From Candidatus Eremiobacterota bacterium (lineage in GTDB: Bacteria; Vulcanimicrobiota; Vulcanimicrobiia; Vulcanimicrobiales; Vulcanimicrobiaceae), in NCBI GenBank assembly GCA_019235885.1, contig JAFAKB010000099.1, forward strand, positions 1-58,314: a stretch of 58,314 nt of DNA, read 5' to 3'. The notes beneath the pieces were generated by a model. That model was given only the letters and a program-made list of their open reading frames with translations. It was not told the origin of the DNA and did not search any database. Both the position numbers and the translations under genes were made by a program. Shown piece after piece: positions 1 to 58,314 of this stretch (its first letter is position 1; every line of letters starts with the position of its first letter).

Positions 1-695
1 ACGACGGTGCGGTGCGCGTGCGGCGCCTGCGAGGTCAGGTAGAGCGTCAGCCGTCCGGTCGCGCCGTTCATGTCGGCGACGATCCCGCACGGCTCGAGCG
101 GCGCGGGATGGCAGCGCTGGAACGTGACGCGCTCCTTGACGTGCACGTCTGCGGCGGCGAGCGCGGCGTCGGTCTCCGCGCGCTTCCCGACCTCCCAGTG
201 GTAGATGTGGTTGGTCTTGTTCTCGCGGTCGTCGCGCAGGATCGTCTTGTCCTCACGCGCTTGGAACGGGTCGACAACGGGGTCGAGCGGCTCGTACTCG
301 ACGTCGACCAGCTCGGCGCCGTCGACCGCCGCTTCGCGCGAGGTCGCGATCACGCCGGCGACTTCTTGATACTGGTAGAGCGCCTTGCCGACGCACAGCA
401 CCATCTGCTTGTCGTAGCCGTGGAAGGTCGGGATCCACGCCAACCCGTGCGCGGCAAGGTCTTCGCCGGTGAGCACCGCGACGACGCCGTCGACGGCGAG
501 CGCCGCCGTCTTGTCGATCTTCACGATCTTCGCGTGCGGATACGGGCTGTGCACCAGCGCGAGGTAGAGCATTCCCGGCAAGCTGATGTCGTCGAGATAG
601 CGGCCGCGGCCTTGCAGGAAGCGCGGGTCTTCCTTGCGCTTCATGCGCTGCCCGAGCGCGTGCTTCTCGGATTCGGGTTCGATCGTCGTGCTCAT
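1..695 (-). CDS. Molybdopterin-binding large subunit, CO/xanthine dehydrogenase family (N-terminal part)
   Basis: This is the large, molybdenum-cofactor-binding subunit of a xanthine-oxidase-family hydroxylase. Only the first 231 codons lie in the window. The protein opens with a short polar stretch and then RFLQGRGRYLDDI (about residues 33-45) followed by LVHSPYPHAKIV, the typical start of CoxL/XdhA-type large subunits. The ATG sits 7 bases after AAGGAG and 10 bases after the stop of the 2Fe-2S subunit, so it is the third gene of an M-S-L operon. The active-site loop that would separate CO dehydrogenase from other hydroxylases lies outside the window, so the substrate is unknown. Confidence 0.9.
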   Translation of the reverse strand, partial: MSTTIEPESEKHALGQRMKRKEDPRFLQGRGRYLDDISLPGMLYLALVHSPYPHAKIVKIDKTAALAVDGVVAVLTGEDLAAHGLAWIPTFHGYDKQMVLCVGKALYQYQEVAGVIATSREAAVDGAELVDVEYEPLDPVVDPFQAREDKTILRDDRENKTNHIYHWEVGKRAETDAALAAADVHVKERVTFQRCHPAPLEPCGIVADMNGATGRLTLYLTSQAPHAHRTV

Positions 696-705
696 CGCGA
701 TCTCC

Positions 706-1209
706 TTACGACGCAACCGGTTCGGGCTCGGGGGCCGGCGCAGGCTGCTGCAACTCGCCGGCGGCCTGCTGCACCGCTTTGACGATGTTTTGGTAGCCGG
801 TGCAGCGGCACAAGTTTCCGGCGAGCGCCTCGCGGATCTGCGCTTCGCTCGGGCTCGGCTGGTGCGCGAGCAGCGCGTACGACGACATCAGCATCCCCGG
901 CGTGCAGAAGCCGCACTGCAAGCCGTGGCAGTCCCAGAACGCCTGCTGGAGCGGGTGCAGCTTGCCGCCTTGCGCGAGCCCTTCGACCGTGGTGATCTGG
1001 TGACCGTCGGCTTGCACGGCGAACGCCGTGCACGACTTCACCGCCCGGTCGCCGTCGAAGACGACGACGCAGCAGCCGCAGCTCGAGGTGTCGCAGCCGA
1101 CGTGCGTTCCGGTCAGGCCGAGCGACTCGCGCAGAAAGTACGCCAGCAGCGTGCGCGGCTCGACCTCGCGCTGGTACTGCTTGCCGTTGACCGTCACCGA
1201 GATCTTCAT
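706..1209 (-). CDS. 2Fe-2S small subunit of CO/xanthine dehydrogenase family enzyme
   Basis: This 167-residue iron-sulfur subunit carries electrons from the molybdenum site to the FAD subunit. The N-terminal plant-type ferredoxin domain shows [12 protein letters not shown] (first cluster), and the C-terminal helical domain shows QCGFCTPG and NLCRCTGY (second cluster). Length and motif order are those of CoxS/XdhC-type subunits. Its ATG overlaps the stop of the FAD subunit as ATGA and is preceded by GGAGGG at good spacing. A proline/glutamate-rich tail follows the second cluster. The physiological substrate cannot be read from this subunit. Confidence 0.95.
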
Positions 1210-2087
1210 CGCAAACCCTCCACGCCCAAGTGCTCGAGCGCCGCGGTGAGCGCGCGCCCGACCAGCACCCCGGCCATGTCTTTCTTGAACTCGACCGAGC
1301 CGCGCGTGTCGGCCGCGGGATCGGCCAGCTTGCGCGCCGCGTCCGCCGCGGCGCGGATCGCTTCTTTCGTCGGCTTCGCGCCGTGCAGAATTTGCTCGGC
1401 TTCGGCGACGCGCCGCGCCGTCGGCCCGGCGGCGCCGATCGCGATCCCCGAGCCGGCGATCGTGCCGTCCTCGGCGAGCGTGACGCGCGCGGCCGCCGAC
1501 GCGGTGGCGAAGTCGCCGACTTTGCGTTCGATCTTCTGATACGAGCCCCACGTGCGCGGTGGGGGAGTCGGAAAGCGGACCTCGAGCGCGATCTCGCCGT
1601 CGCCGACGGCGGTCGCGAACGAGTCGACCAGAAAGTCGTCGATCGCGACGGTGCGCGTCCCGCTGGCGCCGCGGACGACGACCTGCGCGCGGCCGGCGAG
1701 CGCGGTCACCGCCCAGTCGCCGGCGGGATCGTTGTGGCACAGGCTGCCGACGACCGTCCCGCTTTGCCGCACCACCGGGTCGGCGACGACCGCCGAGGTC
1801 TGCGCGAGCATCGGGTACGCCTCGGCGAGGCGCGGCATCCGCTCGAGCGCCGCGTCGCGCGCGAGCGCGCCGACCGCCAGGACGCCGTCGGTCTCGCGCA
1901 CGTACGCGAGCTCGTCCAGCCGGTTGATGTCGACCAGCACCGCCGGGCGCGCGAGCCGGAAGCGCATCGCCGGGATCAGCGACTGGCCGCCGGCGAGGAC
2001 CCGCGCGTCGCCGCCGTACCGCGCGAGCAGCGCCAGCGCCTCGTCGAGCGAGCCGGCGCAATGGTAGTCGAACGGGGCAGGGAACAT
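1206..2087 (-). CDS. FAD-binding medium subunit of CO/xanthine dehydrogenase family enzyme
   Basis: This 293-residue flavoprotein subunit begins [20 protein letters not shown] and contains the FAD-binding [13 protein letters not shown] segment (about residues 32-44) and [15 protein letters not shown] (about 111-125). Both are hallmarks of CoxM-like subunits, whose usual length is 280-295. It is the first gene of the M-S-L operon, with GGAGGAC upstream of the ATG. The family passes electrons from the 2Fe-2S subunit to a quinone or another acceptor. The gene order M-S-L is the classical cox order, but that alone does not prove CO oxidation. Confidence 0.95.
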
Positions 2088-2188
2088 GGTTGTCCTCCGA
2101 GCGCCGCGTCAAATACGTTTTTGGGGGACCGGAGGTTACCGCTTCAGGCAGGGAGCTTCCTGTGAGCGGGTAGGCCGGTGCCGCTTCG

Positions 2189-3937
2189 CTACGCGTGCGC
2201 CCCGCAGCAGGTGCCGTTGCGCCGGCCGCGCGCGCGCAGCGCCGGCGGCGCGGCGGCGATCGGTGCCGCGTAGACGCGTTCGCCGCCGGAGAACGTCGCC
2301 AGCACGCGGGTCGACATGATCTCTTCCGGCGCGATGCGCATCGGATCGCGGTCGAGGACGACGAAGTCGGCGTACTTGCCGGGCTCCAGCGTTCCGGCGG
2401 CGCCGTCGAGGAAGCACGCGCGCGCGGCCCACGACGTCATCGACTTGAACGCTTCGTCGCGCGTCATGCGCTGGCGCGGATACCAGCCGCCGGGCGGCTG
2501 ATTCGCCTCGTTCTGCCGCGCGATCGCGGCGTGGAACGTGCGCAGCGAGTTGACCGCCTCGACCGGCGCGTCGGTGCCGTTCGCGATCGGCACGCCGGAG
2601 TCGAGCAGCGAGCGCCACGCATACGCGCCGAGCACGCGCTGCGGGCCGAGCCGCGCCTGCGCCCACGGCATGTCGCTGACCTGGTGCGTCGTCTGCATCG
2701 AGGCCGTCACGCCGAGCCGCGCGAAGCGCGGAATGTCGTCCGGCGCGAGCACTTGCGCGTGCTCGATGCGCCAGCGGTGATCGTGTACCGCGCGCGAGCG
2801 GCGCAGCGCGGCTTCGTACGCGTCGAGGACGACGCGGTTGCCGCGGTCGCCGATCGCGTGCGTGCAGACTTGGAAGCCCGCCGGCAGCGCGCGCTCGCAG
2901 ACGCTCTGGATCTGCGCCTGCGTGAGCCGCAGCAATCCGGTGTTGCCGGGATCGTCGCTGTACGGCGCGAGCAGCGCCGCGCCGCGCGAGCCGAGCGCGC
3001 CGTCGACGTACAACTTGATCGCGCGAACCGAAAGCCGGCCGCCGTGTGCGAGCGTCTGCGGACCGCGCTGCAGCCAGCGCGCGACCAGCTCGTCGTCGCT
3101 GCCGGCGAGCATCGCGTGGTTGCGCAGCGTGTAGCGCCCCTCGCGCAGCAGCTCCTCGTACGCGTCGAGCCCGTTCTGGTCGACGCCGGGATCGCCGACC
3201 GCGGTCAGTCCCCAGCGGTGGCATTCTTTCAGCGCTGCCTCGCTCGCGCGCACCAATTGCGCGTGCGAGGGCGGTGGGATCGCGCGCCCAATCAGCCCCA
3301 TCGCGTTATCGACGAAGACGCCGGTCGGCGCACCGCTCGCGTCGCGCAGGATCCGCCCGCCGCTCGGCTCCGCCGTGCTCGCGGTGACGCCGGCGAGCGC
3401 CATCGCCTTCGCGTTCGCCAGCAGCGCGTGCCCGTCGACGCGGTGCAGCACGACCGGACGATCCGGAATCGCGGCACTCAGCGCGGCATGATTCGGAAAC
3501 TGCTTGTCGGGCCAGAGGTTCTGGTCCCAGCCGTCGCCGACGATCCACGGATCGCGCGAGCCGTTCGCGAACGCGACCGTGCGCCGCACGACTTCTTCGT
3601 ACGACGCGACGTGCGCGAGGTCGACCTCGTGCAGCGCGAGCCCGACCGCGAGAAAGTGCAAGTGCGCGTCGATCAGCCCGGGCCACACGACGGCGTTGCC
3701 GAGATCGAGCGACTGCGTCCCCGGCCCGCGCAGCGCACGCATGTCCCCACGTGAGCCCACCAGCGCGATTCGCCCGTCGCGCACCGCGAACGCCTGCGCG
3801 AACGGCCAGCTCGGATCGCCGGTGCGGATCGTCGCCGCGCTGACGATCAGATCGGCCCGCCGCCCCGGCGCCGCGGACGCGGCGATCGGCGTACCGGCTA
3901 CCGCGGCCAACCCGGCAAGAAGCGTGGAGCGACGCAT
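2189..3937 (-). CDS. Secreted amidohydrolase family protein (YtcJ-like)
   Basis: This 582-residue metal-dependent hydrolase has a probable signal peptide ([20 protein letters not shown]). It shows the amidohydrolase metal motif GLIDAHLHF (about residues 87-95), a later [17 protein letters not shown], and the C-terminal [12 protein letters not shown] aspartate motif. This series is characteristic of the amidohydrolase-3/YtcJ group, whose members mostly have uncharacterised amide or lactone substrates. The ATG has no strong ribosome-binding site but is the start that produces the signal peptide. It lies upstream of the molybdenum hydroxylase operon on the same strand, 101 bases away, with no clear functional tie. 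Confidence 0.88.
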
Positions 3938-4026
3938 GCGGGCACATTCTCTCGCCGAGCCGGCATTCCCAGCAACCGGCCGTGCGCGCGATACGGCGTC
4001 GCGCGGCGGAGGCGTTCAGCGCGCGT

Positions 4027-4974
4027 CTATGCGCGCGAGGTGACGACGTCGACCATGGCGTCGACGACGTCGGGATCGAAGTGGTCGCCCCGGCCTTCGA
4101 CGAGCCGCTCGAGCGCTTCGGAAGGCGCGAGCGGCGCGCGGTACGGCCGGCGGCCGATCATCGCGTTGAACGCGTCGGCGACCGCGACGACGCGCGCGAC
4201 GCCGGGGATCGCTTCGCTGCGCAGCCCGTCGGGATAGCCGCTGCCGTCGAAACGCTCGTGGTGGCTGCGCACGCCCGGCACCAGGTTCGCCACGAGCGGA
4301 ATGCGCGCGACGATCGCCGCGCCCTCGGCCGCGTGGCGGCGCATGACCGACATCTCTTCCTCGTCGAGCCGGCGCGGTGCGCCAAGGATCTCCGGCGGCG
4401 TCGTCACCTTGCCGATGTCGTGGATCAAGCCGGCGCGCGTCACGCGCACGATCGCGGACTTCTCCATCCCGAGCCGCTTGCCGAGCCGCGCGCACCACGA
4501 CGAGACCGCGCGCGAGTGCTCGGCGGTCAGCACGTCGCTCTGGTGCAGCTCGGTCAGCAGCCGGTCCAGCACGACGTCGACCTCGTCGACCGCTTCGTGA
4601 CGCGCCGGCGCTTTGACCAGCCGCGGGCGCGAGACGATCGGCTGGACCTCGGCGCGCAGCCGCGCGGCGACGCTGCGGTGCGTGCGCGCGATGACGTCCA
4701 GCGCAGCCGAGATCGCCTCGTCGGCGGGGACGATCCCGGCGTAGCGCTCGCAAACGCGGTCGACCCAGGCGCACAGCAGCTTCGGATCGCCGCTCGCCAG
4801 CGCGGCCGCGCAGCGCTCGACGAAGCGCAGCGCGACGATCTTCACCGCGATCGTCCGGTCGGCGGGCGCGAGCTGCGCGACCGCGGCGCGCGCGATCGCG
4901 AGGTTGCGGATGCGCAGCTCGGCGGCGGCTCCGTCGCCGTCGTCGTGCGGCCGAACGGCGTGCAGCTCGATCAC
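4027..4974 (-). CDS. HD-GYP domain phosphodiesterase-like protein
   Basis: This 315-residue protein has a helical N-terminal region (about 1-140) of unknown role and a C-terminal HD-GYP domain. Visible residues are HSRAV (153-157), HDIGK (185-189) and the full HHERFDGSGYPDG signature (238-250). HD-GYP domains typically hydrolyse cyclic di-GMP or related dinucleotides. The GTG start is chosen because it overlaps the stop of the upstream STAND ATPase gene as GTGA; an upstream in-frame methionine would overlap that gene by more than 160 bases. The coupling suggests that the ATPase and the nucleotide hydrolase act together. No receiver or membrane domain is visible. Confidence 0.88.
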   Translation of the reverse strand: MIELHAVRPHDDGDGAAAELRIRNLAIARAAVAQLAPADRTIAVKIVALRFVERCAAALASGDPKLLCAWVDRVCERYAGIVPADEAISAALDVIARTHRSVAARLRAEVQPIVSRPRLVKAPARHEAVDEVDVVLDRLLTELHQSDVLTAEHSRAVSSWCARLGKRLGMEKSAIVRVTRAGLIHDIGKVTTPPEILGAPRRLDEEEMSVMRRHAAEGAAIVARIPLVANLVPGVRSHHERFDGSGYPDGLRSEAIPGVARVVAVADAFNAMIGRRPYRAPLAPSEALERLVEGRGDHFDPDVVDAMVDVVTSRA

Positions 4975-7382
4975 GGCGCCACCGCCTCCCGGCGCGCCGC
5001 GGACGACTCCGCTTCCAGCGCCTCGAGCGGAAGCATCCCGATGAACCGTCCGACCCCGCCCAGCTCGAACTGCGCGAGCATCTCGATCGCCTCGTCGAGC
5101 GCGAACAGGGCGGCGGCTTCGTTCGTTCGGCACGCGCACAGCGCGCCGACCGCGTCGAGCAGCGGGAAGAAGCGCGCGCAGCCCGCACCGGCGTCACGGC
5201 GCGCTTCCGCGAGCAAGTCGTGCGCGTCGTCGTCGCGGCCGAGCAGCAGCTCGGCGAGAATCAAGTACGCGCGCGTGCGCAGCGCCAGCGGCTGGCTCGT
5301 GTCGATGCGCAGCAGCAGCTCGCGGCTGCGCAGGAGGGCCTCGAACGCCGCGTCCGGCTTGCCGGCCGCAACGGCGTAGACGGCGACCTCCGCCCAGCGG
5401 TACGCGATGCGGTCGTCGTCGAAGAGGTTCTGCGCGCCGTGCGCGAGCAAGTCGTACGCGTGCCCGAAGCGGCCGTCCCAGGTCGCGCGCAGCGCTTGCG
5501 CCGGGAGCAGCGCCTCGGTGACGGTCGGCGTGATCAGCAGCTGCATCTCGCGCAGCTGCGCGTCGAGCCGCTCGATCGCGCGCACGTCGCCGGCGTCGAC
5601 CTCGATCGAGTGCGCGTTCAGGATCGCGTACAGCCGCAGCGCGTCGTTGCCGGCTTTGCGACCGGCCTCTTCGAGCCGCGCCAGCCAGCGGCGGGCCGCC
5701 GGAACGTCGCCGTCGTGCAGCATCGCGACGTTGAAGAGCACGCTCAGAGCGCGGGCGGAGAGGTCGTAGAGGAACGTCTCGTCGGCCCGCGCCAGCGCGC
5801 GTTCGGCCAAGTCGCGCGCCGAGTCGTAGTCGCCCTCGTTGAGCGCGACGTACGAGGCCTGGTGCAGCACCCGCGCGCGCAGGCCGTCGTCCTTCATTCC
5901 CGGCACGCGGATCAGCGCACGGCGCACCGCGGCGCGCGCGTCTTCGGGCCGGTGCGCTTCGACGTACGCGGTGCCCAGCAGCGCCCACATCGCGGCGTCC
6001 GCGTCGGCGCTCGAGCGCGCCTCGCCGCGCGCGGCTTCGGCCTCGAGCAGCTCGACGACGTCGCTGCGCCCGCGGCGCACCAAGTCCATCCCGTAGCGGA
6101 TCACGATCTCGCGCCGCTCCGGATCGTGCGCGGCGTCGATCGCGATCCGGAACCACGCTTCGGAGACGTCGAAGCTTTGATCGAGCGAGGCGAGCGCCGC
6201 TTTCATCGCCAGCACCACCGGCCGCCGCGCGAAGGCGTCCTCCGAGAGCGCGGCGAGCGCGCGGCGAACCGTCTCGACGTCGCCTTGGTCGAGCGCGCCG
6301 AACCCGTTCGCCGCCAGCGTCTCGGCGAGCTTGTCGTCGTCGCCGGCGCGCACGCGCAGCGCGACGGCTTCGTCCCAGCGGCCGACGCGCTGCAGCGCCG
6401 CCGCGGCGCGGTCGAGGATCACGTCGCGCTCGGGGAGCTCGTTCGCGCGCGCCCACAGCCGCGCGCGGTACGGCTCGTAGTACGCGTAGTCGTCCTCGTC
6501 GAGCGCGTAGACGAGACCCGAGGCCAGCAGCGCGCGCAGGGTGGTGCGCTCGCACTCGAGCGCGGCCAGGATGCGCGCGTCGAAGCGGCCGAACAGCGCG
6601 GTCTCGTAGACGCGCTCGCGGTCGCGGGTGCCGAACCGCGCGAGCGCCATCGCGACCAGACGGTCGTAGACGTCGTCCGGCGCGCAGGAGTCGTCGTAGC
6701 GCCCGGTCGCGAGCGCCGCGCTGAGCCCGAGCGGCCAGCCGCCGGTGCGCTCGTGCAGCTCCGCGAGCTGGCGCGCGTCGACGTCGGCGTAGAGCGACGC
6801 CGCGGCTTCGGCGAGCTCCTCGTAGCGCACGCGCAGGTCGGCCGACTCGATCGGCAGCTCCGCGATGCCGGTCGCCAGCCAGCGCGGCAGCGGCAGAAAC
6901 GTCGCTTCGCGCGCGATGAGGATCCAGCGCAGGTCGCGCGCGGTCGCTTCGATGAGCGCGGCGAGAAACGCGGTCGTGCGCGGCTCGCCCAGCACGTGGT
7001 GCAGCTCGTCGAGCACGACCGTGGTCGAGACGCCGGTGAGGTGCTCGCGCGCCCAGCTCAGCGCGGCCGCTTCGCCGTCGGCTTGCGCGAGCTGCAGCGA
7101 GGCCGGTCCGGCCGAGGAGGCCATCGCGGGGTTCGCTTTGCCGAACGCGCCGGCGAGCCCGCGCAAGAACTCGCCCGGGCTCGCGTGTTCCGGTCCGGCC
7201 GCGAAGCGCACGTGCGCGACGCTGCGCAGCGCGAGATAGTCGCGGATCAAGGTGCTCTTGCCGAGCCCCTCGTCGCCGATGACGAGCGTCACCGGCGCGC
7301 GGCGCGCCGCGTCGATTCGCGCGTGGAGACGCTCCCGCGAGAACCGTTGCAGCGCGCCGTGCGGCCGGCGTTCGCCCGTCAT
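4971..7382 (-). CDS. MalT-like STAND ATPase with TPR-type helical repeats, no HTH
   Basis: This 803-residue protein has an N-terminal P-loop, GDEGLGKST (36-44), a Walker B STTVVLDELHH (D125), a winged-helix-like region with the EERTGGWP-type motif seen here as LHERTGGWPLGLS, and a long alanine-rich helical-repeat C-terminus. This is the architecture of MalT/LAL-type STAND regulators, which sense a ligand and oligomerise. Unlike those, it ends in an ordinary helical tail (about residue 803) without a LuxR-type DNA-binding domain. It is followed in GTGA overlap by an HD-GYP gene, which may be its output. It starts 7 bases after the S53 peptidase gene on the same strand. Confidence 0.85.
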   Translation of the reverse strand: MTGERRPHGALQRFSRERLHARIDAARRAPVTLVIGDEGLGKSTLIRDYLALRSVAHVRFAAGPEHASPGEFLRGLAGAFGKANPAMASSAGPASLQLAQADGEAAALSWAREHLTGVSTTVVLDELHHVLGEPRTTAFLAALIEATARDLRWILIAREATFLPLPRWLATGIAELPIESADLRVRYEELAEAAASLYADVDARQLAELHERTGGWPLGLSAALATGRYDDSCAPDDVYDRLVAMALARFGTRDRERVYETALFGRFDARILAALECERTTLRALLASGLVYALDEDDYAYYEPYRARLWARANELPERDVILDRAAAALQRVGRWDEAVALRVRAGDDDKLAETLAANGFGALDQGDVETVRRALAALSEDAFARRPVVLAMKAALASLDQSFDVSEAWFRIAIDAAHDPERREIVIRYGMDLVRRGRSDVVELLEAEAARGEARSSADADAAMWALLGTAYVEAHRPEDARAAVRRALIRVPGMKDDGLRARVLHQASYVALNEGDYDSARDLAERALARADETFLYDLSARALSVLFNVAMLHDGDVPAARRWLARLEEAGRKAGNDALRLYAILNAHSIEVDAGDVRAIERLDAQLREMQLLITPTVTEALLPAQALRATWDGRFGHAYDLLAHGAQNLFDDDRIAYRWAEVAVYAVAAGKPDAAFEALLRSRELLLRIDTSQPLALRTRAYLILAELLLGRDDDAHDLLAEARRDAGAGCARFFPLLDAVGALCACRTNEAAALFALDEAIEMLAQFELGGVGRFIGMLPLEALEAESSAARREAVAP

Positions 7383-7389
7383 GCCGAGC

Positions 7390-8688
7390 TCAGAACCCGG
7401 CCAGACCGTTGGGGCTGCCGAGCGTCGCGCCGCCGAGCACGTTCAACTGGCTCGCGTTCGCGTACAGGCTCGGCGCGCCGACCGTCGCGGCGCCGTAGTC
7501 GTTCGCCGCCGCGTAGAGCCCGGCGACGAACGGCGCGCCGGCGCTCGTTCCCCCGAGCACGACCCAGCCCTTTTCGGCGCTGCTGTAGACCGCGATGCCG
7601 GGGTTGTAGTCGGCGATCACCGAGACGTCGGGGACCGCACGGCCGGTCGTGCAGGCCGAGCCGTTCTGCCACGCCGGGACGGCGAACATGATGCTGCAGC
7701 CGGCCCCGGTGTTCGCCCACGAAGTCTCGGTCCAACCGCGGGCGGTCGTGCCGTCCTGCGTCAGCGTCGTCCCGCCGACCGAGGTCACGTAGGGCGAGGA
7801 GGCGGGAAACTCGACCTGGCCGAGGTCGCCGGCGCTGGCCGTGATCGCGATCCCCGGATGGTTGAACGCGGCTTGCGCACCGGGGTCGATGTTGGGCGCG
7901 TTGCCGCCGCCTTCCAGGACGCCCCAGCTGTTGCTGATCGCTGCCGGGTTGTAGCCCGCGGCGACGTTCACCGCGTTCGCGAGGCTGTCGAGGTCTTGCC
8001 CGGCGGACTCGACCAGCGTCAGCCGGCAGGTCGGGCACGCCGCGGACGCCATGGCCAGGTCGAGAGCGATCTCATCTGCCCACGTCGTCGCGGCCGATCC
8101 GGCGGCCGCGGGTCCCCCCGGCGGTGGGGGTGGCGGCGGAGGGCCGGTCAGGACGACCTTGGTGAAGCAGCCGTTCTTCGAGGTGCAGGCCGGCAGGCCG
8201 AACTGGCTGCGGTAGGTCGCGAGATCATCCTCGGCGTGCTTGTCCTCGAACGCGTCGACGATCGCGATCAGCGGGCCGTTCGGAACCGCGCCGCTCGCGG
8301 TCGGCGTCAGGTTGTAGGCGCTGCGAAGCTGCGCCGGGGTGAGCCCGCCGACGGGCGTCTTGGACGGTGGAAGCTTGGGATTCTTTTGCACCCCGCAGCT
8401 CGCGTCTTTGGCGTCTCCGTCGTCGCAGCTTTGGTTCTCGGCCGGCACCGGGGTGGGCGAAACAGCCGGAAGAGCGCGCGCGATGTTGTTCGAGATGCGA
8501 CCGCCGCCGCCGCTGTGCGGCGCCAGCGAGACGCCGCTCGAGGCTGCGCAGCCGGCGGCCACGGCGAGCGCTGCCGCCGCGAGCAATGCCTTGAGCGGGG
8601 TGATCCGGGGCGCGTCCTGCGCCGGAGCCGGCCGGTCGAACGGCGGGAGCGGGCGCGTGACGTCGGGGGCCGTCGGTGCTTGCTTCAT
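7390..8688 (-). CDS. S53 family serine-carboxyl peptidase (sedolisin-like), exported
   Basis: This 432-residue protein has a hydrophobic export segment after a long proline-rich N-terminus, ending in a weak lipobox-like AVAAGC. The S53 catalytic residues are visible as WADEIALD (E206, D210) and GGTSAGAP (S382), with the oxyanion motif ASAGD upstream. Sedolisins work at acid pH outside the cell. Unusual is a run of eight prolines just before the Glu/Asp motif. The ATG at 8688 is preferred over one 11 codons upstream because AAGG lies 10 bases ahead. The leader upstream is strongly structured. The gene is followed closely by the STAND ATPase gene. Confidence 0.85.
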   Translation of the reverse strand: MKQAPTAPDVTRPLPPFDRPAPAQDAPRITPLKALLAAAALAVAAGCAASSGVSLAPHSGGGGRISNNIARALPAVSPTPVPAENQSCDDGDAKDASCGVQKNPKLPPSKTPVGGLTPAQLRSAYNLTPTASGAVPNGPLIAIVDAFEDKHAEDDLATYRSQFGLPACTSKNGCFTKVVLTGPPPPPPPPGGPAAAGSAATTWADEIALDLAMASAACPTCRLTLVESAGQDLDSLANAVNVAAGYNPAAISNSWGVLEGGGNAPNIDPGAQAAFNHPGIAITASAGDLGQVEFPASSPYVTSVGGTTLTQDGTTARGWTETSWANTGAGCSIMFAVPAWQNGSACTTGRAVPDVSVIADYNPGIAVYSSAEKGWVVLGGTSAGAPFVAGLYAAANDYGAATVGAPSLYANASQLNVLGGATLGSPNGLAGF

Positions 8689-8780
8689 CCGTGAAGAACC
8701 TTCTAGCGGCCGGCTCTGCATCCGGACCGGCCGCGAGCGTCAGGTGATGTGCGTTGCGGCCGGCCGCCCAGCACGGCCGC

Positions 8781-8894
8781 GACGTTCCTAGGTCCGAAGA
8801 CCCAGGCCTAACGTCGGAATACCCCAATTTTGGGGGTTGGCAAACTCTTTTCGGCTCGAAAACCGACGGTAGCGGACGTTTTGACTGAACCGTC
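8781..8894. other. Structured intergenic region with four inverted repeats
   Basis: Four hairpins lie side by side in the 204-base gap before the S53 gene. At 8781-8815, outer arms GACGTT/AACGTC enclose CCTAGGTC/GACCCAGG around a 4-base loop; read on the minus strand the loop is C(UUCG)G, an ultra-stable tetraloop. At 8822-8835 is CCCCAA/TTGGGG. At 8848-8862 is TTTTCG/CGAAAA. At 8865-8894 is GACGGT/ACCGTC, touching the stop codon of the upstream gene. The minus-strand orientation of the tetraloop suggests an RNA acting as a terminator plus leader. No known riboswitch family matched in the right order. Confidence 0.55.
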
Positions 8895-9426
8895 AGCCTG
8901 CGGGCCGCGGGTTGAAGCTCGCGCGTGCGACGAAGACGTCGCCCGCGAGGACGAGGAACGCTTCCAGCAGCGCGGCGGCGGTGTGAACCGGCGGCACCAC
9001 GACGAGTCCATCGCCGTTGCGCGCCAGCAGGTGCGGCTTGCTCTCGTCGTCTTCGCGCACGCCGCAGATCGACGCGGCGTACGTCTCGAGCGCTGGAACG
9101 TTGGTCAGCGCGGCGACCGCGACGCCCGGGATGCTCTCGATCGCGAAGAACAGGTCGCGCGTCTCGAGCAGGACGCTCGCGAAGCTCGCCGGCCGTTCCT
9201 TCGGCGCGTCCTCGACCCGGACGCCGGCCGGCGCGTCGAGCTGCGGCGGCGGCCGGCGGACGAACCGCACCTGCAGCGGCAGCGGCGCCGAGCGTGCCTG
9301 CAACTGCGTGGCCAGCGTGCCGAGCTCGCGCGCGAAGTCGAACAAGGCTGCGTTCGCAGCGCTCGCGGCGTTGTCGGCGGCGAGCGCTGCCTCTGCGGCG
9401 CGCTGGTAGTCCAGGTCGAGCGGCAT
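8893..9426 (-). CDS. Hypothetical protein next to SLOG/SLATT-like gene
   Basis: I do not recognise this 177-residue protein. It has an alanine-rich N-terminal helix (about 5-45), a central basic-proline stretch (RFVRRPPPQ), and a mixed C-terminal half with no signal peptide or membrane segment. The chosen ATG has GGAG very close to it; longer in-frame starts exist upstream but reach into the neighbouring gene. It lies 49 bases downstream of the SLOG/SLATT-like gene on the same strand and is probably co-transcribed, so a partner role is possible but unproven. Confidence 0.6.
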   Translation of the reverse strand: MPLDLDYQRAAEAALAADNAASAANAALFDFARELGTLATQLQARSAPLPLQVRFVRRPPPQLDAPAGVRVEDAPKERPASFASVLLETRDLFFAIESIPGVAVAALTNVPALETYAASICGVREDDESKPHLLARNGDGLVVVPPVHTAAALLEAFLVLAGDVFVARASFNPRPAG

Positions 9427-9475
9427 TCTCCGCTTGTTCCCAGGCCGGAGAATTTTCTTCACTTCGCCGCGCGCG

Positions 9476-11167
9476 TCAGCCGCCCGGAACGTCGATGGGG
9501 CGCTCGCGGTGGAGCAGCAGCCAGTCGCCGTTCTCGATGAGCGCCTCACGCCCGAGATCGCGCAGGACGTCGCGCGCGGCGGGGAGGTTCTGTTCCGGAG
9601 ATTCTTCGATGAGCGACTTCAGGTGCGTCGCCGCTCGCGCGAAGATGAGCTGCATGCGGCGGTATTGCTTGACGTGCGAAGACCAGGCGCGCTTCTCGCT
9701 GTAGTTGTGAAGCAACCCCGCGATCACGGCGCTCAGCGCGACCGCGACGACGAACCGCTCGCGCACGGCTCCGTCGAGATCCGTGCGGTTCAAGCCGAGG
9801 TAGACGGCGACGACGAGCGCGACGACAAGGCCGCCGGCGAACGCAACCGAAGCCGCCGCGTTGAACGCCTCGGCTTTGCGCTCTTCCTTGAGCGCGGCGC
9901 GCTCAAACCAGGTGCCCTGGCCGAGGATCCAATCGTCGTACACCGCTTGAAGCCGTTCGGCGAGCGGCCGCCTTTCGGGCGCGCGAACCTCCGCCGCGTC
10001 GGCGAGGACCCTGCAAGACCGGATCGAGTCGCGGATCCAGTCGAGCTCGCTCTTCTGCTTGCGCAGGTAGTAGCCGGCGACCGAGTCGGCGATTCCGGCG
10101 ACGCGCCAGAAGTGAAGGATGCGCAAGCCCTCGGCGAGTGCGCGGTAGTCCTGATAACGCTCTTCGAACGCCGCGCGCCGGGCGAACAGAAAGATGATCG
10201 TGGCAGCCACGAAGCCCAGCGCGTCGGCGGCGAGCCAGCCGGGACTGCCGTGCAGATGCGCGTACACTTCGAAGGCGGTGACCGAGAGGCCGACGATCCA
10301 GAAGATGGCGAGCAGCGCGCGATACGCCTTCTGCTGGTAGACGATGGCGAGCCTGTCGGCGATCGCGTGCAGCTCGCCGGCCGGCGATCGCAGCTCGGTT
10401 TCCGGCGCCGCCGGAACTCCTTGCTGCAGCGCATCGCGGTTGAACGTGTCGACGCGCCGGTAAATGCGGTCGTAGAACGCCGCGGCTTCGCCGCGATCGT
10501 TCCAACTCTGCGGGTACAGCACCTCGAGCGCGAACGCCTTGTCGGGAACCGCCTCGATGTGAGCGCGCGGCGTCGTGATGTGATAGACGGGGCCGCTTTC
10601 GAAGCCGTCGAGCGGGCTCGGCCGCCGAGCATACGGCTCGGGCACGCCGCGCAGCTTGTACTCCACGATGCACGCGGTGCCGCCGACGCGGCCGGGGTTC
10701 CGGCCGTCCCACAGCGCGATCAGCACGTCGCTGTTGACGGCGATGTACGCTCCCGCCGCCGCGTAGCGCCGGTCGCGCGCGTCGCCTTCGAGCGGCGCGC
10801 CGGCTGGATGATCGGGGTCGGTGAACGGGACGACGAACAGCGCTTGCGCCTGCGCTCGAAAGCGCTCGAACTCCGCTAGCGATTCGGGCGCAGTGAAGTC
10901 GGTCCGATAGTCTTCTTCCGGCATCGGGATCGGTGCGATGAGCGTCGCTCCGTGGGCCAGACCGACGCGCGCGACGAGACGGTCGGCGCCCTCCGCCAAC
11001 GCCGACAGCACGACGAGCGGCGTGTGCGGAAAGTCGCGCTTCAGCCGGGCGAAGATCGTCTCGACTTCGGCCTCCAGCCGCGGGCAGTCGGCGGGGCGCA
11101 GGTCACGGTGACCCGTGACGCCGACGATGAGCGGGAGCTTCCCTTGCGGATTCGCCGTCGGTTCCAT
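9476..11167 (-). CDS. SLOG-like domain fused to a SLATT-like four-helix membrane module
   Basis: This 563-residue protein starts with a Rossmann-like domain (about 10-170) showing VGVTGHRDL (15-23), ALAEGADRLVA (56-66) and ALWDG (151-155), the pattern of SLOG/LOG-type nucleotide-binding domains. Two hydrophobic helices at about 283-303 and 310-329, a long amphipathic helical stretch, and two more at about 438-458 and 471-487 make a SLATT-like membrane module. SLOG sensors fused or paired with SLATT pore-like modules are predicted components of nucleotide-activated bacterial conflict systems. The start ATG is the only sensible one, just before the SLOG strand. A hypothetical gene follows on the same strand. 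Confidence 0.72.
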   Translation of the reverse strand: MEPTANPQGKLPLIVGVTGHRDLRPADCPRLEAEVETIFARLKRDFPHTPLVVLSALAEGADRLVARVGLAHGATLIAPIPMPEEDYRTDFTAPESLAEFERFRAQAQALFVVPFTDPDHPAGAPLEGDARDRRYAAAGAYIAVNSDVLIALWDGRNPGRVGGTACIVEYKLRGVPEPYARRPSPLDGFESGPVYHITTPRAHIEAVPDKAFALEVLYPQSWNDRGEAAAFYDRIYRRVDTFNRDALQQGVPAAPETELRSPAGELHAIADRLAIVYQQKAYRALLAIFWIVGLSVTAFEVYAHLHGSPGWLAADALGFVAATIIFLFARRAAFEERYQDYRALAEGLRILHFWRVAGIADSVAGYYLRKQKSELDWIRDSIRSCRVLADAAEVRAPERRPLAERLQAVYDDWILGQGTWFERAALKEERKAEAFNAAASVAFAGGLVVALVVAVYLGLNRTDLDGAVRERFVVAVALSAVIAGLLHNYSEKRAWSSHVKQYRRMQLIFARAATHLKSLIEESPEQNLPAARDVLRDLGREALIENGDWLLLHRERPIDVPGG

Positions 11168-11298
11168 TCCTCACGCGTCTCGCGGCTGGTTGGGGGAACG
11201 TTGTCGTACTAGGAGGTTACACCGTTCGCCGGGCCAGCTCCGCCACCGCAAAGCTGCGGCGGCGGGAACGCGGTTTGCCGGTCCCGTACGAGCCGACC

Positions 11299-12018
11299 AT
11301 GCCGAACGGACGCACGCCGCCGACCTCGATCTACGTGATGGCCTACGATCAGTGCGACGAGCTCGATGTCGTCGGGCCGTGCGGGGTGTTCGCGGCGGCG
11401 AACTTCTTTCTGAGCCAAAAGCGAAGCGACGACGACCCGCAACCGCGCGGGAAGACCTTCACCGTGCGTGTCGTCGCGGTCGACGACTCAGGCGCGGTCG
11501 AAGCGCAGGGTTCCGCCGGGCCGCTGTATTTCGTGACGGGCATACAGGGGCTCACGCTCGGCGTCGAGCCCTGGGACGGCGACGATCTGCCCGACCTGCT
11601 ATTCGTCGCCGGCGGCAATACCGAGGCCGGCACCGGGATCCGCCGTCAGGCGGAGAACAAGGCGTTCATCGGCGCGATCGCGCGGCAGCACACGGCGGGC
11701 AAGCAGGTCGTCTCGCTGTGCACCGGCGTGCTCGGCCTCCTCAAGGCCGGCATCCTGCGCGGGCGTCGCATCACCGGCCATCCGGACGTGCTCAACGAGC
11801 TGGTGCAGAGCGGCGCGCACGTGTTCAACCCGGACTGGGAAGCGCGCGTCGTCGACGACGGCGACCTCATCACGGCGGGCGGCGTCACCTCGGGGATCGA
11901 CGAAGCGCTGCACATCGTGCGCGCGTTCTGGCCCGACGATCCGCAGCTCGAAAGCGACGTGCGCGACTTTATCGACTTTCGCTACCGCAGCCCGATCGTC
12001 GGCCCGCCCTCATCGTAG
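11299..12018 (+). CDS. DJ-1/PfpI (glutamine amidotransferase-like) family protein
   Basis: This 239-residue protein has the family opening YDQCDELDVVGPCGVF and the nucleophile-elbow region VVSLCTGVLGLLKAG, with the conserved cysteine, then GHPD and ITAGGVTSGIDEALHI. Members include isonitrile hydratases (InhA-like), chaperones and transcription-regulator domains. The DELDVVGP plus ITAGGVTSGID combination resembles the isonitrile-hydratase-like branch, but substrate assignment is inference. A TTG start 24 bases upstream (11275) is possible; ATG at 11299 is taken by fit to family length. The gene is divergent from the SLOG/SLATT-like gene, with about 130 bases between them, and ends 9 bases before the convergent prolyl oligopeptidase. 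Confidence 0.85.
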   Translation: MPNGRTPPTSIYVMAYDQCDELDVVGPCGVFAAANFFLSQKRSDDDPQPRGKTFTVRVVAVDDSGAVEAQGSAGPLYFVTGIQGLTLGVEPWDGDDLPDLLFVAGGNTEAGTGIRRQAENKAFIGAIARQHTAGKQVVSLCTGVLGLLKAGILRGRRITGHPDVLNELVQSGAHVFNPDWEARVVDDGDLITAGGVTSGIDEALHIVRAFWPDDPQLESDVRDFIDFRYRSPIVGPPSS

Positions 12019-12027
12019 CGACGGCGC

Positions 12028-14190
12028 TTAGAGCTTCGGCTGGAACTGCGGGTCGCCGAACTGCCAGAGCAGGAACGCGTACTCGTCCGCGTTCAGCGCG
12101 ACCGCTTGCGCGCGGCCGCTCCCGATCAGCCCGTGGCCGCCTTCGTAGTCGACGCGCAGCAGCACGGGCTTCCCGCTCGCGCTGTCGTACTGCAGCGCGG
12201 CGGTCATCTTCGCCGCCTGCCACGGGTCGACGCGTGGATCGTTGATTCCGGTCGTCAGCATCACCGCCGGGTACTTCGTCCCCTTGACGAGGTGGTGGAA
12301 CGCGCTGGTCGCGTACAGGTTCTTGAAGCCCTGCTCCGTCTTCACCGAGCCGAACTCGGGGACGTTCGGCAAACCGTTCGGCGTCGTCTCGATCCGCAGC
12401 TGATCCGAGACGGGGACTTCGTCGAGCACCGCCGCGAAGACGCTCGGCGCGGTGGTGATCGCACCGCCCATCGTGATCCCGCCCGCGCTGCCGCCGCGCG
12501 CGCCGAGCTTCGCCGGCGAGGTGTAGCCCTTCGCTTCCAGCCATCGCGCGCAGTCGACGAAGTCGCTGATCGTCTTCACCTTGTTCGCGTCCTTGCCGGC
12601 AAGGTGCCATTCTTCGCCGTACTCGCCGCCGCCGCGCACGTGGCAGACCGCATAGACGCCGCCCTGCTCGAACCACGCCATGCGCGCGGCCGAGAAGCCT
12701 GGGCTGATCGGAATCGCGTACGCTCCGTACGCGTACAAGACGGTCGGGTTCGATCCGTCGAGCTTCAGGTCGCGGCGGTGGACGATCGAGAGCGGAACCG
12801 GCGTCCCGTCGGATGCGGGCACCTTCACCTCGTCCGCGACGATGTTCGAGAAGTCGACCGGCGAGGGCGGGTCGAGCTTCGTGTCGACCAGCGCGTTCGC
12901 TTGCGCGTCGTACGCGTACCACAGCGGCGAGGCGGTCCACGAGGTGAGCTGCGCCAGGAAGCCGGGACGGTCGTACTCGGTCGCGAGGCCCGTGACGCTT
13001 CCGTTCACCGGGAGCGGGACGTCGCGCGTCGAGCCGTCGTAGCCGACGCGCGTGATGCGGCCTAGGCCGTCCTCGCGCGAAGCGACGTAGAGCGCGTCGC
13101 TCGCGGTGGCGAGCCCGTCGATGACGCGCGTTCCCGCGGGAACGACGTCGGTCGCCCGCGCGATCGAGCCCGTCGCGACGTCGAACTTGACGATCTTGTA
13201 GCGCGGCGCGTCCTTCGCGGTCATCGCGTAGACGGTGCTGCCGTGAATCGCCGCGTTCGTCACCTTGTCCGCGGGGCGGATCACGAGCTTCCATTGTATC
13301 GTGGCTGGGTTCGCGAGCGCGCTCTTCGGCGCGGCATAGACGCTCACGAACGGATCCACGCCGTTGACGAGCACGCCGCCGACGTACGGGGACTCCGGCG
13401 AGACGCCGACCGAGGCGAACGCGCTCGGCGGCACCTCGAGGTTCGGATCGACGCCGGCGCCGAACACCGCGACGTCGGCACTCCCCGGCTGCCCGACGAC
13501 GTGGCGGTACGTGCGAACGTTCTGGTACTTCGCCATCGGCGAGCCGCCCGGCGGAATCGCTTGGCGCTTCATGTAGTAGAACGCCTTGTCGTCATCGGCC
13601 CACGAGGTCACGCCGAAGTCGGCGAGGTCGGACGCGTCGGGAAGCGTCTTGCCGCTCGCGACGTCGACGACGCGGACGACCGCGTTTTCCGAGCCGCCCG
13701 CGGCGAGCCCGTAGGCGACCCGCGCGCCGTCGTTCGAGACGCTGAAGAACGCGATCGCCTGGCGCGGCCCCGGGAGCTTGTCGGGATCGACGAGGACGCG
13801 TTCGGCGCCACCGATTCCGGAGCGCACGTAGAGCTTCATCGAGTTCGCGCCCGGCGGCAGCTTCTGGTAGAAGTACGCGCCGTGGCGTGCGACGACGTCG
13901 GCGGAAACGTTCGAGGTCTCCGAGAGCTCGAGCAGCCGCGCGGCGAGCGCGGCGCGCCCGGGAATCGCGTCGAGGATCGTGCGCGTGCGGTCGTTCTGCG
14001 CCTTGAGGAACGCCTGCAGGTCCGGGCCGCCGCTCTCCATCCAGCGGTACGGGTCGACGACCGCCGTTCCGAAGTAGGTGTCGGTGACCGGGATGCGTTT
14101 CGCTACCGGCGGCGGCGGGAGCGCTGCCTGCGCAAGCGCCGTGCCGGCCAGCACGGCGGCGGCGGCGAGGGCAGCGACCTTCGGGACCAT
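12028..14190 (-). CDS. Prolyl oligopeptidase family serine peptidase (S9A), exported
   Basis: This 720-residue protein has a signal peptide (MVPKVAALAAAAVLAGTALA) and DPYRWME near the mature N-terminus, typical of S9A prolyl oligopeptidases. A beta-propeller-like middle is followed by the hydrolase domain with GARGGSAGG (catalytic Ser), GINDPRVDPW (catalytic Asp) and a late GGHG (catalytic His). The length is standard. A GTG 11 codons upstream is possible, but the ATG gives a cleaner signal peptide. The family cleaves short proline-containing peptides; export suggests peptide scavenging. It is convergent with the DJ-1 gene. Confidence 0.92.
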   Translation of the reverse strand: MVPKVAALAAAAVLAGTALAQAALPPPPVAKRIPVTDTYFGTAVVDPYRWMESGGPDLQAFLKAQNDRTRTILDAIPGRAALAARLLELSETSNVSADVVARHGAYFYQKLPPGANSMKLYVRSGIGGAERVLVDPDKLPGPRQAIAFFSVSNDGARVAYGLAAGGSENAVVRVVDVASGKTLPDASDLADFGVTSWADDDKAFYYMKRQAIPPGGSPMAKYQNVRTYRHVVGQPGSADVAVFGAGVDPNLEVPPSAFASVGVSPESPYVGGVLVNGVDPFVSVYAAPKSALANPATIQWKLVIRPADKVTNAAIHGSTVYAMTAKDAPRYKIVKFDVATGSIARATDVVPAGTRVIDGLATASDALYVASREDGLGRITRVGYDGSTRDVPLPVNGSVTGLATEYDRPGFLAQLTSWTASPLWYAYDAQANALVDTKLDPPSPVDFSNIVADEVKVPASDGTPVPLSIVHRRDLKLDGSNPTVLYAYGAYAIPISPGFSAARMAWFEQGGVYAVCHVRGGGEYGEEWHLAGKDANKVKTISDFVDCARWLEAKGYTSPAKLGARGGSAGGITMGGAITTAPSVFAAVLDEVPVSDQLRIETTPNGLPNVPEFGSVKTEQGFKNLYATSAFHHLVKGTKYPAVMLTTGINDPRVDPWQAAKMTAALQYDSASGKPVLLRVDYEGGHGLIGSGRAQAVALNADEYAFLLWQFGDPQFQPKL

Positions 14191-14354
14191 ACCGGACGGG
14201 TGGGACGCCGGAGGCCGTCCCACCTGCTCCGAACGAATGCGGAGGTCCGGCTCCGAAGCCGTCCGCGGGCGGCTCGGGTTGGAGAGGAAAACGATGCAAC
14301 GAGAACCCCCTCGCCCGTGTTCTTCCGGCAGCCCAACATCTGTCGGAGAAGACC

Positions 14355-14510
14355 ATGATCCTCATTCTCGTGCTGCTCACCGTCGTCGCGATCGGCCTCG
14401 CCGCGATCGCGCTGGCGGAACCGCGCCGCTCGCCGTACGCGGGCGTGTGGAACGACGAGACCGAACGGCGGTTGCTCCGTGACCGTTCCGCCGGCCGCGT
14501 CTGGTGGTGA
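14355..14510 (+). CDS. Small single-pass membrane protein upstream of the ECF sigma gene
   Basis: This 51-residue reading frame starts at ATG with GGAG 6 bases ahead (CGGAGAAGACC). Residues 2-21 are a clean hydrophobic helix (ILILVLLTVVAIGLAAIALA), followed by a charged cytoplasmic or periplasmic tail with two glutamates and many arginines, ending RVWW. The stop overlaps the start region of the ECF sigma gene, so the two are likely co-translated. The function is unknown; position makes a membrane partner of the sigma/alkyltransferase pair conceivable. The ORF is short, but the ribosome-binding site and helix make it credible. Confidence 0.6.
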   Translation: MILILVLLTVVAIGLAAIALAEPRRSPYAGVWNDETERRLLRDRSAGRVWW

Positions 14511-15105
14511 GGTGGCCGTTGTCTGCCCGGCCGACAGCTTCGATGCCGACGCGCTGCTCGCCGGAGCGCTGGCGCGCGACCTCGATCGCGCGTTCGAGCA
14601 GCTCGTCGTCGCGTACCGCGTGCGCGTCGTGACGTTCGTCGCGCGGATGCTGCACGACGACGCGCGCGCCGAGGACGTCGCGCAAGACGTCTTCGTGCGC
14701 GCGTACCGCGCGCTGCGCACCTATCCGGCGCAGCGCATCGCCGACCTGCGGCTGCGCTCGTGGTTGTTCGCGATCGCGCACAACCTCACGCGCAACGTGT
14801 TTCGCGACGCACCGCCGCCGGCCGAGCCGCTCGAATACGCCGACGGCGCGCCGCGCGCGGAATTGCTCGCTCCTGAACCGGGGCCGGAGCAGCTCGCGCT
14901 GCGCGGTGAAGCGTGGCGGTCGGTCGACGCGGCGATCGCTCAGCTCACGCCGGCGCTGCGCGCCGCGTTCGTGCTGCGCTACGTCGACGAGCTGCCCTAC
15001 GACGAGATCGCCGCGACGCTCGGTCAACCGGTCGGGACCGTGAAGGCGTCGGCCCACCGCGGCCTGCTCGCCGTGCGCGCGCAACTGGGAGCGAACGATG
15101 GCTGA
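14479..15105 (+). CDS. ECF-type RNA polymerase sigma factor
   Basis: This 208-residue sigma-70-family factor has region 2 at about 36-85 (FEQLVVAYR ... HDDARAEDVAQDVFVRAYRAL) and region 4 at about 150-205 (RAAFVLRYVDELPYDEIAATL ends before GTVKASAHRGLLAVR). It lacks regions 1 and 3, as ECF factors do. The start is uncertain: GTG at 14479 overlaps the small membrane ORF, and another GTG lies at 14512. Its last 8 bases overlap the next gene, a methyltransferase/Ada-zinc fusion, which suggests that gene provides its signal. No classical zinc anti-sigma gene is next to it. Confidence 0.9.
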   Translation: MTVPPAASGGEVAVVCPADSFDADALLAGALARDLDRAFEQLVVAYRVRVVTFVARMLHDDARAEDVAQDVFVRAYRALRTYPAQRIADLRLRSWLFAIAHNLTRNVFRDAPPPAEPLEYADGAPRAELLAPEPGPEQLALRGEAWRSVDAAIAQLTPALRAAFVLRYVDELPYDEIAATLGQPVGTVKASAHRGLLAVRAQLGANDG

Positions 15106-15859
15106 TCTGCGCGACTTCGGATTCGCGACGCGACGCACCGTGCCGCACGACTTCACCACCAAGATCTTCGCGGAGATCGGACTCGACCGCTACGTCGTCG
15201 CGACCTCGGTCCTCGGTGACGTCTATCTGGCCTGGAGCGCGCACGGCGTCTCGGCGGTTCGGCTCGCCGGCGACGAAGCGGCGTTCGAAGCCTGGTACCG
15301 CGAACGGTTCGACTGCAATTGCGTGCCGGCGCTGGAAGACGACGAGATCGCCTCGGCGGCGCGCGCGAAGCTGGGGGGCGAAGACGCCGAGGTGCCGATC
15401 GATCTGCGGTCGTGCTCGGACTTCGAGCAGCGCGTGCTGCGCAAGGCGAGCGAGATCGGGCGGGGCCACGCGCGGCCGTACGGCTGGCTCGCGCGCGAGC
15501 TCGGCGCGCCGGACGCGAAGCGCGCGGTCGGGAACGCGCTCGCGAGCAACCCGGTTCCGCTGCTGATCCCGTGTCATCGCGTGATCCGCGCCGACAACAC
15601 GAGCGGCAACTACGTCTTCGGCAGCGAGGCGAAGCAGCGGCTGTTGGAGCGCGAAGGGCTCGACTTCGAAGCGCTCGCCGCGTACTCGCGGCGCGGTTTC
15701 CGCTACGTCGGCTGCGAGCGCGGATGGTTTTGTCTGCCGACCTGCGGTGACGTCCTGAGCGAGCTCGACGACGGCGCGCATTTCGGTCTGCGTGACCTGG
15801 ACGACGCGCACGCTCACGGCCTGAGGCCGTGCGGAATTTGTCGTCCGGTGGCGGCGTAG
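15098..15859 (+). CDS. O6-alkylguanine-DNA alkyltransferase with C-terminal Ada-type zinc module
   Basis: This 253-residue protein has an MGMT/Ogt domain at about 30-190 with the methyl-acceptor motif IPCHRV (C159) and RAVGNALASNP, then a C-terminal Ada-like zinc domain (about 195-253). The four Ada ligands are present as FCLPTC (C212, C216) and RPCGIC (C245, C248), spaced almost as in E. coli Ada (Cx3C, about 28 residues, Cx2C). In Ada the zinc domain is N-terminal and is followed by an AraC-type HTH; here the order is reversed and there is no HTH. Overlap with the ECF sigma gene suggests that methyl transfer controls the sigma factor. Residues 1-30 are an extra N-terminal segment. Confidence 0.88.
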   Translation: MADLRDFGFATRRTVPHDFTTKIFAEIGLDRYVVATSVLGDVYLAWSAHGVSAVRLAGDEAAFEAWYRERFDCNCVPALEDDEIASAARAKLGGEDAEVPIDLRSCSDFEQRVLRKASEIGRGHARPYGWLARELGAPDAKRAVGNALASNPVPLLIPCHRVIRADNTSGNYVFGSEAKQRLLEREGLDFEALAAYSRRGFRYVGCERGWFCLPTCGDVLSELDDGAHFGLRDLDDAHAHGLRPCGICRPVAA

Positions 15860-17064
15860 AGGCGCGCCACGAAGACCGTGCCGAGACCGAACCACAGCGC
15901 CGCGAACGCGAAGGCGAGCGCGTAGCCGAGCTGCGGCGAGACCGGTTTGCTCGCGGCCAGCACGAGGCCCGTCAAACCGGGCGCGATCATCTGCGGCAGC
16001 ACGAACGAGGTGTGCCAGATCCCCATGTCCTTCCCGGCGTCGGCGAGGTCGGGAAGGACTGCGATCGCGAGCGCCCAGTCCACCGCTTGGTACGCGCAGT
16101 TCGCCGCGCCGTACGCCAGCGCGAGCGCGATCGTCGCGTACCATGACGGGTGGTAGACGATCGCGACGAACGCCGCCGCCGCGAGCGCCATCAGCGCCGA
16201 GGTGACGACGACGATCCGCAGCGGTCCGACGCGGTCGCCGATGCGCCCGGCGTACAGCGCCGCCGGGACGCCGGCGAGCGCCGCGGCGCCGAGCAGCAGG
16301 CCGCCGTTCGTCGCCGGGTTCGGCACGTGCACGACGTCGCCGAGAAAGTACTGGAAGAACTCGTAGACCGAGTAGATGCCCATCGTGACCAGCGCGCGCG
16401 TCGCCAGCACGACGTAGAACGCGCGGTGCGCGCGCAGCGGCGGAAAGAACGGGCGTGATTCGATCTGCGGGCGCGCGGCGCGCTCGTCGCCGTGGCGGTA
16501 GACCGTCGTGAAGGTGAGCAGCAGCGAGGCGGCGAGCGCGGCGGCGATGAACAGGTACGCGGCGCGAAAGTCGCCGCGCTGCGCGAACGGTCCGCAAACG
16601 ACGGCGCCGGCGACCGTTCCGAGCACCGTCATCACCATCATCCACGCGCTTGCCGTGCCGCGCGCGTCGGGCGGAACGCGGTCGGGGATCGTCGCCGCGT
16701 ACGGTCCGCCCCAGACGTTCGTCGTGAGCTGCAGCGCGAGGACGGCCGCGGCGAACGCGATCAGCGAACCGTGCGCGCCGAATCCCGCGAGCAGCAACAG
16801 CGCGCCGACCGTCGCGAGCCCGCCGCCGGCCACGAACGGCCGGCGGTCGCGCGCGCGGTCGGAGAGCGCGCCGGCGAGCGGCGTGACGACGAGCGCGACG
16901 AGCGCGCCGAGATCCATCACGATCCCGAGCAAGAGCTCTTTGTTCTGCGGCGCGAGCGCTTGCACGTGCGCCGGCAGGACGACCGGCAACAGCGCCCCCC
17001 ACTGCAGGTTGTACGCGAACCAGGGCGCAGCAAGCGCGAGCTGCGTGCCGAGCGAGAGCCGCAC
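15814..17064 (-). CDS. Major facilitator superfamily transporter
   Basis: This 416-residue membrane protein has about 12 hydrophobic segments and the MFS loop motif GALSDRARDRRPF between helices 2 and 3, with a second GRIGDRVGPLR in the C-terminal half. The substrate is unknown. The GTG start at 17064 shares its last base with the TAG stop of the upstream DHH-like gene, which fixes the start and makes this the fourth gene of the STAND operon. Its 3' end overlaps the 3' end of the alkyltransferase/Ada gene on the other strand by 46 bases. It could also be a passenger of the operon. Confidence 0.85.
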   Translation of the reverse strand: MRLSLGTQLALAAPWFAYNLQWGALLPVVLPAHVQALAPQNKELLLGIVMDLGALVALVVTPLAGALSDRARDRRPFVAGGGLATVGALLLLAGFGAHGSLIAFAAAVLALQLTTNVWGGPYAATIPDRVPPDARGTASAWMMVMTVLGTVAGAVVCGPFAQRGDFRAAYLFIAAALAASLLLTFTTVYRHGDERAARPQIESRPFFPPLRAHRAFYVVLATRALVTMGIYSVYEFFQYFLGDVVHVPNPATNGGLLLGAAALAGVPAALYAGRIGDRVGPLRIVVVTSALMALAAAAFVAIVYHPSWYATIALALAYGAANCAYQAVDWALAIAVLPDLADAGKDMGIWHTSFVLPQMIAPGLTGLVLAASKPVSPQLGYALAFAFAALWFGLGTVFVARLYAATGRQIPHGLRP

Positions 17065-19352
17065 TACGGCGTGCCGGGAGGGCGGAAGACGTCGTGCAGC
17101 GCCGGCGGAACGTGGACCCAGCCCGCTTGCACGAAACCAAGCACGATCCCGAGCAGCACGATCAGCGCGCCCCCGGCGAGGAACGGGCGCGTCAGCCCGC
17201 GGCGTTTCTCGTCGACCTCGCTCTCCCAGGGGCGCAGATACCAGGCGGCGCCGGCGGTGACGACGACCGAGCACAGCATGGTGAAGATCAGGGTGTACTT
17301 CGGCACGAGCGCGTCCGCGATAATATGACCGACCTCGGTCGCGTAGATCGCGACGAACAGCAGCTCGAGCCACTCGACCTTCACCTGCACGTCGGCGACT
17401 ACGCGCGCGTGCTCGATCACCTGCTTCGTCTGCAAGCCCAGCGTCTCGGCGTGGTTGACGTCGCGGAACGTCTCCAGGACGCGCTCGAACCCGGCCTCGT
17501 CGATGAAGCCTTCGATCACCTCGCCGTCATCCGCCGCGAGCTCGCGGCGCAGCCGGCCCATCCGCGTCATCAGCTCTTCGCCGGCCTTCACACGGGCCGG
17601 CAGATCCTCGGCGGCGCCGCCGCACACCGCGTCGAGACCGCGTGCCAGCGTGACGATCTCGGTGAACTGGCCCTCGAGCCGTTCGGCGGCCTCGCGCTCG
17701 GCGCGGACGTACGCGACGGCGGCGCCGCGACGTCCCCACACGGCGAGCAACCCGTGGCGCCGGAAGACGTGCGCGCGCGCGTGCTCCGGCATCGGCGCGG
17801 TGTCGGGTGCGTCGAAGAGCGCGCACCACAAGCGCGTCGCGACCTGCGCCGCTAGCGCGTCGTTCAGCACGTCGACGGCGTCGTTCAGCGTGACCGAGGC
17901 GAAGCGGTACGCGGGCGGCTCGTCGTGCCGCTGCAGCGCGCCGGCGTACGCCCAGCTCTCGAGCTCGGCGCGCACCAGCGCCGCGACGGGATCGTCGAGC
18001 AGGTCCGCGCGCGTTCCGGCCGGACCGAGGGCGGTGCCGGCGTTCGGCGAGACGACGATCGTGCACTCGTAGCTGGCGCCGTCATACCACGGATCGGTGA
18101 AGAGCGCTCCGCGGCCCCCGGCGCGCGCTTCGAAACCGCTGCGCGGCGGGCGCGCGCGGGGGTCGGCGTTCGCCGCGCGGAGCGCTGCGATCTCCGCGCG
18201 CTGCAGCCGTTCCCAGACCGGATAGAGGTGAAGCCTGCGACCCGGATCGGGATCGAGCGAGACGTAGTACGCCGGCGGCGCGTCGTCGCGAGCGGAGTAC
18301 GCGACGCACGTGAAGCTGAAGCCTTGGCCGAGCGAGCTGTTGCGCTCGTCGATGCGCGCCCACTCTTTGAAGAGCAGGCACTCCGGATCGCGCAGATAGA
18401 CCCCGTCGACGGCGCGCCGTTCGGCGCCCTGCCCGAGCTCCGAGGGCTCACCGTCGCCTTCGTCGCGCAACGGGGCCGCGCACGTGCGCGCGTACGCCGC
18501 CGCGAAGTCCGGCGGCCCGACCGGGACGAACACGATCCCGGTTCGCGCGCGGGCGAGGTCACGCTCGTAGTGCTCGTTCTCGCGCGCCAGCATCGCAAGC
18601 TCGGGCGCGAACGCCGGGCTGTTCGCCAGCACCGAATCGTAGTGCGGGTTCGCGCCGTCGATCAGCCGCGCGCGCACCTCGTTGAAGAACTCGAGCGCGC
18701 CGTTCTCGTCGGCGTAGTACGGCCGCCCGCGCGAGAGCGCGGCGTAGAGCACCGAGTGCAGTGCCTCGTTGCGCGCGCAGTAGATGCGGCGCGCGTGATC
18801 GACGCAGGCCGCGTACCCGGCGAGCTGCACCGCCCAGCCGAAGCGCGGCGGACAGCGCGCCCCGACCAGCGGCGAGAACCAGTCGATCCGGCGGATGCGG
18901 CCGTGCTCCCCTTCGACGTCGTACCAGCCGCGCGCGTCGATGCCGTGCGCGCGCCAGTCGAGCTGCTCGTCCTCTTCGATCAGCCAGCGGGCCAGATACA
19001 TCGCGGCGAAGGCGTCGAAGTCCGGGTCGCGGTGGGCGACCAGCCAGACGACCTCGGCGCCGTTTCCGGCGAAGCGCGCGCGAATCGCCTCGGCGCGGTG
19101 CAGCACTGCCGCCGCCGCGCACGGCGCGCTCCCGGCGGCGACGAAGTGATGGTCGAGGATCGGCGCGTTCTCGCCTTCGGTCCCGTACGCGCGGCCGCCC
19201 ACGTCGACGGCGAGCTCGTTCTCGTAGAGCGCGCTCGGGTTCGCATGGTCGTCGGGCGCGCGCAGTCCGGCCGCCGGCGTGAACTGCGTGCCGTAGCCGA
19301 CGAAGCGGTAGCGGAAGAGCTTCGTGCGGAGCTTAGGTGCCGCGATGTCCAT
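17064..19352 (-). CDS. Membrane-anchored protein with DHH-phosphoesterase-like N-terminus
   Basis: I recognise no family for the full 762 residues. The N-terminal part has LAVDVGGRAYG and ILDHHF (D67-H68-H69), like the DVGG-DHH stretch of MYG1-type DHH phosphoesterases, then VWLVAHRDPDFDAFAAMYLA (103-122), like DHH motif I. These occur in the opposite order to classical DHH enzymes. The centre is long and soluble, with a later coiled-coil-like part. The last 110 residues hold two or three membrane helices (about 687-707 and 724-746). The 5' end overlaps the alpha/beta hydrolase gene by 20 bases, and the 3' end abuts the MFS start. Nuclease or phosphoesterase activity is inference. Confidence 0.7.
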   Translation of the reverse strand: MDIAAPKLRTKLFRYRFVGYGTQFTPAAGLRAPDDHANPSALYENELAVDVGGRAYGTEGENAPILDHHFVAAGSAPCAAAAVLHRAEAIRARFAGNGAEVVWLVAHRDPDFDAFAAMYLARWLIEEDEQLDWRAHGIDARGWYDVEGEHGRIRRIDWFSPLVGARCPPRFGWAVQLAGYAACVDHARRIYCARNEALHSVLYAALSRGRPYYADENGALEFFNEVRARLIDGANPHYDSVLANSPAFAPELAMLARENEHYERDLARARTGIVFVPVGPPDFAAAYARTCAAPLRDEGDGEPSELGQGAERRAVDGVYLRDPECLLFKEWARIDERNSSLGQGFSFTCVAYSARDDAPPAYYVSLDPDPGRRLHLYPVWERLQRAEIAALRAANADPRARPPRSGFEARAGGRGALFTDPWYDGASYECTIVVSPNAGTALGPAGTRADLLDDPVAALVRAELESWAYAGALQRHDEPPAYRFASVTLNDAVDVLNDALAAQVATRLWCALFDAPDTAPMPEHARAHVFRRHGLLAVWGRRGAAVAYVRAEREAAERLEGQFTEIVTLARGLDAVCGGAAEDLPARVKAGEELMTRMGRLRRELAADDGEVIEGFIDEAGFERVLETFRDVNHAETLGLQTKQVIEHARVVADVQVKVEWLELLFVAIYATEVGHIIADALVPKYTLIFTMLCSVVVTAGAAWYLRPWESEVDEKRRGLTRPFLAGGALIVLLGIVLGFVQAGWVHVPPALHDVFRPPGTP

Positions 19353-20352
19353 CGTTCACCGTCCTCGCGATGTCGCGCGCGATCTGCCCGAAGGAGAAGA
19401 CGACGCTGTAGTGCGACGCCTGCAGATCGATCCGCTGCGGCTCGCCGTACACCTCCCACAAGCGCTCCTGAAACGCGCGCGGGATGATCCCGTCGTAGAG
19501 CGTGACGTACTGGCGGCGCGTGCGCGCGCGCGAGTGCCGGCCGACGATTGCCATGTCGGTGATCGACCACGCGCGCGAGAGCGCCTCGCACCCGACGCCC
19601 CGTTCGATCAGCGCGGCCTTGATCTTGCGCGTGAGCAGGCTCTCCCAGGTGATCGCGCCCAGCCCCGCGCCGGACATGATCGGAAAGACGTAGTCGACCG
19701 CTTCGCCGAGCGTCGCGAGCCCGGCTTGAAAGCCGCCGCTGGAGATCCCGATCAAGCCGACCGCGTCGTAGTCGCCGCGCAAGAGCCGGATCAGCGCGCG
19801 GATCTCGGCGACGAGCTGGCGGAAGTTCGCGACCGTCCAGAACAGGTTCTGGCTGATGAAGTACTCGCCGCTCCACGAGCCTTTCGGCGCGCGCGCGAGG
19901 TGGTACGGAACGGTGAGCAGCAGCACGTCGATCCCCTCCCGCGCGAGCGCGCGGCACCAGCGCTCTTCCAGGTGCTGGTCCGGGCGGCTCCAGCCGGGAA
20001 CCATCAGCAGCGCCGCGCGCGCGGGGCGCGGCGCGCGAAACCAGGTCAGCGGCACGCGCGCGTTCGTCTCTTCGAAGCGGTTCGGCGCCGGCGAAACGAA
20101 CGCGAAGGTGCGCCGCGGCGCGTCCGGCTCGCCGGCGACCAGCTTCAGCGTGAGCTGCTCGCCGTCGAGAAAGTCGCGGAAGAACTCCGCCGGGCGGTCG
20201 AAAAAATCGCGCACCTGCTCGTAGAACGCGTCGATCGAGTAGACCCGGCCGTCGAACGGGTCGGGGTCGAGGGTGAGCCGGCAGCCGGGCCGCGGCGTGG
20301 CGAGATAGACGGCGCGCTCGAACCCGCGCGCAAAGAGCTCGCGCGCGTTCAC
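19333..20352 (-). CDS. Alpha/beta hydrolase family protein
   Basis: This 339-residue protein has a lid-like N-terminal half, ALLMVPGWSRPDQH (oxyanion region, about residue 125), the nucleophile elbow GLIGISSGGFQAG (Ser in GISSGG), MSGAGLGAITW and a late ASHYSVVFSFG with the likely catalytic His. It resembles the esterase-like ABHD18 type, though I cannot fix a subfamily. The GTG start overlaps the stop of the large STAND gene as GTGA. It is the second gene of the four-gene operon and could be an effector (lipase or esterase) of the upstream sensor ATPase; that role is inference from position. Confidence 0.82.
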   Translation of the reverse strand: MNARELFARGFERAVYLATPRPGCRLTLDPDPFDGRVYSIDAFYEQVRDFFDRPAEFFRDFLDGEQLTLKLVAGEPDAPRRTFAFVSPAPNRFEETNARVPLTWFRAPRPARAALLMVPGWSRPDQHLEERWCRALAREGIDVLLLTVPYHLARAPKGSWSGEYFISQNLFWTVANFRQLVAEIRALIRLLRGDYDAVGLIGISSGGFQAGLATLGEAVDYVFPIMSGAGLGAITWESLLTRKIKAALIERGVGCEALSRAWSITDMAIVGRHSRARTRRQYVTLYDGIIPRAFQERLWEVYGEPQRIDLQASHYSVVFSFGQIARDIARTVNDGHRGT

Positions 20353-23300
20353 GCGGTGCGGTCCGGGTCCCAGCGCTCGCCGCCGCCGGCGCGGCGCACG
20401 CTCTCCGCCGCGGCGTAGGCGCGCTCGACGCTGATCCGTGAGTAGTCGCGCCGCGCGCCCTCGTCGGTGAGGTACGCGCGCACGGCGTCGATGACGAAGC
20501 GGCGGAACTCGCGCGAGTACTCGGGGACGCTGTTCGACTGGATCAGCCCGCCGATCAAGTCCGCGATGAGCAAGTAGCGCACGGTGGTGATCCGCGCGAG
20601 CGCGACCGCGACGAGGCGGTTCCAGCTCGTCTGCATGATGAAGCGCGAGCTCTGCAGCTCGACCTCGTCGTCGACCGCGGCGCGAACCAGCCGGCGCTCC
20701 TCCTCGGCGACGCCGAACTCGTCGAAGACCTGCTGCAGCGCGGTCGGGCTGCGAACGCCGAGCGCGGCGCACGCGCGGCGCACCGCGACCTTCCAGCGCG
20801 GGTTGCGCAGCATGTTGCGGCGCAGCAGCAGCTCCGCCATCTGCCGGCCGACGACCAAGTCCGGGAAGAAACCCGCCTTGGCGAGCTCGTGGCCGAAGTC
20901 GTCGATGCGCTCCTGCGGCTCGGTCGCCTCGACGTGCTCGAGCACCGCGACGACGATCGGCTCGGCCTCGTTCCACAGCCGGCCGGCGTCGGTCTCGACG
21001 ATGCCCAGCGTGTCGTGCAGCACCCAGTCGTAGCGCGCGGTTCCCGCGCGCACGCGCGGAACGAACGACTCGGCGAGCAAGCGCAGCGCGGGAACGCACA
21101 GCTCCTCGTTCGCGCACGACAAGTTCACCAGCAAGAGCGTGCCGAAGAACTGCGCCGCGTCGCTTCCCGAGGAGACGAGCTCCTCGATCAGGCCGCGGGT
21201 CGCCGCCCAGTCCTCGCGCAGCACCGTGGTGAGGGTCGCCATCGCGACGTAGCCGATCACGCTGGTCACGCGGTAGCGCAGCATCCGCAGCGCCAGCGCG
21301 CGAAACGGGCTCTCCGGCGCGAGCGAGAGCTGCGCTCGCTCGCCGTTGTGCGCGGCGACGCAGTACGGAAAGAACTCGTAGAGCACGTCGCGCTGGCACA
21401 GCCCGCCCTCGTTCTGGACGAAGAAGAGGTTGTTGTCGGCCTGCGAGCCGATCGCGCCGTTCCAGATCTCGATCCCTTTGCGCTCGATCACGCCGTAGGC
21501 GAGCCGGCGCAGCGGTTCGAGCGCGCGCGCGAAGCCGCGCTGCGCGGTCAGCGGTCCGATCGCCGGACCGGCCTTCGCGCGCACGAGCGCGCGCAGCCGC
21601 TGCATCTTCTCGACCGACTTGAACTGCGAGACGACGGCCGCGGAGGCGAAGTTCACCAGGAAGATCAACCCGCCTTTCGCGCGCGCGCGATCGAACAGCA
21701 TTCGCGGCGAGAACGCGGGGACGATCTCGTCGACGAACGCGATCACCTGCGGCGAGCCGCCGTCCTCGTTCGCGAAGTGCACGCTGAAGACGTTGCCGAG
21801 CCGCTCCAGCGCCGCGCTCGCGTCGGCCGCGCCGCAGGCGCCCAGAAACGCGCGCACCGTCTCGGCCGGGATCCCGGGCCAGTAGTCGACGAACGCGCCG
21901 GCGAGCTCGCGCTGCAAGCGCGGCGTGCCGCGGCGGAGCGCGGCGTCGTACAGCTCGCGCGGCGGGAGCACCTCGCGGATCGCGAAGTTAGTGACGATGC
22001 GGCGCGCGGCGTCGCGCACGATCGAGGCCGGATGCTCGGCCAGCGCCGCGAGCAGCGGGACGGCATCGGCGAACGCCAGCGGCTCGTCGCGGCGCGCGAG
22101 CTGCGCGTGGAGCCAGTGGTCGAGCGCGCCCCCGAGGATCGGCGCGTTGACCGAGCATTCGACGATTGCTGCGACGCGCGCGGTCAGCTCGGCGAGCTGC
22201 GCGGGGTCGGCACAGCGCTGCGCGTCGAGCGCACCGAGCACGTCGTCGCCGCCGTAGACCGCGGCCAGCCAGTACTGCGCGTACTGGTCGTGAAAGAACC
22301 GCACCGCGCGGCCCTCCTCCTCGCCGCCGAACGAGTCGCGCTCGGCGACGACGACCTCTTCGATCAGGTGCGTCTGCAGGAGCGCTTCGTACACGGTGAT
22401 GCGCTCGCGCTCGTCCTGCATGTACTCGGCGAAGCCGGCGCGCGCGCCGTCGCCGCGGTCTTTGGCGAGCACGTCGATCGGCAGCGCGTCCCGCACCCCG
22501 TTGACCCGGCCGGGCACAGACAGCCGCGCGTAGAGGAGCTCGCCGATGCGCCGCAAGCCGCGGCGCAGCTCCGAGGTGAAGTACTTCGCGCGCGGATCGT
22601 CCTCGGCGACGAACTGCTGCGCGTCGCCGAGCTTGCGCTGCGTGAGCCGCGCGAAGAGCCGGAAGTAGTCGACCTCGCCGGGGACGCGCGCCGGCGGCGC
22701 GCCGGCCGCGGTGCTGCCGTACGTTTCGGCGATCAGCGCCATCATGAGCGGCAGCCGCAGCAGCGCGCGCACGCCGGCGCCGAGCTTGCGGTACGAGGTG
22801 GGCGCGAGCCGGTACGCCTCGCGGTAGCGCGCGTAGAGCCGCGCGCGGAGCGCTTCGTCGCCGAAGTCGCCCAGCGCCACCGCGTCGTCGCCGAAGAAGC
22901 GGCCGCCGGCGAGCGGGCGGCGCGCCATGCTGCGCTCGCGAAAGCGCGCCCAGGTTTCGATCCGGCACGTCGCCACGACGCGCACGTTCCGCAGCGTCTC
23001 GCCGTCGACGAACGCGACGATGCTCTCGAGCAGCGCCAGCGGCCCACCTTCGCCGGTGTACTCGTTCACCGCGTCGACGAAGACGACGAGCTGCGTTCCG
23101 CTTTCGCCCAGGAAACGTTCGAGCGACTGCAGCGAGACCTTCAGCCGGTCCATCCCTTTGAGCGCGTAATAGCTCAGCGTCGCTTCGAACGACGGCGTGC
23201 GCAGCTGGCGGCCAGTGAGGAAGAGCGCGAAGTCGCCGGCGCGCAAGCGCCGCAGGTACGCCTCGCACAGCAGCGTCGACTTGCCGAGACCCGACTGGCC

Positions 23301-24758
23301 GACCAGCAGCATCCCGCCGAGCGGCTGCGCGAAGAACGCCGCGACCTGCGCGGCTTCGGGCGGTGCGACGAACAGCGTTTCGTCGTAGGTGGCGAACGCG
23401 GCGCTCTCGGCGGCGGCGCGACGGTTGCCGTTCTCGTCGTAGCAGTTGGTGTCGAGCAGCGAGACGAGGTGGTCGCCGGAAAGCCGCCACAGCTTCGCGC
23501 GGAGCGCGGCGGGATCCCAGCGGCCGCCGTCCTCTTCGGGGAGATCGCGCGTGAAGCTGCGCGTGCGCTGCTGAAAGTCTTCGACCGCTTTGATCAAGCG
23601 GCGCAGCTTGTCGGTCTCCGCCGCCTTGCCGCTCGGGAAGGTCGCCGTCGAGGCGAGCTGGCGGAACGAAAGCTTGCGCGCGGGCTGCAGCTCGGCGCGG
23701 CGGTACGCATCGAGCGCGAAGAGATCGTGGTCGTCCGGCTTGGTCGCGCGCGGCGCGACCAATTCGGAGATCAGAAACGGCGTGAGATCGAGGTAGTCGT
23801 TCGGACGCAGGGGGACGGCGGGATCGAGCAGCGCGTCGCGCCGCAGCACGTAGAGCCGCTGCGCGGCGAAGCGCTCGATCTCCGAGCGCGGCGTCGATTC
23901 GAGCGCGAACCGCACGCGCCGTGGCCCGCCCTCGCCGTCGAAGGCCAGCATGTCGGCGGTGCTGGTCATCGCGCCGACCTCGAGCGCGAGCGCGTAGCCG
24001 ACGGTGTAGCCGCGGCAGAGCGCCAGCAGCCGGTCGACGACGTCCAAAAAGATCCAGCCGACGAGCAGGTCCATCGCCTGAAGATATACGCTGGGCCGCT
24101 GGTTGATGTAGCGGTGGGTGAGGTCGTTGCGCAGCTCTTGCAGCGCGAGCAGCTCTTCGTCGAAGCGGCGCGGAAAGAGCGCGTCGAATCCGCCCTCGCC
24201 GAGGAGCGGCGCGAAGACGAACCGCTCGTCGAGCGCGTGCGCGCGGTCGAGCGCGCGCACGACCGCGAGCAGCGCGACGAGCAGCTCGCGCGGGAGCGAG
24301 TCGTCGCGCCGCTTGGCGTCGCTTTGGTAGAACCGGTCGTAGAGCCGGACCGCGGCGGCGAACTGCGGCGCGGCGTGCTGCTGCACGGCGTCGCGCAGCC
24401 GGTTCACCGCGCAGATGAACACGAACGGCGCGAAGCGCAGCGTCTGCAGCCAGCAGTCGTAGAGCTGGTTGAACGCTTCCCGCCAGCGCGCGCTGGCGGC
24501 GAGCTCGTCGCCCGCGGCGCACGCCGCGTCGAACGCTTCACGCTCACGCATCCAAAGGTGAAAGTGCTCGGCGAACGGGGTCGGCATCGACGCCAGCACG
24601 TCGGCGCAGATCGTTTCGCGCGCGGCCAGCACCGACTCGGGCGGCGCGGTGCGCGGCGAACCGAACAGCTGTTGCAGCCGTCGCCCGACGCCGGCGACCT
24701 CGTCGTCGTCCGAGCCCGACAGCAACGCAATGGCGGCATGTACGCCGAGTCCCGCCAT
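20349..24758 (-). CDS. Large STAND-type NTPase with HEPN-like N-terminal region and HEAT-like C-terminus
   Basis: This 1469-residue protein has three parts. Residues about 60-260 are helical and contain ELRNDLTHRY (R210, H215, Y217), matching the RX4HXY signature of HEPN ribonuclease domains. Residues about 480-700 are a STAND P-loop module with GQSGLGKST (487-495), Walker B QLVVFVDAVNEY (D562) and ATCRIETW (R599). The remaining 700 residues are helical repeats. This layout, N-terminal effector, STAND switch and repeat sensor, is that of prokaryotic immune NTPases. ATG 24758 lacks a strong ribosome-binding site; GTG 24791 is an alternative. It leads a coupled operon with a hydrolase, a membrane DHH-like protein and an MFS gene. 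Confidence 0.78.
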   Translation of the reverse strand: MAGLGVHAAIALLSGSDDDEVAGVGRRLQQLFGSPRTAPPESVLAARETICADVLASMPTPFAEHFHLWMREREAFDAACAAGDELAASARWREAFNQLYDCWLQTLRFAPFVFICAVNRLRDAVQQHAAPQFAAAVRLYDRFYQSDAKRRDDSLPRELLVALLAVVRALDRAHALDERFVFAPLLGEGGFDALFPRRFDEELLALQELRNDLTHRYINQRPSVYLQAMDLLVGWIFLDVVDRLLALCRGYTVGYALALEVGAMTSTADMLAFDGEGGPRRVRFALESTPRSEIERFAAQRLYVLRRDALLDPAVPLRPNDYLDLTPFLISELVAPRATKPDDHDLFALDAYRRAELQPARKLSFRQLASTATFPSGKAAETDKLRRLIKAVEDFQQRTRSFTRDLPEEDGGRWDPAALRAKLWRLSGDHLVSLLDTNCYDENGNRRAAAESAAFATYDETLFVAPPEAAQVAAFFAQPLGGMLLVGQSGLGKSTLLCEAYLRRLRAGDFALFLTGRQLRTPSFEATLSYYALKGMDRLKVSLQSLERFLGESGTQLVVFVDAVNEYTGEGGPLALLESIVAFVDGETLRNVRVVATCRIETWARFRERSMARRPLAGGRFFGDDAVALGDFGDEALRARLYARYREAYRLAPTSYRKLGAGVRALLRLPLMMALIAETYGSTAAGAPPARVPGEVDYFRLFARLTQRKLGDAQQFVAEDDPRAKYFTSELRRGLRRIGELLYARLSVPGRVNGVRDALPIDVLAKDRGDGARAGFAEYMQDERERITVYEALLQTHLIEEVVVAERDSFGGEEEGRAVRFFHDQYAQYWLAAVYGGDDVLGALDAQRCADPAQLAELTARVAAIVECSVNAPILGGALDHWLHAQLARRDEPLAFADAVPLLAALAEHPASIVRDAARRIVTNFAIREVLPPRELYDAALRRGTPRLQRELAGAFVDYWPGIPAETVRAFLGACGAADASAALERLGNVFSVHFANEDGGSPQVIAFVDEIVPAFSPRMLFDRARAKGGLIFLVNFASAAVVSQFKSVEKMQRLRALVRAKAGPAIGPLTAQRGFARALEPLRRLAYGVIERKGIEIWNGAIGSQADNNLFFVQNEGGLCQRDVLYEFFPYCVAAHNGERAQLSLAPESPFRALALRMLRYRVTSVIGYVAMATLTTVLREDWAATRGLIEELVSSGSDAAQFFGTLLLVNLSCANEELCVPALRLLAESFVPRVRAGTARYDWVLHDTLGIVETDAGRLWNEAEPIVVAVLEHVEATEPQERIDDFGHELAKAGFFPDLVVGRQMAELLLRRNMLRNPRWKVAVRRACAALGVRSPTALQQVFDEFGVAEEERRLVRAAVDDEVELQSSRFIMQTSWNRLVAVALARITTVRYLLIADLIGGLIQSNSVPEYSREFRRFVIDAVRAYLTDEGARRDYSRISVERAYAAAESVRRAGGGERWDPDRTA

Positions 24759-24848
24759 GCCGGGGCTGTTCCGAAAGCCCGGCCACGGCACCTTCGCCCG
24801 CACATCGCGGCGGGGAGCTCGCCGCAAACGAGACGAACGCCTCGCCGG

Positions 24849-26039
24849 ATGCAGCAGCGCACGCAGGTCGGGATCGTCGGCGCCGGTCCGGCCGGTTTGG
24901 TGCTCGCGCTGCTGCTGCGGCGGCGCGGGATCGAGTCGGTCGTGCTCGAGCTGCGCAGCCGGGAGTACTGCGAGCAGCGCGTGCGCGCCGGCGTGCTCGA
25001 GCAAGGGACGGTCGACGTGCTCGAGGCGAACGGCGCCGGCGAGCGGATGCGGCGCGAAGGGCTGGTGCACCGGGGCATCTACCTGCGCTTCGGCGGACGC
25101 AGCCGCCACATCGACTTTCCCGCGCTGACCGGCAAGACGATCACGGTCTACGGCCAGCACGAGGTCGTCAAAGACTTGATCGCCGTGCACGAGCGCGACG
25201 GCACCCCGCTGCACTTCGAGGTGCAGGACGTGCAACTTGCCGGGCTCGACACCGAACGGCCTTCGGTCCGGTATCGCGACGCCGGCGGAGCGGCGTGCGA
25301 GCTCGTCTGCGACTTCGTCGCCGGGTGCGACGGGTTTCACGGCGTCTCTCGCGAGGCCGTTCCGACCGCGGCGCTCAGCGTGTTCGAGCGCAGCTATCCG
25401 TTCGCGTGGCTGGGGATTCTCTCGGCTTCGCCGGTGGTGTGCGAGGAATTGATCTACGTGCACCACGCGCGCGGGTTCGCGCTGTTCAGCCAGCGCTCGC
25501 CGGCGGTGCAGCGCATGTACCTGCAGTGCGCGCCCGACGAAGATCTCGCCGAATGGCCGGACGCGCGCATCTGGTCCGAGCTGCACCGACGGCTCGCGGG
25601 CGAAGAGACAGCGGATTTGGTGGAAGGCGAGATCTTGCAGAAGGGCGTGACGGCGATGCGCAGCTTCGTCGTCGAGCCGATGCGCTACGGCCGGTTGTTT
25701 CTCGCCGGCGACGCGGCGCACATCGTTCCGCCGACCGGCGCGAAGGGGATGAACCTCGCGGTCGCCGACGTCGTCGTGCTGGCGGACGCGCTCGAGGCGT
25801 TCTACGGCGGACACGGCAGCGCGGCGCTCGACGCGTACTCGGAGAGGTGCTTGCGCCGCGTCTGGCGCGCCGAGCGCTTTTCGTGGTGGATGACCTCGAT
25901 GCTGCACCGGGATCCGTCGGGCGATCCGTTCGGCGAACGGCTGCAGCTCGCCGAGCTGGACTACGTCACGAGCTCGCGCGCCGCCTCGCAAAGCCTGGCG
26001 GAGAACTACGTCGGGTTGCCGCTCGAGCTCGCGCGCTAG
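24849..26039 (+). CDS. pobA: 4-hydroxybenzoate 3-monooxygenase (FAD-dependent)
   Basis: This 396-residue flavoprotein hydroxylates 4-hydroxybenzoate to protocatechuate with NADPH and oxygen. Visible motifs are VGIVGAGPAGLVLA (FAD pyrophosphate site, about 7-20), RVRAGVLEQGTVD (about 42-54, near-identical in PobA enzymes), CDGFHGVSR (the DG motif, about 160) and FLAGDAAHIVPPTGAKGMNL (second FAD motif, about 283-302). The length is that of the family. The ATG lies 90 bases from the divergent STAND gene. No protocatechuate ring-cleavage gene is in the window. The 3' end overlaps the convergent DUF6582-like gene by 4 bases. Confidence 0.93.
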   Translation: MQQRTQVGIVGAGPAGLVLALLLRRRGIESVVLELRSREYCEQRVRAGVLEQGTVDVLEANGAGERMRREGLVHRGIYLRFGGRSRHIDFPALTGKTITVYGQHEVVKDLIAVHERDGTPLHFEVQDVQLAGLDTERPSVRYRDAGGAACELVCDFVAGCDGFHGVSREAVPTAALSVFERSYPFAWLGILSASPVVCEELIYVHHARGFALFSQRSPAVQRMYLQCAPDEDLAEWPDARIWSELHRRLAGEETADLVEGEILQKGVTAMRSFVVEPMRYGRLFLAGDAAHIVPPTGAKGMNLAVADVVVLADALEAFYGGHGSAALDAYSERCLRRVWRAERFSWWMTSMLHRDPSGDPFGERLQLAELDYVTSSRAASQSLAENYVGLPLELAR

Positions 26040-26509
26040 CGTTTCGCCGAACGTTTCTTCCGGGTCGTTTTCTTGCGCGTCGTCGTTTTCTTGCGGCTCT
26101 TCTTTTTGCGCGTCGCGGCCGCGCGCTTCGCGCCGCGTTTGCGCGCCGGCGTCGAACCCTTTCCGGTGCCGCGCTTCTTGCGCGTCGTGGCGGCTTTACG
26201 GGCGGATTTCTTCCGGCCGGCGGCGGTGCGGCGCGTGCGCGGCCGGCGGCCGAGCTCGGGCCAGTCTTTTTCGGAGAGGTCGACGCCGTAGTGCTTGGCG
26301 GCTTTCTTGATGTTCGCCCAGGCCAGCTCGCGGTCGGCGTCCGGGACGCCGGTGACTTGGTCGAAGCGCGCGACCGCGTTGCGAACGTGCGATTCGTCGG
26401 TCAGCGGCTCTTTGCGCTCTTTCGGGAAGGCGTAGACGGAATCGGGCAAGTCGCCGCGTTCGGTGAGCTCGCCGTGCTTTTCGTGGGGTTTCCAGGTCGC
26501 TCGGGCCAT
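26036..26509 (-). CDS. DUF6582-like protein with lysine/arginine-rich histone-like tail
   Basis: In this 157-residue protein, residues about 1-80 match the conserved small domain with LPDSVYAFPKERKEPLTD and HVRNAVARFDQV, which I recognise as DUF6582-like. Residues about 85-157 are almost entirely Lys, Arg, Ala, Thr and Ser in short repeats (TRKK, RKKTT), like histone H1 or HU C-terminal tails that bind DNA or RNA. The combination suggests a nucleic-acid-coating protein, possibly stress related. It is convergent with pobA, with a 4-base overlap of 3' ends. Confidence 0.82.
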   Translation of the reverse strand: MARATWKPHEKHGELTERGDLPDSVYAFPKERKEPLTDESHVRNAVARFDQVTGVPDADRELAWANIKKAAKHYGVDLSEKDWPELGRRPRTRRTAAGRKKSARKAATTRKKRGTGKGSTPARKRGAKRAAATRKKKSRKKTTTRKKTTRKKRSAKR

Positions 26510-26569
26510 GCGAATCTGCGCTCCTTTCGGACTCTGCCGGAAACGTGCCCGAATCGGCGCTGCGCTAAC

Positions 26570-27865
26570 CTACGAGCGCACTTCCGCGCGCGCCGCTGCG
26601 AGCGGCGGGCGGCGCTCGTGCCAATCCGTCCGTGACTGAAAAACTTGGCCCAGCGCAAACGCGCTCGCCGGATCGCCGGCGACCGCTATCATCTGCATCC
26701 CGAGCGGCATCCGCGCGGGCCCGAATCCGATCGGCACGGCGGCGACGGGCAGCGCGAACGCGCTCGCCGGCGTCACCAGCGGAATCGTCTCGGCGCGGAA
26801 GCTCTGGTGCGCCGGTGCGAGCGGTGCTTCGGCGCCGGCCGACGGCGCGAGCGCGACGTCGTAGCCGGCGGTTGCCGCCGACCAGGTCGCGCGCGCGTTC
26901 GCGATGACGCGGCGCGCCTCGGTCTCGGCGGCTTCGCCGACGCCGAGCGCGTACGCGACCCGCTCGCGAACGTCGTCGCCGTACTGCTCGCGGTGCGGCG
27001 CGAAGAGCGGTTCGTGCACGCGCGCCGCGCCGCGCTGCTGCACGGTCGCCGTGGCACCGACCAGCTCGTCGTCCCACCACGTCACGTCGTCGACGACGAC
27101 GCCCGCGGCGCGCAGCACCGCCGCCGCCGCGTCGCGCGCGGCGGTGACGGTCCGATCGACGCGATCCCAGACGCCGCCGCGCAGCACGCACGCGCGCCGC
27201 ACGGACACCGGCGCGAGCGGCGCGCCGGCGAGAATTTCGTACACCCGCTGGACCGTCGGGAGGTCGCGCGCGAACGGGCCGGCGGTGTCGAGCCCGATCG
27301 TGAGCGGGAAGATGCCGTCGATCGGTAGCGCGCCGGTCGCGGGCCGCAGCCCGCAGACGCCGTTGAGCGCGGAGGGAATACGAATCGAGCCGAGCGTGTC
27401 CGTTCCGAGGGCGGCGTCGCACAGCTCGGCGGCGACCGCCGCACCGGAACCTCCGCTCGACCCGCCGACGACCCGTGCGGTGTCCCACGGATTCTTCGTG
27501 CGTCCGAAGTGCGGGTTCTCGGTGGTGATTCCCCAAGCGAACTCGTGCGTGTTCGTCTTTCCGAGGATCAGCGCGCCGGCGGCGCGCAGCGCGGCGACCA
27601 CCGGCGCGTCGTGTTGCGGATCGCGCCGGAAGAACGACGAGCCGGCGCGCGTCGGCAGCCCGGCGACGTCGATGATGTCCTTGACGGCGACCGTCACGCC
27701 GTGCAGCGGGCCGCGCGCGGTCGGCGGAATCGCGTCGAGCCGCGCGGCTTCGCGCAGCACCGCCGCCTCGTCGAGCGCGACGTAGCAGTTCAGCGCCGGA
27801 TCGACCTCGCGGATGCGCGCGAGGAGCTCGTCCGCGCGCCTGGTGACCGTGACGTCGTTCGGCAT
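26570..27865 (-). CDS. Amidase signature family protein
   Basis: This 431-residue hydrolase shows the Ser-cisSer-Lys triad regions: VTVAVKDIIDVAG (catalytic Lys), GGSSGGSGAAVAAE (cis-Ser) and LGTDTLGSIRIPSALNG (nucleophile Ser). The family includes GatA, AtzF and many amide hydrolases; the substrate is not evident. GatB and GatC are not nearby, so a GatCAB role is unlikely. The ATG at 27865 begins the conserved helix just before the Lys motif. It is divergent from the NfeD gene, with 43 bases between. A nitrile hydratase lies 10 kb away, so an amide link between them is possible but weak. Confidence 0.9.
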   Translation of the reverse strand: MPNDVTVTRRADELLARIREVDPALNCYVALDEAAVLREAARLDAIPPTARGPLHGVTVAVKDIIDVAGLPTRAGSSFFRRDPQHDAPVVAALRAAGALILGKTNTHEFAWGITTENPHFGRTKNPWDTARVVGGSSGGSGAAVAAELCDAALGTDTLGSIRIPSALNGVCGLRPATGALPIDGIFPLTIGLDTAGPFARDLPTVQRVYEILAGAPLAPVSVRRACVLRGGVWDRVDRTVTAARDAAAAVLRAAGVVVDDVTWWDDELVGATATVQQRGAARVHEPLFAPHREQYGDDVRERVAYALGVGEAAETEARRVIANARATWSAATAGYDVALAPSAGAEAPLAPAHQSFRAETIPLVTPASAFALPVAAVPIGFGPARMPLGMQMIAVAGDPASAFALGQVFQSRTDWHERRPPLAAARAEVRS

Positions 27866-27908
27866 CAGCGGTGCTTCAGCGCCCGGCCGCGAACCTACTT
27901 GCACGCTC

Positions 27909-29228
27909 ATGTTCTCGCGCTTCGGGCTGATCGGAGCGCTCGCGCTCCTGGCCGTCCTCGCGACGCCGGCGCTCGCCGTACGGGCGGGTTCAGCCGCTCG
28001 CGCCGTCGACCTCGTTCGGCTCGACGGGGTCGTCGGGCCGGCGTCGGCGCGCCATGTGCTGCGCGCGCTCGATGAGGCGGCTCGCGACGGGTCCCAGGCG
28101 CTGGTCCTCGTCCTCGACACGCCGGGCGGGCTGATGAAATCGATGGACGAGATCACCCGGGCGATGCTGAACTCGCCGGTCCCGGTCGTCGTCTACGTCT
28201 ACCCGCACGGAGCGCGCGCCGCATCCGCCGGCGTCTTCATCACGTACGCGGCGAACCTGGCGGCGATGGCGCCGGCGACGCACCTCGGCGCCGCGCACCC
28301 GGTCGGGCTCGGCGCAACCGGCGGCAGCATCGACAAGACCGAGATGACGAAGCTCACCAACGACGCCGTCGCGGAGATTCAAGGCTTCGCCGCGCGTCGC
28401 GGGCGCAACGCCGCCTGGGCGGAGCGCGCGGTCCGGCAGAGCGAGACGCTCACCGCCGAGGACGCGCTGCGCCGGCACGTCGTCGACTTGATCGCGGACA
28501 GCCCCAGCCAGCTCCTCGCGAAGATCGACGGCCGCACGGTGCAGACGGCGGCCGGAACGCGGGTGCTCACGACGCGAAACGCGCGCGTCACCGAGATTCC
28601 GTTCGATCTGGCCGAGCAGTTTTTGGACCTGCTCAGCGATCCGAACGTCGGCTTCATCCTGATGACGATCGGGTTCTACGGGATCGTCTTCGAGCTGAGC
28701 AATCCCGGCTTGGTGTTTCCGGGGGTCGTCGGCGGCGTCGCGATGCTGCTGGCGTTCGTCTCGTTCGCGGCGATCTCGGTCAACGTCGCGGGCCTGCTGC
28801 TGATCGTGTTCGCGCTCGTGCTCTTCGTGGCGGACATCAAGGTGCCGAGCCATGGCGTGCTGACTGCCGGCGGGATCGGGTCGTTCGTCCTCGGCTCGCT
28901 GCTGCTCACCGGCGACCGCGAGCCGTTCCTGCGCATCTCGCTGACGCTGATCGTGACGGTCGCCGTGCTGACGGCGGCGTTCTTCGCGTTCGCCGTCGGC
29001 GCGGGCATACGGGCGCAGCGGCGGCGCGTGCAGACCGGACGGGAGGCGTTGATCGGCGCCGAAGGCGTGGCGCGCAGCGAGCTGGCTCCGAACGGCACCG
29101 TGTTCGTGCAGGGGGAGCTGTGGAAAGCGGAAAGCGCCGACGGAACGATTCCGGCCGGGCGGCGGGTCCGCGTGGTCGGCGTCGACGGGCTCCGGCTGAC
29201 GGTTCGTCCGGCCGAGATTCCCGTGTAA
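27909..29228 (+). CDS. NfeD-type membrane-bound serine protease (long form)
   Basis: This 439-residue protein has a signal peptide or first helix (residues 1-24), a ClpP-like protease domain (about 30-215) with LVLDTPGGLMKSMDEI and ARAASAGVFITYAA (catalytic Ser in ASAG), a block of four or five membrane helices (about 235-360), and a C-terminal OB-fold NfeD domain (about 380-439, GREALIGAEGVA ... GELWKAES). Long NfeD proteases act with SPFH proteins in membrane quality control. Here the slipin gene follows 12 bases downstream, the classical stomatin-operon pair. The start coincides with the signal peptide. Confidence 0.93.
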   Translation: MFSRFGLIGALALLAVLATPALAVRAGSAARAVDLVRLDGVVGPASARHVLRALDEAARDGSQALVLVLDTPGGLMKSMDEITRAMLNSPVPVVVYVYPHGARAASAGVFITYAANLAAMAPATHLGAAHPVGLGATGGSIDKTEMTKLTNDAVAEIQGFAARRGRNAAWAERAVRQSETLTAEDALRRHVVDLIADSPSQLLAKIDGRTVQTAAGTRVLTTRNARVTEIPFDLAEQFLDLLSDPNVGFILMTIGFYGIVFELSNPGLVFPGVVGGVAMLLAFVSFAAISVNVAGLLLIVFALVLFVADIKVPSHGVLTAGGIGSFVLGSLLLTGDREPFLRISLTLIVTVAVLTAAFFAFAVGAGIRAQRRRVQTGREALIGAEGVARSELAPNGTVFVQGELWKAESADGTIPAGRRVRVVGVDGLRLTVRPAEIPV

Positions 29229-29240
29229 GGAGGGAATGCA

Positions 29241-30011
29241 ATGACCACCACGATCTCGGTTGCGCTCGTCGTCATCATCGTGGCGATCGGGCTGCTTTCG
29301 GCGGCCGTGAAGGTCTTGCGCGAGTACGAGCGCGCGGTGGTGTTCCGGCTGGGGCGGTTGGTGGGCGCGAAAGGCCCGGGGGTCGTCCTGCTGATTCCGC
29401 TCGTCGACCGGATGGTGCGGATCGATCTGCGCGTCGTCACGCTCGACGTCCCGCGCCAGGAGATGATGACCTGCGACAACGTTCCGGTCACGGTCGACGC
29501 GGTGGTGTATTTCCGCGTCGTGAATCCTGAAGACGCGGTCACCAAAGTCGAATTTTTCTCCAAGGCTACGTTCCTGCTGGCGCAGACGACGTTGCGCAGC
29601 GTGATCGGTCAGCACGAGCTCGACGATCTCCTCAGCCAGCGCGATCGCATCAACGAGCAGGCTCAGCAGGTGATCGACGAGGGGACCGAGCCGTGGGGGA
29701 TCAAGGTCGCGCTCGTCGAGGTGCGCGACGTCGTCCTGCCGGACTCGATGAAGCGCGCAATGGCGGGGCAGGCCGAGACGGAGCGCGAGCGGCGCTCGAA
29801 AATCATCAACGCGGAAGGCGAGTACCAAGCCGCCGAAAAGCTCGTGCTGGCCGCGCAGAAGATCGCGACGGAGCCGATCGCGTTGCAGCTGCGCTACCTC
29901 CAGACTCTCGCCGAGGTCGCGACCGAGCACAACTCGACGACGATCTTCCCCATCCCGATCGACCTGCTCACGCCGTTCTTGCGCCGAAGAGACGATCGGA
30001 CCTCAACTTGA
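29241..30011 (+). CDS. Slipin (stomatin-like SPFH protein)
   Basis: This 256-residue protein has one N-terminal membrane helix (about 5-24), then an SPFH domain beginning YERAVVFRLGRL and running through RIDLRVVTLDVPRQEM and the VRDVVLPDSMKRAM segment, and ends with a short helix. AAGGAGGG lies 7 bases ahead of the ATG. Slipins oligomerise on the membrane and are substrates or partners of the long NfeD protease encoded just upstream, so this is a two-gene stomatin operon. A second SPFH gene, a flotillin, occurs at 42.4 kb. Confidence 0.93.
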   Translation: MTTTISVALVVIIVAIGLLSAAVKVLREYERAVVFRLGRLVGAKGPGVVLLIPLVDRMVRIDLRVVTLDVPRQEMMTCDNVPVTVDAVVYFRVVNPEDAVTKVEFFSKATFLLAQTTLRSVIGQHELDDLLSQRDRINEQAQQVIDEGTEPWGIKVALVEVRDVVLPDSMKRAMAGQAETERERRSKIINAEGEYQAAEKLVLAAQKIATEPIALQLRYLQTLAEVATEHNSTTIFPIPIDLLTPFLRRRDDRTST

Positions 30012-30015
30012 CGCG

Positions 30016-30165
30016 ATGAGTGATCCGACGAGCGGCCTTCCGAAACCGGGCGACATCATTTATGTCGACTCGGACCGCTATCTGTTTCATGGCTGCGACG
30101 ATTTTCAAGGTGGAAAGGCAACCGTCGCGCGCGTCTGGACGGACCGGCACCTACGCCTGTCTTAG
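30016..30165 (+). pseudogene. 5' fragment of a small conserved protein, cut by an early stop
   Basis: The 49-residue frame begins 4 bases after the slipin stop and reads KPGDIIYVDSDRYLFHGCDD then FQGGKATVARV, which resembles the first half of small KOW-like conserved proteins about twice as long. It then loses the pattern and stops at 30163-30165. Base composition drops just after, so this looks like a gene fused to foreign sequence or broken by recombination. It could still be translated as a short peptide. Confidence 0.5.
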
Positions 30166-30466
30166 CGGTGGGGGACACAATCCGAATCCCGCTCCCCTTC
30201 CGGCTGGGGACCCCGTTCCCGGACGTGGAAGCGTTGTTGGAATTGATGAGGTATATTTTGGGTCCTGCCCGAACGTCAACCAATTCGGCGATGGGTCGGC
30301 GTCGGTAAATATTCCGGACGTCTACTCAGTGGGCACCGCAGGCGCGCAGTACGTCTACACCAATATCACGCAGAGCGCAACGTCATCGGCAAACGGCGCG
30401 CTCTCCGTAGCAAAGGGCGGCGCGACCGGCTCAACTACCGTCAACAGCCCGTCGTCAGGATACTAA
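30089..30466 (+). CDS. Hypothetical ORF, possible remnant, in lower-GC patch
   Basis: An open frame of uncertain start overlaps the fragment above in another frame. Its last 70 codons (from DEVYFGSCPNVNQFGDG on) look like a serine/threonine/glycine-rich surface or exported protein and use more A/T than neighbours. The first part is just the alternate frame of the broken gene. In-frame ATGs are at 30062 and 30089, neither with a good ribosome-binding site. It may be a 3' gene remnant. The stop lies 12 bases before the next gene's ATG. Confidence 0.3.
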   Translation: MAATIFKVERQPSRASGRTGTYACLSGGGHNPNPAPLPAGDPVPGRGSVVGIDEVYFGSCPNVNQFGDGSASVNIPDVYSVGTAGAQYVYTNITQSATSSANGALSVAKGGATGSTTVNSPSSGY

Positions 30467-30478
30467 CAAGGAACGCTT

Positions 30479-31162
30479 ATGATTCAAGCATCATTTGTCA
30501 AGTACAGCGCCTGCTTACTTGGATGTATTATGGCCGCTTCAACCCCGGCAACCGCCGATGGGGTGCGCGCGACCGACGCCGCTGCAAGAACGACCTCGGC
30601 AGTAAGGGCGCGCATGTCGGCTGCTATGACGGGACTTGCCCGGTATAAGATGTCGGGCTCGCTCGACGACATTGCGCGCGCCTCGCACGAATTGCGCAAT
30701 TCGCTCGGGTACTCGGAGGTCATTACCTTGAGCACGCCTGAGTTGGTAACGCTGCGGCGGGATTTTGTGGCCGACTACACTGCGTTACTCAGCGTGCTCG
30801 ACGGGCTAGAGGATCCGGCATTCGTCGAATCCGACGACCGGTATCAGCCACGAATTTGTTTCATGCCGCCGCGCGAGCCGAATGGTCATCAGGCGATGCC
30901 CTGTGCCGATCCGAGCGAAATATCGGATCCCGCTACTCGCGCCGCTTACGTCACCGCGCTGCAAGCGAATGCCACGAGAAATAGGCAGATTGGGATCCAA
31001 CGGCGTCTGCGACTCGTCGACGAAGGAGTAACGACAGAGCTTCAACTCGTACTGCAGAAATTTCACGGGCGCGCGCCTGACGACTCTCGCGCACTCGACG
31101 CCATCGTGCAGAAGGCGGGTATCCGGGAAATCAGAAGGGTCGCAATCCGGGCAATGTACTAG
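30479..31162 (+). CDS. Exported hypothetical protein
   Basis: This 227-residue protein has a signal peptide (about 1-26, ending ASTPATADG) and a mostly helical, polar mature part with a few cysteines (RICFMPP, AMPCADP). No family is recognised. AAGGAA precedes the ATG at good spacing. Codon use is less GC-biased than in flanking genes, and the upstream sequence holds gene fragments, so horizontal gain is likely. It sits between the slipin and the convergent phosphonate transporter genes. Confidence 0.65.
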   Translation: MIQASFVKYSACLLGCIMAASTPATADGVRATDAAARTTSAVRARMSAAMTGLARYKMSGSLDDIARASHELRNSLGYSEVITLSTPELVTLRRDFVADYTALLSVLDGLEDPAFVESDDRYQPRICFMPPREPNGHQAMPCADPSEISDPATRAAYVTALQANATRNRQIGIQRRLRLVDEGVTTELQLVLQKFHGRAPDDSRALDAIVQKAGIREIRRVAIRAMY

Positions 31163-31245
31163 CCGCGGTGCTCGCGTCACGGCGAACAAACGATAACTCG
31201 GCCGAACGTAACTGCGTGAGAAGCGACGTTCTTGCGACGAAGCGA

Positions 31246-32613
31246 TCAGCCGGCGACGAAGTGCCAGCCGAGGCGGAGGCGCAGGCGTTCGCCGAGCCAG
31301 TCGGCGAGCGCGACGAGGGCCCAGGTGACGAGGACGTACGCGAGCATCTGTTTGTAGAAGAAGAGCTGCTGGGCTTGGAAGAGCGCTTGGCCTATTCCGC
31401 CGGCGCCGATCAGGCCGACGACCGTCGCCGCGCGGACGTTCCATTCCAGCCGGAAGAGCGTGTGCACGACGAGCGGGCCGAGCGCAAGCGGGACGAACCC
31501 GAACGCCACGATCGGCAGCGCGCGAGCGCCGGTCGCGGCGAGCGCGTCGACCGGCGCGCGCGGGACGTTCTCGAAGCTCTCCGCGTACAGCTTGCCGAGG
31601 ACGCCGGCTGAGTGAATCCCGAGCGCGAGCGCGCCGGCGAGCGGGCCGATGCCCACCGTCACGACGAGCATCAAACCGAAGACCAGCTCGGGGATCGCGC
31701 GCACCACGTCGAGCGCGCGGCGGATCGTCAGCACGATGCCGAGCGGCGCGAGCCGGCGCGCCGCGGCGAGCGAGACCGGAAACGCGAGCAGCGCGCCGAT
31801 CAGCGTCCCGCCGATCGCGATCGCGAGCGTCTGCACGATCAGCAGCGGCAGCGAGACGATCTGCGCGGGACGCAGCTGCGGCGGAAACATTCCGGCGAAC
31901 GTGTGCGCCGCGTGACCGAGCGCGAGGAGCAGCGGCGGGTTCATCCAGAGCGACAACAATCCGAGCGGCAGGAGCAGCAGCACCAGCCGCGGCGTGCGGC
32001 GCGCCAGGATGCCGAACGTGTCGACACAAGCGACCAGCACGACCAGCACCAGGATCAGCGTGAGCGAACGGTGGTAGTCGAGCGCGTTGAGCGCGCCGAC
32101 CAGCTCGGTGCCGATCCCGCCGCCGCCGACCGCGCCGACGACGATCGACGCGCGCATCGCGCACTCGAACGCGTACGTGCCGAACGTCAGCAGGTCGGAC
32201 TGCGTGAGCGGGATGAGTCCGAACGCCGCGATCGCGGCGCGCGGCGCGCCGGTCGCGCGCAGCGCTTCGAGCGGCGCGGCGTCCGCGGCGAGAAACAGAT
32301 CGCCGTAGACGCGTCCGATCATCGCGGTATAGAACACCGCCAGCGCCACGATCCCCGCCGCCGGACCGAGTCCTACCACCACGACGGCCAGGATCGCCAG
32401 GGTGAGGTCGGGGATCGCGCGCAACGAGGACAGCACGCCGATGATGAAGCGATGTCCCGGCGCCCGCGTGCCGATCAGCACCGCGAGCGGCACGCCGAGC
32501 GCGAACGCGACCAGCATCCCGGCCGACGCCATCCCGATCGTCTGCGCGACCGGGACGAGCAGCGCACGCAGGTACGCCGGCGAGAGATCGGGCGGAAAGA
32601 AGGTGTCGATCAC
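31246..32613 (-). CDS. phnE: Phosphonate-type ABC transporter permease, two permease domains fused
   Basis: This 455-residue protein contains two consecutive PhnE-like permease domains, each with about six membrane helices and an EAA-type loop: first APLEALRATGAPRAAIAAFG (about residue 135), then APVDALAATGARALPIVAFG (about residue 360). Single PhnE proteins are about 270 residues, so this is a head-to-tail fusion giving both halves of the channel. The GTG start overlaps the phnC stop as GTGA. With PhnD and PhnC it should import phosphonate, phosphite or a related anion. No C-P lyase genes are in the window. Confidence 0.92.
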   Translation of the reverse strand: MIDTFFPPDLSPAYLRALLVPVAQTIGMASAGMLVAFALGVPLAVLIGTRAPGHRFIIGVLSSLRAIPDLTLAILAVVVVGLGPAAGIVALAVFYTAMIGRVYGDLFLAADAAPLEALRATGAPRAAIAAFGLIPLTQSDLLTFGTYAFECAMRASIVVGAVGGGGIGTELVGALNALDYHRSLTLILVLVVLVACVDTFGILARRTPRLVLLLLPLGLLSLWMNPPLLLALGHAAHTFAGMFPPQLRPAQIVSLPLLIVQTLAIAIGGTLIGALLAFPVSLAAARRLAPLGIVLTIRRALDVVRAIPELVFGLMLVVTVGIGPLAGALALGIHSAGVLGKLYAESFENVPRAPVDALAATGARALPIVAFGFVPLALGPLVVHTLFRLEWNVRAATVVGLIGAGGIGQALFQAQQLFFYKQMLAYVLVTWALVALADWLGERLRLRLGWHFVAG

Positions 32614-33347
32614 CCCGCGTACCCGCGCCGCACGAGCGAGGCGCGCTCGGTGCGCCGGTCGGCGCGCACGCGCCCGCTGACCAGCTCCGCGACGCGGTCG
32701 AAGTAGCGCCGCGCAAGCTCCGGCTGGTGCAGCGAGCACAGCAGCGCGATGCGCCGCTCGTGCGCGAGATCGCACAGCAGCGCGACGATCTGCTCGCCGA
32801 GCGCCGGATCGACCGATGCGATCGGCTCGTCGGCCAGGATCGCGACCGGGTGCTGGACGAGCGCGCGCGCGATCGCGACGCGCTGCTGCTGGCCGCCGGA
32901 GAGCTCGCTCGTGCGCGCGCGCAGCTTCTCGGCGATCCCGACGCTCGCCAGCGCGGCAAGCGCTTCGGCGAGCTCCGCCGCGCTCGGCAGCACGAGAAAG
33001 CGCAGCGCGTGCAGCGTGCTCCAGCGGCCGAGCGCGCCGGCCATGACGTTCTGCGCCACGGTGAGCCGGTCGACGAGATCGTGCTGCTGCGCGATCATTG
33101 CCAGCCGCGCGCGCAGCTGCCGCAGCTCGCGCCCGCGCAACCCTGCGACCTCGACGCCGTCGACGCGCACGCTCCCTGCGCCGAGCGGAACGGTGCCGTT
33201 GATCGAGCGCAGCAGCGTCGTCTTCCCGCTCCCGCTCGGGCCGACGAGCGCGACGCACTCGCCCGCCGCCACGTCGAGCGAGACGCCGTCGAGCGCGGGC
33301 GGCGCGTGCGGACCGTACGCGACGCGCACGCCGCGAACCTCGAGCAT
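32610..33347 (-). CDS. phnC: Phosphonate-type ABC transporter ATP-binding protein
   Basis: This 245-residue ABC ATPase has Walker A GPSGSGKTT (about 36-44), a Q-loop AQQHD, the signature LSGGQQQR (about 149-156), Walker B VAILADEP and a switch His in SLHQPE. The pattern and length fit PhnC. The ATG follows the phnD stop by 4 bases, and its own stop overlaps the phnE GTG. It energises import through the fused PhnE protein. Confidence 0.93.
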   Translation of the reverse strand: MLEVRGVRVAYGPHAPPALDGVSLDVAAGECVALVGPSGSGKTTLLRSINGTVPLGAGSVRVDGVEVAGLRGRELRQLRARLAMIAQQHDLVDRLTVAQNVMAGALGRWSTLHALRFLVLPSAAELAEALAALASVGIAEKLRARTSELSGGQQQRVAIARALVQHPVAILADEPIASVDPALGEQIVALLCDLAHERRIALLCSLHQPELARRYFDRVAELVSGRVRADRRTERASLVRRGYAG

Positions 33348-33351
33348 CTGT

Positions 33352-34230
33352 TTAGAGCAGCTTCAGCTTCGTCGCGATCGTCCGCAGCAGGTCGTACTCG
33401 GCGTCGTTCGCGCGCACGAACGACGTCCCGCGCAGGATCTCGAGGACGTTCGCGTCGGCCGGCGCATGCAGCGCCAGAAACGCGTTGGCGAACGCGGCGC
33501 GTTCGGCGGGCGTCGTCTCCTTGCGCGCGACCCAGACGTAGTCGAGGAACGGCGGGGTGGTGAAGAAGACGCGCACTTTCGTCTTGTCGAGCTGGTTGGC
33601 GTCGATCATCGCGTGGTAGACGCTCTCGTCCATCGCGCCCGCGTCGACGACCCCGGCCTCGACCGCTTTCGCCGTCGCGGGATGGTTGCCGGTGTAGCGA
33701 TAGCTCAGGTCTTTGTCGGGATCGAGCCCGGCTTGCGTCAGCGCGTAGAACGGCATCAAGTGGCCGCTGGTCGAGTTGATGTCGCCGAAGGCGAACTTCT
33801 TGCCGCGCAGGTCTTTGAGCGCGTTGATCGCGCTCCCGGTTTGGGTGATGAAAAGCGAGTGGAACTGGCGGTCGGAGGTACGCTGCACCAGCGGGACGAC
33901 GCCGTACTGCGCGTGCGCCTTCGCGTACGTGAGGCCGCCCAGGTAGGCGAAGTCGAGCGAGCCGTTGCCGAGCGCTTCCACCGTCGCGTTGTAGTTCGTC
34001 GGAATCACCAGCTCGACGTCGCGCCCGAGCTTCGCCGCGAGGTAGTCGCGCAGCGGCTTCTTCTGATCGACCGAGACTTGCGTCGCGCCCGCGTCGGGGA
34101 TCATCCCGACCCGCAGCGGCGCCGCGGCGCGGACGCCGCGCGGCAGCGCCATGAGGCTGGCGAGCGCCGCGGCCGAAGCGAGAAGCGAGCGCCGCGTGAG
34201 CGCGGGCGGCTGAGCGAGTTGTCGTGTCAT
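33352..34230 (-). CDS. phnD: Phosphonate/phosphite-type ABC transporter substrate-binding protein
   Basis: This 292-residue periplasmic binding protein has an N-terminal TRRSLLAS twin-arginine-like start and hydrophobic core, then LRVGMIPDAG. The family's anion-binding signature region is visible as DFAYLGGLTY (about 98-107) and GDINSTSGHLMP (about 155-166). The ATG overlaps the CDGSH gene's stop as ATGA. Ligand choice among phosphonates, phosphite and phosphate analogues cannot be read from sequence alone. Confidence 0.92.
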   Translation of the reverse strand: MTRQLAQPPALTRRSLLASAAALASLMALPRGVRAAAPLRVGMIPDAGATQVSVDQKKPLRDYLAAKLGRDVELVIPTNYNATVEALGNGSLDFAYLGGLTYAKAHAQYGVVPLVQRTSDRQFHSLFITQTGSAINALKDLRGKKFAFGDINSTSGHLMPFYALTQAGLDPDKDLSYRYTGNHPATAKAVEAGVVDAGAMDESVYHAMIDANQLDKTKVRVFFTTPPFLDYVWVARKETTPAERAAFANAFLALHAPADANVLEILRGTSFVRANDAEYDLLRTIATKLKLL

Positions 34231-34481
34231 TGCTGTTCGATGCTTTCCGTTTCGGTAGACTCGGCGGCGCGCACGGCCGATTCGGCGGCTTGAAAACCGA
34301 TCTTCGAATGCGTCCGGTCGCAGAACGGTTTGGTGGTCGAGCCGCCGCAGCGGCACAGGACGATGTCGACCTCGCCGCTGAGGTCGTACGGGTTGCCCTC
34401 GGCGTCGGTGAGCGTCAAAAGGCTCAAGTCGCCCGTTATCAAGTACGGTCCGTTTTTTCTCGCGCGTATCGTGAGCGGCAA
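34227..34481 (-). CDS. CDGSH-type iron-sulfur protein
   Basis: This 84-residue protein has the 2Fe-2S ligand set C43, C45, C54 and H58 in CRCGGSTTKPFCDRTH, which matches the CDGSH motif with Arg-Thr in place of the usual Gly-Ser. Upstream is a beta-rich start (GPYLITGDLSLLTL). A TTG start is used; GGAG lies 5 bases before it, and no ATG fits the family length. Its stop overlaps the phnD ATG, so it leads the phosphonate transporter operon. A charged tail follows the cluster. A redox or sensor role is inference. Confidence 0.85.
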   Translation of the reverse strand: MPLTIRARKNGPYLITGDLSLLTLTDAEGNPYDLSGEVDIVLCRCGGSTTKPFCDRTHSKIGFQAAESAVRAAESTETESIEQQ

Positions 34482-34486
34482 CGCTT

Positions 34487-34490
34487 CTCC
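34487..34490 (-). promoter_or_regulatory. Ribosome-binding site fixing a TTG start
   Basis: On the minus strand this is GGAG followed 5 bases later by TTG, the start of the CDGSH gene. Longer in-frame starts would run into the divergent MocR gene and add non-conserved sequence, so this site decides the start. Confidence 0.7.
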
Positions 34491-34566
34491 TCTCAATGGC
34501 TCCGGGCCGGGGAGCGGTTTTGGACCTCGCGAACGATCCGCTTTTGGCCTAGAGTGGTGCTGCCCG

Positions 34567-36006
34567 ATGGAAGAACCACGCCCCCGGGACGTCCTCTCCC
34601 TCTTCCCCGACCACGCCTCGCCGGTCCCGCTCTCGCGCCAGCTCGTGCAGCGCCTCCGGCATGCCATTCGCAGCGGCTCGCTGGCCGAGGGAAGCAGACT
34701 GCTCCCGACGCGCGAGTTCGCCAGCCGGCTCGGCGTCTCGCGCAACACCGTCGTCGCCGCCGTCGATCAGCTGATCGCCGAAGGCTACCTGGTGGCGCGC
34801 GTCGGTTCGGGGACGTTCGTCGCCCGCGGCGTAGGCGCCGTCGCCGCGCCACGCGCGATCCCGCCGCTGCGGCTGCCCGCGCCCGCGCAGCGCTATTTGG
34901 AGCTCGCCGGCACGCTGCCGGACTTGGGTCCGAAGCTGCTGCCGTTCCGCACCGGCGTCCCCGACGTCGCCGCGTTTCCGCGCGAGCCGTGGGACCGTTT
35001 CGCGCGCCGCTTGCGGCAGCACCCGTACCGTTTCTCCTACGGCGAGCCGGTCGGGCTGCCGCGCCTGCGCTCTGTGCTCGCCGATCATCTGCAGCAGTTC
35101 CGCGGCGTCGCGGCAACGCCTGAGCAGATCGTCATCGTCGAAGGCGCGCAGGCGGCGATCACGCTGATCGCCGCGGTGCTGATCGATCCCGGTGATCCAG
35201 TGCTGCTCGAGGATCCGTCGTACGCGTTCGCGCGGCTGGCGTTCGAAGCGCGCGGCGCGCACGTCATCCCGCTCTCCGTCGACGAGAACGGGCTGAACGC
35301 CGCCGGCGCGCCGGCCGCCCGGCTCACCTTCGTCACGCCCTCGCACCAGTATCCGCTCGGCGGAACGATGTCGCCGGAACGCCGCGGCGCGCTGCTCGAG
35401 TGGGCGCGGCTGCACGACGCGTACGTCGTCGAGGACGACTACGACGGCGAGTTTCGCTTCGGCGGCCCGCCGCTGCCGGCGCTGCAGAACGGCGACGCCG
35501 AAGGCCGCGTGATCTACGTCGGCACGTTCAGCAAAGTGCTGGCGCCCGGGCTGCGCGTCGGCTACATCGTCGCGCCGCCGCAGCTGGCGCCCGCGTTCGG
35601 CGCGGCGCGCACGGTGTCGTCGCTCGGCGCCGATCCGCAGACGCAGCGCATCCTGGCCGACTTCATCGCCGAAGGCTACCTCGCGCGCCACGTCCGCCGG
35701 ATGACCGCCGAGTACCGGCGCCGCGCCGAGCTGTTGACGGAACTGCTCCGGCCGCTGGCCGGACGATTGCAGATCGGCCCGGCGACGGGCGGGATCCATT
35801 TGACCGTCACCGGCGACGAGCCGCTCGACGACCGCGCGATCTCGCGTCGCGGGGTGGAGCGCAACGTCTTGCTGCACCCGATCTCGACCGACTGCATCGC
35901 GCGCGCCGACGTGCGCGGCTTCGCGCTCGGCTTCGGCGCCGCGCCGCTCGAGCTCATCCCCGACGCGGTGACGCGCTTCCGCAGCGCGCTCGAAGCGCGC
36001 GAGTAG
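34567..36006 (+). CDS. MocR/PdxR-type GntR regulator with aminotransferase domain
   Basis: This 479-residue protein has an N-terminal GntR winged helix (about 20-90, LPTREFASRLGVSRNTVV and LIAEGYLVARVGSGTFVA), a linker, and a fold-type I aminotransferase domain with VVEDDYDGEFRF and the PLP-lysine region YVGTFSKVLAPGLRVGY. MocR proteins sense PLP or amino compounds and usually control a divergent gene. Here the divergent neighbour is the CDGSH-phnDCE operon, 85 bases between starts, which makes that operon its likely target (inference). Confidence 0.92.
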   Translation: MEEPRPRDVLSLFPDHASPVPLSRQLVQRLRHAIRSGSLAEGSRLLPTREFASRLGVSRNTVVAAVDQLIAEGYLVARVGSGTFVARGVGAVAAPRAIPPLRLPAPAQRYLELAGTLPDLGPKLLPFRTGVPDVAAFPREPWDRFARRLRQHPYRFSYGEPVGLPRLRSVLADHLQQFRGVAATPEQIVIVEGAQAAITLIAAVLIDPGDPVLLEDPSYAFARLAFEARGAHVIPLSVDENGLNAAGAPAARLTFVTPSHQYPLGGTMSPERRGALLEWARLHDAYVVEDDYDGEFRFGGPPLPALQNGDAEGRVIYVGTFSKVLAPGLRVGYIVAPPQLAPAFGAARTVSSLGADPQTQRILADFIAEGYLARHVRRMTAEYRRRAELLTELLRPLAGRLQIGPATGGIHLTVTGDEPLDDRAISRRGVERNVLLHPISTDCIARADVRGFALGFGAAPLELIPDAVTRFRSALEARE

Positions 36007-36007
36007 C

Positions 36008-36442
36008 TTACGCTCCGGCGGCGTCCGCCGCGGAAAAGATCAGCTCGAACGAGACGTCGTCGGGGCCGTCGACGAAGAGTTGGCGGTCGGCGGTGCCCGG
36101 AATCGTCGCTTCGTGCACCGGAACGCCGAGCGCGCGCAGCTGCGCGAGCGTCTCGCGGTAGCCGCTGCAGCGGAACGCGACGTGATCGACGACCCCTTTC
36201 GCGACGCTCCGCGACGCGTCGCGTCGCGCAGCGTCGTCTGCATGGGTGATCTCTTTGTCGCGCGCGTCGCTGACGTGCACGACCGCGGTCCCGTTGCGGT
36301 ACAGCCAGCGGCCGGGCGTGCCGAACGCCGGGCGCGGCCCGTCCTCCAACCCCAGGACCGACGTGAGAAAGCCGGCGGTCCGGTCGACGTCTCCGGTGGT
36401 AATGTTGACGTGGTCGAGCGTGCGTACGTCCATCGTGCGCAT
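36008..36442 (-). CDS. VOC family (glyoxalase-like) protein
   Basis: This 144-residue protein has two beta-alpha-beta-beta-beta halves starting TLDHVNITTGDVDRTAGF and VDHVAFRCSGYRETLAQL, with metal-type residues H and E (DHVN ... VHVSD; DHVAF ... SFELIF). VOC members include dioxygenases, glyoxalase I and resistance proteins; the specific role is unclear. An ATG at 36433 is an alternative start. It ends 1 base after the MocR stop, convergently. No operon partner is evident. Confidence 0.85.
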   Translation of the reverse strand: MRTMDVRTLDHVNITTGDVDRTAGFLTSVLGLEDGPRPAFGTPGRWLYRNGTAVVHVSDARDKEITHADDAARRDASRSVAKGVVDHVAFRCSGYRETLAQLRALGVPVHEATIPGTADRQLFVDGPDDVSFELIFSAADAAGA

Positions 36443-36523
36443 ACGTTCCGCAGGCAGGCGCCGACGCCTCGTCCGGCGCAGTCCGCCTCGTGACGAACAA
36501 CGCGGTGCTCGTTCCATAGTCCG

Positions 36524-36727
36524 ATGTGGACGTTTCTGCGCAAGCTCTTCGGCGGCGGCGCACGCCCCAAGGCGGGCGGCATCGACTCGGTCTTCGCGGC
36601 GCTCGACGAAGGCGAGGCGAAGCGCCCGCCGCCGACGCTCGTCTGCCGGCAATGCGGTTTGAAATACGCCAACACCGGGACGTACTTACAGGGAAGTCGC
36701 TGCCCCGACTGCTACCCGCAGGGCTGA
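36524..36727 (+). CDS. Small zinc-ribbon-like protein
   Basis: This 67-residue protein has a basic N-terminus (MWTFLRKLFGGG) and a C-terminal CRQCGLKY ... GSRCPDCYP pair of CxxC knuckles, a likely structural zinc site. It looks like a small hydrolase-independent zinc ribbon of unknown partner. It starts 82 bases from the divergent VOC gene. Its end is 8 bases before the convergent nitrile hydratase alpha gene. Confidence 0.75.
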   Translation: MWTFLRKLFGGGARPKAGGIDSVFAALDEGEAKRPPPTLVCRQCGLKYANTGTYLQGSRCPDCYPQG

Positions 36728-36734
36728 GCCCTCG

Positions 36735-37325
36735 TCAGACGAGCGCCGTTCCGATCATTCCGTTGCGGGTGACGAGCGCGCGTAGCTCCTCCTCGCTCGC
36801 GTTCTCGGTTCCGGCGGGGCGTTGCGGCAGCACCATGTAGCGTACTTCGGCGGTGCTGTCCCAGACGGTGATCTCCGTGTCGTCGGAAAGCGTCGTGCCG
36901 AACTCCGCGAGGACGCTGCGCGGGTCCCGGACCGCGCGCGAGCGGTACGCGTTGCTCTTGTACCAGCTCGGCGAGGGACCGAGGAGCGCCAGCGGATAGC
37001 ACGAGCAGAGCGTGCACACGATCAGGTTGTGGCGGCCAGGCTCGTTCGCGACGACGCGCAGCTTCACCGGCGCCCAGCGCGCCAAGTCGATGCCCAGCTC
37101 GGCCGCCGCCGCGTTGCCGTCGGCGAGCAGGCGCGCGCGGAACGCGCCGTCGACCCACGCGCGCGCGACGAGCAGCGCGCCGTTCGCCGGCTGCGCGCTC
37201 GCAAGAAACGCTTCGACGGCGGCGTCGAGCTCGCGCTCGGTGAAGACGTTCGCCGCTTCGAACGCGGCGACGAGCGCTTTCACGCGGTTCGACGCGCCGG
37301 CGGAGCTTTCGTGCACGTGGCTCAT
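36735..37325 (-). CDS. Nitrile hydratase alpha subunit (cobalt type)
   Basis: This 196-residue subunit holds the metal-binding claw VCTLCSCYP (C104, C107, S108, C109). Threonine after the first cysteine is the mark of cobalt-type nitrile hydratases and thiocyanate hydrolases, against serine in iron types. Nitrile hydratase converts nitriles to amides. The ATG overlaps the stop of the split beta C-half as ATGA. It is the third gene of a three-subunit set, like thiocyanate hydrolase or toyocamycin nitrile hydratase. Confidence 0.9.
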   Translation of the reverse strand: MSHVHESSAGASNRVKALVAAFEAANVFTERELDAAVEAFLASAQPANGALLVARAWVDGAFRARLLADGNAAAAELGIDLARWAPVKLRVVANEPGRHNLIVCTLCSCYPLALLGPSPSWYKSNAYRSRAVRDPRSVLAEFGTTLSDDTEITVWDSTAEVRYMVLPQRPAGTENASEEELRALVTRNGMIGTALV

Positions 37326-37594
37326 TCCGAAGCCTCCAGGTACGACTCGAACAGGTCGGCGCAGATGCTGCCGCGCGGGTCGGCGTCGCCGCCGAACACG
37401 TCCTCCGCGGCGAACCGCACGGTATAAGCGGTCTCTTTCGCGGAGCGGACGCCGGCGGCACGCCGGTCGGAGAACGGCAGCGTGCCGAGGACGGTGTCGA
37501 TGCGGCCGCTGCGCCCGACCAGATAGCGCGGCAGCCGCGTGTGTCCGGCGGGATTTCTCAGCCGCGTGCGGACGCGGTCACCGACGGAGAACAT
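37322..37594 (-). CDS. Nitrile hydratase beta subunit, C-terminal half (separate gene)
   Basis: This 90-residue protein matches the C-terminal SH3-like half of the nitrile hydratase beta subunit: MFSVGDRVRTRLRNPAGHTR and LPRYLVGRSGRIDTVLG, then AYTVRFAAEDVFGGDADP. It starts inside the end of the N-half gene (17-base overlap) and ends in ATGA overlap with the alpha gene. Beta subunits are usually one chain of about 200 residues; here they are two chains. Confidence 0.85.
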   Translation of the reverse strand: MFSVGDRVRTRLRNPAGHTRLPRYLVGRSGRIDTVLGTLPFSDRRAAGVRSAKETAYTVRFAAEDVFGGDADPRGSICADLFESYLEASE

Positions 37595-37853
37595 CGAGCA
37601 GCTTTCGCTCTTCGACCAGCGATTCGAGCGCGTGCAGCCAGCGCTCGTAGTACGACGCGCCAAGATACTCCTCGGGCGGCATTCGCTCGAGCGCGTCGCG
37701 AAACTCGTCCAGGTTGTACGCGCCGGCGCGCAGCAGAAAACGGTTGATCGCGAAGACGCGCGCCTCCCACTCGTGGTGAAACGGCGGCTCGCCGGGCTCA
37801 ATCGCCAGCGGCCCGAAACCGTGCATCCCGCCGATGTCGTGGATCCGGCTCAT
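37578..37853 (-). CDS. Nitrile hydratase beta subunit, N-terminal half (separate gene)
   Basis: This 91-residue protein begins MSRIHDIGGMHGFGPL, the exact opening of beta subunits, and has FHHEWEARVFAINRFLL and EEYLGASYYERWLHALE, all from the N-terminal helical half. It ends with ERKLLDVLRR where normal beta chains continue into the SH3-like half. The next gene provides that half. The order, N-half, C-half, alpha, matches known split-beta enzymes. Confidence 0.85.
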   Translation of the reverse strand: MSRIHDIGGMHGFGPLAIEPGEPPFHHEWEARVFAINRFLLRAGAYNLDEFRDALERMPPEEYLGASYYERWLHALESLVEERKLLDVLRR

Positions 37854-37946
37854 CCGCGAAGCTCTCGTCGCCGCACGACGGTTTCCCTGCGGTCGCCGCG
37901 CGCCGCCGATGCAACGGCTCCGGCGGTGCGCCGGTTCTTAGCCGCG

Positions 37947-38834
37947 ATGGAGCTACAGTACGAGGTCGTCGACGTCTTCACCGAACGGCCGCTGGAGGGC
38001 AACGCGCTGGCCGTCTTTCCGGACGCGCGCGGCCTGAGCGATGAGCTGATGCAGCGCATCGCGCGCGAGATGAACTTGTCGGAGACGACGTTCGTGCTGC
38101 CGGCCGCGCTCCCCGAGGCCGCCGCACGCGTGCGCATCTTCACGCCGTGGAGCGAGATGGTGTTCGCCGGGCATCCGACGCTCGGCACCGCGTTCGTCGT
38201 GCGCGAGCGCGGCATCGTCGCGCGCGACGCTGCAGCATTCGTTCTGGAAGAGAAAGTCGGCCCCGTCAAGGTCCGCGTCGACGGCGCTGAACGGTCGATG
38301 ATCTGGCTCGAGACGCCGCCGATCGCGCGCGGCGCGACGTTCGAGCGCGCGCTGTGCGCGCAGGCCCTCGGTCTCGCGGAAGACGCTTTGCTCGAGAACG
38401 TCCCGAGCCAACGCCTTTCCGCCGGCAATCCGGCGATCTTCATCGCGCTCAAGAACGCGGCGGCGGTTGACGCGGTGAAGATCGACAGCGCCGCGCTCCG
38501 CCGGCTCACCGCGTCGCTGAACGAGCCGACGTGTGTCTTCGCGTTCGCGCCGGTCCCGGCGGGCGCGTACTCGCGGATGTTCGCCGAGGAGCTCGGCATC
38601 GCCGAAGACCCCGCGACCGGCAGCGCGACCGGTCCGCTCGCCGCCTTCATGATGGAACACGGCCTCGCCGGTACGGCCGACGGCACGCGCTTCGTCAGCG
38701 AGCAAGGCACGAAGATCGGCCGTCGCAGCCTGCTCCACGTCCTCGTTCACGGCGAGAACGGCCGCGATGGCATCGAAGTCGGCGGCCACGTCACACCCCT
38801 CACAACCGCGACGATGCGGTTACCGGACCTCTGA
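37947..38834 (+). CDS. PhzF family isomerase
   Basis: This 295-residue protein opens YEVVDVFTERPLEGNALAVF, with the PhzF hallmark GNPLAV-like loop, the catalytic Glu region MNLSETTFV, MVFAGHPTLGTA and EDPATGSATGPLA. All four are typical of PhzF/YddE proteins, which isomerise small aromatic or amino acid precursors. No phenazine genes are present, so it is an orphan housekeeping or detox member. The ATG at 37947 starts the conserved strand and is 93 bases from the divergent nitrile hydratase operon. Confidence 0.92.
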   Translation: MELQYEVVDVFTERPLEGNALAVFPDARGLSDELMQRIAREMNLSETTFVLPAALPEAAARVRIFTPWSEMVFAGHPTLGTAFVVRERGIVARDAAAFVLEEKVGPVKVRVDGAERSMIWLETPPIARGATFERALCAQALGLAEDALLENVPSQRLSAGNPAIFIALKNAAAVDAVKIDSAALRRLTASLNEPTCVFAFAPVPAGAYSRMFAEELGIAEDPATGSATGPLAAFMMEHGLAGTADGTRFVSEQGTKIGRRSLLHVLVHGENGRDGIEVGGHVTPLTTATMRLPDL

Positions 38835-38876
38835 GCAATGCGAAACTCATACCGCTGCCACGGCGTCCGTACGGGC

Positions 38877-40490
38877 ATGACGCGACGTACACTGTGGGTG
38901 CTTGCCTCCGTGCTGGGGCTGGGATGCGTTCCGCTCGCCGTGGGCGCCGAGCAATTGCCGGGGCCGGTCGTCGGACGTCCCGCTCCACCGTTCACGCTCA
39001 CGACGGTCGACGGCAAGACGGTGCGGCTCGCGGACTACCGCGGAAAGACACTGGTGCTCAACGTGTGGGGCTCGTGGTGCCCGCCGTGCCGGCTCGAGAC
39101 GCCGGACCTCATCGCCGAAGCGAAGGGCGACGCGTCACGCGGCGTCGCGTTCCTCGGCGTCGACACGACCGAGAGCGCTGCGGTCGTGCGCGCCTTCGCG
39201 GCGGCGAAAGCGATCCCGTATCCTCAAGTGGCGACGACCTCGGAGAGCGCGTTCGCAAAGACGTACGAGATCCGGAATGTCCCGGCGACGTTCGTGATCG
39301 GGCCGGATGGCGTACTGCGCGCGCGCCACGTCGACAACGTCTTGCCGCGCGCCCAATTGCACGCGTACATCGTCGCCGCGGAGAACGGCCAAACGGCTCC
39401 GCTCACGACCGCGTTTCAGGCGCAGCTCGACGCGCTGCTCGATCCGGCGCAGTACCCCTTCGCCGGTGACGCCGCGACGACGCGCGCCAACGTCGCCAAA
39501 GCGGCCGCCGCGATCGCCAAGGCCGACGATCTGCAGGACGAGGCGATGGACGATCCCGCGCGCGATCACGACTTGCTCAAGACGCAGCAAGAGGAAGAGA
39601 GCCTGCGCGCCGCCGCGATCGCTGCGTTCGCGCCGCTCGCCGCAAGTGACGCCGACCGCGCGCTGCTCGCGCGCTTGCGCGGCGACGAAGCGGCCGCGCT
39701 TGGGAAATGGACCGACGCGGACGCGGCGTATGCGGAGGCGCTGCGCTACGCGCCGGGCGACGTCGCGGCGCTCGGCGGAGAAGCCTACGCCGCCTCGAAC
39801 CTCGGCGACGAGCACCGTGTCGCGGCGCTCGACGCGCAAATAGCGGAGAAATCACCCTCGTATGCCGCGTACGTCTCGCTGGGCCGCGCGCTGGCGAAAA
39901 TCGGCGAGGTCAAGGCCGGCGAAGACGCGTTCGAGAAAGCACGCGCGCTCGCAGCGAACAACCCGGCGCAAACGGCGTGGACCAACCTCTACTACGGCCG
40001 CATGGAGACGACTGCGGGCAACCGCGAGAAAGCGCGCGCCGCGTTCGCGCGCGCGAGCCTGGCCGCACAGCAGATTCCGCAGACCGATCCGCGCGCCGCA
40101 TGGTACGTCGAACAAGCGCAGGAAGGCACCGTCGCGCTCGACGTCGCGCGCGGTTCGAAGCCGGCGCTCTCGCTCGCGCCGTGGACGGGCCCCGATCTGC
40201 CCGGCTCGATCGCCAGCACGATCAAGTACCGCCTCGTCGTCACCGGCGCGCCCGGCGCGCGGCTCGCGCTTTCCGCCACCGGACTGCCGAAGCGCTGGAT
40301 CGGCTCGTTCTGCACCGACCGTGTCTGTGCGCCGTTCCGCACCTCGGTGACGGTGCCGGCCGGGGGCGTGAAGGTGGTCGAGTTCCAGGTCGTTCCGACG
40401 ACCGCGCACAATGGTCCGGCGAACGTCCGGATCGACGCCCGCAGCGGCGGGCGCCCGGTCGCGACGGTCGGCACCCTCGTTCGCGTTTAG
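38877..40490 (+). CDS. Exported TlpA-like thioredoxin with TPR and C-terminal domain (copy 1)
   Basis: This 537-residue protein has a signal peptide (residues 1-24), a TlpA/ResA thioredoxin domain with WCPPC (C68, C71) at about 30-170, a TPR-like helical middle (about 190-410), and a C-terminal beta domain holding SFCTDRVCAPFR. An upstream ATG at 38838 is possible but would hide the signal peptide. It is followed after 10 bases by a paralogue with the same layout. It probably handles disulfides in the periplasm. Confidence 0.85.
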   Translation: MTRRTLWVLASVLGLGCVPLAVGAEQLPGPVVGRPAPPFTLTTVDGKTVRLADYRGKTLVLNVWGSWCPPCRLETPDLIAEAKGDASRGVAFLGVDTTESAAVVRAFAAAKAIPYPQVATTSESAFAKTYEIRNVPATFVIGPDGVLRARHVDNVLPRAQLHAYIVAAENGQTAPLTTAFQAQLDALLDPAQYPFAGDAATTRANVAKAAAAIAKADDLQDEAMDDPARDHDLLKTQQEEESLRAAAIAAFAPLAASDADRALLARLRGDEAAALGKWTDADAAYAEALRYAPGDVAALGGEAYAASNLGDEHRVAALDAQIAEKSPSYAAYVSLGRALAKIGEVKAGEDAFEKARALAANNPAQTAWTNLYYGRMETTAGNREKARAAFARASLAAQQIPQTDPRAAWYVEQAQEGTVALDVARGSKPALSLAPWTGPDLPGSIASTIKYRLVVTGAPGARLALSATGLPKRWIGSFCTDRVCAPFRTSVTVPAGGVKVVEFQVVPTTAHNGPANVRIDARSGGRPVATVGTLVRV

Positions 40491-40500
40491 TCAGGAGATC

Positions 40501-42069
40501 ATGCTGCACGCCATCATCGCCGCGACGGCGCTCACGCTCACCGGTCCGCAAGTCGGCTCGCCCGCGCCGGACTTCCACTTGACGACCGTCGCCGGCAAGC
40601 GCGTCTCGCTCGCCGACTTCCGCGGCAAGACGCTGGTTCTCAACGACTGGGCGACGTGGTGTCCGCCGTGCCGCGAGGAGACTCCCGACCTGATCGCGTC
40701 GGCGAAGAAGCTCGCCACCAAGGGCGACGTCGTCTTCCTCGGCGTCGACTCGACGGAGGCCGCACCGATCGTGCGCGCGTTCCTCGCCGCGAAGCCGATG
40801 CCGTACACGACCGCAATCGACGGTGACAAGGCGTTTTCGAAAGCCTACGACGTGCGCGCGTTTCCGACCACGTTCGTGATCTCGCCCGACGGTGTGCTGC
40901 GCGCGCGCTACGTCGGAAACATCACGCCGGCGATCCTGGCCGGGTTCGTCGGCGACGCGCGCGCCGGGCGCGACGGCGTTCTCGCGACCGAGGCGCAGAA
41001 GAAAGCCGACGCGCTGCTCGATCCGGCGAAGTTCGCCTTCACCGGCGACGTCGACGCCGTGCGAACCGCGGCCAAGAACGCGCTCAAGGCGATCGACGAT
41101 GCGGAGAACGTCGACGGCGAGACCGACTACTTGCGCATCCAAGCCGAAGAGAACGTGCTGCGCGACGCCGCCGCGAAGGCCCTCGAGCCGCTCGCGCAGA
41201 GCGCCGCCGACAAGGCGTTGCTGGCGCGGCTGCAAGGCGACGCCGCGTACGCGCGCGAGGAGTGGCCGCAGGCGATCGCGGCGTACGAGCGCGGGCTGGC
41301 GGTCGCGCCCGAGGACCCCGATCTGCTCTCGGGATACGGCACCGCGTTGCGCAGCGACGGTGACTACGCGCGCGCGGCGGAAGCGTTCGCGAAGCTGGCC
41401 AACGCCGATCCGAGCGTCGAGAACCTCGTCGAATACGGGAACACCGCCGCCGGCGCCAAGCGCTTCAACGACGCGACGGTCGCGTTCTCGCGCGCGGTCG
41501 CGACGGCGCGCGCCAAGGTCGACGCGAAGCCGTCCGACGCGAAGGCGATCCGCAAGCTGGCTTGGGCGTATCTGTACCAAGGCCGCATGTACGCGAAGGC
41601 AGGCGAGAACGCGAAGGCGCGCGCGGCGTTCGCGCAGACGAGCGCGTGGAGCGCGAAGCTGCCGAAGAAGGACGCGCGCCACGACATGTATCTCGAGGAG
41701 GCGCAGGAAGCGACGGTCGCGCTCGACGCCGCGCACCCCGCCGGCAAGACCGCGATCTCGCTCGCGCCGTGGACCGGCCCCGACCTGCCGGGCTCGGTAA
41801 GCAGCACCTACAAGTACCGCCTGGTCGTCGCCGGGACGCCCGGCAAGAGCGTCGCGCTCGAGGCGAGCGGTCTGCCGAAGCGCTGGGTGGCCTCGTTCTG
41901 CAGCGACCGCCAGTGCGCGCCGTTCCGGACGACCGTCGCGCTCCCGTCCTCCGGGGTGAAGGTGATCGAGTTCCAGGTCATCCCGCAGTCGGCGTCGGCG
42001 AAGCCGCCGACGATCCGGGTCCAGGGCGGCGGTGCGAGCGCCGCAGTGCGGGTCGGCGCCAGCGCATAG
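40501..42069 (+). CDS. Exported TlpA-like thioredoxin with TPR and C-terminal domain (copy 2)
   Basis: This 522-residue paralogue of the preceding gene shows WCPPC (C54, C57), a TPR-like middle (AAYERGLAVAPEDPDLLSGY), LAPWTGPDLPGS and SFCSDRQCAPFR near the end, all aligned with copy 1. The start has CAGGAG at good spacing, and the N-terminus is a short hydrophobic leader. The pair is a tandem duplication that has diverged; catalytic cysteines are intact in both. Confidence 0.87.
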   Translation: MLHAIIAATALTLTGPQVGSPAPDFHLTTVAGKRVSLADFRGKTLVLNDWATWCPPCREETPDLIASAKKLATKGDVVFLGVDSTEAAPIVRAFLAAKPMPYTTAIDGDKAFSKAYDVRAFPTTFVISPDGVLRARYVGNITPAILAGFVGDARAGRDGVLATEAQKKADALLDPAKFAFTGDVDAVRTAAKNALKAIDDAENVDGETDYLRIQAEENVLRDAAAKALEPLAQSAADKALLARLQGDAAYAREEWPQAIAAYERGLAVAPEDPDLLSGYGTALRSDGDYARAAEAFAKLANADPSVENLVEYGNTAAGAKRFNDATVAFSRAVATARAKVDAKPSDAKAIRKLAWAYLYQGRMYAKAGENAKARAAFAQTSAWSAKLPKKDARHDMYLEEAQEATVALDAAHPAGKTAISLAPWTGPDLPGSVSSTYKYRLVVAGTPGKSVALEASGLPKRWVASFCSDRQCAPFRTTVALPSSGVKVIEFQVIPQSASAKPPTIRVQGGGASAAVRVGASA

Positions 42070-42142
42070 CCGGCGCGGGTCCCTGCGCCCCGGCTGCGTA
42101 ACAAGGCCTCGACCCGGCCGGTAGGCATGGGCGTCTTATGGC

Positions 42143-42147
42143 GGAGG
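42143..42147 (+). promoter_or_regulatory. Shine-Dalgarno ahead of a non-AUG frame
   Basis: GGAGG lies 7 bases before the ATC codon at 42155, which begins the conserved reading of the short NfeD-like protein. No ATG, GTG or TTG lies in frame between the upstream stop (42122-42124) and ATC. The next in-frame GTG, at 42188, would cut the conserved start. Confidence 0.5.
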
Positions 42148-42154
42148 CAAGGCC

Positions 42155-42358
42155 ATCACGGACGAGGTCGTCGGAAAGGTCGGGCGCGTGACGGGGACGG
42201 TCGGTCCCGGCCGGGTCGGTGAGGTCATGCTCGCCGTCCGCGGCGGGAGCGAGCACTTTCACGCCTACCCCTGCGATGCGAAGAGCATCGCGGTCGGCAC
42301 CCGGGTCGTGGTCGTCGAGTACTATCCGCCGCGGACGGTTGTGGTCGCCGAGGCGTAA
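42155..42358 (+). CDS. Short NfeD-like OB-fold protein ahead of flotillin
   Basis: The frame reads VVGKVGRVTGTVGPGRVGEV, then RGGSEHFHAYPCDAKSIAVG and TRVVVVEYYPPRTVVV, the compact OB-fold found in short NfeD proteins that precede flotillin genes. 67 residues are shown. No normal start codon precedes the conserved part; ATC with a good GGAGG 7 bases ahead is the best candidate, and a one-base indel against the ATG at 42138 is the alternative. The flotillin gene follows after 24 bases, confirming the module. Confidence 0.72.
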   Translation: MTDEVVGKVGRVTGTVGPGRVGEVMLAVRGGSEHFHAYPCDAKSIAVGTRVVVVEYYPPRTVVVAEA

Positions 42359-42382
42359 GCGCCCCGGCGCGGGAGGAAGCTC

Positions 42383-43837
42383 GTGACTGCCATCGGTTCG
42401 TTCGCGTACCTCGTCGTCGGTATCGCCGTCGTCGCGATCGCCTTGTTCGTGCTGGTGTTTCGCGCCATGTGGCGCGTCGCCGAGCCGAACGAGGCGCTCA
42501 TCATCTCCGGCCTGCACCACCGCTCGAACGAGGAGACGGGTGAGTCGCTCGGGTTCAAGATCGTCACCGGGCGCGGAACGCTGGTCATTCCCGGCGTCCA
42601 GGTCGTGCGCCGGCTCTCGCTCGACTTGCGCGAGTCCGAGCTGCAGATCGCCTGCGTGACGCAGCAGGGAATCCCCGTTCACATCAAAGGCGTCGTGATC
42701 TACAAGGTCGGCGACGACTTCGCCTCGATCGCGAACGCCGCGCGGCGCTTTCTCGACCAGCAAGACCGGATGGACGCGCGCATTCAGCAAGTCTTCGCCG
42801 GCCATCTGCGCGCGATCTGCGGCTCGCTGACCGTCGAAGATCTCATTCGCGAGCGCGACAAGCTGACCGAAGCGACGCGCGGGGCGTCGGGGACCGAGAT
42901 GGAGAAGCTCGGCTTGATCGTCGACTCGCTGCAGATTCAGGAGATCGACGACCCGACCGGCTACATCGACAATCTCGCCAAGCCGCACGCCGCCGCGGTG
43001 CAGCGCGACGCTCGCATCGCGCAGGCGCAGGCCGATCAGGAAGCGACGCAGCGCGAGCAAGAAGCCAACGCGCTCAAGGCGCAAGCGCAGCGCGACAGCA
43101 AGATCAAACAGGCCGGCTACCAAGCCGAAGTCGACAAGGCGGCGGCGCAGGCGAAACAAGCCGGGCCGCTCGCCGACGCCGTCGCGCGCCAGCAGGTCGT
43201 CGTCGAGGAGACGAAGATCGTCGAGCTCGACGCGCACAAGAAAGAGTCGGAGCTGCTGGTCACCGTGCGCCGGCCGGCCGATGCGTCCGCGTACGAGAAG
43301 ACGACGCTCGCCAACGCCCAGCGCGACGCCGACATCGCCGCCGCGCAGGCGCGCGCGAAGCAGATCGAGCTGCAGGCGCAAGCCGACGCGACGCGCGTGA
43401 AGCTCGCCGCCGACGCCGACTCGACGAAGACCAAGATGCTAGGCGAGGCCGACGGCGCGGCGATTCGCGCGCGCGGCGCCGCCGAGGGCGATGCGATCAG
43501 CGCAAGAGGTCTGGCCGAAGCGGCCGCGATCAAGGCGCGCGCCGACGCGCTCGCGCAGAACCAGGAAGCGGTCATCTCGCAGCAGCTCGCCGAGAAGCTC
43601 CCGCAAATCGTCGAAGCCGCTTCGAAGGCGTTCAACAACATCGATCAGATGATCGTGATGAACGGAGCCGACGGAATCTCCGAGATGATGGGCAAGGTGC
43701 TCTCGCAGGGCGCCGCCGGCTTCCAGCTCGCGCGCAACCTGCTGGCGCACGCGAAGCCGGCATCCGAGTACACCACGCCGCCCGCCGCCAACGGCGGTGC
43801 GGTGGTGAAGCCGGCGACGCCGACCGAGACGAAGTGA
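42383..43837 (+). CDS. Flotillin-family SPFH protein
   Basis: This 484-residue protein has an N-terminal hydrophobic helix (about 8-28), the SPFH domain (about 35-195: GRGTLVIPGVQVVRRLSLDL, GIPVHIKGVVIYKVGDD) and a long alanine/glutamate-rich coiled coil (about 205-420), ending in a glutamine-rich assembly region. The start is GTG with GGAGG ahead. Flotillins scaffold membrane microdomains. It follows the short NfeD-like gene and overlaps the PspA-like gene (GTGA). Confidence 0.93.
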   Translation: MTAIGSFAYLVVGIAVVAIALFVLVFRAMWRVAEPNEALIISGLHHRSNEETGESLGFKIVTGRGTLVIPGVQVVRRLSLDLRESELQIACVTQQGIPVHIKGVVIYKVGDDFASIANAARRFLDQQDRMDARIQQVFAGHLRAICGSLTVEDLIRERDKLTEATRGASGTEMEKLGLIVDSLQIQEIDDPTGYIDNLAKPHAAAVQRDARIAQAQADQEATQREQEANALKAQAQRDSKIKQAGYQAEVDKAAAQAKQAGPLADAVARQQVVVEETKIVELDAHKKESELLVTVRRPADASAYEKTTLANAQRDADIAAAQARAKQIELQAQADATRVKLAADADSTKTKMLGEADGAAIRARGAAEGDAISARGLAEAAAIKARADALAQNQEAVISQQLAEKLPQIVEAASKAFNNIDQMIVMNGADGISEMMGKVLSQGAAGFQLARNLLAHAKPASEYTTPPAANGGAVVKPATPTETK

Positions 43838-44412
43838 GCCTCTGGGCGCGGATCGTTCGGCTGCTGACCGGCGAGGCGCGCTCGCAGCTCGCGCGCCTCC
43901 ACGATCCCGCGGCCTCGGTCGACGCCGCGTACCGAGCGCAGCTCGAGATCGTCGACGAGGTTCGCGCGAACCTCGTCGAGCTGCTCACCGCGCGCAAGCG
44001 CTTGGAGATGCAGCTGGCGGTCTACGAGCGCGGCGGCGCGCCGCCGGCCGCGCTCGACGCATTCCGCGCCGAGATCGACGAGCTGCGCGGGCGCGAGGAC
44101 GCGCTCGCGCGGGCCGCGGAGGAGCTGCGCCGCCGCGCCGACGCGCTGCGCGCCGAGCGCGACCTCACCCGCGCCCGCGTCGCGGCCGCGAAGGCGGGGA
44201 TTGCGGCGCACGGCGCGATCGCGGAGATCGGCGCGGAGCACGCCGAGATCCGCACCCTTCTCGACGACGCGCGCGAGCGGACGACGGCGCTGCAAGCCCG
44301 GGCGGCGGCACTGGCCGAGCTGGTCGACCGCGACGCGCACAGTCCCAGCCCCGCGCCGGCGCCGCGGCCCCCGCACGCCGAAGCGTCGATCGACCGCGAA
44401 GCGCTGCCGTAG
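43834..44412 (+). CDS. PspA/IM30-like coiled-coil protein
   Basis: This 192-residue protein is almost all heptad-rich helix (about 25-165), with alternating Ala/Leu and Glu/Arg runs such as LTARKRLEMQLAVYERGG, and a proline-rich tail. It opens WARIVRLLTGEARSQLARL. It resembles PspA/IM30/Vipp1 membrane-remodelling proteins in composition and length (about 190-230), but no strict signature is visible, so the family call is moderate. GTG overlaps the flotillin stop. Confidence 0.65.
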   Translation: MSLWARIVRLLTGEARSQLARLHDPAASVDAAYRAQLEIVDEVRANLVELLTARKRLEMQLAVYERGGAPPAALDAFRAEIDELRGREDALARAAEELRRRADALRAERDLTRARVAAAKAGIAAHGAIAEIGAEHAEIRTLLDDARERTTALQARAAALAELVDRDAHSPSPAPAPRPPHAEASIDREALP

Positions 44413-44524
44413 CCGCCACCCGCCCGGCGCGCGAGCGAGCCGCTTCGTGAAGAACGGTCGCGTTTGGGGTATGCGTGCCTCAAGGCGAACCCGGTTCGGG
44501 AAGGACGGGCGTTCGCATCGTCTC

Positions 44525-44529
44525 GGAGG
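44525..44529 (+). promoter_or_regulatory. Ribosome-binding site fixing a TTG start
   Basis: GGAGG lies 5 bases before TTG at 44535. The more upstream in-frame GTG at 44475 has no comparable site, so this one decides the start of the SpoIIE-domain gene. Confidence 0.7.
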
Positions 44530-44534
44530 CACCG

Positions 44535-46211
44535 TTGATCCGTTTGGAAAGCGCCCCGCGTGAGGCTACGCAGCGGCGGCTGGCACTGCTCGTCCGTGCC
44601 GGCGAGCTCTTTCATCGGTCGCTGGACCTCGACGAGACCCTCGCCAACGTCGCCCGAACGGCCGTCGAGTCGTTCTCCGAGCTCTGCCTGTTCGACCTGA
44701 TCGACGAGAACACGGGGCGCCTGTACGTCAGCGTCGGCGCGCACCGCGAGCCGGAGATCGAGCGCTCGCTGAAGGCCCTCGTCACCCCGCTCCTGCAGTC
44801 GGAGACGCGCGGCATCCACCCGGCGCGGTATGTCGCCCAGACCGGCGAGTCGTTCTTCGTCCCGCTCTTCGACGAGGAGACGCTGCTGCGGCACGCCTCG
44901 TCGACCGAGCACGAGTCGTTCATGAGGAAGATGAACTACCGCTCGAAGATCGTCGTGCCGGTCATCGCGCACGGGGCGATCTTCGGCGCGCTGACCTTCG
45001 TGCGCACGCACGAGTCGGAGCCCTTCGACCGCGCCGACATGCAGGCCGCCGAGGAGCTGGGGCGCCGCGCCGGGCTCGCGGTCGCGAACGCGAAACAGTA
45101 CAGCCGCGAGCAGCACGTCGCCGAGACGCTGCAGCGCGCGTTCTTGAACGACGAGCTGCCGCAAACCGAGACCCTGCAGTTCAACGCGATGTACCAAGGT
45201 GCGCAGGTCGGCAGCGCGCTCGGCGGCGACTGGTACGACGCCTTCGCGCTCAACGGCCGGATCGTGATGACGATCGGCGACGTGACGGGAAAAGGCGTCG
45301 ACGCGGCGCGGCTGATGGTCCAGCTGCGGCAGTGGGTCAGAATGGCGGCCGTCGTCTCGGCCGATCCGGCCGAGATGATGGCGCTGTTGAACCGCGCGCT
45401 CATCTTCGAGGGACGCGACGAGCTCGCGACGGCGTTCATCGGCGTGGTCGACCGCGAGGGGCGCAGCATCAGCTACGTGTCCGCCGGACACCCGCCGCCG
45501 TTCGTCAAGCGCACCGGTAGCCGGCCGTCGGCATTGCCGGGCGCTCCGGGCGTTCCGCTCGGCGCGACGACCGATCCGAGCTATGCCGCGCACTCCGCCT
45601 CGCTCGCGGACGCGACGCTGTTGGTCTTCTACACCGACGGCCTCACCGAGGTCGATCGGAACCCGATCGAGGGCGAGGCGGCCGTCGAGCAGCTTCTTTC
45701 GGGCGACGAGATCTTGTTCGCGGCGAATCCCGCGCGTTTCGTGAGCCGTCTCGTCGCTGGCAAACAGGCGAGCGACGACATGGCGATCCTCACCGTTCGC
45801 TTGGGGCGCTCGCACGGCCGGTGGGCGTTCGACGTCGCCGACTCCGGCGCGGCGTACGCGATCAAGCGCGACTTCATCGCCGCGGTGCGCGAACAGTACG
45901 GCGGCGCCGCCGACCTCGACGCCTGCGAGGTGATCTTCGGCGAGCTGGTCGGGAACGCGCTGCGCTACGCGCCGGGGCGCTTGAGCCTGGGGCTCACCGT
46001 CGACGCGCGCGGGGTGTGGCTGCACGTCATGGACGACGGTCCGGGCTTCAGCGGTCCGCCCTCGCTCCCCACCGACGTGTGGTCGGAATCCGGCCGCGGG
46101 CTGTTCTTGGTCGGCGCGCTCGCACAGGAGGTGTCGATCCGCCGGTTGCCGGCGTACGGCACGTACGTCAAAGTACTTCTTCCGACCCTCGTGGACAAGC
46201 GGCTGCCGTAG
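44535..46211 (+). CDS. GAF-SpoIIE phosphatase-HATPase (RsbU/anti-sigma-like) regulator
   Basis: This 558-residue protein has a GAF domain (about 15-180), a PP2C SpoIIE domain (about 200-400: GGDWYDAFALNGRIVMTIGD, GKGVDAARLM, YVSAGHPPPF, YTDGLTEVD) and a HATPase_c anti-sigma-type domain (about 420-550: EVIFGELVGNALRYAPG, DDGPGF). Such proteins combine an RsbU-type phosphatase with an RsbW-type kinase and work with STAS anti-anti-sigma factors. No STAS gene lies next to it. It starts 122 bases after the PspA-like gene. Confidence 0.93.
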   Translation: MIRLESAPREATQRRLALLVRAGELFHRSLDLDETLANVARTAVESFSELCLFDLIDENTGRLYVSVGAHREPEIERSLKALVTPLLQSETRGIHPARYVAQTGESFFVPLFDEETLLRHASSTEHESFMRKMNYRSKIVVPVIAHGAIFGALTFVRTHESEPFDRADMQAAEELGRRAGLAVANAKQYSREQHVAETLQRAFLNDELPQTETLQFNAMYQGAQVGSALGGDWYDAFALNGRIVMTIGDVTGKGVDAARLMVQLRQWVRMAAVVSADPAEMMALLNRALIFEGRDELATAFIGVVDREGRSISYVSAGHPPPFVKRTGSRPSALPGAPGVPLGATTDPSYAAHSASLADATLLVFYTDGLTEVDRNPIEGEAAVEQLLSGDEILFAANPARFVSRLVAGKQASDDMAILTVRLGRSHGRWAFDVADSGAAYAIKRDFIAAVREQYGGAADLDACEVIFGELVGNALRYAPGRLSLGLTVDARGVWLHVMDDGPGFSGPPSLPTDVWSESGRGLFLVGALAQEVSIRRLPAYGTYVKVLLPTLVDKRLP

Positions 46212-46217
46212 CCGAGC

Positions 46218-46964
46218 TCAGCTCGCGCCGCCGCCCTGCTGCTGCGCGCCGGCGCCGTCCGGAGCGCGCCACATCGCCGAGACGAGCGCGACCGCGACGA
46301 GCATGCCGATCAGCGGCGCGACGACATAGACCCACCAGGCGCCGAAGCCGCCGGCGACGATCGCGGGGCCCAGCGTGCGGGCGGGGTTCATCGAGCCGCT
46401 CGAGATGTGGCCGCCGATCCAGCGGTCGACGACCGTCGTCGCGCCGTTCGCGATCGCCGCTTCCGGACCGATGAAGCGCGCGGCGTTCGCGGTCGAGAGC
46501 GCGACGATGATCAGCACGGTGGTGAGAACGATCTCGAGCCAGAAGGCCGGCCAGATGCCGAGCGACATCTCCGGCAAGAGCGCCGTGCGTGGAGCCTGGA
46601 AGATGGCGAGCATAAGGGCGCCGGCGGCGATCGCGCCGAGAAACTGCACGGCGATGTAGCCTGGGACGCGCGCCCAGTGGAAGTCCTTGCGCAGCGCGAA
46701 CGCGAGCGTGGTGCACGGGTTGGTGTGCGCGCCCGAGACGTTGCGAAACGAGTAGATGATCACCATCGTCGCCAGCCCGGTCGTCCCCGTCTCGACGGCG
46801 TAGCCGAGGTGAAAGCCCAGACCGCGCGCGATCACCGCCGGTCCAACGGTCCCCAGCGTCACGATCGCGGTGCCGATGAACTCCGCCAGCAGGCTGGCGG
46901 GGAAACCCCGCGGCGTCATGGACTGCTGCTTGTCGTCGCTTCCGCTGCCGTCGTCGTCGGTCAT
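46218..46964 (-). CDS. MIP family (aquaporin-like) channel
   Basis: This 248-residue protein has six membrane helices and the two half-helix motifs, the first altered to NPC (82-84, in HTNPCTTLAFAL) and the second normal NPA (193-195, SMNPARTLGPA). The arginine after the second NPA is kept. NPC-type first boxes also occur in divergent aquaporins, so water or small solute transport is likely but selectivity is not clear. It lies 8 bases downstream of the HTH-MBL gene and ends 6 bases past the SpoIIE stop, convergently. Confidence 0.88.
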   Translation of the reverse strand: MTDDDGSGSDDKQQSMTPRGFPASLLAEFIGTAIVTLGTVGPAVIARGLGFHLGYAVETGTTGLATMVIIYSFRNVSGAHTNPCTTLAFALRKDFHWARVPGYIAVQFLGAIAAGALMLAIFQAPRTALLPEMSLGIWPAFWLEIVLTTVLIIVALSTANAARFIGPEAAIANGATTVVDRWIGGHISSGSMNPARTLGPAIVAGGFGAWWVYVVAPLIGMLVAVALVSAMWRAPDGAGAQQQGGGAS

Positions 46965-46972
46965 GCGCCTCT

Positions 46973-47821
46973 TCAGAAGAACGGGTTGTGCGCTTTTTCT
47001 TCGCCGATCGTCGTCGGCGGGCCGTGTCCCGGCATCACGACCGTCTCGTCCCCGAGCGCGAACAGTTTGAACCGCACGCTCGCGAGCAGATCGTCGTAGG
47101 TCGAGACGTCGGCGAAGATTCCCCCGACCGAGCCGGCGAAGAGCGTGTCGCCGCTGAAGACCGTCGAGCGGAACAGAAAGCACGACGAGCCGTCGGTGTG
47201 GCCGGGCGTGTGCAGCATGCGAATCGCCGCGTCCTCGCCGAACGGCAGCTCGTCGCCGTCGGCGACCGGAATCGCGCGCTTGCCGAGGCTCCCGATCGCG
47301 CCGGCGTCGGCGCGGTGCATCACGATCTCGGCGTTCGGAAACGCGCGCGCGACGTCGGCCGTCGCGTCGCAGTGGTCGGCGTGCTTGTGCGTGATGAGGA
47401 TGTAGCGCAGCGCGTACGGGCCCTCGTTCACCGCGTTCAGCAGCGTTTTCGGAAAGCCGGCGGGATCGACCAGCGCCGCCGTCTTGCCGTCCTGCAAGAA
47501 GAACAGATAGCCGTTCGAGGGATGCGGGTCGTGCGGGTGGTGCCGCACCTCGGGCGGGAGCTCGGCCTGCGGGTACCAGCGGCGCGCCGCGGTGTCGGCG
47601 AACTTGCCGGGATCCAGCCGCAGCACGACCGCGACCGCGCGGGCTTGGTCCTCGTTCGGGGCGCCGGCGCCTTTCAGCCACGCCTCGACGGCCCGCTCGT
47701 CGAGGCCGACGCGGCGCGCCAGCTCGCCCGCCGAGAGGCGGTTGCCGCGCAGCCCCTTGCGCAGGACGTCGGAAGGGTCGTCTTCGAGCGCGATGCGCGG
47801 CCAGCCGGCGGTCGCGCTCAC
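46973..47821 (-). CDS. HTH domain fused to metallo-beta-lactamase hydrolase
   Basis: In this 282-residue protein, residues about 15-75 form an XRE-like helix-turn-helix (LSAGELARRVGLDERAVEAW), and residues about 95-282 an MBL-fold hydrolase with THKHADHCD (145-151), LHTPGHTDGSSC and GDTLFAGSVGG, ending PGHGPPTT. The MBL part resembles glyoxalase II or rhodanese-linked persulfide dioxygenases. The GTG start overlaps the upstream small membrane gene as GTGA. The aquaporin-like gene follows. Confidence 0.85.
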   Translation of the reverse strand: MSATAGWPRIALEDDPSDVLRKGLRGNRLSAGELARRVGLDERAVEAWLKGAGAPNEDQARAVAVVLRLDPGKFADTAARRWYPQAELPPEVRHHPHDPHPSNGYLFFLQDGKTAALVDPAGFPKTLLNAVNEGPYALRYILITHKHADHCDATADVARAFPNAEIVMHRADAGAIGSLGKRAIPVADGDELPFGEDAAIRMLHTPGHTDGSSCFLFRSTVFSGDTLFAGSVGGIFADVSTYDDLLASVRFKLFALGDETVVMPGHGPPTTIGEEKAHNPFF

Positions 47822-48009
47822 CAGAGCGCTCCGTCGCCGACCAGGATGTAGAGGATCGGGCCGATCCCCCAGAACACGCCGACGACCGCCCAGATGATCT
47901 TCTGGGTCCCGTTGAGGTCGGCGCGCCCGGCAAGGTTGAGCCACATCAGCACGACCGCGATCGGGTGGAGTATCGCCGAGATGAGGATCTCGAAGACCAG
48001 CTTCAGCAC
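47818..48009 (-). CDS. Small two-helix membrane protein
   Basis: This 63-residue protein has two hydrophobic helices (LVFEILISAILHPIAVVLMW and IIWAVVGVFWGIGPILYILV) separated by a polar loop NLAGRADLNGTQK, like the PLDc_N short membrane domain. It leads the small operon with the HTH-MBL and MIP genes. It is divergent from trxB, with 56 bases between. The function is unknown. Confidence 0.75.
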   Translation of the reverse strand: MLKLVFEILISAILHPIAVVLMWLNLAGRADLNGTQKIIWAVVGVFWGIGPILYILVGDGALW

Positions 48010-48065
48010 GCTCCGGGTCTTCGGCCCGAACCGGACGCAACCCGGCCGGGGTTGAAGGGGGCGGA

Positions 48066-49028
48066 ATGCCCGCCCCGACGCATACCAAGCTCATCATCAT
48101 CGGCTCCGGACCGGCCGGCCTGACGGCCGCGATCTACGCCGCCCGCGCGAACCTCGCCCCGATCGTCTTCGCCGGCGCCATGTACGGCGGGCAGCTCATG
48201 CTCACCACCGAGGTCGAGAACTACCCGGGCTTCCCGGCCGGGATCATGGGCCCCGAGCTGATGGAGGCGTTTCGCGCGCAGGCCGAGCGGTTCGGCGCGG
48301 TCATCCACAACGTCGACGTCACCGCGGTCGACTTCCGCGAGCGGCCGTTCGTGGTGCGAACGTACGACGAGGAGTTCACCGCCGACAGCGTGATCGTCGC
48401 GACCGGCGCGAGCGCGCGCTGGCTGAACATCCCGGGCGAAGCGCGCCTGCGTGGCCGCGGCGTCTCGACCTGCGCAACCTGCGACGGCGCGTTCTTCCGC
48501 GACAAGCACATCGTCGTCGTCGGTGGCGGCGACTCGGCGATGGAAGAGGCGCTGTTCCTGACGCGCTTCGGCCGCAAGGTCACGGTGATCCATCGCCGCG
48601 AGGCGCTGCGGGCCTCGAAGATCATGGCCGAGCGCGCGCTGCACCACGAAAAGATCGGCTTCGTCTGGAACACCGCCGTCGTCGAGGTGCTCGGCGAGGA
48701 CAAGACGACCGCGCTGCGCCTGAAGAACCTGGTCGACGGCGAGGAGTCGCTGCTCGAGGCCGATGCGTTGTTCATCGCGATCGGCCACGACCCGAACACC
48801 GAGATCTTCAAAGGCCAGCTCGAGCTCGACGCCGCGGGCTACATCGTCAGCGCGGACGGCGTGCGAACGAACGTCGAAGGCGTCTTCGTCGGTGGCGACG
48901 TGTACGACATCCGCTACAAGCAGGCGGTGACGGCGGCCGGGATGGGCTGCAAGGCGGCGATCGACGCGGAGAAGTACATCGAGTCGCTCGAAGCGGCGGA
49001 GCACAAGACCGCGGTTCACGTCGCGTGA
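48066..49028 (+). CDS. trxB: Thioredoxin reductase
   Basis: This 320-residue flavoprotein has the FAD motif IIGSGPAGLTAAIYAAR (11-27), the redox-active CATC (C136-C139) followed by DGAFF, the NADPH motif VVVGGGDSAMEEALFL and the C-terminal GVFVGGDVYDIRYKQAVTAA. The length and order are those of bacterial TrxB. It reduces thioredoxin with NADPH. The thioesterase gene overlaps its stop (GTGA). Confidence 0.96.
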   Translation: MPAPTHTKLIIIGSGPAGLTAAIYAARANLAPIVFAGAMYGGQLMLTTEVENYPGFPAGIMGPELMEAFRAQAERFGAVIHNVDVTAVDFRERPFVVRTYDEEFTADSVIVATGASARWLNIPGEARLRGRGVSTCATCDGAFFRDKHIVVVGGGDSAMEEALFLTRFGRKVTVIHRREALRASKIMAERALHHEKIGFVWNTAVVEVLGEDKTTALRLKNLVDGEESLLEADALFIAIGHDPNTEIFKGQLELDAAGYIVSADGVRTNVEGVFVGGDVYDIRYKQAVTAAGMGCKAAIDAEKYIESLEAAEHKTAVHVA

Positions 49029-49537
49029 CGACGCCGCCAGCGGATGCGGACGGCGCGGTGACCGTCAAGAACTACCCGCACGCGATGGACATCTTCCGGC
49101 GGCTCGACGGACTCGAGGCGCTGGGAATGATGCAGCGCGGCGAGGTGCCGAAGACGCCGATCACGCGCTGGATGAACTTCTCGCTGGAGACCGTCGAGCG
49201 CGGCCACGTCGTCTTCGCGATGGTCCCGCACGAGGATCTCTACAACATGATCGGCTCGGTGCACGGCGGGATCATCACCACCCTGATGGACAACGCGCTC
49301 GGCAGCGCGGTGCAGTCGGTCCTGCCCGCCGGGCGCGTTGCGACGACGATGGACCTGCACACCCGGTTCCACCGTCCCGTCACCGCCGCGACCGGCAAGG
49401 TCTTCGCCGACGCGCGCGTCGTGCACGCCGGCCGCCGCACCGCCACCTCCGAAGCGCACCTGGTCGACGCGAACGGAACAGTTTACGCAACGGGCAGCTC
49501 GACGCTGATCATCCTCGAGGATGAGCTTTCGTCTTAA
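49025..49537 (+). CDS. PaaI-type hotdog-fold thioesterase
   Basis: This 170-residue protein has the hotdog domain with NMIGSVHGGIITTLMDNALG (the HGG active-site motif, Asp in MDNA), then TMDLHTRFHRPVTAATG. It is typical of PaaI/YdiI-like acyl-CoA thioesterases. The GTG start overlaps the trxB stop, so it is co-translated, though the metabolic link is unclear. Confidence 0.9.
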   Translation: MTTPPADADGAVTVKNYPHAMDIFRRLDGLEALGMMQRGEVPKTPITRWMNFSLETVERGHVVFAMVPHEDLYNMIGSVHGGIITTLMDNALGSAVQSVLPAGRVATTMDLHTRFHRPVTAATGKVFADARVVHAGRRTATSEAHLVDANGTVYATGSSTLIILEDELSS

Positions 49538-49596
49538 GCGCGCAATATGACCGTTTTCCGCTGAAATGCTCTTAGAGCGGAAAACTCCTTAGTGTC

Positions 49597-49776
49597 GTGA
49601 CGCGCTCGACCGCGCTGGCGCACGGCGACCCGATAACGAACAGCTGCCAGACCGTACTAATCTTGAAAACAATCCTTGAAGAGAACGCGCGGGAGTTCGA
49701 CGAGTTCGTAATTTGGGTTGCACAACAGGAGTACATTCCGGTAGATGGGCCGCCGTTACAAGGGACCAGCCGCTAG
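49597..49776 (+). CDS. Possible small ORF in lower-GC gap
   Basis: This is a 59-residue frame (GTG start, weak site) with a protein-like end, ENAREFDEFVIWVAQQEYIP. It could be a remnant of a larger gene, since base composition here is unlike the surroundings and no ribosome-binding site is clear. The rest of the 49.54-49.83 kb gap shows nothing I can name. Confidence 0.3.
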   Translation: MTRSTALAHGDPITNSCQTVLILKTILEENAREFDEFVIWVAQQEYIPVDGPPLQGTSR

Positions 49777-49826
49777 AGCGAATCAGGAAGACCCTCCGTT
49801 AGTACGACTCAGAAGGGCCCTTGCTA

Positions 49827-51080
49827 TTACTTCCGGTCGTCCTCTTTGCGGCTTTCTAACTCCGCGTCGCGTTCGCCAATAACAACCTCGGCTTCCATTG
49901 GCGGATTCTTTCCACCATCCGTTAAGCCCAGCACGAGAAGGATTTCAGTACAAGGGTTATCCTCACTCGCGTTCGGGTGCTCCGAGCAGCGCCACGTCCC
50001 GTTCTTTCGCGTAACGACTGGCGTTTTTCGTTCAGTGTCCGTGGAGTCGCTTACTAGGTATGTATCGCGATCCCAGACACGCACGGTAAATGTGTGCTCT
50101 GGGTGCCCAGGAACGCCGCGCACCTGACACATTAGAACTAGCTTGCCGTCATCGGAAACATAAAACCAAGGACCTCGACGCAAGGGTATGCCAACAACAT
50201 CCCCCTGTAGGTCGAGCCTTGGAATGCGACGGAAAACAGCCTCGACTTGAGCTCTGATGGTGTCCTTTGCCGCATCTGGAACACCGTCTAGGTACGGGCC
50301 GAGTACACCGATCAGATCGTCCGCGAGCCGAGCATAGCGCTCGTCTAATCTCAGAAGCGACGTGCCCGCGAGAAACTCAAGAACCCCGACCGATTGCCGG
50401 ATGGAATATGAGCCGCTCACCATGATTTCATCTCTTATAACCCCAACGGCGTTCCCTAATCTGAAGAACACCCTCAAGGAAGGTCGAAGAAGGCTAGGAG
50501 TCTCGGCGAGCACTGTTGCAGATACGACGTTTGGCTCGCTTTCGTCTGAAAGCAAAACCTGCTGACCTCTCTCGGAAAGCCTAATTCCAAGGTCGGTGAT
50601 TAACATCTCTACGGATTGGCGGGGCAGACGAGCATCATAAGATAGGGCGGTCGCACTGTATCCAAGATAAAAAGCGCTGCTTGCGTCAGCCTCAGAAAGC
50701 AGCGTCGTCCTCTTTGCCATCTCGTCTATTGCTTGCTTCATCAATTTGTTCGTAGCAAGAAGCTGCTCGTTGTTGGCACGAAGTGCGTCGTGCCGTTGTC
50801 CGTCCTCGGCACGTTCCTGATCGTGTTGTTCGCGTTCCTTCGCTCTGAGCTCATTCGCTCGCCGGCGCTCCAGCCTCGCACGGAAGTGCTCATCGAAAGA
50901 CAAGACTGACGCCCCTATTAGAAGCCAACCAAGGCTCAATTCAATGTCCTTCAACTCTGGCTCGGGAAACCTAAAATTCGCAAGAACGACGAGGAGTACT
51001 CCTAGCGCTACAAGGCCGAATACCCGAATGTGATAGCGCCAGCGAATGGGCTCGCTGGTTTCCGCAGCAACGAATATCAT
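49827..51080 (-). CDS. Membrane-anchored hypothetical protein, lower GC
   Basis: This 417-residue protein has two N-terminal membrane helices (about 19-36 and 47-61), a charged coiled coil (about 65-125, rich in Arg/Glu/Gln), and a soluble C-terminal part with CSEHPNASEDNPC. No family is recognised. GGGAG lies 5 bases ahead of the ATG, which settles the start over an upstream methionine. Codon use is AT-richer than neighbours, suggesting acquisition. It stands alone between divergent or convergent genes. Confidence 0.72.
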   Translation of the reverse strand: MIFVAAETSEPIRWRYHIRVFGLVALGVLLVVLANFRFPEPELKDIELSLGWLLIGASVLSFDEHFRARLERRRANELRAKEREQHDQERAEDGQRHDALRANNEQLLATNKLMKQAIDEMAKRTTLLSEADASSAFYLGYSATALSYDARLPRQSVEMLITDLGIRLSERGQQVLLSDESEPNVVSATVLAETPSLLRPSLRVFFRLGNAVGVIRDEIMVSGSYSIRQSVGVLEFLAGTSLLRLDERYARLADDLIGVLGPYLDGVPDAAKDTIRAQVEAVFRRIPRLDLQGDVVGIPLRRGPWFYVSDDGKLVLMCQVRGVPGHPEHTFTVRVWDRDTYLVSDSTDTERKTPVVTRKNGTWRCSEHPNASEDNPCTEILLVLGLTDGGKNPPMEAEVVIGERDAELESRKEDDRK

Positions 51081-51279
51081 GAAGTCTCCCGCATTGCCAC
51101 ATAGTCGAGCCAACTCGATTTTCGGCTAATGAAGCCGACATTCTTCGGATAACCTGAAAGTTCGGCGACAGGCGGGTGCCTCCCCCGGCCGGACGACTGC
51201 ACAGCGACCGCGACGGATCAGCTCCAGGTCTCTAAAAACGGCCAAATTAAGTCGACGCCGGCTAACGTGCGGTTGTCGT

Positions 51280-52299
51280 CTATGGCGTCGGCTGAGTCTG
51301 TTGTTGCCGCGGCTCGGGAGCGAGAACGTAGTGCACGCGGCCGTCGGGTTCCAAGATCAGCGCGACTGCAAGCCTCGGTGCGATGAACCTCTTATCGTCC
51401 GGTACGACCGAGATCGGCACCTTCGCGCCGTCATAGGGGAACATGTATTGCGCTGAAGTTCCGAGCCACACGTAGTCGATGTACAGCCACGATCCCCCGA
51501 CATCCACCTTTCGCGCCTTGCATCGCTCGCAAACGGAATACCGGCTCACCGTCGGTGTGTTCCATCGCCGCGCTTGCCTTCGCAGTGCAAGCGTGACGAA
51601 GCCGATGAAGAGCAGCACGCCGAGGAAGACGCCGACCTGCGCGGAGGCACGAAGCAGGGCAGCCAGGATCACGCTCACTACCGCAGCGGCGACCGCACTG
51701 CCGGCCACCGCGTTGAGGAACATGATGAAGAACCCGATGGCCTTGAACCCCTGAAGGATCGGCGGAGCGTTCTCGAAGTAGTCCGATGCCGACGCTACGA
51801 TCGCATCCACGTGATCGATCTCGACGAACCGATGTCCCAGCCACCACGGACACTTCCGTTTCGGCTGCGATGACGTGCCGTGACTCGCGGCGCCGACGAC
51901 GGTTCCAGCTTCCGCCGGCGCTGGTGCTGAGACTCGCACGGCGACCGGCTCCTGATCGAGCGGTTTTCCCGTGGTCGGATGCCGATATTGGAGAATCGTG
52001 AACGGCGGCCACTCGAGCTTGATGAAGAGCGCCGTCAGCCCCGCCCCTACCAACGCGAAGACAAGAAAGACGAAGTTCGGATCCACGAGGCGCAAGACCC
52101 CGAGGAGCACCGTAAGAACGATCGATGCGCCGAAGCCGGCCTGGAGGGATAGCCAAAACCGCCCCGCTCGTCGCGTACCTGGATCGAGAGACGACGGCTG
52201 CGCCGGTACTGGTTCGATTTTTGCGCCCTCGTGAAGGAGCGCATCCGCGGCCCGCTCATTCGCCTCAACGTCCGGCGCGGATTTGGAGCTCGCTGACAT
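51280..52299 (-). CDS. Hypothetical membrane protein with CxxC
   Basis: This 339-residue protein has four predicted membrane helices in two pairs (about 48-70, 74-93, 186-212 and 214-236), with a cytosolic loop rich in prolines, and a C-terminal soluble domain starting with SVCERCKARKVDVGG. No family is recognised. The ATG starts the acidic N-terminus. It is divergent from the XRE membrane regulator (172-base gap), so co-regulation is plausible. Confidence 0.7.
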   Translation of the reverse strand: MSASSKSAPDVEANERAADALLHEGAKIEPVPAQPSSLDPGTRRAGRFWLSLQAGFGASIVLTVLLGVLRLVDPNFVFLVFALVGAGLTALFIKLEWPPFTILQYRHPTTGKPLDQEPVAVRVSAPAPAEAGTVVGAASHGTSSQPKRKCPWWLGHRFVEIDHVDAIVASASDYFENAPPILQGFKAIGFFIMFLNAVAGSAVAAAVVSVILAALLRASAQVGVFLGVLLFIGFVTLALRRQARRWNTPTVSRYSVCERCKARKVDVGGSWLYIDYVWLGTSAQYMFPYDGAKVPISVVPDDKRFIAPRLAVALILEPDGRVHYVLAPEPRQQQTQPTP

Positions 52300-52471
52300 G
52301 GTGAGCTTTCCTCACACCCTCGTGGATCGGAGGACGCCGCTGTCCACGGGCAGGGTTCCTCGGCATGCTGAACAACTAGCATCGTACGTTCGCGCGACGC
52401 GGAGCGCAATCGATGTCGTTTGCAATTTTGTCGCAACTCCGCGATTTTGCGAACGGACTGCGAGATCGAGG

Positions 52472-53611
52472 ATGGCAGCAAGCAAAGTCGTGCTCGACGG
52501 TGAACGCATCCGGGGGCTGAGAGAACGCCGCGGGTTCTCGTCGCAGAGCGACCTCGCGCTGGCGACGGTGACCGTCGACCCGAAGCGGGGCGGGTTGGGA
52601 CCGCGAACGGTGTGGGATGCCGAGAACGGGAAGCCCGTCACGCGCCGGACGCAGCTGCTCATCGCGAGAGCGCTCGGCGTCGACGACTGCGACGAGCTGC
52701 TGCTTCGGAGCGGTCACCAGGCGGTACGGGACGCGACGCGAGCTTCGTTGCCGCTGAACGCGGCGACATCGGCGATCCCGTTTCGGTATGGGCAAGACCG
52801 AAGATGGCTCGGGAGCGCCGGCCGCGCCGCCGCGCTCTGCTTGGTTTTCATTGCCGGTGCCGCGTTGGTGACATCATGGCAGTTCGGTCGTTACGAAACT
52901 TCTTCGCCCGACGAGACCGGAGCGCCGATCGGACTCGACACCGCCGTTTGGACGGTGAACGGCCCAGCGGCGCGAGCGGCGCTCACGAACATGGACGCGC
53001 CGCGCGCGCGAATCGTTCAGCCGATGCTATCGTTCTCGCGGCAGCGCGGGCTCGGCATCAGTGGGATCGACGGGACGTACGAACAGGAAGGGATTCAGAC
53101 CGTCAAGCCGTTCCGGCCGCCATTCACGGTGCGAGCGACCGTCATGACCACAGCCGTCAACGCCGGTGCGTTTGCGCTGCTCGTCACGAGCGCCGACGGA
53201 GGGCGCGGTGTCTCGCTGACCGGCGGAAAGGGCGCAAACGACGTGTTCACCGGGCTCACATACCAGAGCCCTAGCGGTCCGGGAACACATTGGAGGCTCC
53301 GCGGAAAGCTCTCGGAGCCGCGAGCGCCCTCGCTCAACGTCTGGTATCAGCTCGCGATCGCGGTCGATGCGTCGGGGAATGCGACGCTGAGCGCGGCGCC
53401 GCAGGGGACCGAAGCGCGCAGCAGCACGCTGCGCGCGCTCGGCACGGGACCGTTCTACGTCCTGCTCTCGCAAGGTTCGGGCGCGTATGGTTCCGGCCCG
53501 AATCAAGCCTACTGGCGGTCGATCACGATCACCGGTCGCGACACGGTCGTGGCGCTCCGGTTTCGCCGCGAAGCGCCTCGCGTCGCCGAACTCGCGCGCT
53601 ACCTGCGGTAG
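52472..53611 (+). CDS. Membrane-anchored XRE-type HTH protein with extracytoplasmic sandwich-like domain
   Basis: This 379-residue protein has an N-terminal HTH (about 8-75: VVLDGERIRGLRERRGFSSQ, then TVWDAENGKPVTRRTQLLIA), one membrane helix (about 117-136), then an outside domain (about 150-379) of beta strands with FTVRATVMTTAVNAGAFALL and NVWYQLAIAVDASGNATL, like LamG/concanavalin sandwiches that bind sugars. This is a one-protein sensor passing an outside signal to DNA. The ATG at 52472 begins the HTH; an upstream in-frame methionine adds unrelated sequence. Confidence 0.78.
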   Translation: MAASKVVLDGERIRGLRERRGFSSQSDLALATVTVDPKRGGLGPRTVWDAENGKPVTRRTQLLIARALGVDDCDELLLRSGHQAVRDATRASLPLNAATSAIPFRYGQDRRWLGSAGRAAALCLVFIAGAALVTSWQFGRYETSSPDETGAPIGLDTAVWTVNGPAARAALTNMDAPRARIVQPMLSFSRQRGLGISGIDGTYEQEGIQTVKPFRPPFTVRATVMTTAVNAGAFALLVTSADGGRGVSLTGGKGANDVFTGLTYQSPSGPGTHWRLRGKLSEPRAPSLNVWYQLAIAVDASGNATLSAAPQGTEARSSTLRALGTGPFYVLLSQGSGAYGSGPNQAYWRSITITGRDTVVALRFRREAPRVAELARYLR

Positions 53612-54063
53612 AAGACGATCACGCGCGGGTTTTGCGGGTCGAGGCGCGGGTCGATGTCGACGGCGACGGCGTTGTTCGGGTTGATGCCGAGGTGCTGCAA
53701 GTACTCGGCGAGCGAGCTCTGGTCTTCGCTCTGGCCGTTGTTCCGGTCGACGTCGGCGACCGTCGCTTTGTCGAGCGCCGCGACGAGTGCTGCGTGCCGG
53801 CTGCCGCGGGACGAGCGCGCCAGCGTGCGGCGGTCGGGCGTTCCGACCGACAAGCCGCCGACCGCGACCGGGATGACGTCGCGCGAGGAGATGTGATTCT
53901 TCATCGTCGCGAGCATCTGTGTCTCGCGGTCGAAGTTCGCCAGCGCGTGGCGGAGGTAAGCCGTCTGCTGGCTACCCGTCATCGTCGTTTGCGCGAACGC
54001 CGCCGGCGTGGCGGCGAGCGCGCATGCAGCGGCAAGCAGCGCCGCGAGTGCTCTCTGTTTCAC
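53599..54063 (-). CDS. Exported hypothetical protein
   Basis: This 154-residue protein has a clear signal peptide (MKQRALAALLAAACALAATP, cleaved near AFAQ) and a small mature part ending in DPRLDPQNPRVIVFYRR. No family is recognised. It is convergent with the XRE gene (13-base overlap). No partner is evident. Confidence 0.75.
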   Translation of the reverse strand: MKQRALAALLAAACALAATPAAFAQTTMTGSQQTAYLRHALANFDRETQMLATMKNHISSRDVIPVAVGGLSVGTPDRRTLARSSRGSRHAALVAALDKATVADVDRNNGQSEDQSSLAEYLQHLGINPNNAVAVDIDPRLDPQNPRVIVFYRR

Positions 54064-54134
54064 CTCGCTCTCTTACCCGCTCGGCATGCCACGCAGGAAA
54101 CGAGCGCTCGCAAGCGGTGCTACGGAGCGCAAAG

Positions 54135-55985
54135 CTAAGCTGGCGTCGTCGCCTCGCGCGCGTGCAAATCTTCGGCGTAGGCTGCTGCGATCAGCGGCGC
54201 GTAGCGCTGTTCGACGACGCGGCGCTTCACTTTCAGCGTCGGGGAGAGCTCGCCGTCCTCGATGGTGAGGTCGCGCGGCAGCACCGCGACGCGCTGCACC
54301 TGCTCGTACTTCGCGAGATCCGCAGTGTGCACGACGACCTCGCGGATCATCAGCGCGCGGACGCGCTCGTCGGCCGCGATCTGCGCGGTCGGCATGTCCG
54401 CGGGAATCTCGAGCTTGCCGCGCACCAAGTCCCAGTTCGGCGCGACCAGCGCGGCCGGATGCGGCATGTTATTGCCGAAAGCCATCACTTGGCCGACGTA
54501 GATCGAGCGTTTGATCGCGGTCTCGATGCGCGCCGGCGAGATCCACTTGCCGCCGCTGCTCTTGAAGAGCTCCTTCTTGCGGTCGGTGATCACGAGGTGG
54601 CCGCGCGCGTCCAGCATGCCGATGTCGCCGGTGCAGAACCAGCCGTCGGCGGTAAACGGCTGTTCCTCCGCCGCCACGTGATAGTAGCCCAGCATCACGT
54701 TCGGCCCTTTCACCAAGATCTCGCCGTCGTCGGCGATCTTCACCTCGACGCCGGTGACCGGCGGTCCGACGGTGCCGATCTCGTTGTCGGTCGGCGTGTT
54801 GACGGTGACGACGGGCGAGGTCTCGGTGAGCCCGTAGCCTTCGAGCACGGTCATCCCCATCGCGGCGAGCGTGAGCGCGGTGTCGCGGTGCAGCGGCGCG
54901 CTCCCGGAGACGAAGTACACGAGCCGGTCGAGCCCGAGCATGGCGCGGATCTTGCTCAGCACGAGCCGGCGCGCGAGCGCGTTGCGCAGCCGCAACAGCG
55001 GCGTGACGCCGCCGTCGCGCACGGCGCGCTCGTACGCGGTGCCGACATCGAGCGCCCACGGAACGAGCTTCGCTTTGAGGCCGCCGGCTTTGCGCGCGTT
55101 GCCGATGATCGCCGCGATCAAACGCTCGAAGATGCGCGGCACGAACGCGACGTAGTTCGGCCGGATCGCCTTGAGATCCTCGAGCAGCTGCTCGGGCGTG
55201 GTGACGTAGTGCAGCAGCCCGTTGTAGAGATAGCCGAGCGTGTTGGTGTGCTCGTAGACGTGCGCGAACGGCAGCACCGAGAGCGCGACCTGCGCCTCGT
55301 GCTGTCCGCTCTCGTGCGGGTCGAACGCCGAGCGCACGTCGGCGACGAGGTTGCGGTGCGAAAGCATCACGCCCTTCGGCTGGCCCGTCGTCCCCGAGGT
55401 GTAGATCAGCACCGCCAGATCGTCCAAGCCGATCCCGGCTTGATACGAAGCCAGCAGCGCGGCCGATTCCTCGTCATCCTGACCCTTCGACGAACTCAGG
55501 GGAAGGGCGGAACGAACGAACGCTTCGAACCCGTCCGGCCCGTCGTCGGCGAACGCGACGAACGGGGGCGCGTTCGGAACCGCCGCGCGCAGCCGCGCCG
55601 CGGTCGCGGCGTCGTCGACGAACACGAGCTTCGCCGCGCTGTCGGCGAGGATGAAGGCGACTTGGTCGTCCGCGGTGGTGGCGAACATCGGCACGACGAC
55701 CCCGCCCGCGTACAGGATGCCGAAGTCGGCGATCAGCCAGTCGACGCGGTTGTTCGCGACGATCGCGACGCGGTCGCCGCGCCCGATCCCCCGCGCGCGC
55801 AGTGCCTGCGCGACCGCGGCGGCCCGGCGGTGCACCTCGCCGGACGAGAGCTCGTGCAGCGTTCCGGCCCGCCGCTCGCCCAAGGCGATCGGCCGCGGCT
55901 CGGCGAGGCGCTCCGCGATGAACGCCGGGAGCGTTGGCAGCGTCGTGTCCCCGAGTGCGCTCGTCGGGGCGGCAGAGGTCGTCAT
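54135..55985 (-). CDS. Long-chain acyl-CoA synthetase (AMP-binding)
   Basis: This 616-residue adenylate-forming enzyme has LIYTSGTTGQPKGVMLSH (about 192-209, AMP motif), GYGLTETSPVV, GWFCTGDIGMLD and DRKKELFKSSGGKWISP (C-terminal lysine region). It activates fatty acids to acyl-CoA, matching the neighbouring acyl-CoA dehydrogenase. A GTG 15 codons upstream is an alternative start. A short in-frame insert at about residues 164-174 carries a dispersed-type palindrome. It is divergent from padR, which likely controls it. Confidence 0.92.
   Translation of the reverse strand: MTTSAAPTSALGDTTLPTLPAFIAERLAEPRPIALGERRAGTLHELSSGEVHRRAAAVAQALRARGIGRGDRVAIVANNRVDWLIADFGILYAGGVVVPMFATTADDQVAFILADSAAKLVFVDDAATAARLRAAVPNAPPFVAFADDGPDGFEAFVRSALPLSSSKGQDDEESAALLASYQAGIGLDDLAVLIYTSGTTGQPKGVMLSHRNLVADVRSAFDPHESGQHEAQVALSVLPFAHVYEHTNTLGYLYNGLLHYVTTPEQLLEDLKAIRPNYVAFVPRIFERLIAAIIGNARKAGGLKAKLVPWALDVGTAYERAVRDGGVTPLLRLRNALARRLVLSKIRAMLGLDRLVYFVSGSAPLHRDTALTLAAMGMTVLEGYGLTETSPVVTVNTPTDNEIGTVGPPVTGVEVKIADDGEILVKGPNVMLGYYHVAAEEQPFTADGWFCTGDIGMLDARGHLVITDRKKELFKSSGGKWISPARIETAIKRSIYVGQVMAFGNNMPHPAALVAPNWDLVRGKLEIPADMPTAQIAADERVRALMIREVVVHTADLAKYEQVQRVAVLPRDLTIEDGELSPTLKVKRRVVEQRYAPLIAAAYAEDLHAREATTPA
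55478..55500. repeat. Palindromic repeat inserted in the acyl-CoA synthetase gene
   Basis: This 23-base imperfect palindrome has outer arms CCTGA/TCAGG and inner TTCG/CGAA, inside the coding frame. It resembles the short dispersed repeats with a TTCGACnnnCTCAGG core seen in many GC-rich genomes. It translates as SSSKGQDDE-like polar residues without breaking the frame. Only one copy was found by eye in the window. Confidence 0.6.
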
Positions 55986-56040
55986 CCTCGGTCCAAGACC
56001 CTCCCCGGCGGGAAACGGCGCCGGAAACACCTTGACGGGT

Positions 56041-56066
56041 TAGCTTTAACCTATTATAAATAACAT
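56041..56066. promoter_or_regulatory. AT-rich padR operator/promoter
   Basis: In an otherwise GC-rich gap of 81 bases between the synthetase and padR starts lies TTAACCTATTATAAATAACA, with TTATAA at its centre and a TATAAAT minus-10-like box. Such an AT-rich block right before padR fits an autoregulated operator-promoter for the divergent pair. Confidence 0.5.
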
Positions 56067-56513
56067 ATGCCAGCGCGGTCAAGGGCGGCGGCCCAGGCGT
56101 CTCCGGAGCCCGGCGCGGCGACGAGCGGGCACCAGTTTCCGGCCGAGTTCGAGCGCGACCGGGTGTTCACGGGGGAGGTCAAGACGAAGACCGTCTTCCC
56201 CGCCTTGGTCCTGCAGATGCTGCACTCCCAGCCCGACAGCGGCTACGGTTTGATGCAGCGGATCGCCACCCTCGGCGGCATCTTCCCGGTTAACCCGAAT
56301 ACGATCTATCCGCTGCTGCGGCGGCTCGAGGAGCGCGGCTTCATCCGCGGCGAGCTCGACGCGTCGACGAAGCGCGGCACGACCCTCTACCGCATCACGG
56401 GCGCCGGCGAAGAACGGCTCGAGCGCATTAAAACCAACTTCAAGCCCTACCTCACCAAACTGATCGCGGCGCTGCAACGGCTCCGCATCGACTTGTACGG
56501 AGAGACGTCATGA
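56067..56513 (+). CDS. PadR family transcriptional regulator
   Basis: This 148-residue protein has a proline/alanine-rich N-terminus, then the PadR winged helix (about 43-110: VLQMLHSQPDSGYGLMQRI, NTIYPLLRRLEERGFI, TLYRITGAGEERL) and a short C-terminal helix. It probably responds to a fatty acid or acyl-CoA compound and controls the synthetase and dehydrogenase, which flank it. Its stop overlaps the dehydrogenase ATG (ATGA). Confidence 0.9.
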   Translation: MPARSRAAAQASPEPGAATSGHQFPAEFERDRVFTGEVKTKTVFPALVLQMLHSQPDSGYGLMQRIATLGGIFPVNPNTIYPLLRRLEERGFIRGELDASTKRGTTLYRITGAGEERLERIKTNFKPYLTKLIAALQRLRIDLYGETS

Positions 56514-58314
56514 GCACCTACCGCGCACCGCTGCGCGACATGCAGTTCGTCCTGCGCGAGCTGGCCGGCGTCGAGGAGATCGCGAAGCTCCCCGGCTACG
56601 AGGACACGACCGACGTGCTCGACGCGATCCTCGACGAAGCGTCGACGTTCGCGAGCGAGGTGCTCGACCCGCTGAACCAGTCGGGCGACAAGGAAGGCTG
56701 CACGTGGAACGACGGGGTCGTCACGACGCCGAAGGGCTTCAAGGAAGCGTACAAGCAGTTCGCGCAGTCGGGCTGGATCGGTCTGCCGGTGCCGCCGGAG
56801 TACGGCGGCCAAGGACTGCCGCAGATCATGCTCGGGCCGACGCTCGAGATGTGGAACGCGGCGAACGTCGGCTTCGCCAACGGCCCGCTGCTCAACCAAG
56901 GCGCGATCGAAGCGATCGAGCAGTTCGGCAGCGAAGCGCAGAAGCAGACGTTCATTCCGAAGCTGGTCAGCGGCGAGTGGACGGGAACGATGTGCCTGAC
57001 CGAGCCGCAAGCCGGCTCCGACCTCGCGCAGGTGCGCACGCAAGCGGTCCCCGAGGGCGACCACTACCGCGTCAAAGGCCAGAAGATATTCATCACCTTC
57101 GGCGAGCACGACATGGCGCCGAACATCATTCATTTGGTTCTGGCGCGGCTGCCGGACGCGCCGGAAGGGACGAAGGGCATCTCGATGTTCATCGTGCCGA
57201 AGGTGCTGGTGAACGCGGACGGCTCGCTCGGCGAGCGCAACGACGTGAAGTGCGCCGGGATCGAGCACAAGATGGGGATCAACGCGAACCCCACCTGCAC
57301 GCTCAACTACGGCGAGAACGGCGAAGGTGCCGTCGGCTATCTCGTCGGCGAGGCGAACCGCGGCCTGGAATACATGTTCGTGATGATGAACGCGGCGCGC
57401 TTCAGCGTCGGCGTGCAGGGGCTGGCGATCGCCGACCGCGCGTACCAGCATGCGGTCGAGTACGCGAAGGAACGGATTCAGTTCCGCGACGCCGCCTCGC
57501 GCGACCCCAAGCCGGTCGCGATCATCAAGCACCCCGACGTGCGGCGGATGCTGCTGTGGTGCAAGGCGAACCTCGAGGCGATGCGCGCGCTGGCGTACGT
57601 CACCGCGGCCTCGCTCGACTACGCGCACAAGGCGGAAGACGAGGCGGTGCGCAAGGAGCACCGGGCGTTCGTCGAGCTGATGATCCCGATCGTCAAAGGC
57701 TGGCTCACCGAGAACGGGCAGACGATCTGCTCGACCGCGCTGCAGGTCTTCGGCGGTATGGGCTTCATCGAAGAGACCGGGATCGCGCAGCAGTACCGCG
57801 ACGTGCGCATCACCACCATCTACGAAGGGACCACGGGGATTCAGGCCCTCGACCTGGTCGGCCGCAAGCTGGTGCGCGACATGGGCGCCGGCGCGACCAA
57901 GGTTCTCAAGCAGATCGGCAAGTTCGCCAAGGAGCTCGAGGCCTCGGAGAACGCCGAGGTGAAGGCGCTCGCGCAGCCGCTCGCCGAGGCGGCGAAGGCG
58001 CTCGGCGAGACCGCGCAGTTCATCGGGATGTCGGCGATGGGCGACCTGCACAAGGCGTTCGCAAACTCGGTCCCGTTCCTGAACTTCTTCGGGATCGTCG
58101 CGGGCGGCTGGCAGCTCTTCCGCGGCGCGAAGATCGCCGCCGAGAAGATCGCGGCCGGCGACTCCGACCCGTTCTACGCGGCGAAGATCCAAACGGCGAC
58201 GTTCTACGCGCACAACGTGCTCTCGCAGAGCGCGTGGCTGCAGAAGCAGATCACCGAGGGCTCGGGCGACGTGATGGCGGGCAGCGACGAGCTCTTCGGG
58301 GTCGAACGCCGCGC
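56510..58314 (+). CDS. Acyl-CoA dehydrogenase with C-terminal extension (cut by window end)
   Basis: 601 residues are visible; the 3' end lies beyond the window. Motifs: MCLTEPQAGSDLAQVRT (FAD/substrate), VFGGMGFIEETGIAQQYRD, and YEGTTGIQALDLVGR with the catalytic Glu. The extra C-terminal helical part is typical of DmdC/FadE-like long dehydrogenases (about 600 residues), which act on short or branched acyl-CoA or 3-methylmercaptopropionyl-CoA. Co-translated with padR. Confidence 0.92.
   Translation, partial: MSTYRAPLRDMQFVLRELAGVEEIAKLPGYEDTTDVLDAILDEASTFASEVLDPLNQSGDKEGCTWNDGVVTTPKGFKEAYKQFAQSGWIGLPVPPEYGGQGLPQIMLGPTLEMWNAANVGFANGPLLNQGAIEAIEQFGSEAQKQTFIPKLVSGEWTGTMCLTEPQAGSDLAQVRTQAVPEGDHYRVKGQKIFITFGEHDMAPNIIHLVLARLPDAPEGTKGISMFIVPKVLVNADGSLGERNDVKCAGIEHKMGINANPTCTLNYGENGEGAVGYLVGEANRGLEYMFVMMNAARFSVGVQGLAIADRAYQHAVEYAKERIQFRDAASRDPKPVAIIKHPDVRRMLLWCKANLEAMRALAYVTAASLDYAHKAEDEAVRKEHRAFVELMIPIVKGWLTENGQTICSTALQVFGGMGFIEETGIAQQYRDVRITTIYEGTTGIQALDLVGRKLVRDMGAGATKVLKQIGKFAKELEASENAEVKALAQPLAEAAKALGETAQFIGMSAMGDLHKAFANSVPFLNFFGIVAGGWQLFRGAKIAAEKIAAGDSDPFYAAKIQTATFYAHNVLSQSAWLQKQITEGSGDVMAGSDELFGVERR

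Follow-up and report, generated by a model that had tools for sequence, protein, structure and literature searches.

A predicted cobalt nitrile hydratase with a divided beta subunit and no separate activator gene detected in an uncultured Candidatus Eremiobacterota bacterium

A contig of 58,314 nucleotides from a Candidatus Eremiobacterota bacterium, analysed here over its whole length (the window), contains three short adjoining genes that resemble a cobalt nitrile hydratase (NHase) whose beta subunit is in two pieces, raising the questions as to whether the division is genuine, what the enzyme acts upon, and how it acquires its cobalt. The genes are separate open reading frames (ORFs) in the order beta-N, beta-C, alpha on the minus strand, a strand left unstated in a first-pass annotation (Table 1), and their designation there as a three-gene cobalt NHase is borne out by the matches to PF21006, PF02211 and PF02979 and by the CTLCSC motif, of which CTLC is invariant in all 31 rows of the clade containing the window. 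The 91- and 90-residue halves and 17-base overlap described there are likewise confirmed. Against the 219-residue P. putida beta subunit (3qxe_B), beta-N aligns to residues 4-86 (E 1.7e-24) and beta-C to residues 131-218 (E 1.1e-13); the two proteins are thus the two beta domains, ending at natural borders as had been proposed, and only the interdomain linker (residues about 87-130) is missing. The alpha subunit matches P. putida 3qxe_A (E 1.5e-55) and scores 242.7 bits against the NCBI nitrile hydratase equivalog TIGR01323, slightly below the cut-off of 249.85; the alpha of Streptomyces albicerus (L029), which shares the window's clade, reaches 265.6 bits. A residue table shows equivalents of P. 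putida beta Arg52, Glu56 and Tyr68 in beta-N and of His147, Arg149 and Tyr215 in beta-C, and we take Arg52, Tyr68, Arg149 and Tyr215 to be NHase active-site residues. From these similarities the operon very probably encodes a cobalt nitrile hydratase, with nitrile hydration as the predicted activity.

Table 1. Features of the divided NHase operon, in window coordinates.
Feature	Coordinates	Strand	Description
beta-N half	37578..37853	minus	91 aa; PF21006 105.4 bits, E 2.4e-30
beta-C half	37322..37594	minus	90 aa from ATG at 37594; PF02211 88.6 bits, E 3.8e-25
alpha subunit, cobalt type	36735..37325	minus	196 aa; PF02979 248.4 bits, E 4.1e-74
metal-binding motif CTLCSC	36999..37016	minus	alpha residues 104-109; read in translation and DNA
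beta-N/beta-C gene overlap	37578..37594	minus	exactly 17 bases; read from ORFs and DNA
beta-C/alpha stop/start overlap ATGA	37322..37325	minus	4 bases; read from ORFs and DNA
GGAGG, probable ribosome-binding site of alpha gene	37333..37337	minus	7 bases upstream of ATG; inference from DNA

The operon was compared with loci from its own family and from evenly drawn samples of 396 Actinomycetota and 398 Pseudomonadota genomes; a beta-N-like protein occurs in 49 and 58 of these, respectively, and all such places were examined. Loci L052, L135 and L136 were left out, having no NHase alpha by the models used, and duplicate, incomplete or odd entries were removed (L001, L013, L025, L047, L053-L079, L128, L130, L134, L160, L198, L202, L206, L207, L209-L219, and three Elioraea rows without beta-C); the place in G104 is counted as L032. 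The 162 loci kept comprise 80 split loci, 68 unsplit loci that have an activator and 13 that lack one, and L188, which was set aside. The split loci form two groups, 31 in clade A and 49 in clade B, with L040 assigned to clade A by hand and L100 moved there, both following a full tree. A further tree (91 rows, 347 columns) includes thiocyanate hydrolase together with split NHases, as the first-pass annotation had suggested, and places the window with the split NHases and thiocyanate hydrolase apart from both split clades. The window lies inside clade A (SH-aLRT 98), which contains Vulcanimicrobiota and Actinomycetota and adjoins the ordinary activator-bearing cobalt NHases as their sister clade. 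Clade B (20 of its 49 rows sampled; support 87) contains Rhizobiales, other Actinomycetota and, in the full tree, seven loci of the window's family. As a test of a single origin of the split, uniting A and B in one clade is not rejected (p-AU 0.207), and the split and unsplit states require three changes on the tree with thiocyanate hydrolase counted. The clade B loci (L003, L004, L005, L007, L008, L020, L026 and 42 further loci) have their beta-N and beta-C cores further apart in sequence, and Trp replaces Tyr at the position of P. putida beta 215 in 49 of 49.

Within the window's family, 26 of 99 genomes (including the window genome, which is 4.5 Mb with a completeness of 95.46) contain an NHase alpha, and 25 of these have the split form; 24 of the 25 loci are whole or nearly whole, and in G086 the alpha and the two beta halves are at different contig ends. 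The closest named relative, a Candidatus Eremiobacterota MAG (L027), has an 85% identical alpha. The one unsplit beta, in G060 (L002, L206), belongs to an alpha-first locus with an activator that is nested among alpha-first loci mostly of the Pseudomonadota sample, and its position suggests that it was probably acquired.

Two other explanations of the divided beta need to be weighed. It could reflect a frameshift, whether from a sequencing error, from gene decay or from programmed frameshifting that yields a single beta chain, a reading consistent with the overlap of the two halves in different frames, and the sample does include one apparently frame-broken case: L188 (G780, contig 21) is an unsplit-type NHase in order and spacing, yet its beta halves are in different ORFs, apparently through a broken frame or an assembly error. 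Among the 31 clade A loci, however, the overlap is 4, 8, 11 or 17 bases in 30 (17, as in the window, in seven) with a short gap in one, as measured from the start codon nearest the stop, a choice that favours short overlaps, and beta-C is in the +1 frame relative to beta-N in 17 loci and the +2 frame in 14; this variety argues against both an error and a conserved slippery site. Moreover, the linker coding is gone, dN is lower than dS for each of the three genes against each of four relatives (with L014, 0.157 vs 0.581 for beta-N, 0.163 vs 0.441 for beta-C, and 0.112 vs 0.517 for alpha), codon position 3 is the most divergent in all three genes, and S. canus produces both proteins from separate genes (PMC7329996). 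A frameshift thus seems exceedingly improbable, and the earlier view that the split is not an obvious error holds, since the same gene order recurs in relatives from three phyla with differing overlaps and frame offsets.

The enzyme could alternatively be a thiocyanate hydrolase, as that of Thiobacillus thioparus (2dd4) has an identical domain split of its two-piece beta and an alpha-type cobalt subunit homologous to that of the window (2dd4_C, E 2.2e-35). Against this, the window alpha scores 165.9 bits with TIGR03887, where the curated cut-off is 291.45, and beta-N and beta-C match thiocyanate hydrolase only marginally (E 0.053 and 0.0025), the best NHase matches in the structure comparison set being far stronger (E 1.7e-24 and 2.1e-14). 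A clade uniting window-type enzymes with 2dd4 is rejected (p-AU 4.15e-52), and the window residues equivalent to P. putida beta 56, 147 and 215 are Glu, His and Tyr, as in ordinary cobalt NHases, whereas 2dd4 has Asn, Tyr and Tyr and eight thiocyanate hydrolase-like loci have Asn, Tyr and Trp. The split itself is not diagnostic because the sampled kin of thiocyanate hydrolase have an unsplit beta. These are eight Actinomycetota loci (L093, L095, L097, L107, L109, L111, L123 and L124) with the two small subunits fused in one ORF, and 2dd4 nests among them; all five examined exceed the TIGR03887 cut-off (375-391 bits), and CTLCSC is replaced by CALCSC in five and by CSLCSC in one. A thiocyanate hydrolase is therefore a highly improbable assignment for the window enzyme, and of the two substrates first put forward, thiocyanate appears unlikely from these comparisons and a nitrile is favoured.

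The closest characterised relative of this predicted NHase, overlooked in the first-pass annotation, is the three-subunit enzyme of Streptomyces canus CGMCC 13662, encoded by anhD, anhE and anhA and forming a D2E2A2 complex. In PMC7329996 its genome is described as lacking an activator gene, AnhD is both the beta-N half and a self-subunit-swapping chaperone, the AnhD-alpha complex activates the apo-enzyme, and acetamiprid, thiacloprid and benzonitrile are hydrated but not indole-3-acetonitrile. The window beta-N and beta-C are homologues of AnhD and AnhE respectively, and the two systems share the gene order (N-half, C-half, alpha), the cobalt motif and the lack of an activator gene, and their subunits are of similar size. 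They also share a clade by way of S. albicerus L029, which stands in for S. canus, itself outside the tree; the ends of the L029 proteins (beta-N MARMNDIGG...EPGELDD, beta-C MTDRF...DER) agree with those encoded by the anhD and anhE primers given in PMC7329996 (translated by eye). The beta-N/beta-C overlap is 17 bases in the window and 8 in L029. AnhD-Glu56 and AnhE-His21 are named as important in PMC13243292. The window beta-N carries Arg52 and Glu56 with the same numbering, and, matched through L029, the histidine of the window's GHTR corresponds to AnhE-His21. The differences lie in the host phylum, the window belonging to Vulcanimicrobiota/Eremiobacterota, and in the substrate, a nitrile being only predicted for the window. 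Ordinary cobalt NHases (P. putida 3qxe, P14K) have the same active-site residues and cobalt motif and form the sister clade, but differ from the window in their unsplit, linker-containing beta and separate activator gene. The toyocamycin NHase of Streptomyces rimosus (ToyJ and partners) is also a three-subunit NHase, dedicated to a nucleoside-antibiotic substrate, whereas the window operon has no conserved neighbour gene; the S. rimosus sequence is absent from the tree. PMC13243292 describes the S. rimosus enzyme as branching with that of S. canus. In a literature search with subscription papers mostly outside its scope we found no report joining nitrile hydratase with Eremiobacter and no survey of split NHases. 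The window operon is thus a further example of a known three-subunit, activator-free design, now in an uncultured phylum, and we put at roughly 85% the probability that the three genes make a cobalt NHase of the S. canus type.

The genomic surroundings offer no guide to the substrate, as 23 window-clade loci have no conserved neighbour within 6.5 kb of the operon. The ORFs that recur widely there are shadows of the operon's own genes, antisense or shifted; three loci have an ABC transporter ATPase, at no common position. The window genome encodes five amidase-family proteins, so the amide could be used further; one of these genes (26675-27829, minus; 258.9 bits) is on the operon's strand about 9 kb further on, and we found no evidence linking the amidase-family genes to the operon. 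Convergent with alpha is a 67-aa ORF (36524-36727, plus) of zinc-ribbon appearance (CxxC...CxxC) with no family over the cut-off, and at 38838-40487 and 40411-42066 (plus) are adjacent redoxin-type proteins whose ORF ends overlap, the second with TPR repeats.

The functionally important consequence of the split design is the absence of a separate activator gene, a point missing from the first-pass annotation. The window genome (G000, 95.46% complete) has one PF21006 place and no second beta-N-like protein, and its only TIGR03889 match is the beta-N place itself, under the cut-off; an activator could be hidden in the missing part of the genome. The TIGR03889 cut-off is exceeded only in G060 among the 28 genomes searched. 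All 25 family genomes with the split operon have exactly one beta-N-like place, as do 13 of 14 named genomes with window-clade loci, and the remaining one, S. albicerus (G101), has three: one in the split operon, one in an unsplit beta and one in the activator of the latter. Weak second matches in G450 (24.7 bits, with two stops) and G517 (20.7 bits, under the cut-off) are not counted, and those resembling an activator in the split loci L005, L127 and L197 sit inside the alpha ORF. None of the 80 split loci has an adjacent activator, compared with 68 of the 71 unsplit cobalt NHase loci; the Fisher p-value is tiny, but we do not lean on it because the tree offers only one independent pair, and the association of splitting with the absence of an activator rests on about one independent evolutionary contrast. 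The 13 unsplit loci without an activator are the eight thiocyanate hydrolase-like loci, two with the iron-type motif CSLCSC (L186 and L187) and three others. The unsplit L149 has its activator on another contig (L160), a weak candidate (14 bits) adjoins L098, and none was seen near L088. Outside NHase proper, thiocyanate hydrolase breaks the pattern, being split yet having an activator gene (PMC7193024). On the origin of the activators, an 82-column tree built from 114 beta-N domains and activators allows them to group with the beta-N of clade A, of clade B or of the unsplit loci (p-AU 0.72, 0.66 and 0.63). In L134 (G273, 3846-4477) several alpha-like fragments without CxxCSC, possibly NHase-like RiPP leader genes, lie beside a weak beta-N-like match.

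For the S. canus-type NHase predicted here, beta-N, beta-C and alpha would be co-translated through the gene overlaps, and the two halves would occupy the sites on alpha of the two domains of an ordinary beta with no covalent linker joining them; the assembly would probably be (beta-N, beta-C, alpha)2. Alpha would bind Co(III) through CTLCSC with oxidised cysteines, which we take to be held by beta Arg52 and Arg149, and the enzyme would hydrate a nitrile to the amide. Homology to S. canus suggests that free beta-N may first bind alpha as a cobalt-loading, self-subunit-swapping chaperone, as well as forming the structural half of beta; because a separate activator is absent, we lean towards this chaperone role in the window system. 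It is also possible, although we think it rather unlikely, that the enzyme is an NHase whose alpha takes up cobalt directly, beta-N playing no part as a chaperone. Results reported in PMC7329996 bear on both: on its own, S. canus alpha contained 0.57-0.58 mol cobalt, the S. canus apo-enzyme regained 36% activity with cobalt and DTT, cobalt entering alpha without any chaperone under DTT, and the alpha of the S. rimosus toyocamycin NHase was active alone, whereas holo-AnhD-alpha activated the apo-enzyme to 54% as compared with 12% for holo-AnhE-alpha. Given the unaided cobalt entry and the 0.57 mol in lone alpha, a chaperone may help rather than be needed. A chaperone unrelated to beta-N would have escaped the beta-N and activator searches; the only match to a CobW-family protein in the window genome is weak (28 bits). 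We also considered the His-rich tail of alpha as a built-in metal loader and rejected it, since unsplit loci with an activator have as many histidines, with at least four in the 25 residues before the alpha core in 41 of 68 such loci, as against 27 of 49 for one split clade and 5 of 31 for the other. In Elioraea, a 343-codon ORF (L050 4491-5519, L051 3413-4441, and L138 3291-4319, the same gene as L050; all plus) encodes beta-N fused through a His-rich linker to an alpha with CTLCSC, beta-C being absent from the locus, and looks like a single-chain version of the AnhD-alpha chaperone complex; the same genomes also contain a normal split operon (L139, L205).

We tentatively suggest, as a possibility somewhat short of even odds, that splitting of beta is a stable and widespread alternative to an activator gene, with the free N-half acting as both subunit and cobalt-loading chaperone in whole clades of cobalt NHases (Vulcanimicrobiota, Actinomycetota, and Rhizobiales and their kin), and with the separate activator as a specialised descendant or ancestor of the N-half. 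The design also suggests cassettes of about 1.1 kb, without an activator, for amide production or nitrile pesticide degradation. Comparison of split and unsplit loci allows the 2020 proposal of a chaperone function for the N-half to be tested as a general rule. The three-subunit arrangement without an activator, characterised in a Streptomyces species, is now placed in an uncultured phylum and recurs there in 25 of 99 genomes of the family.
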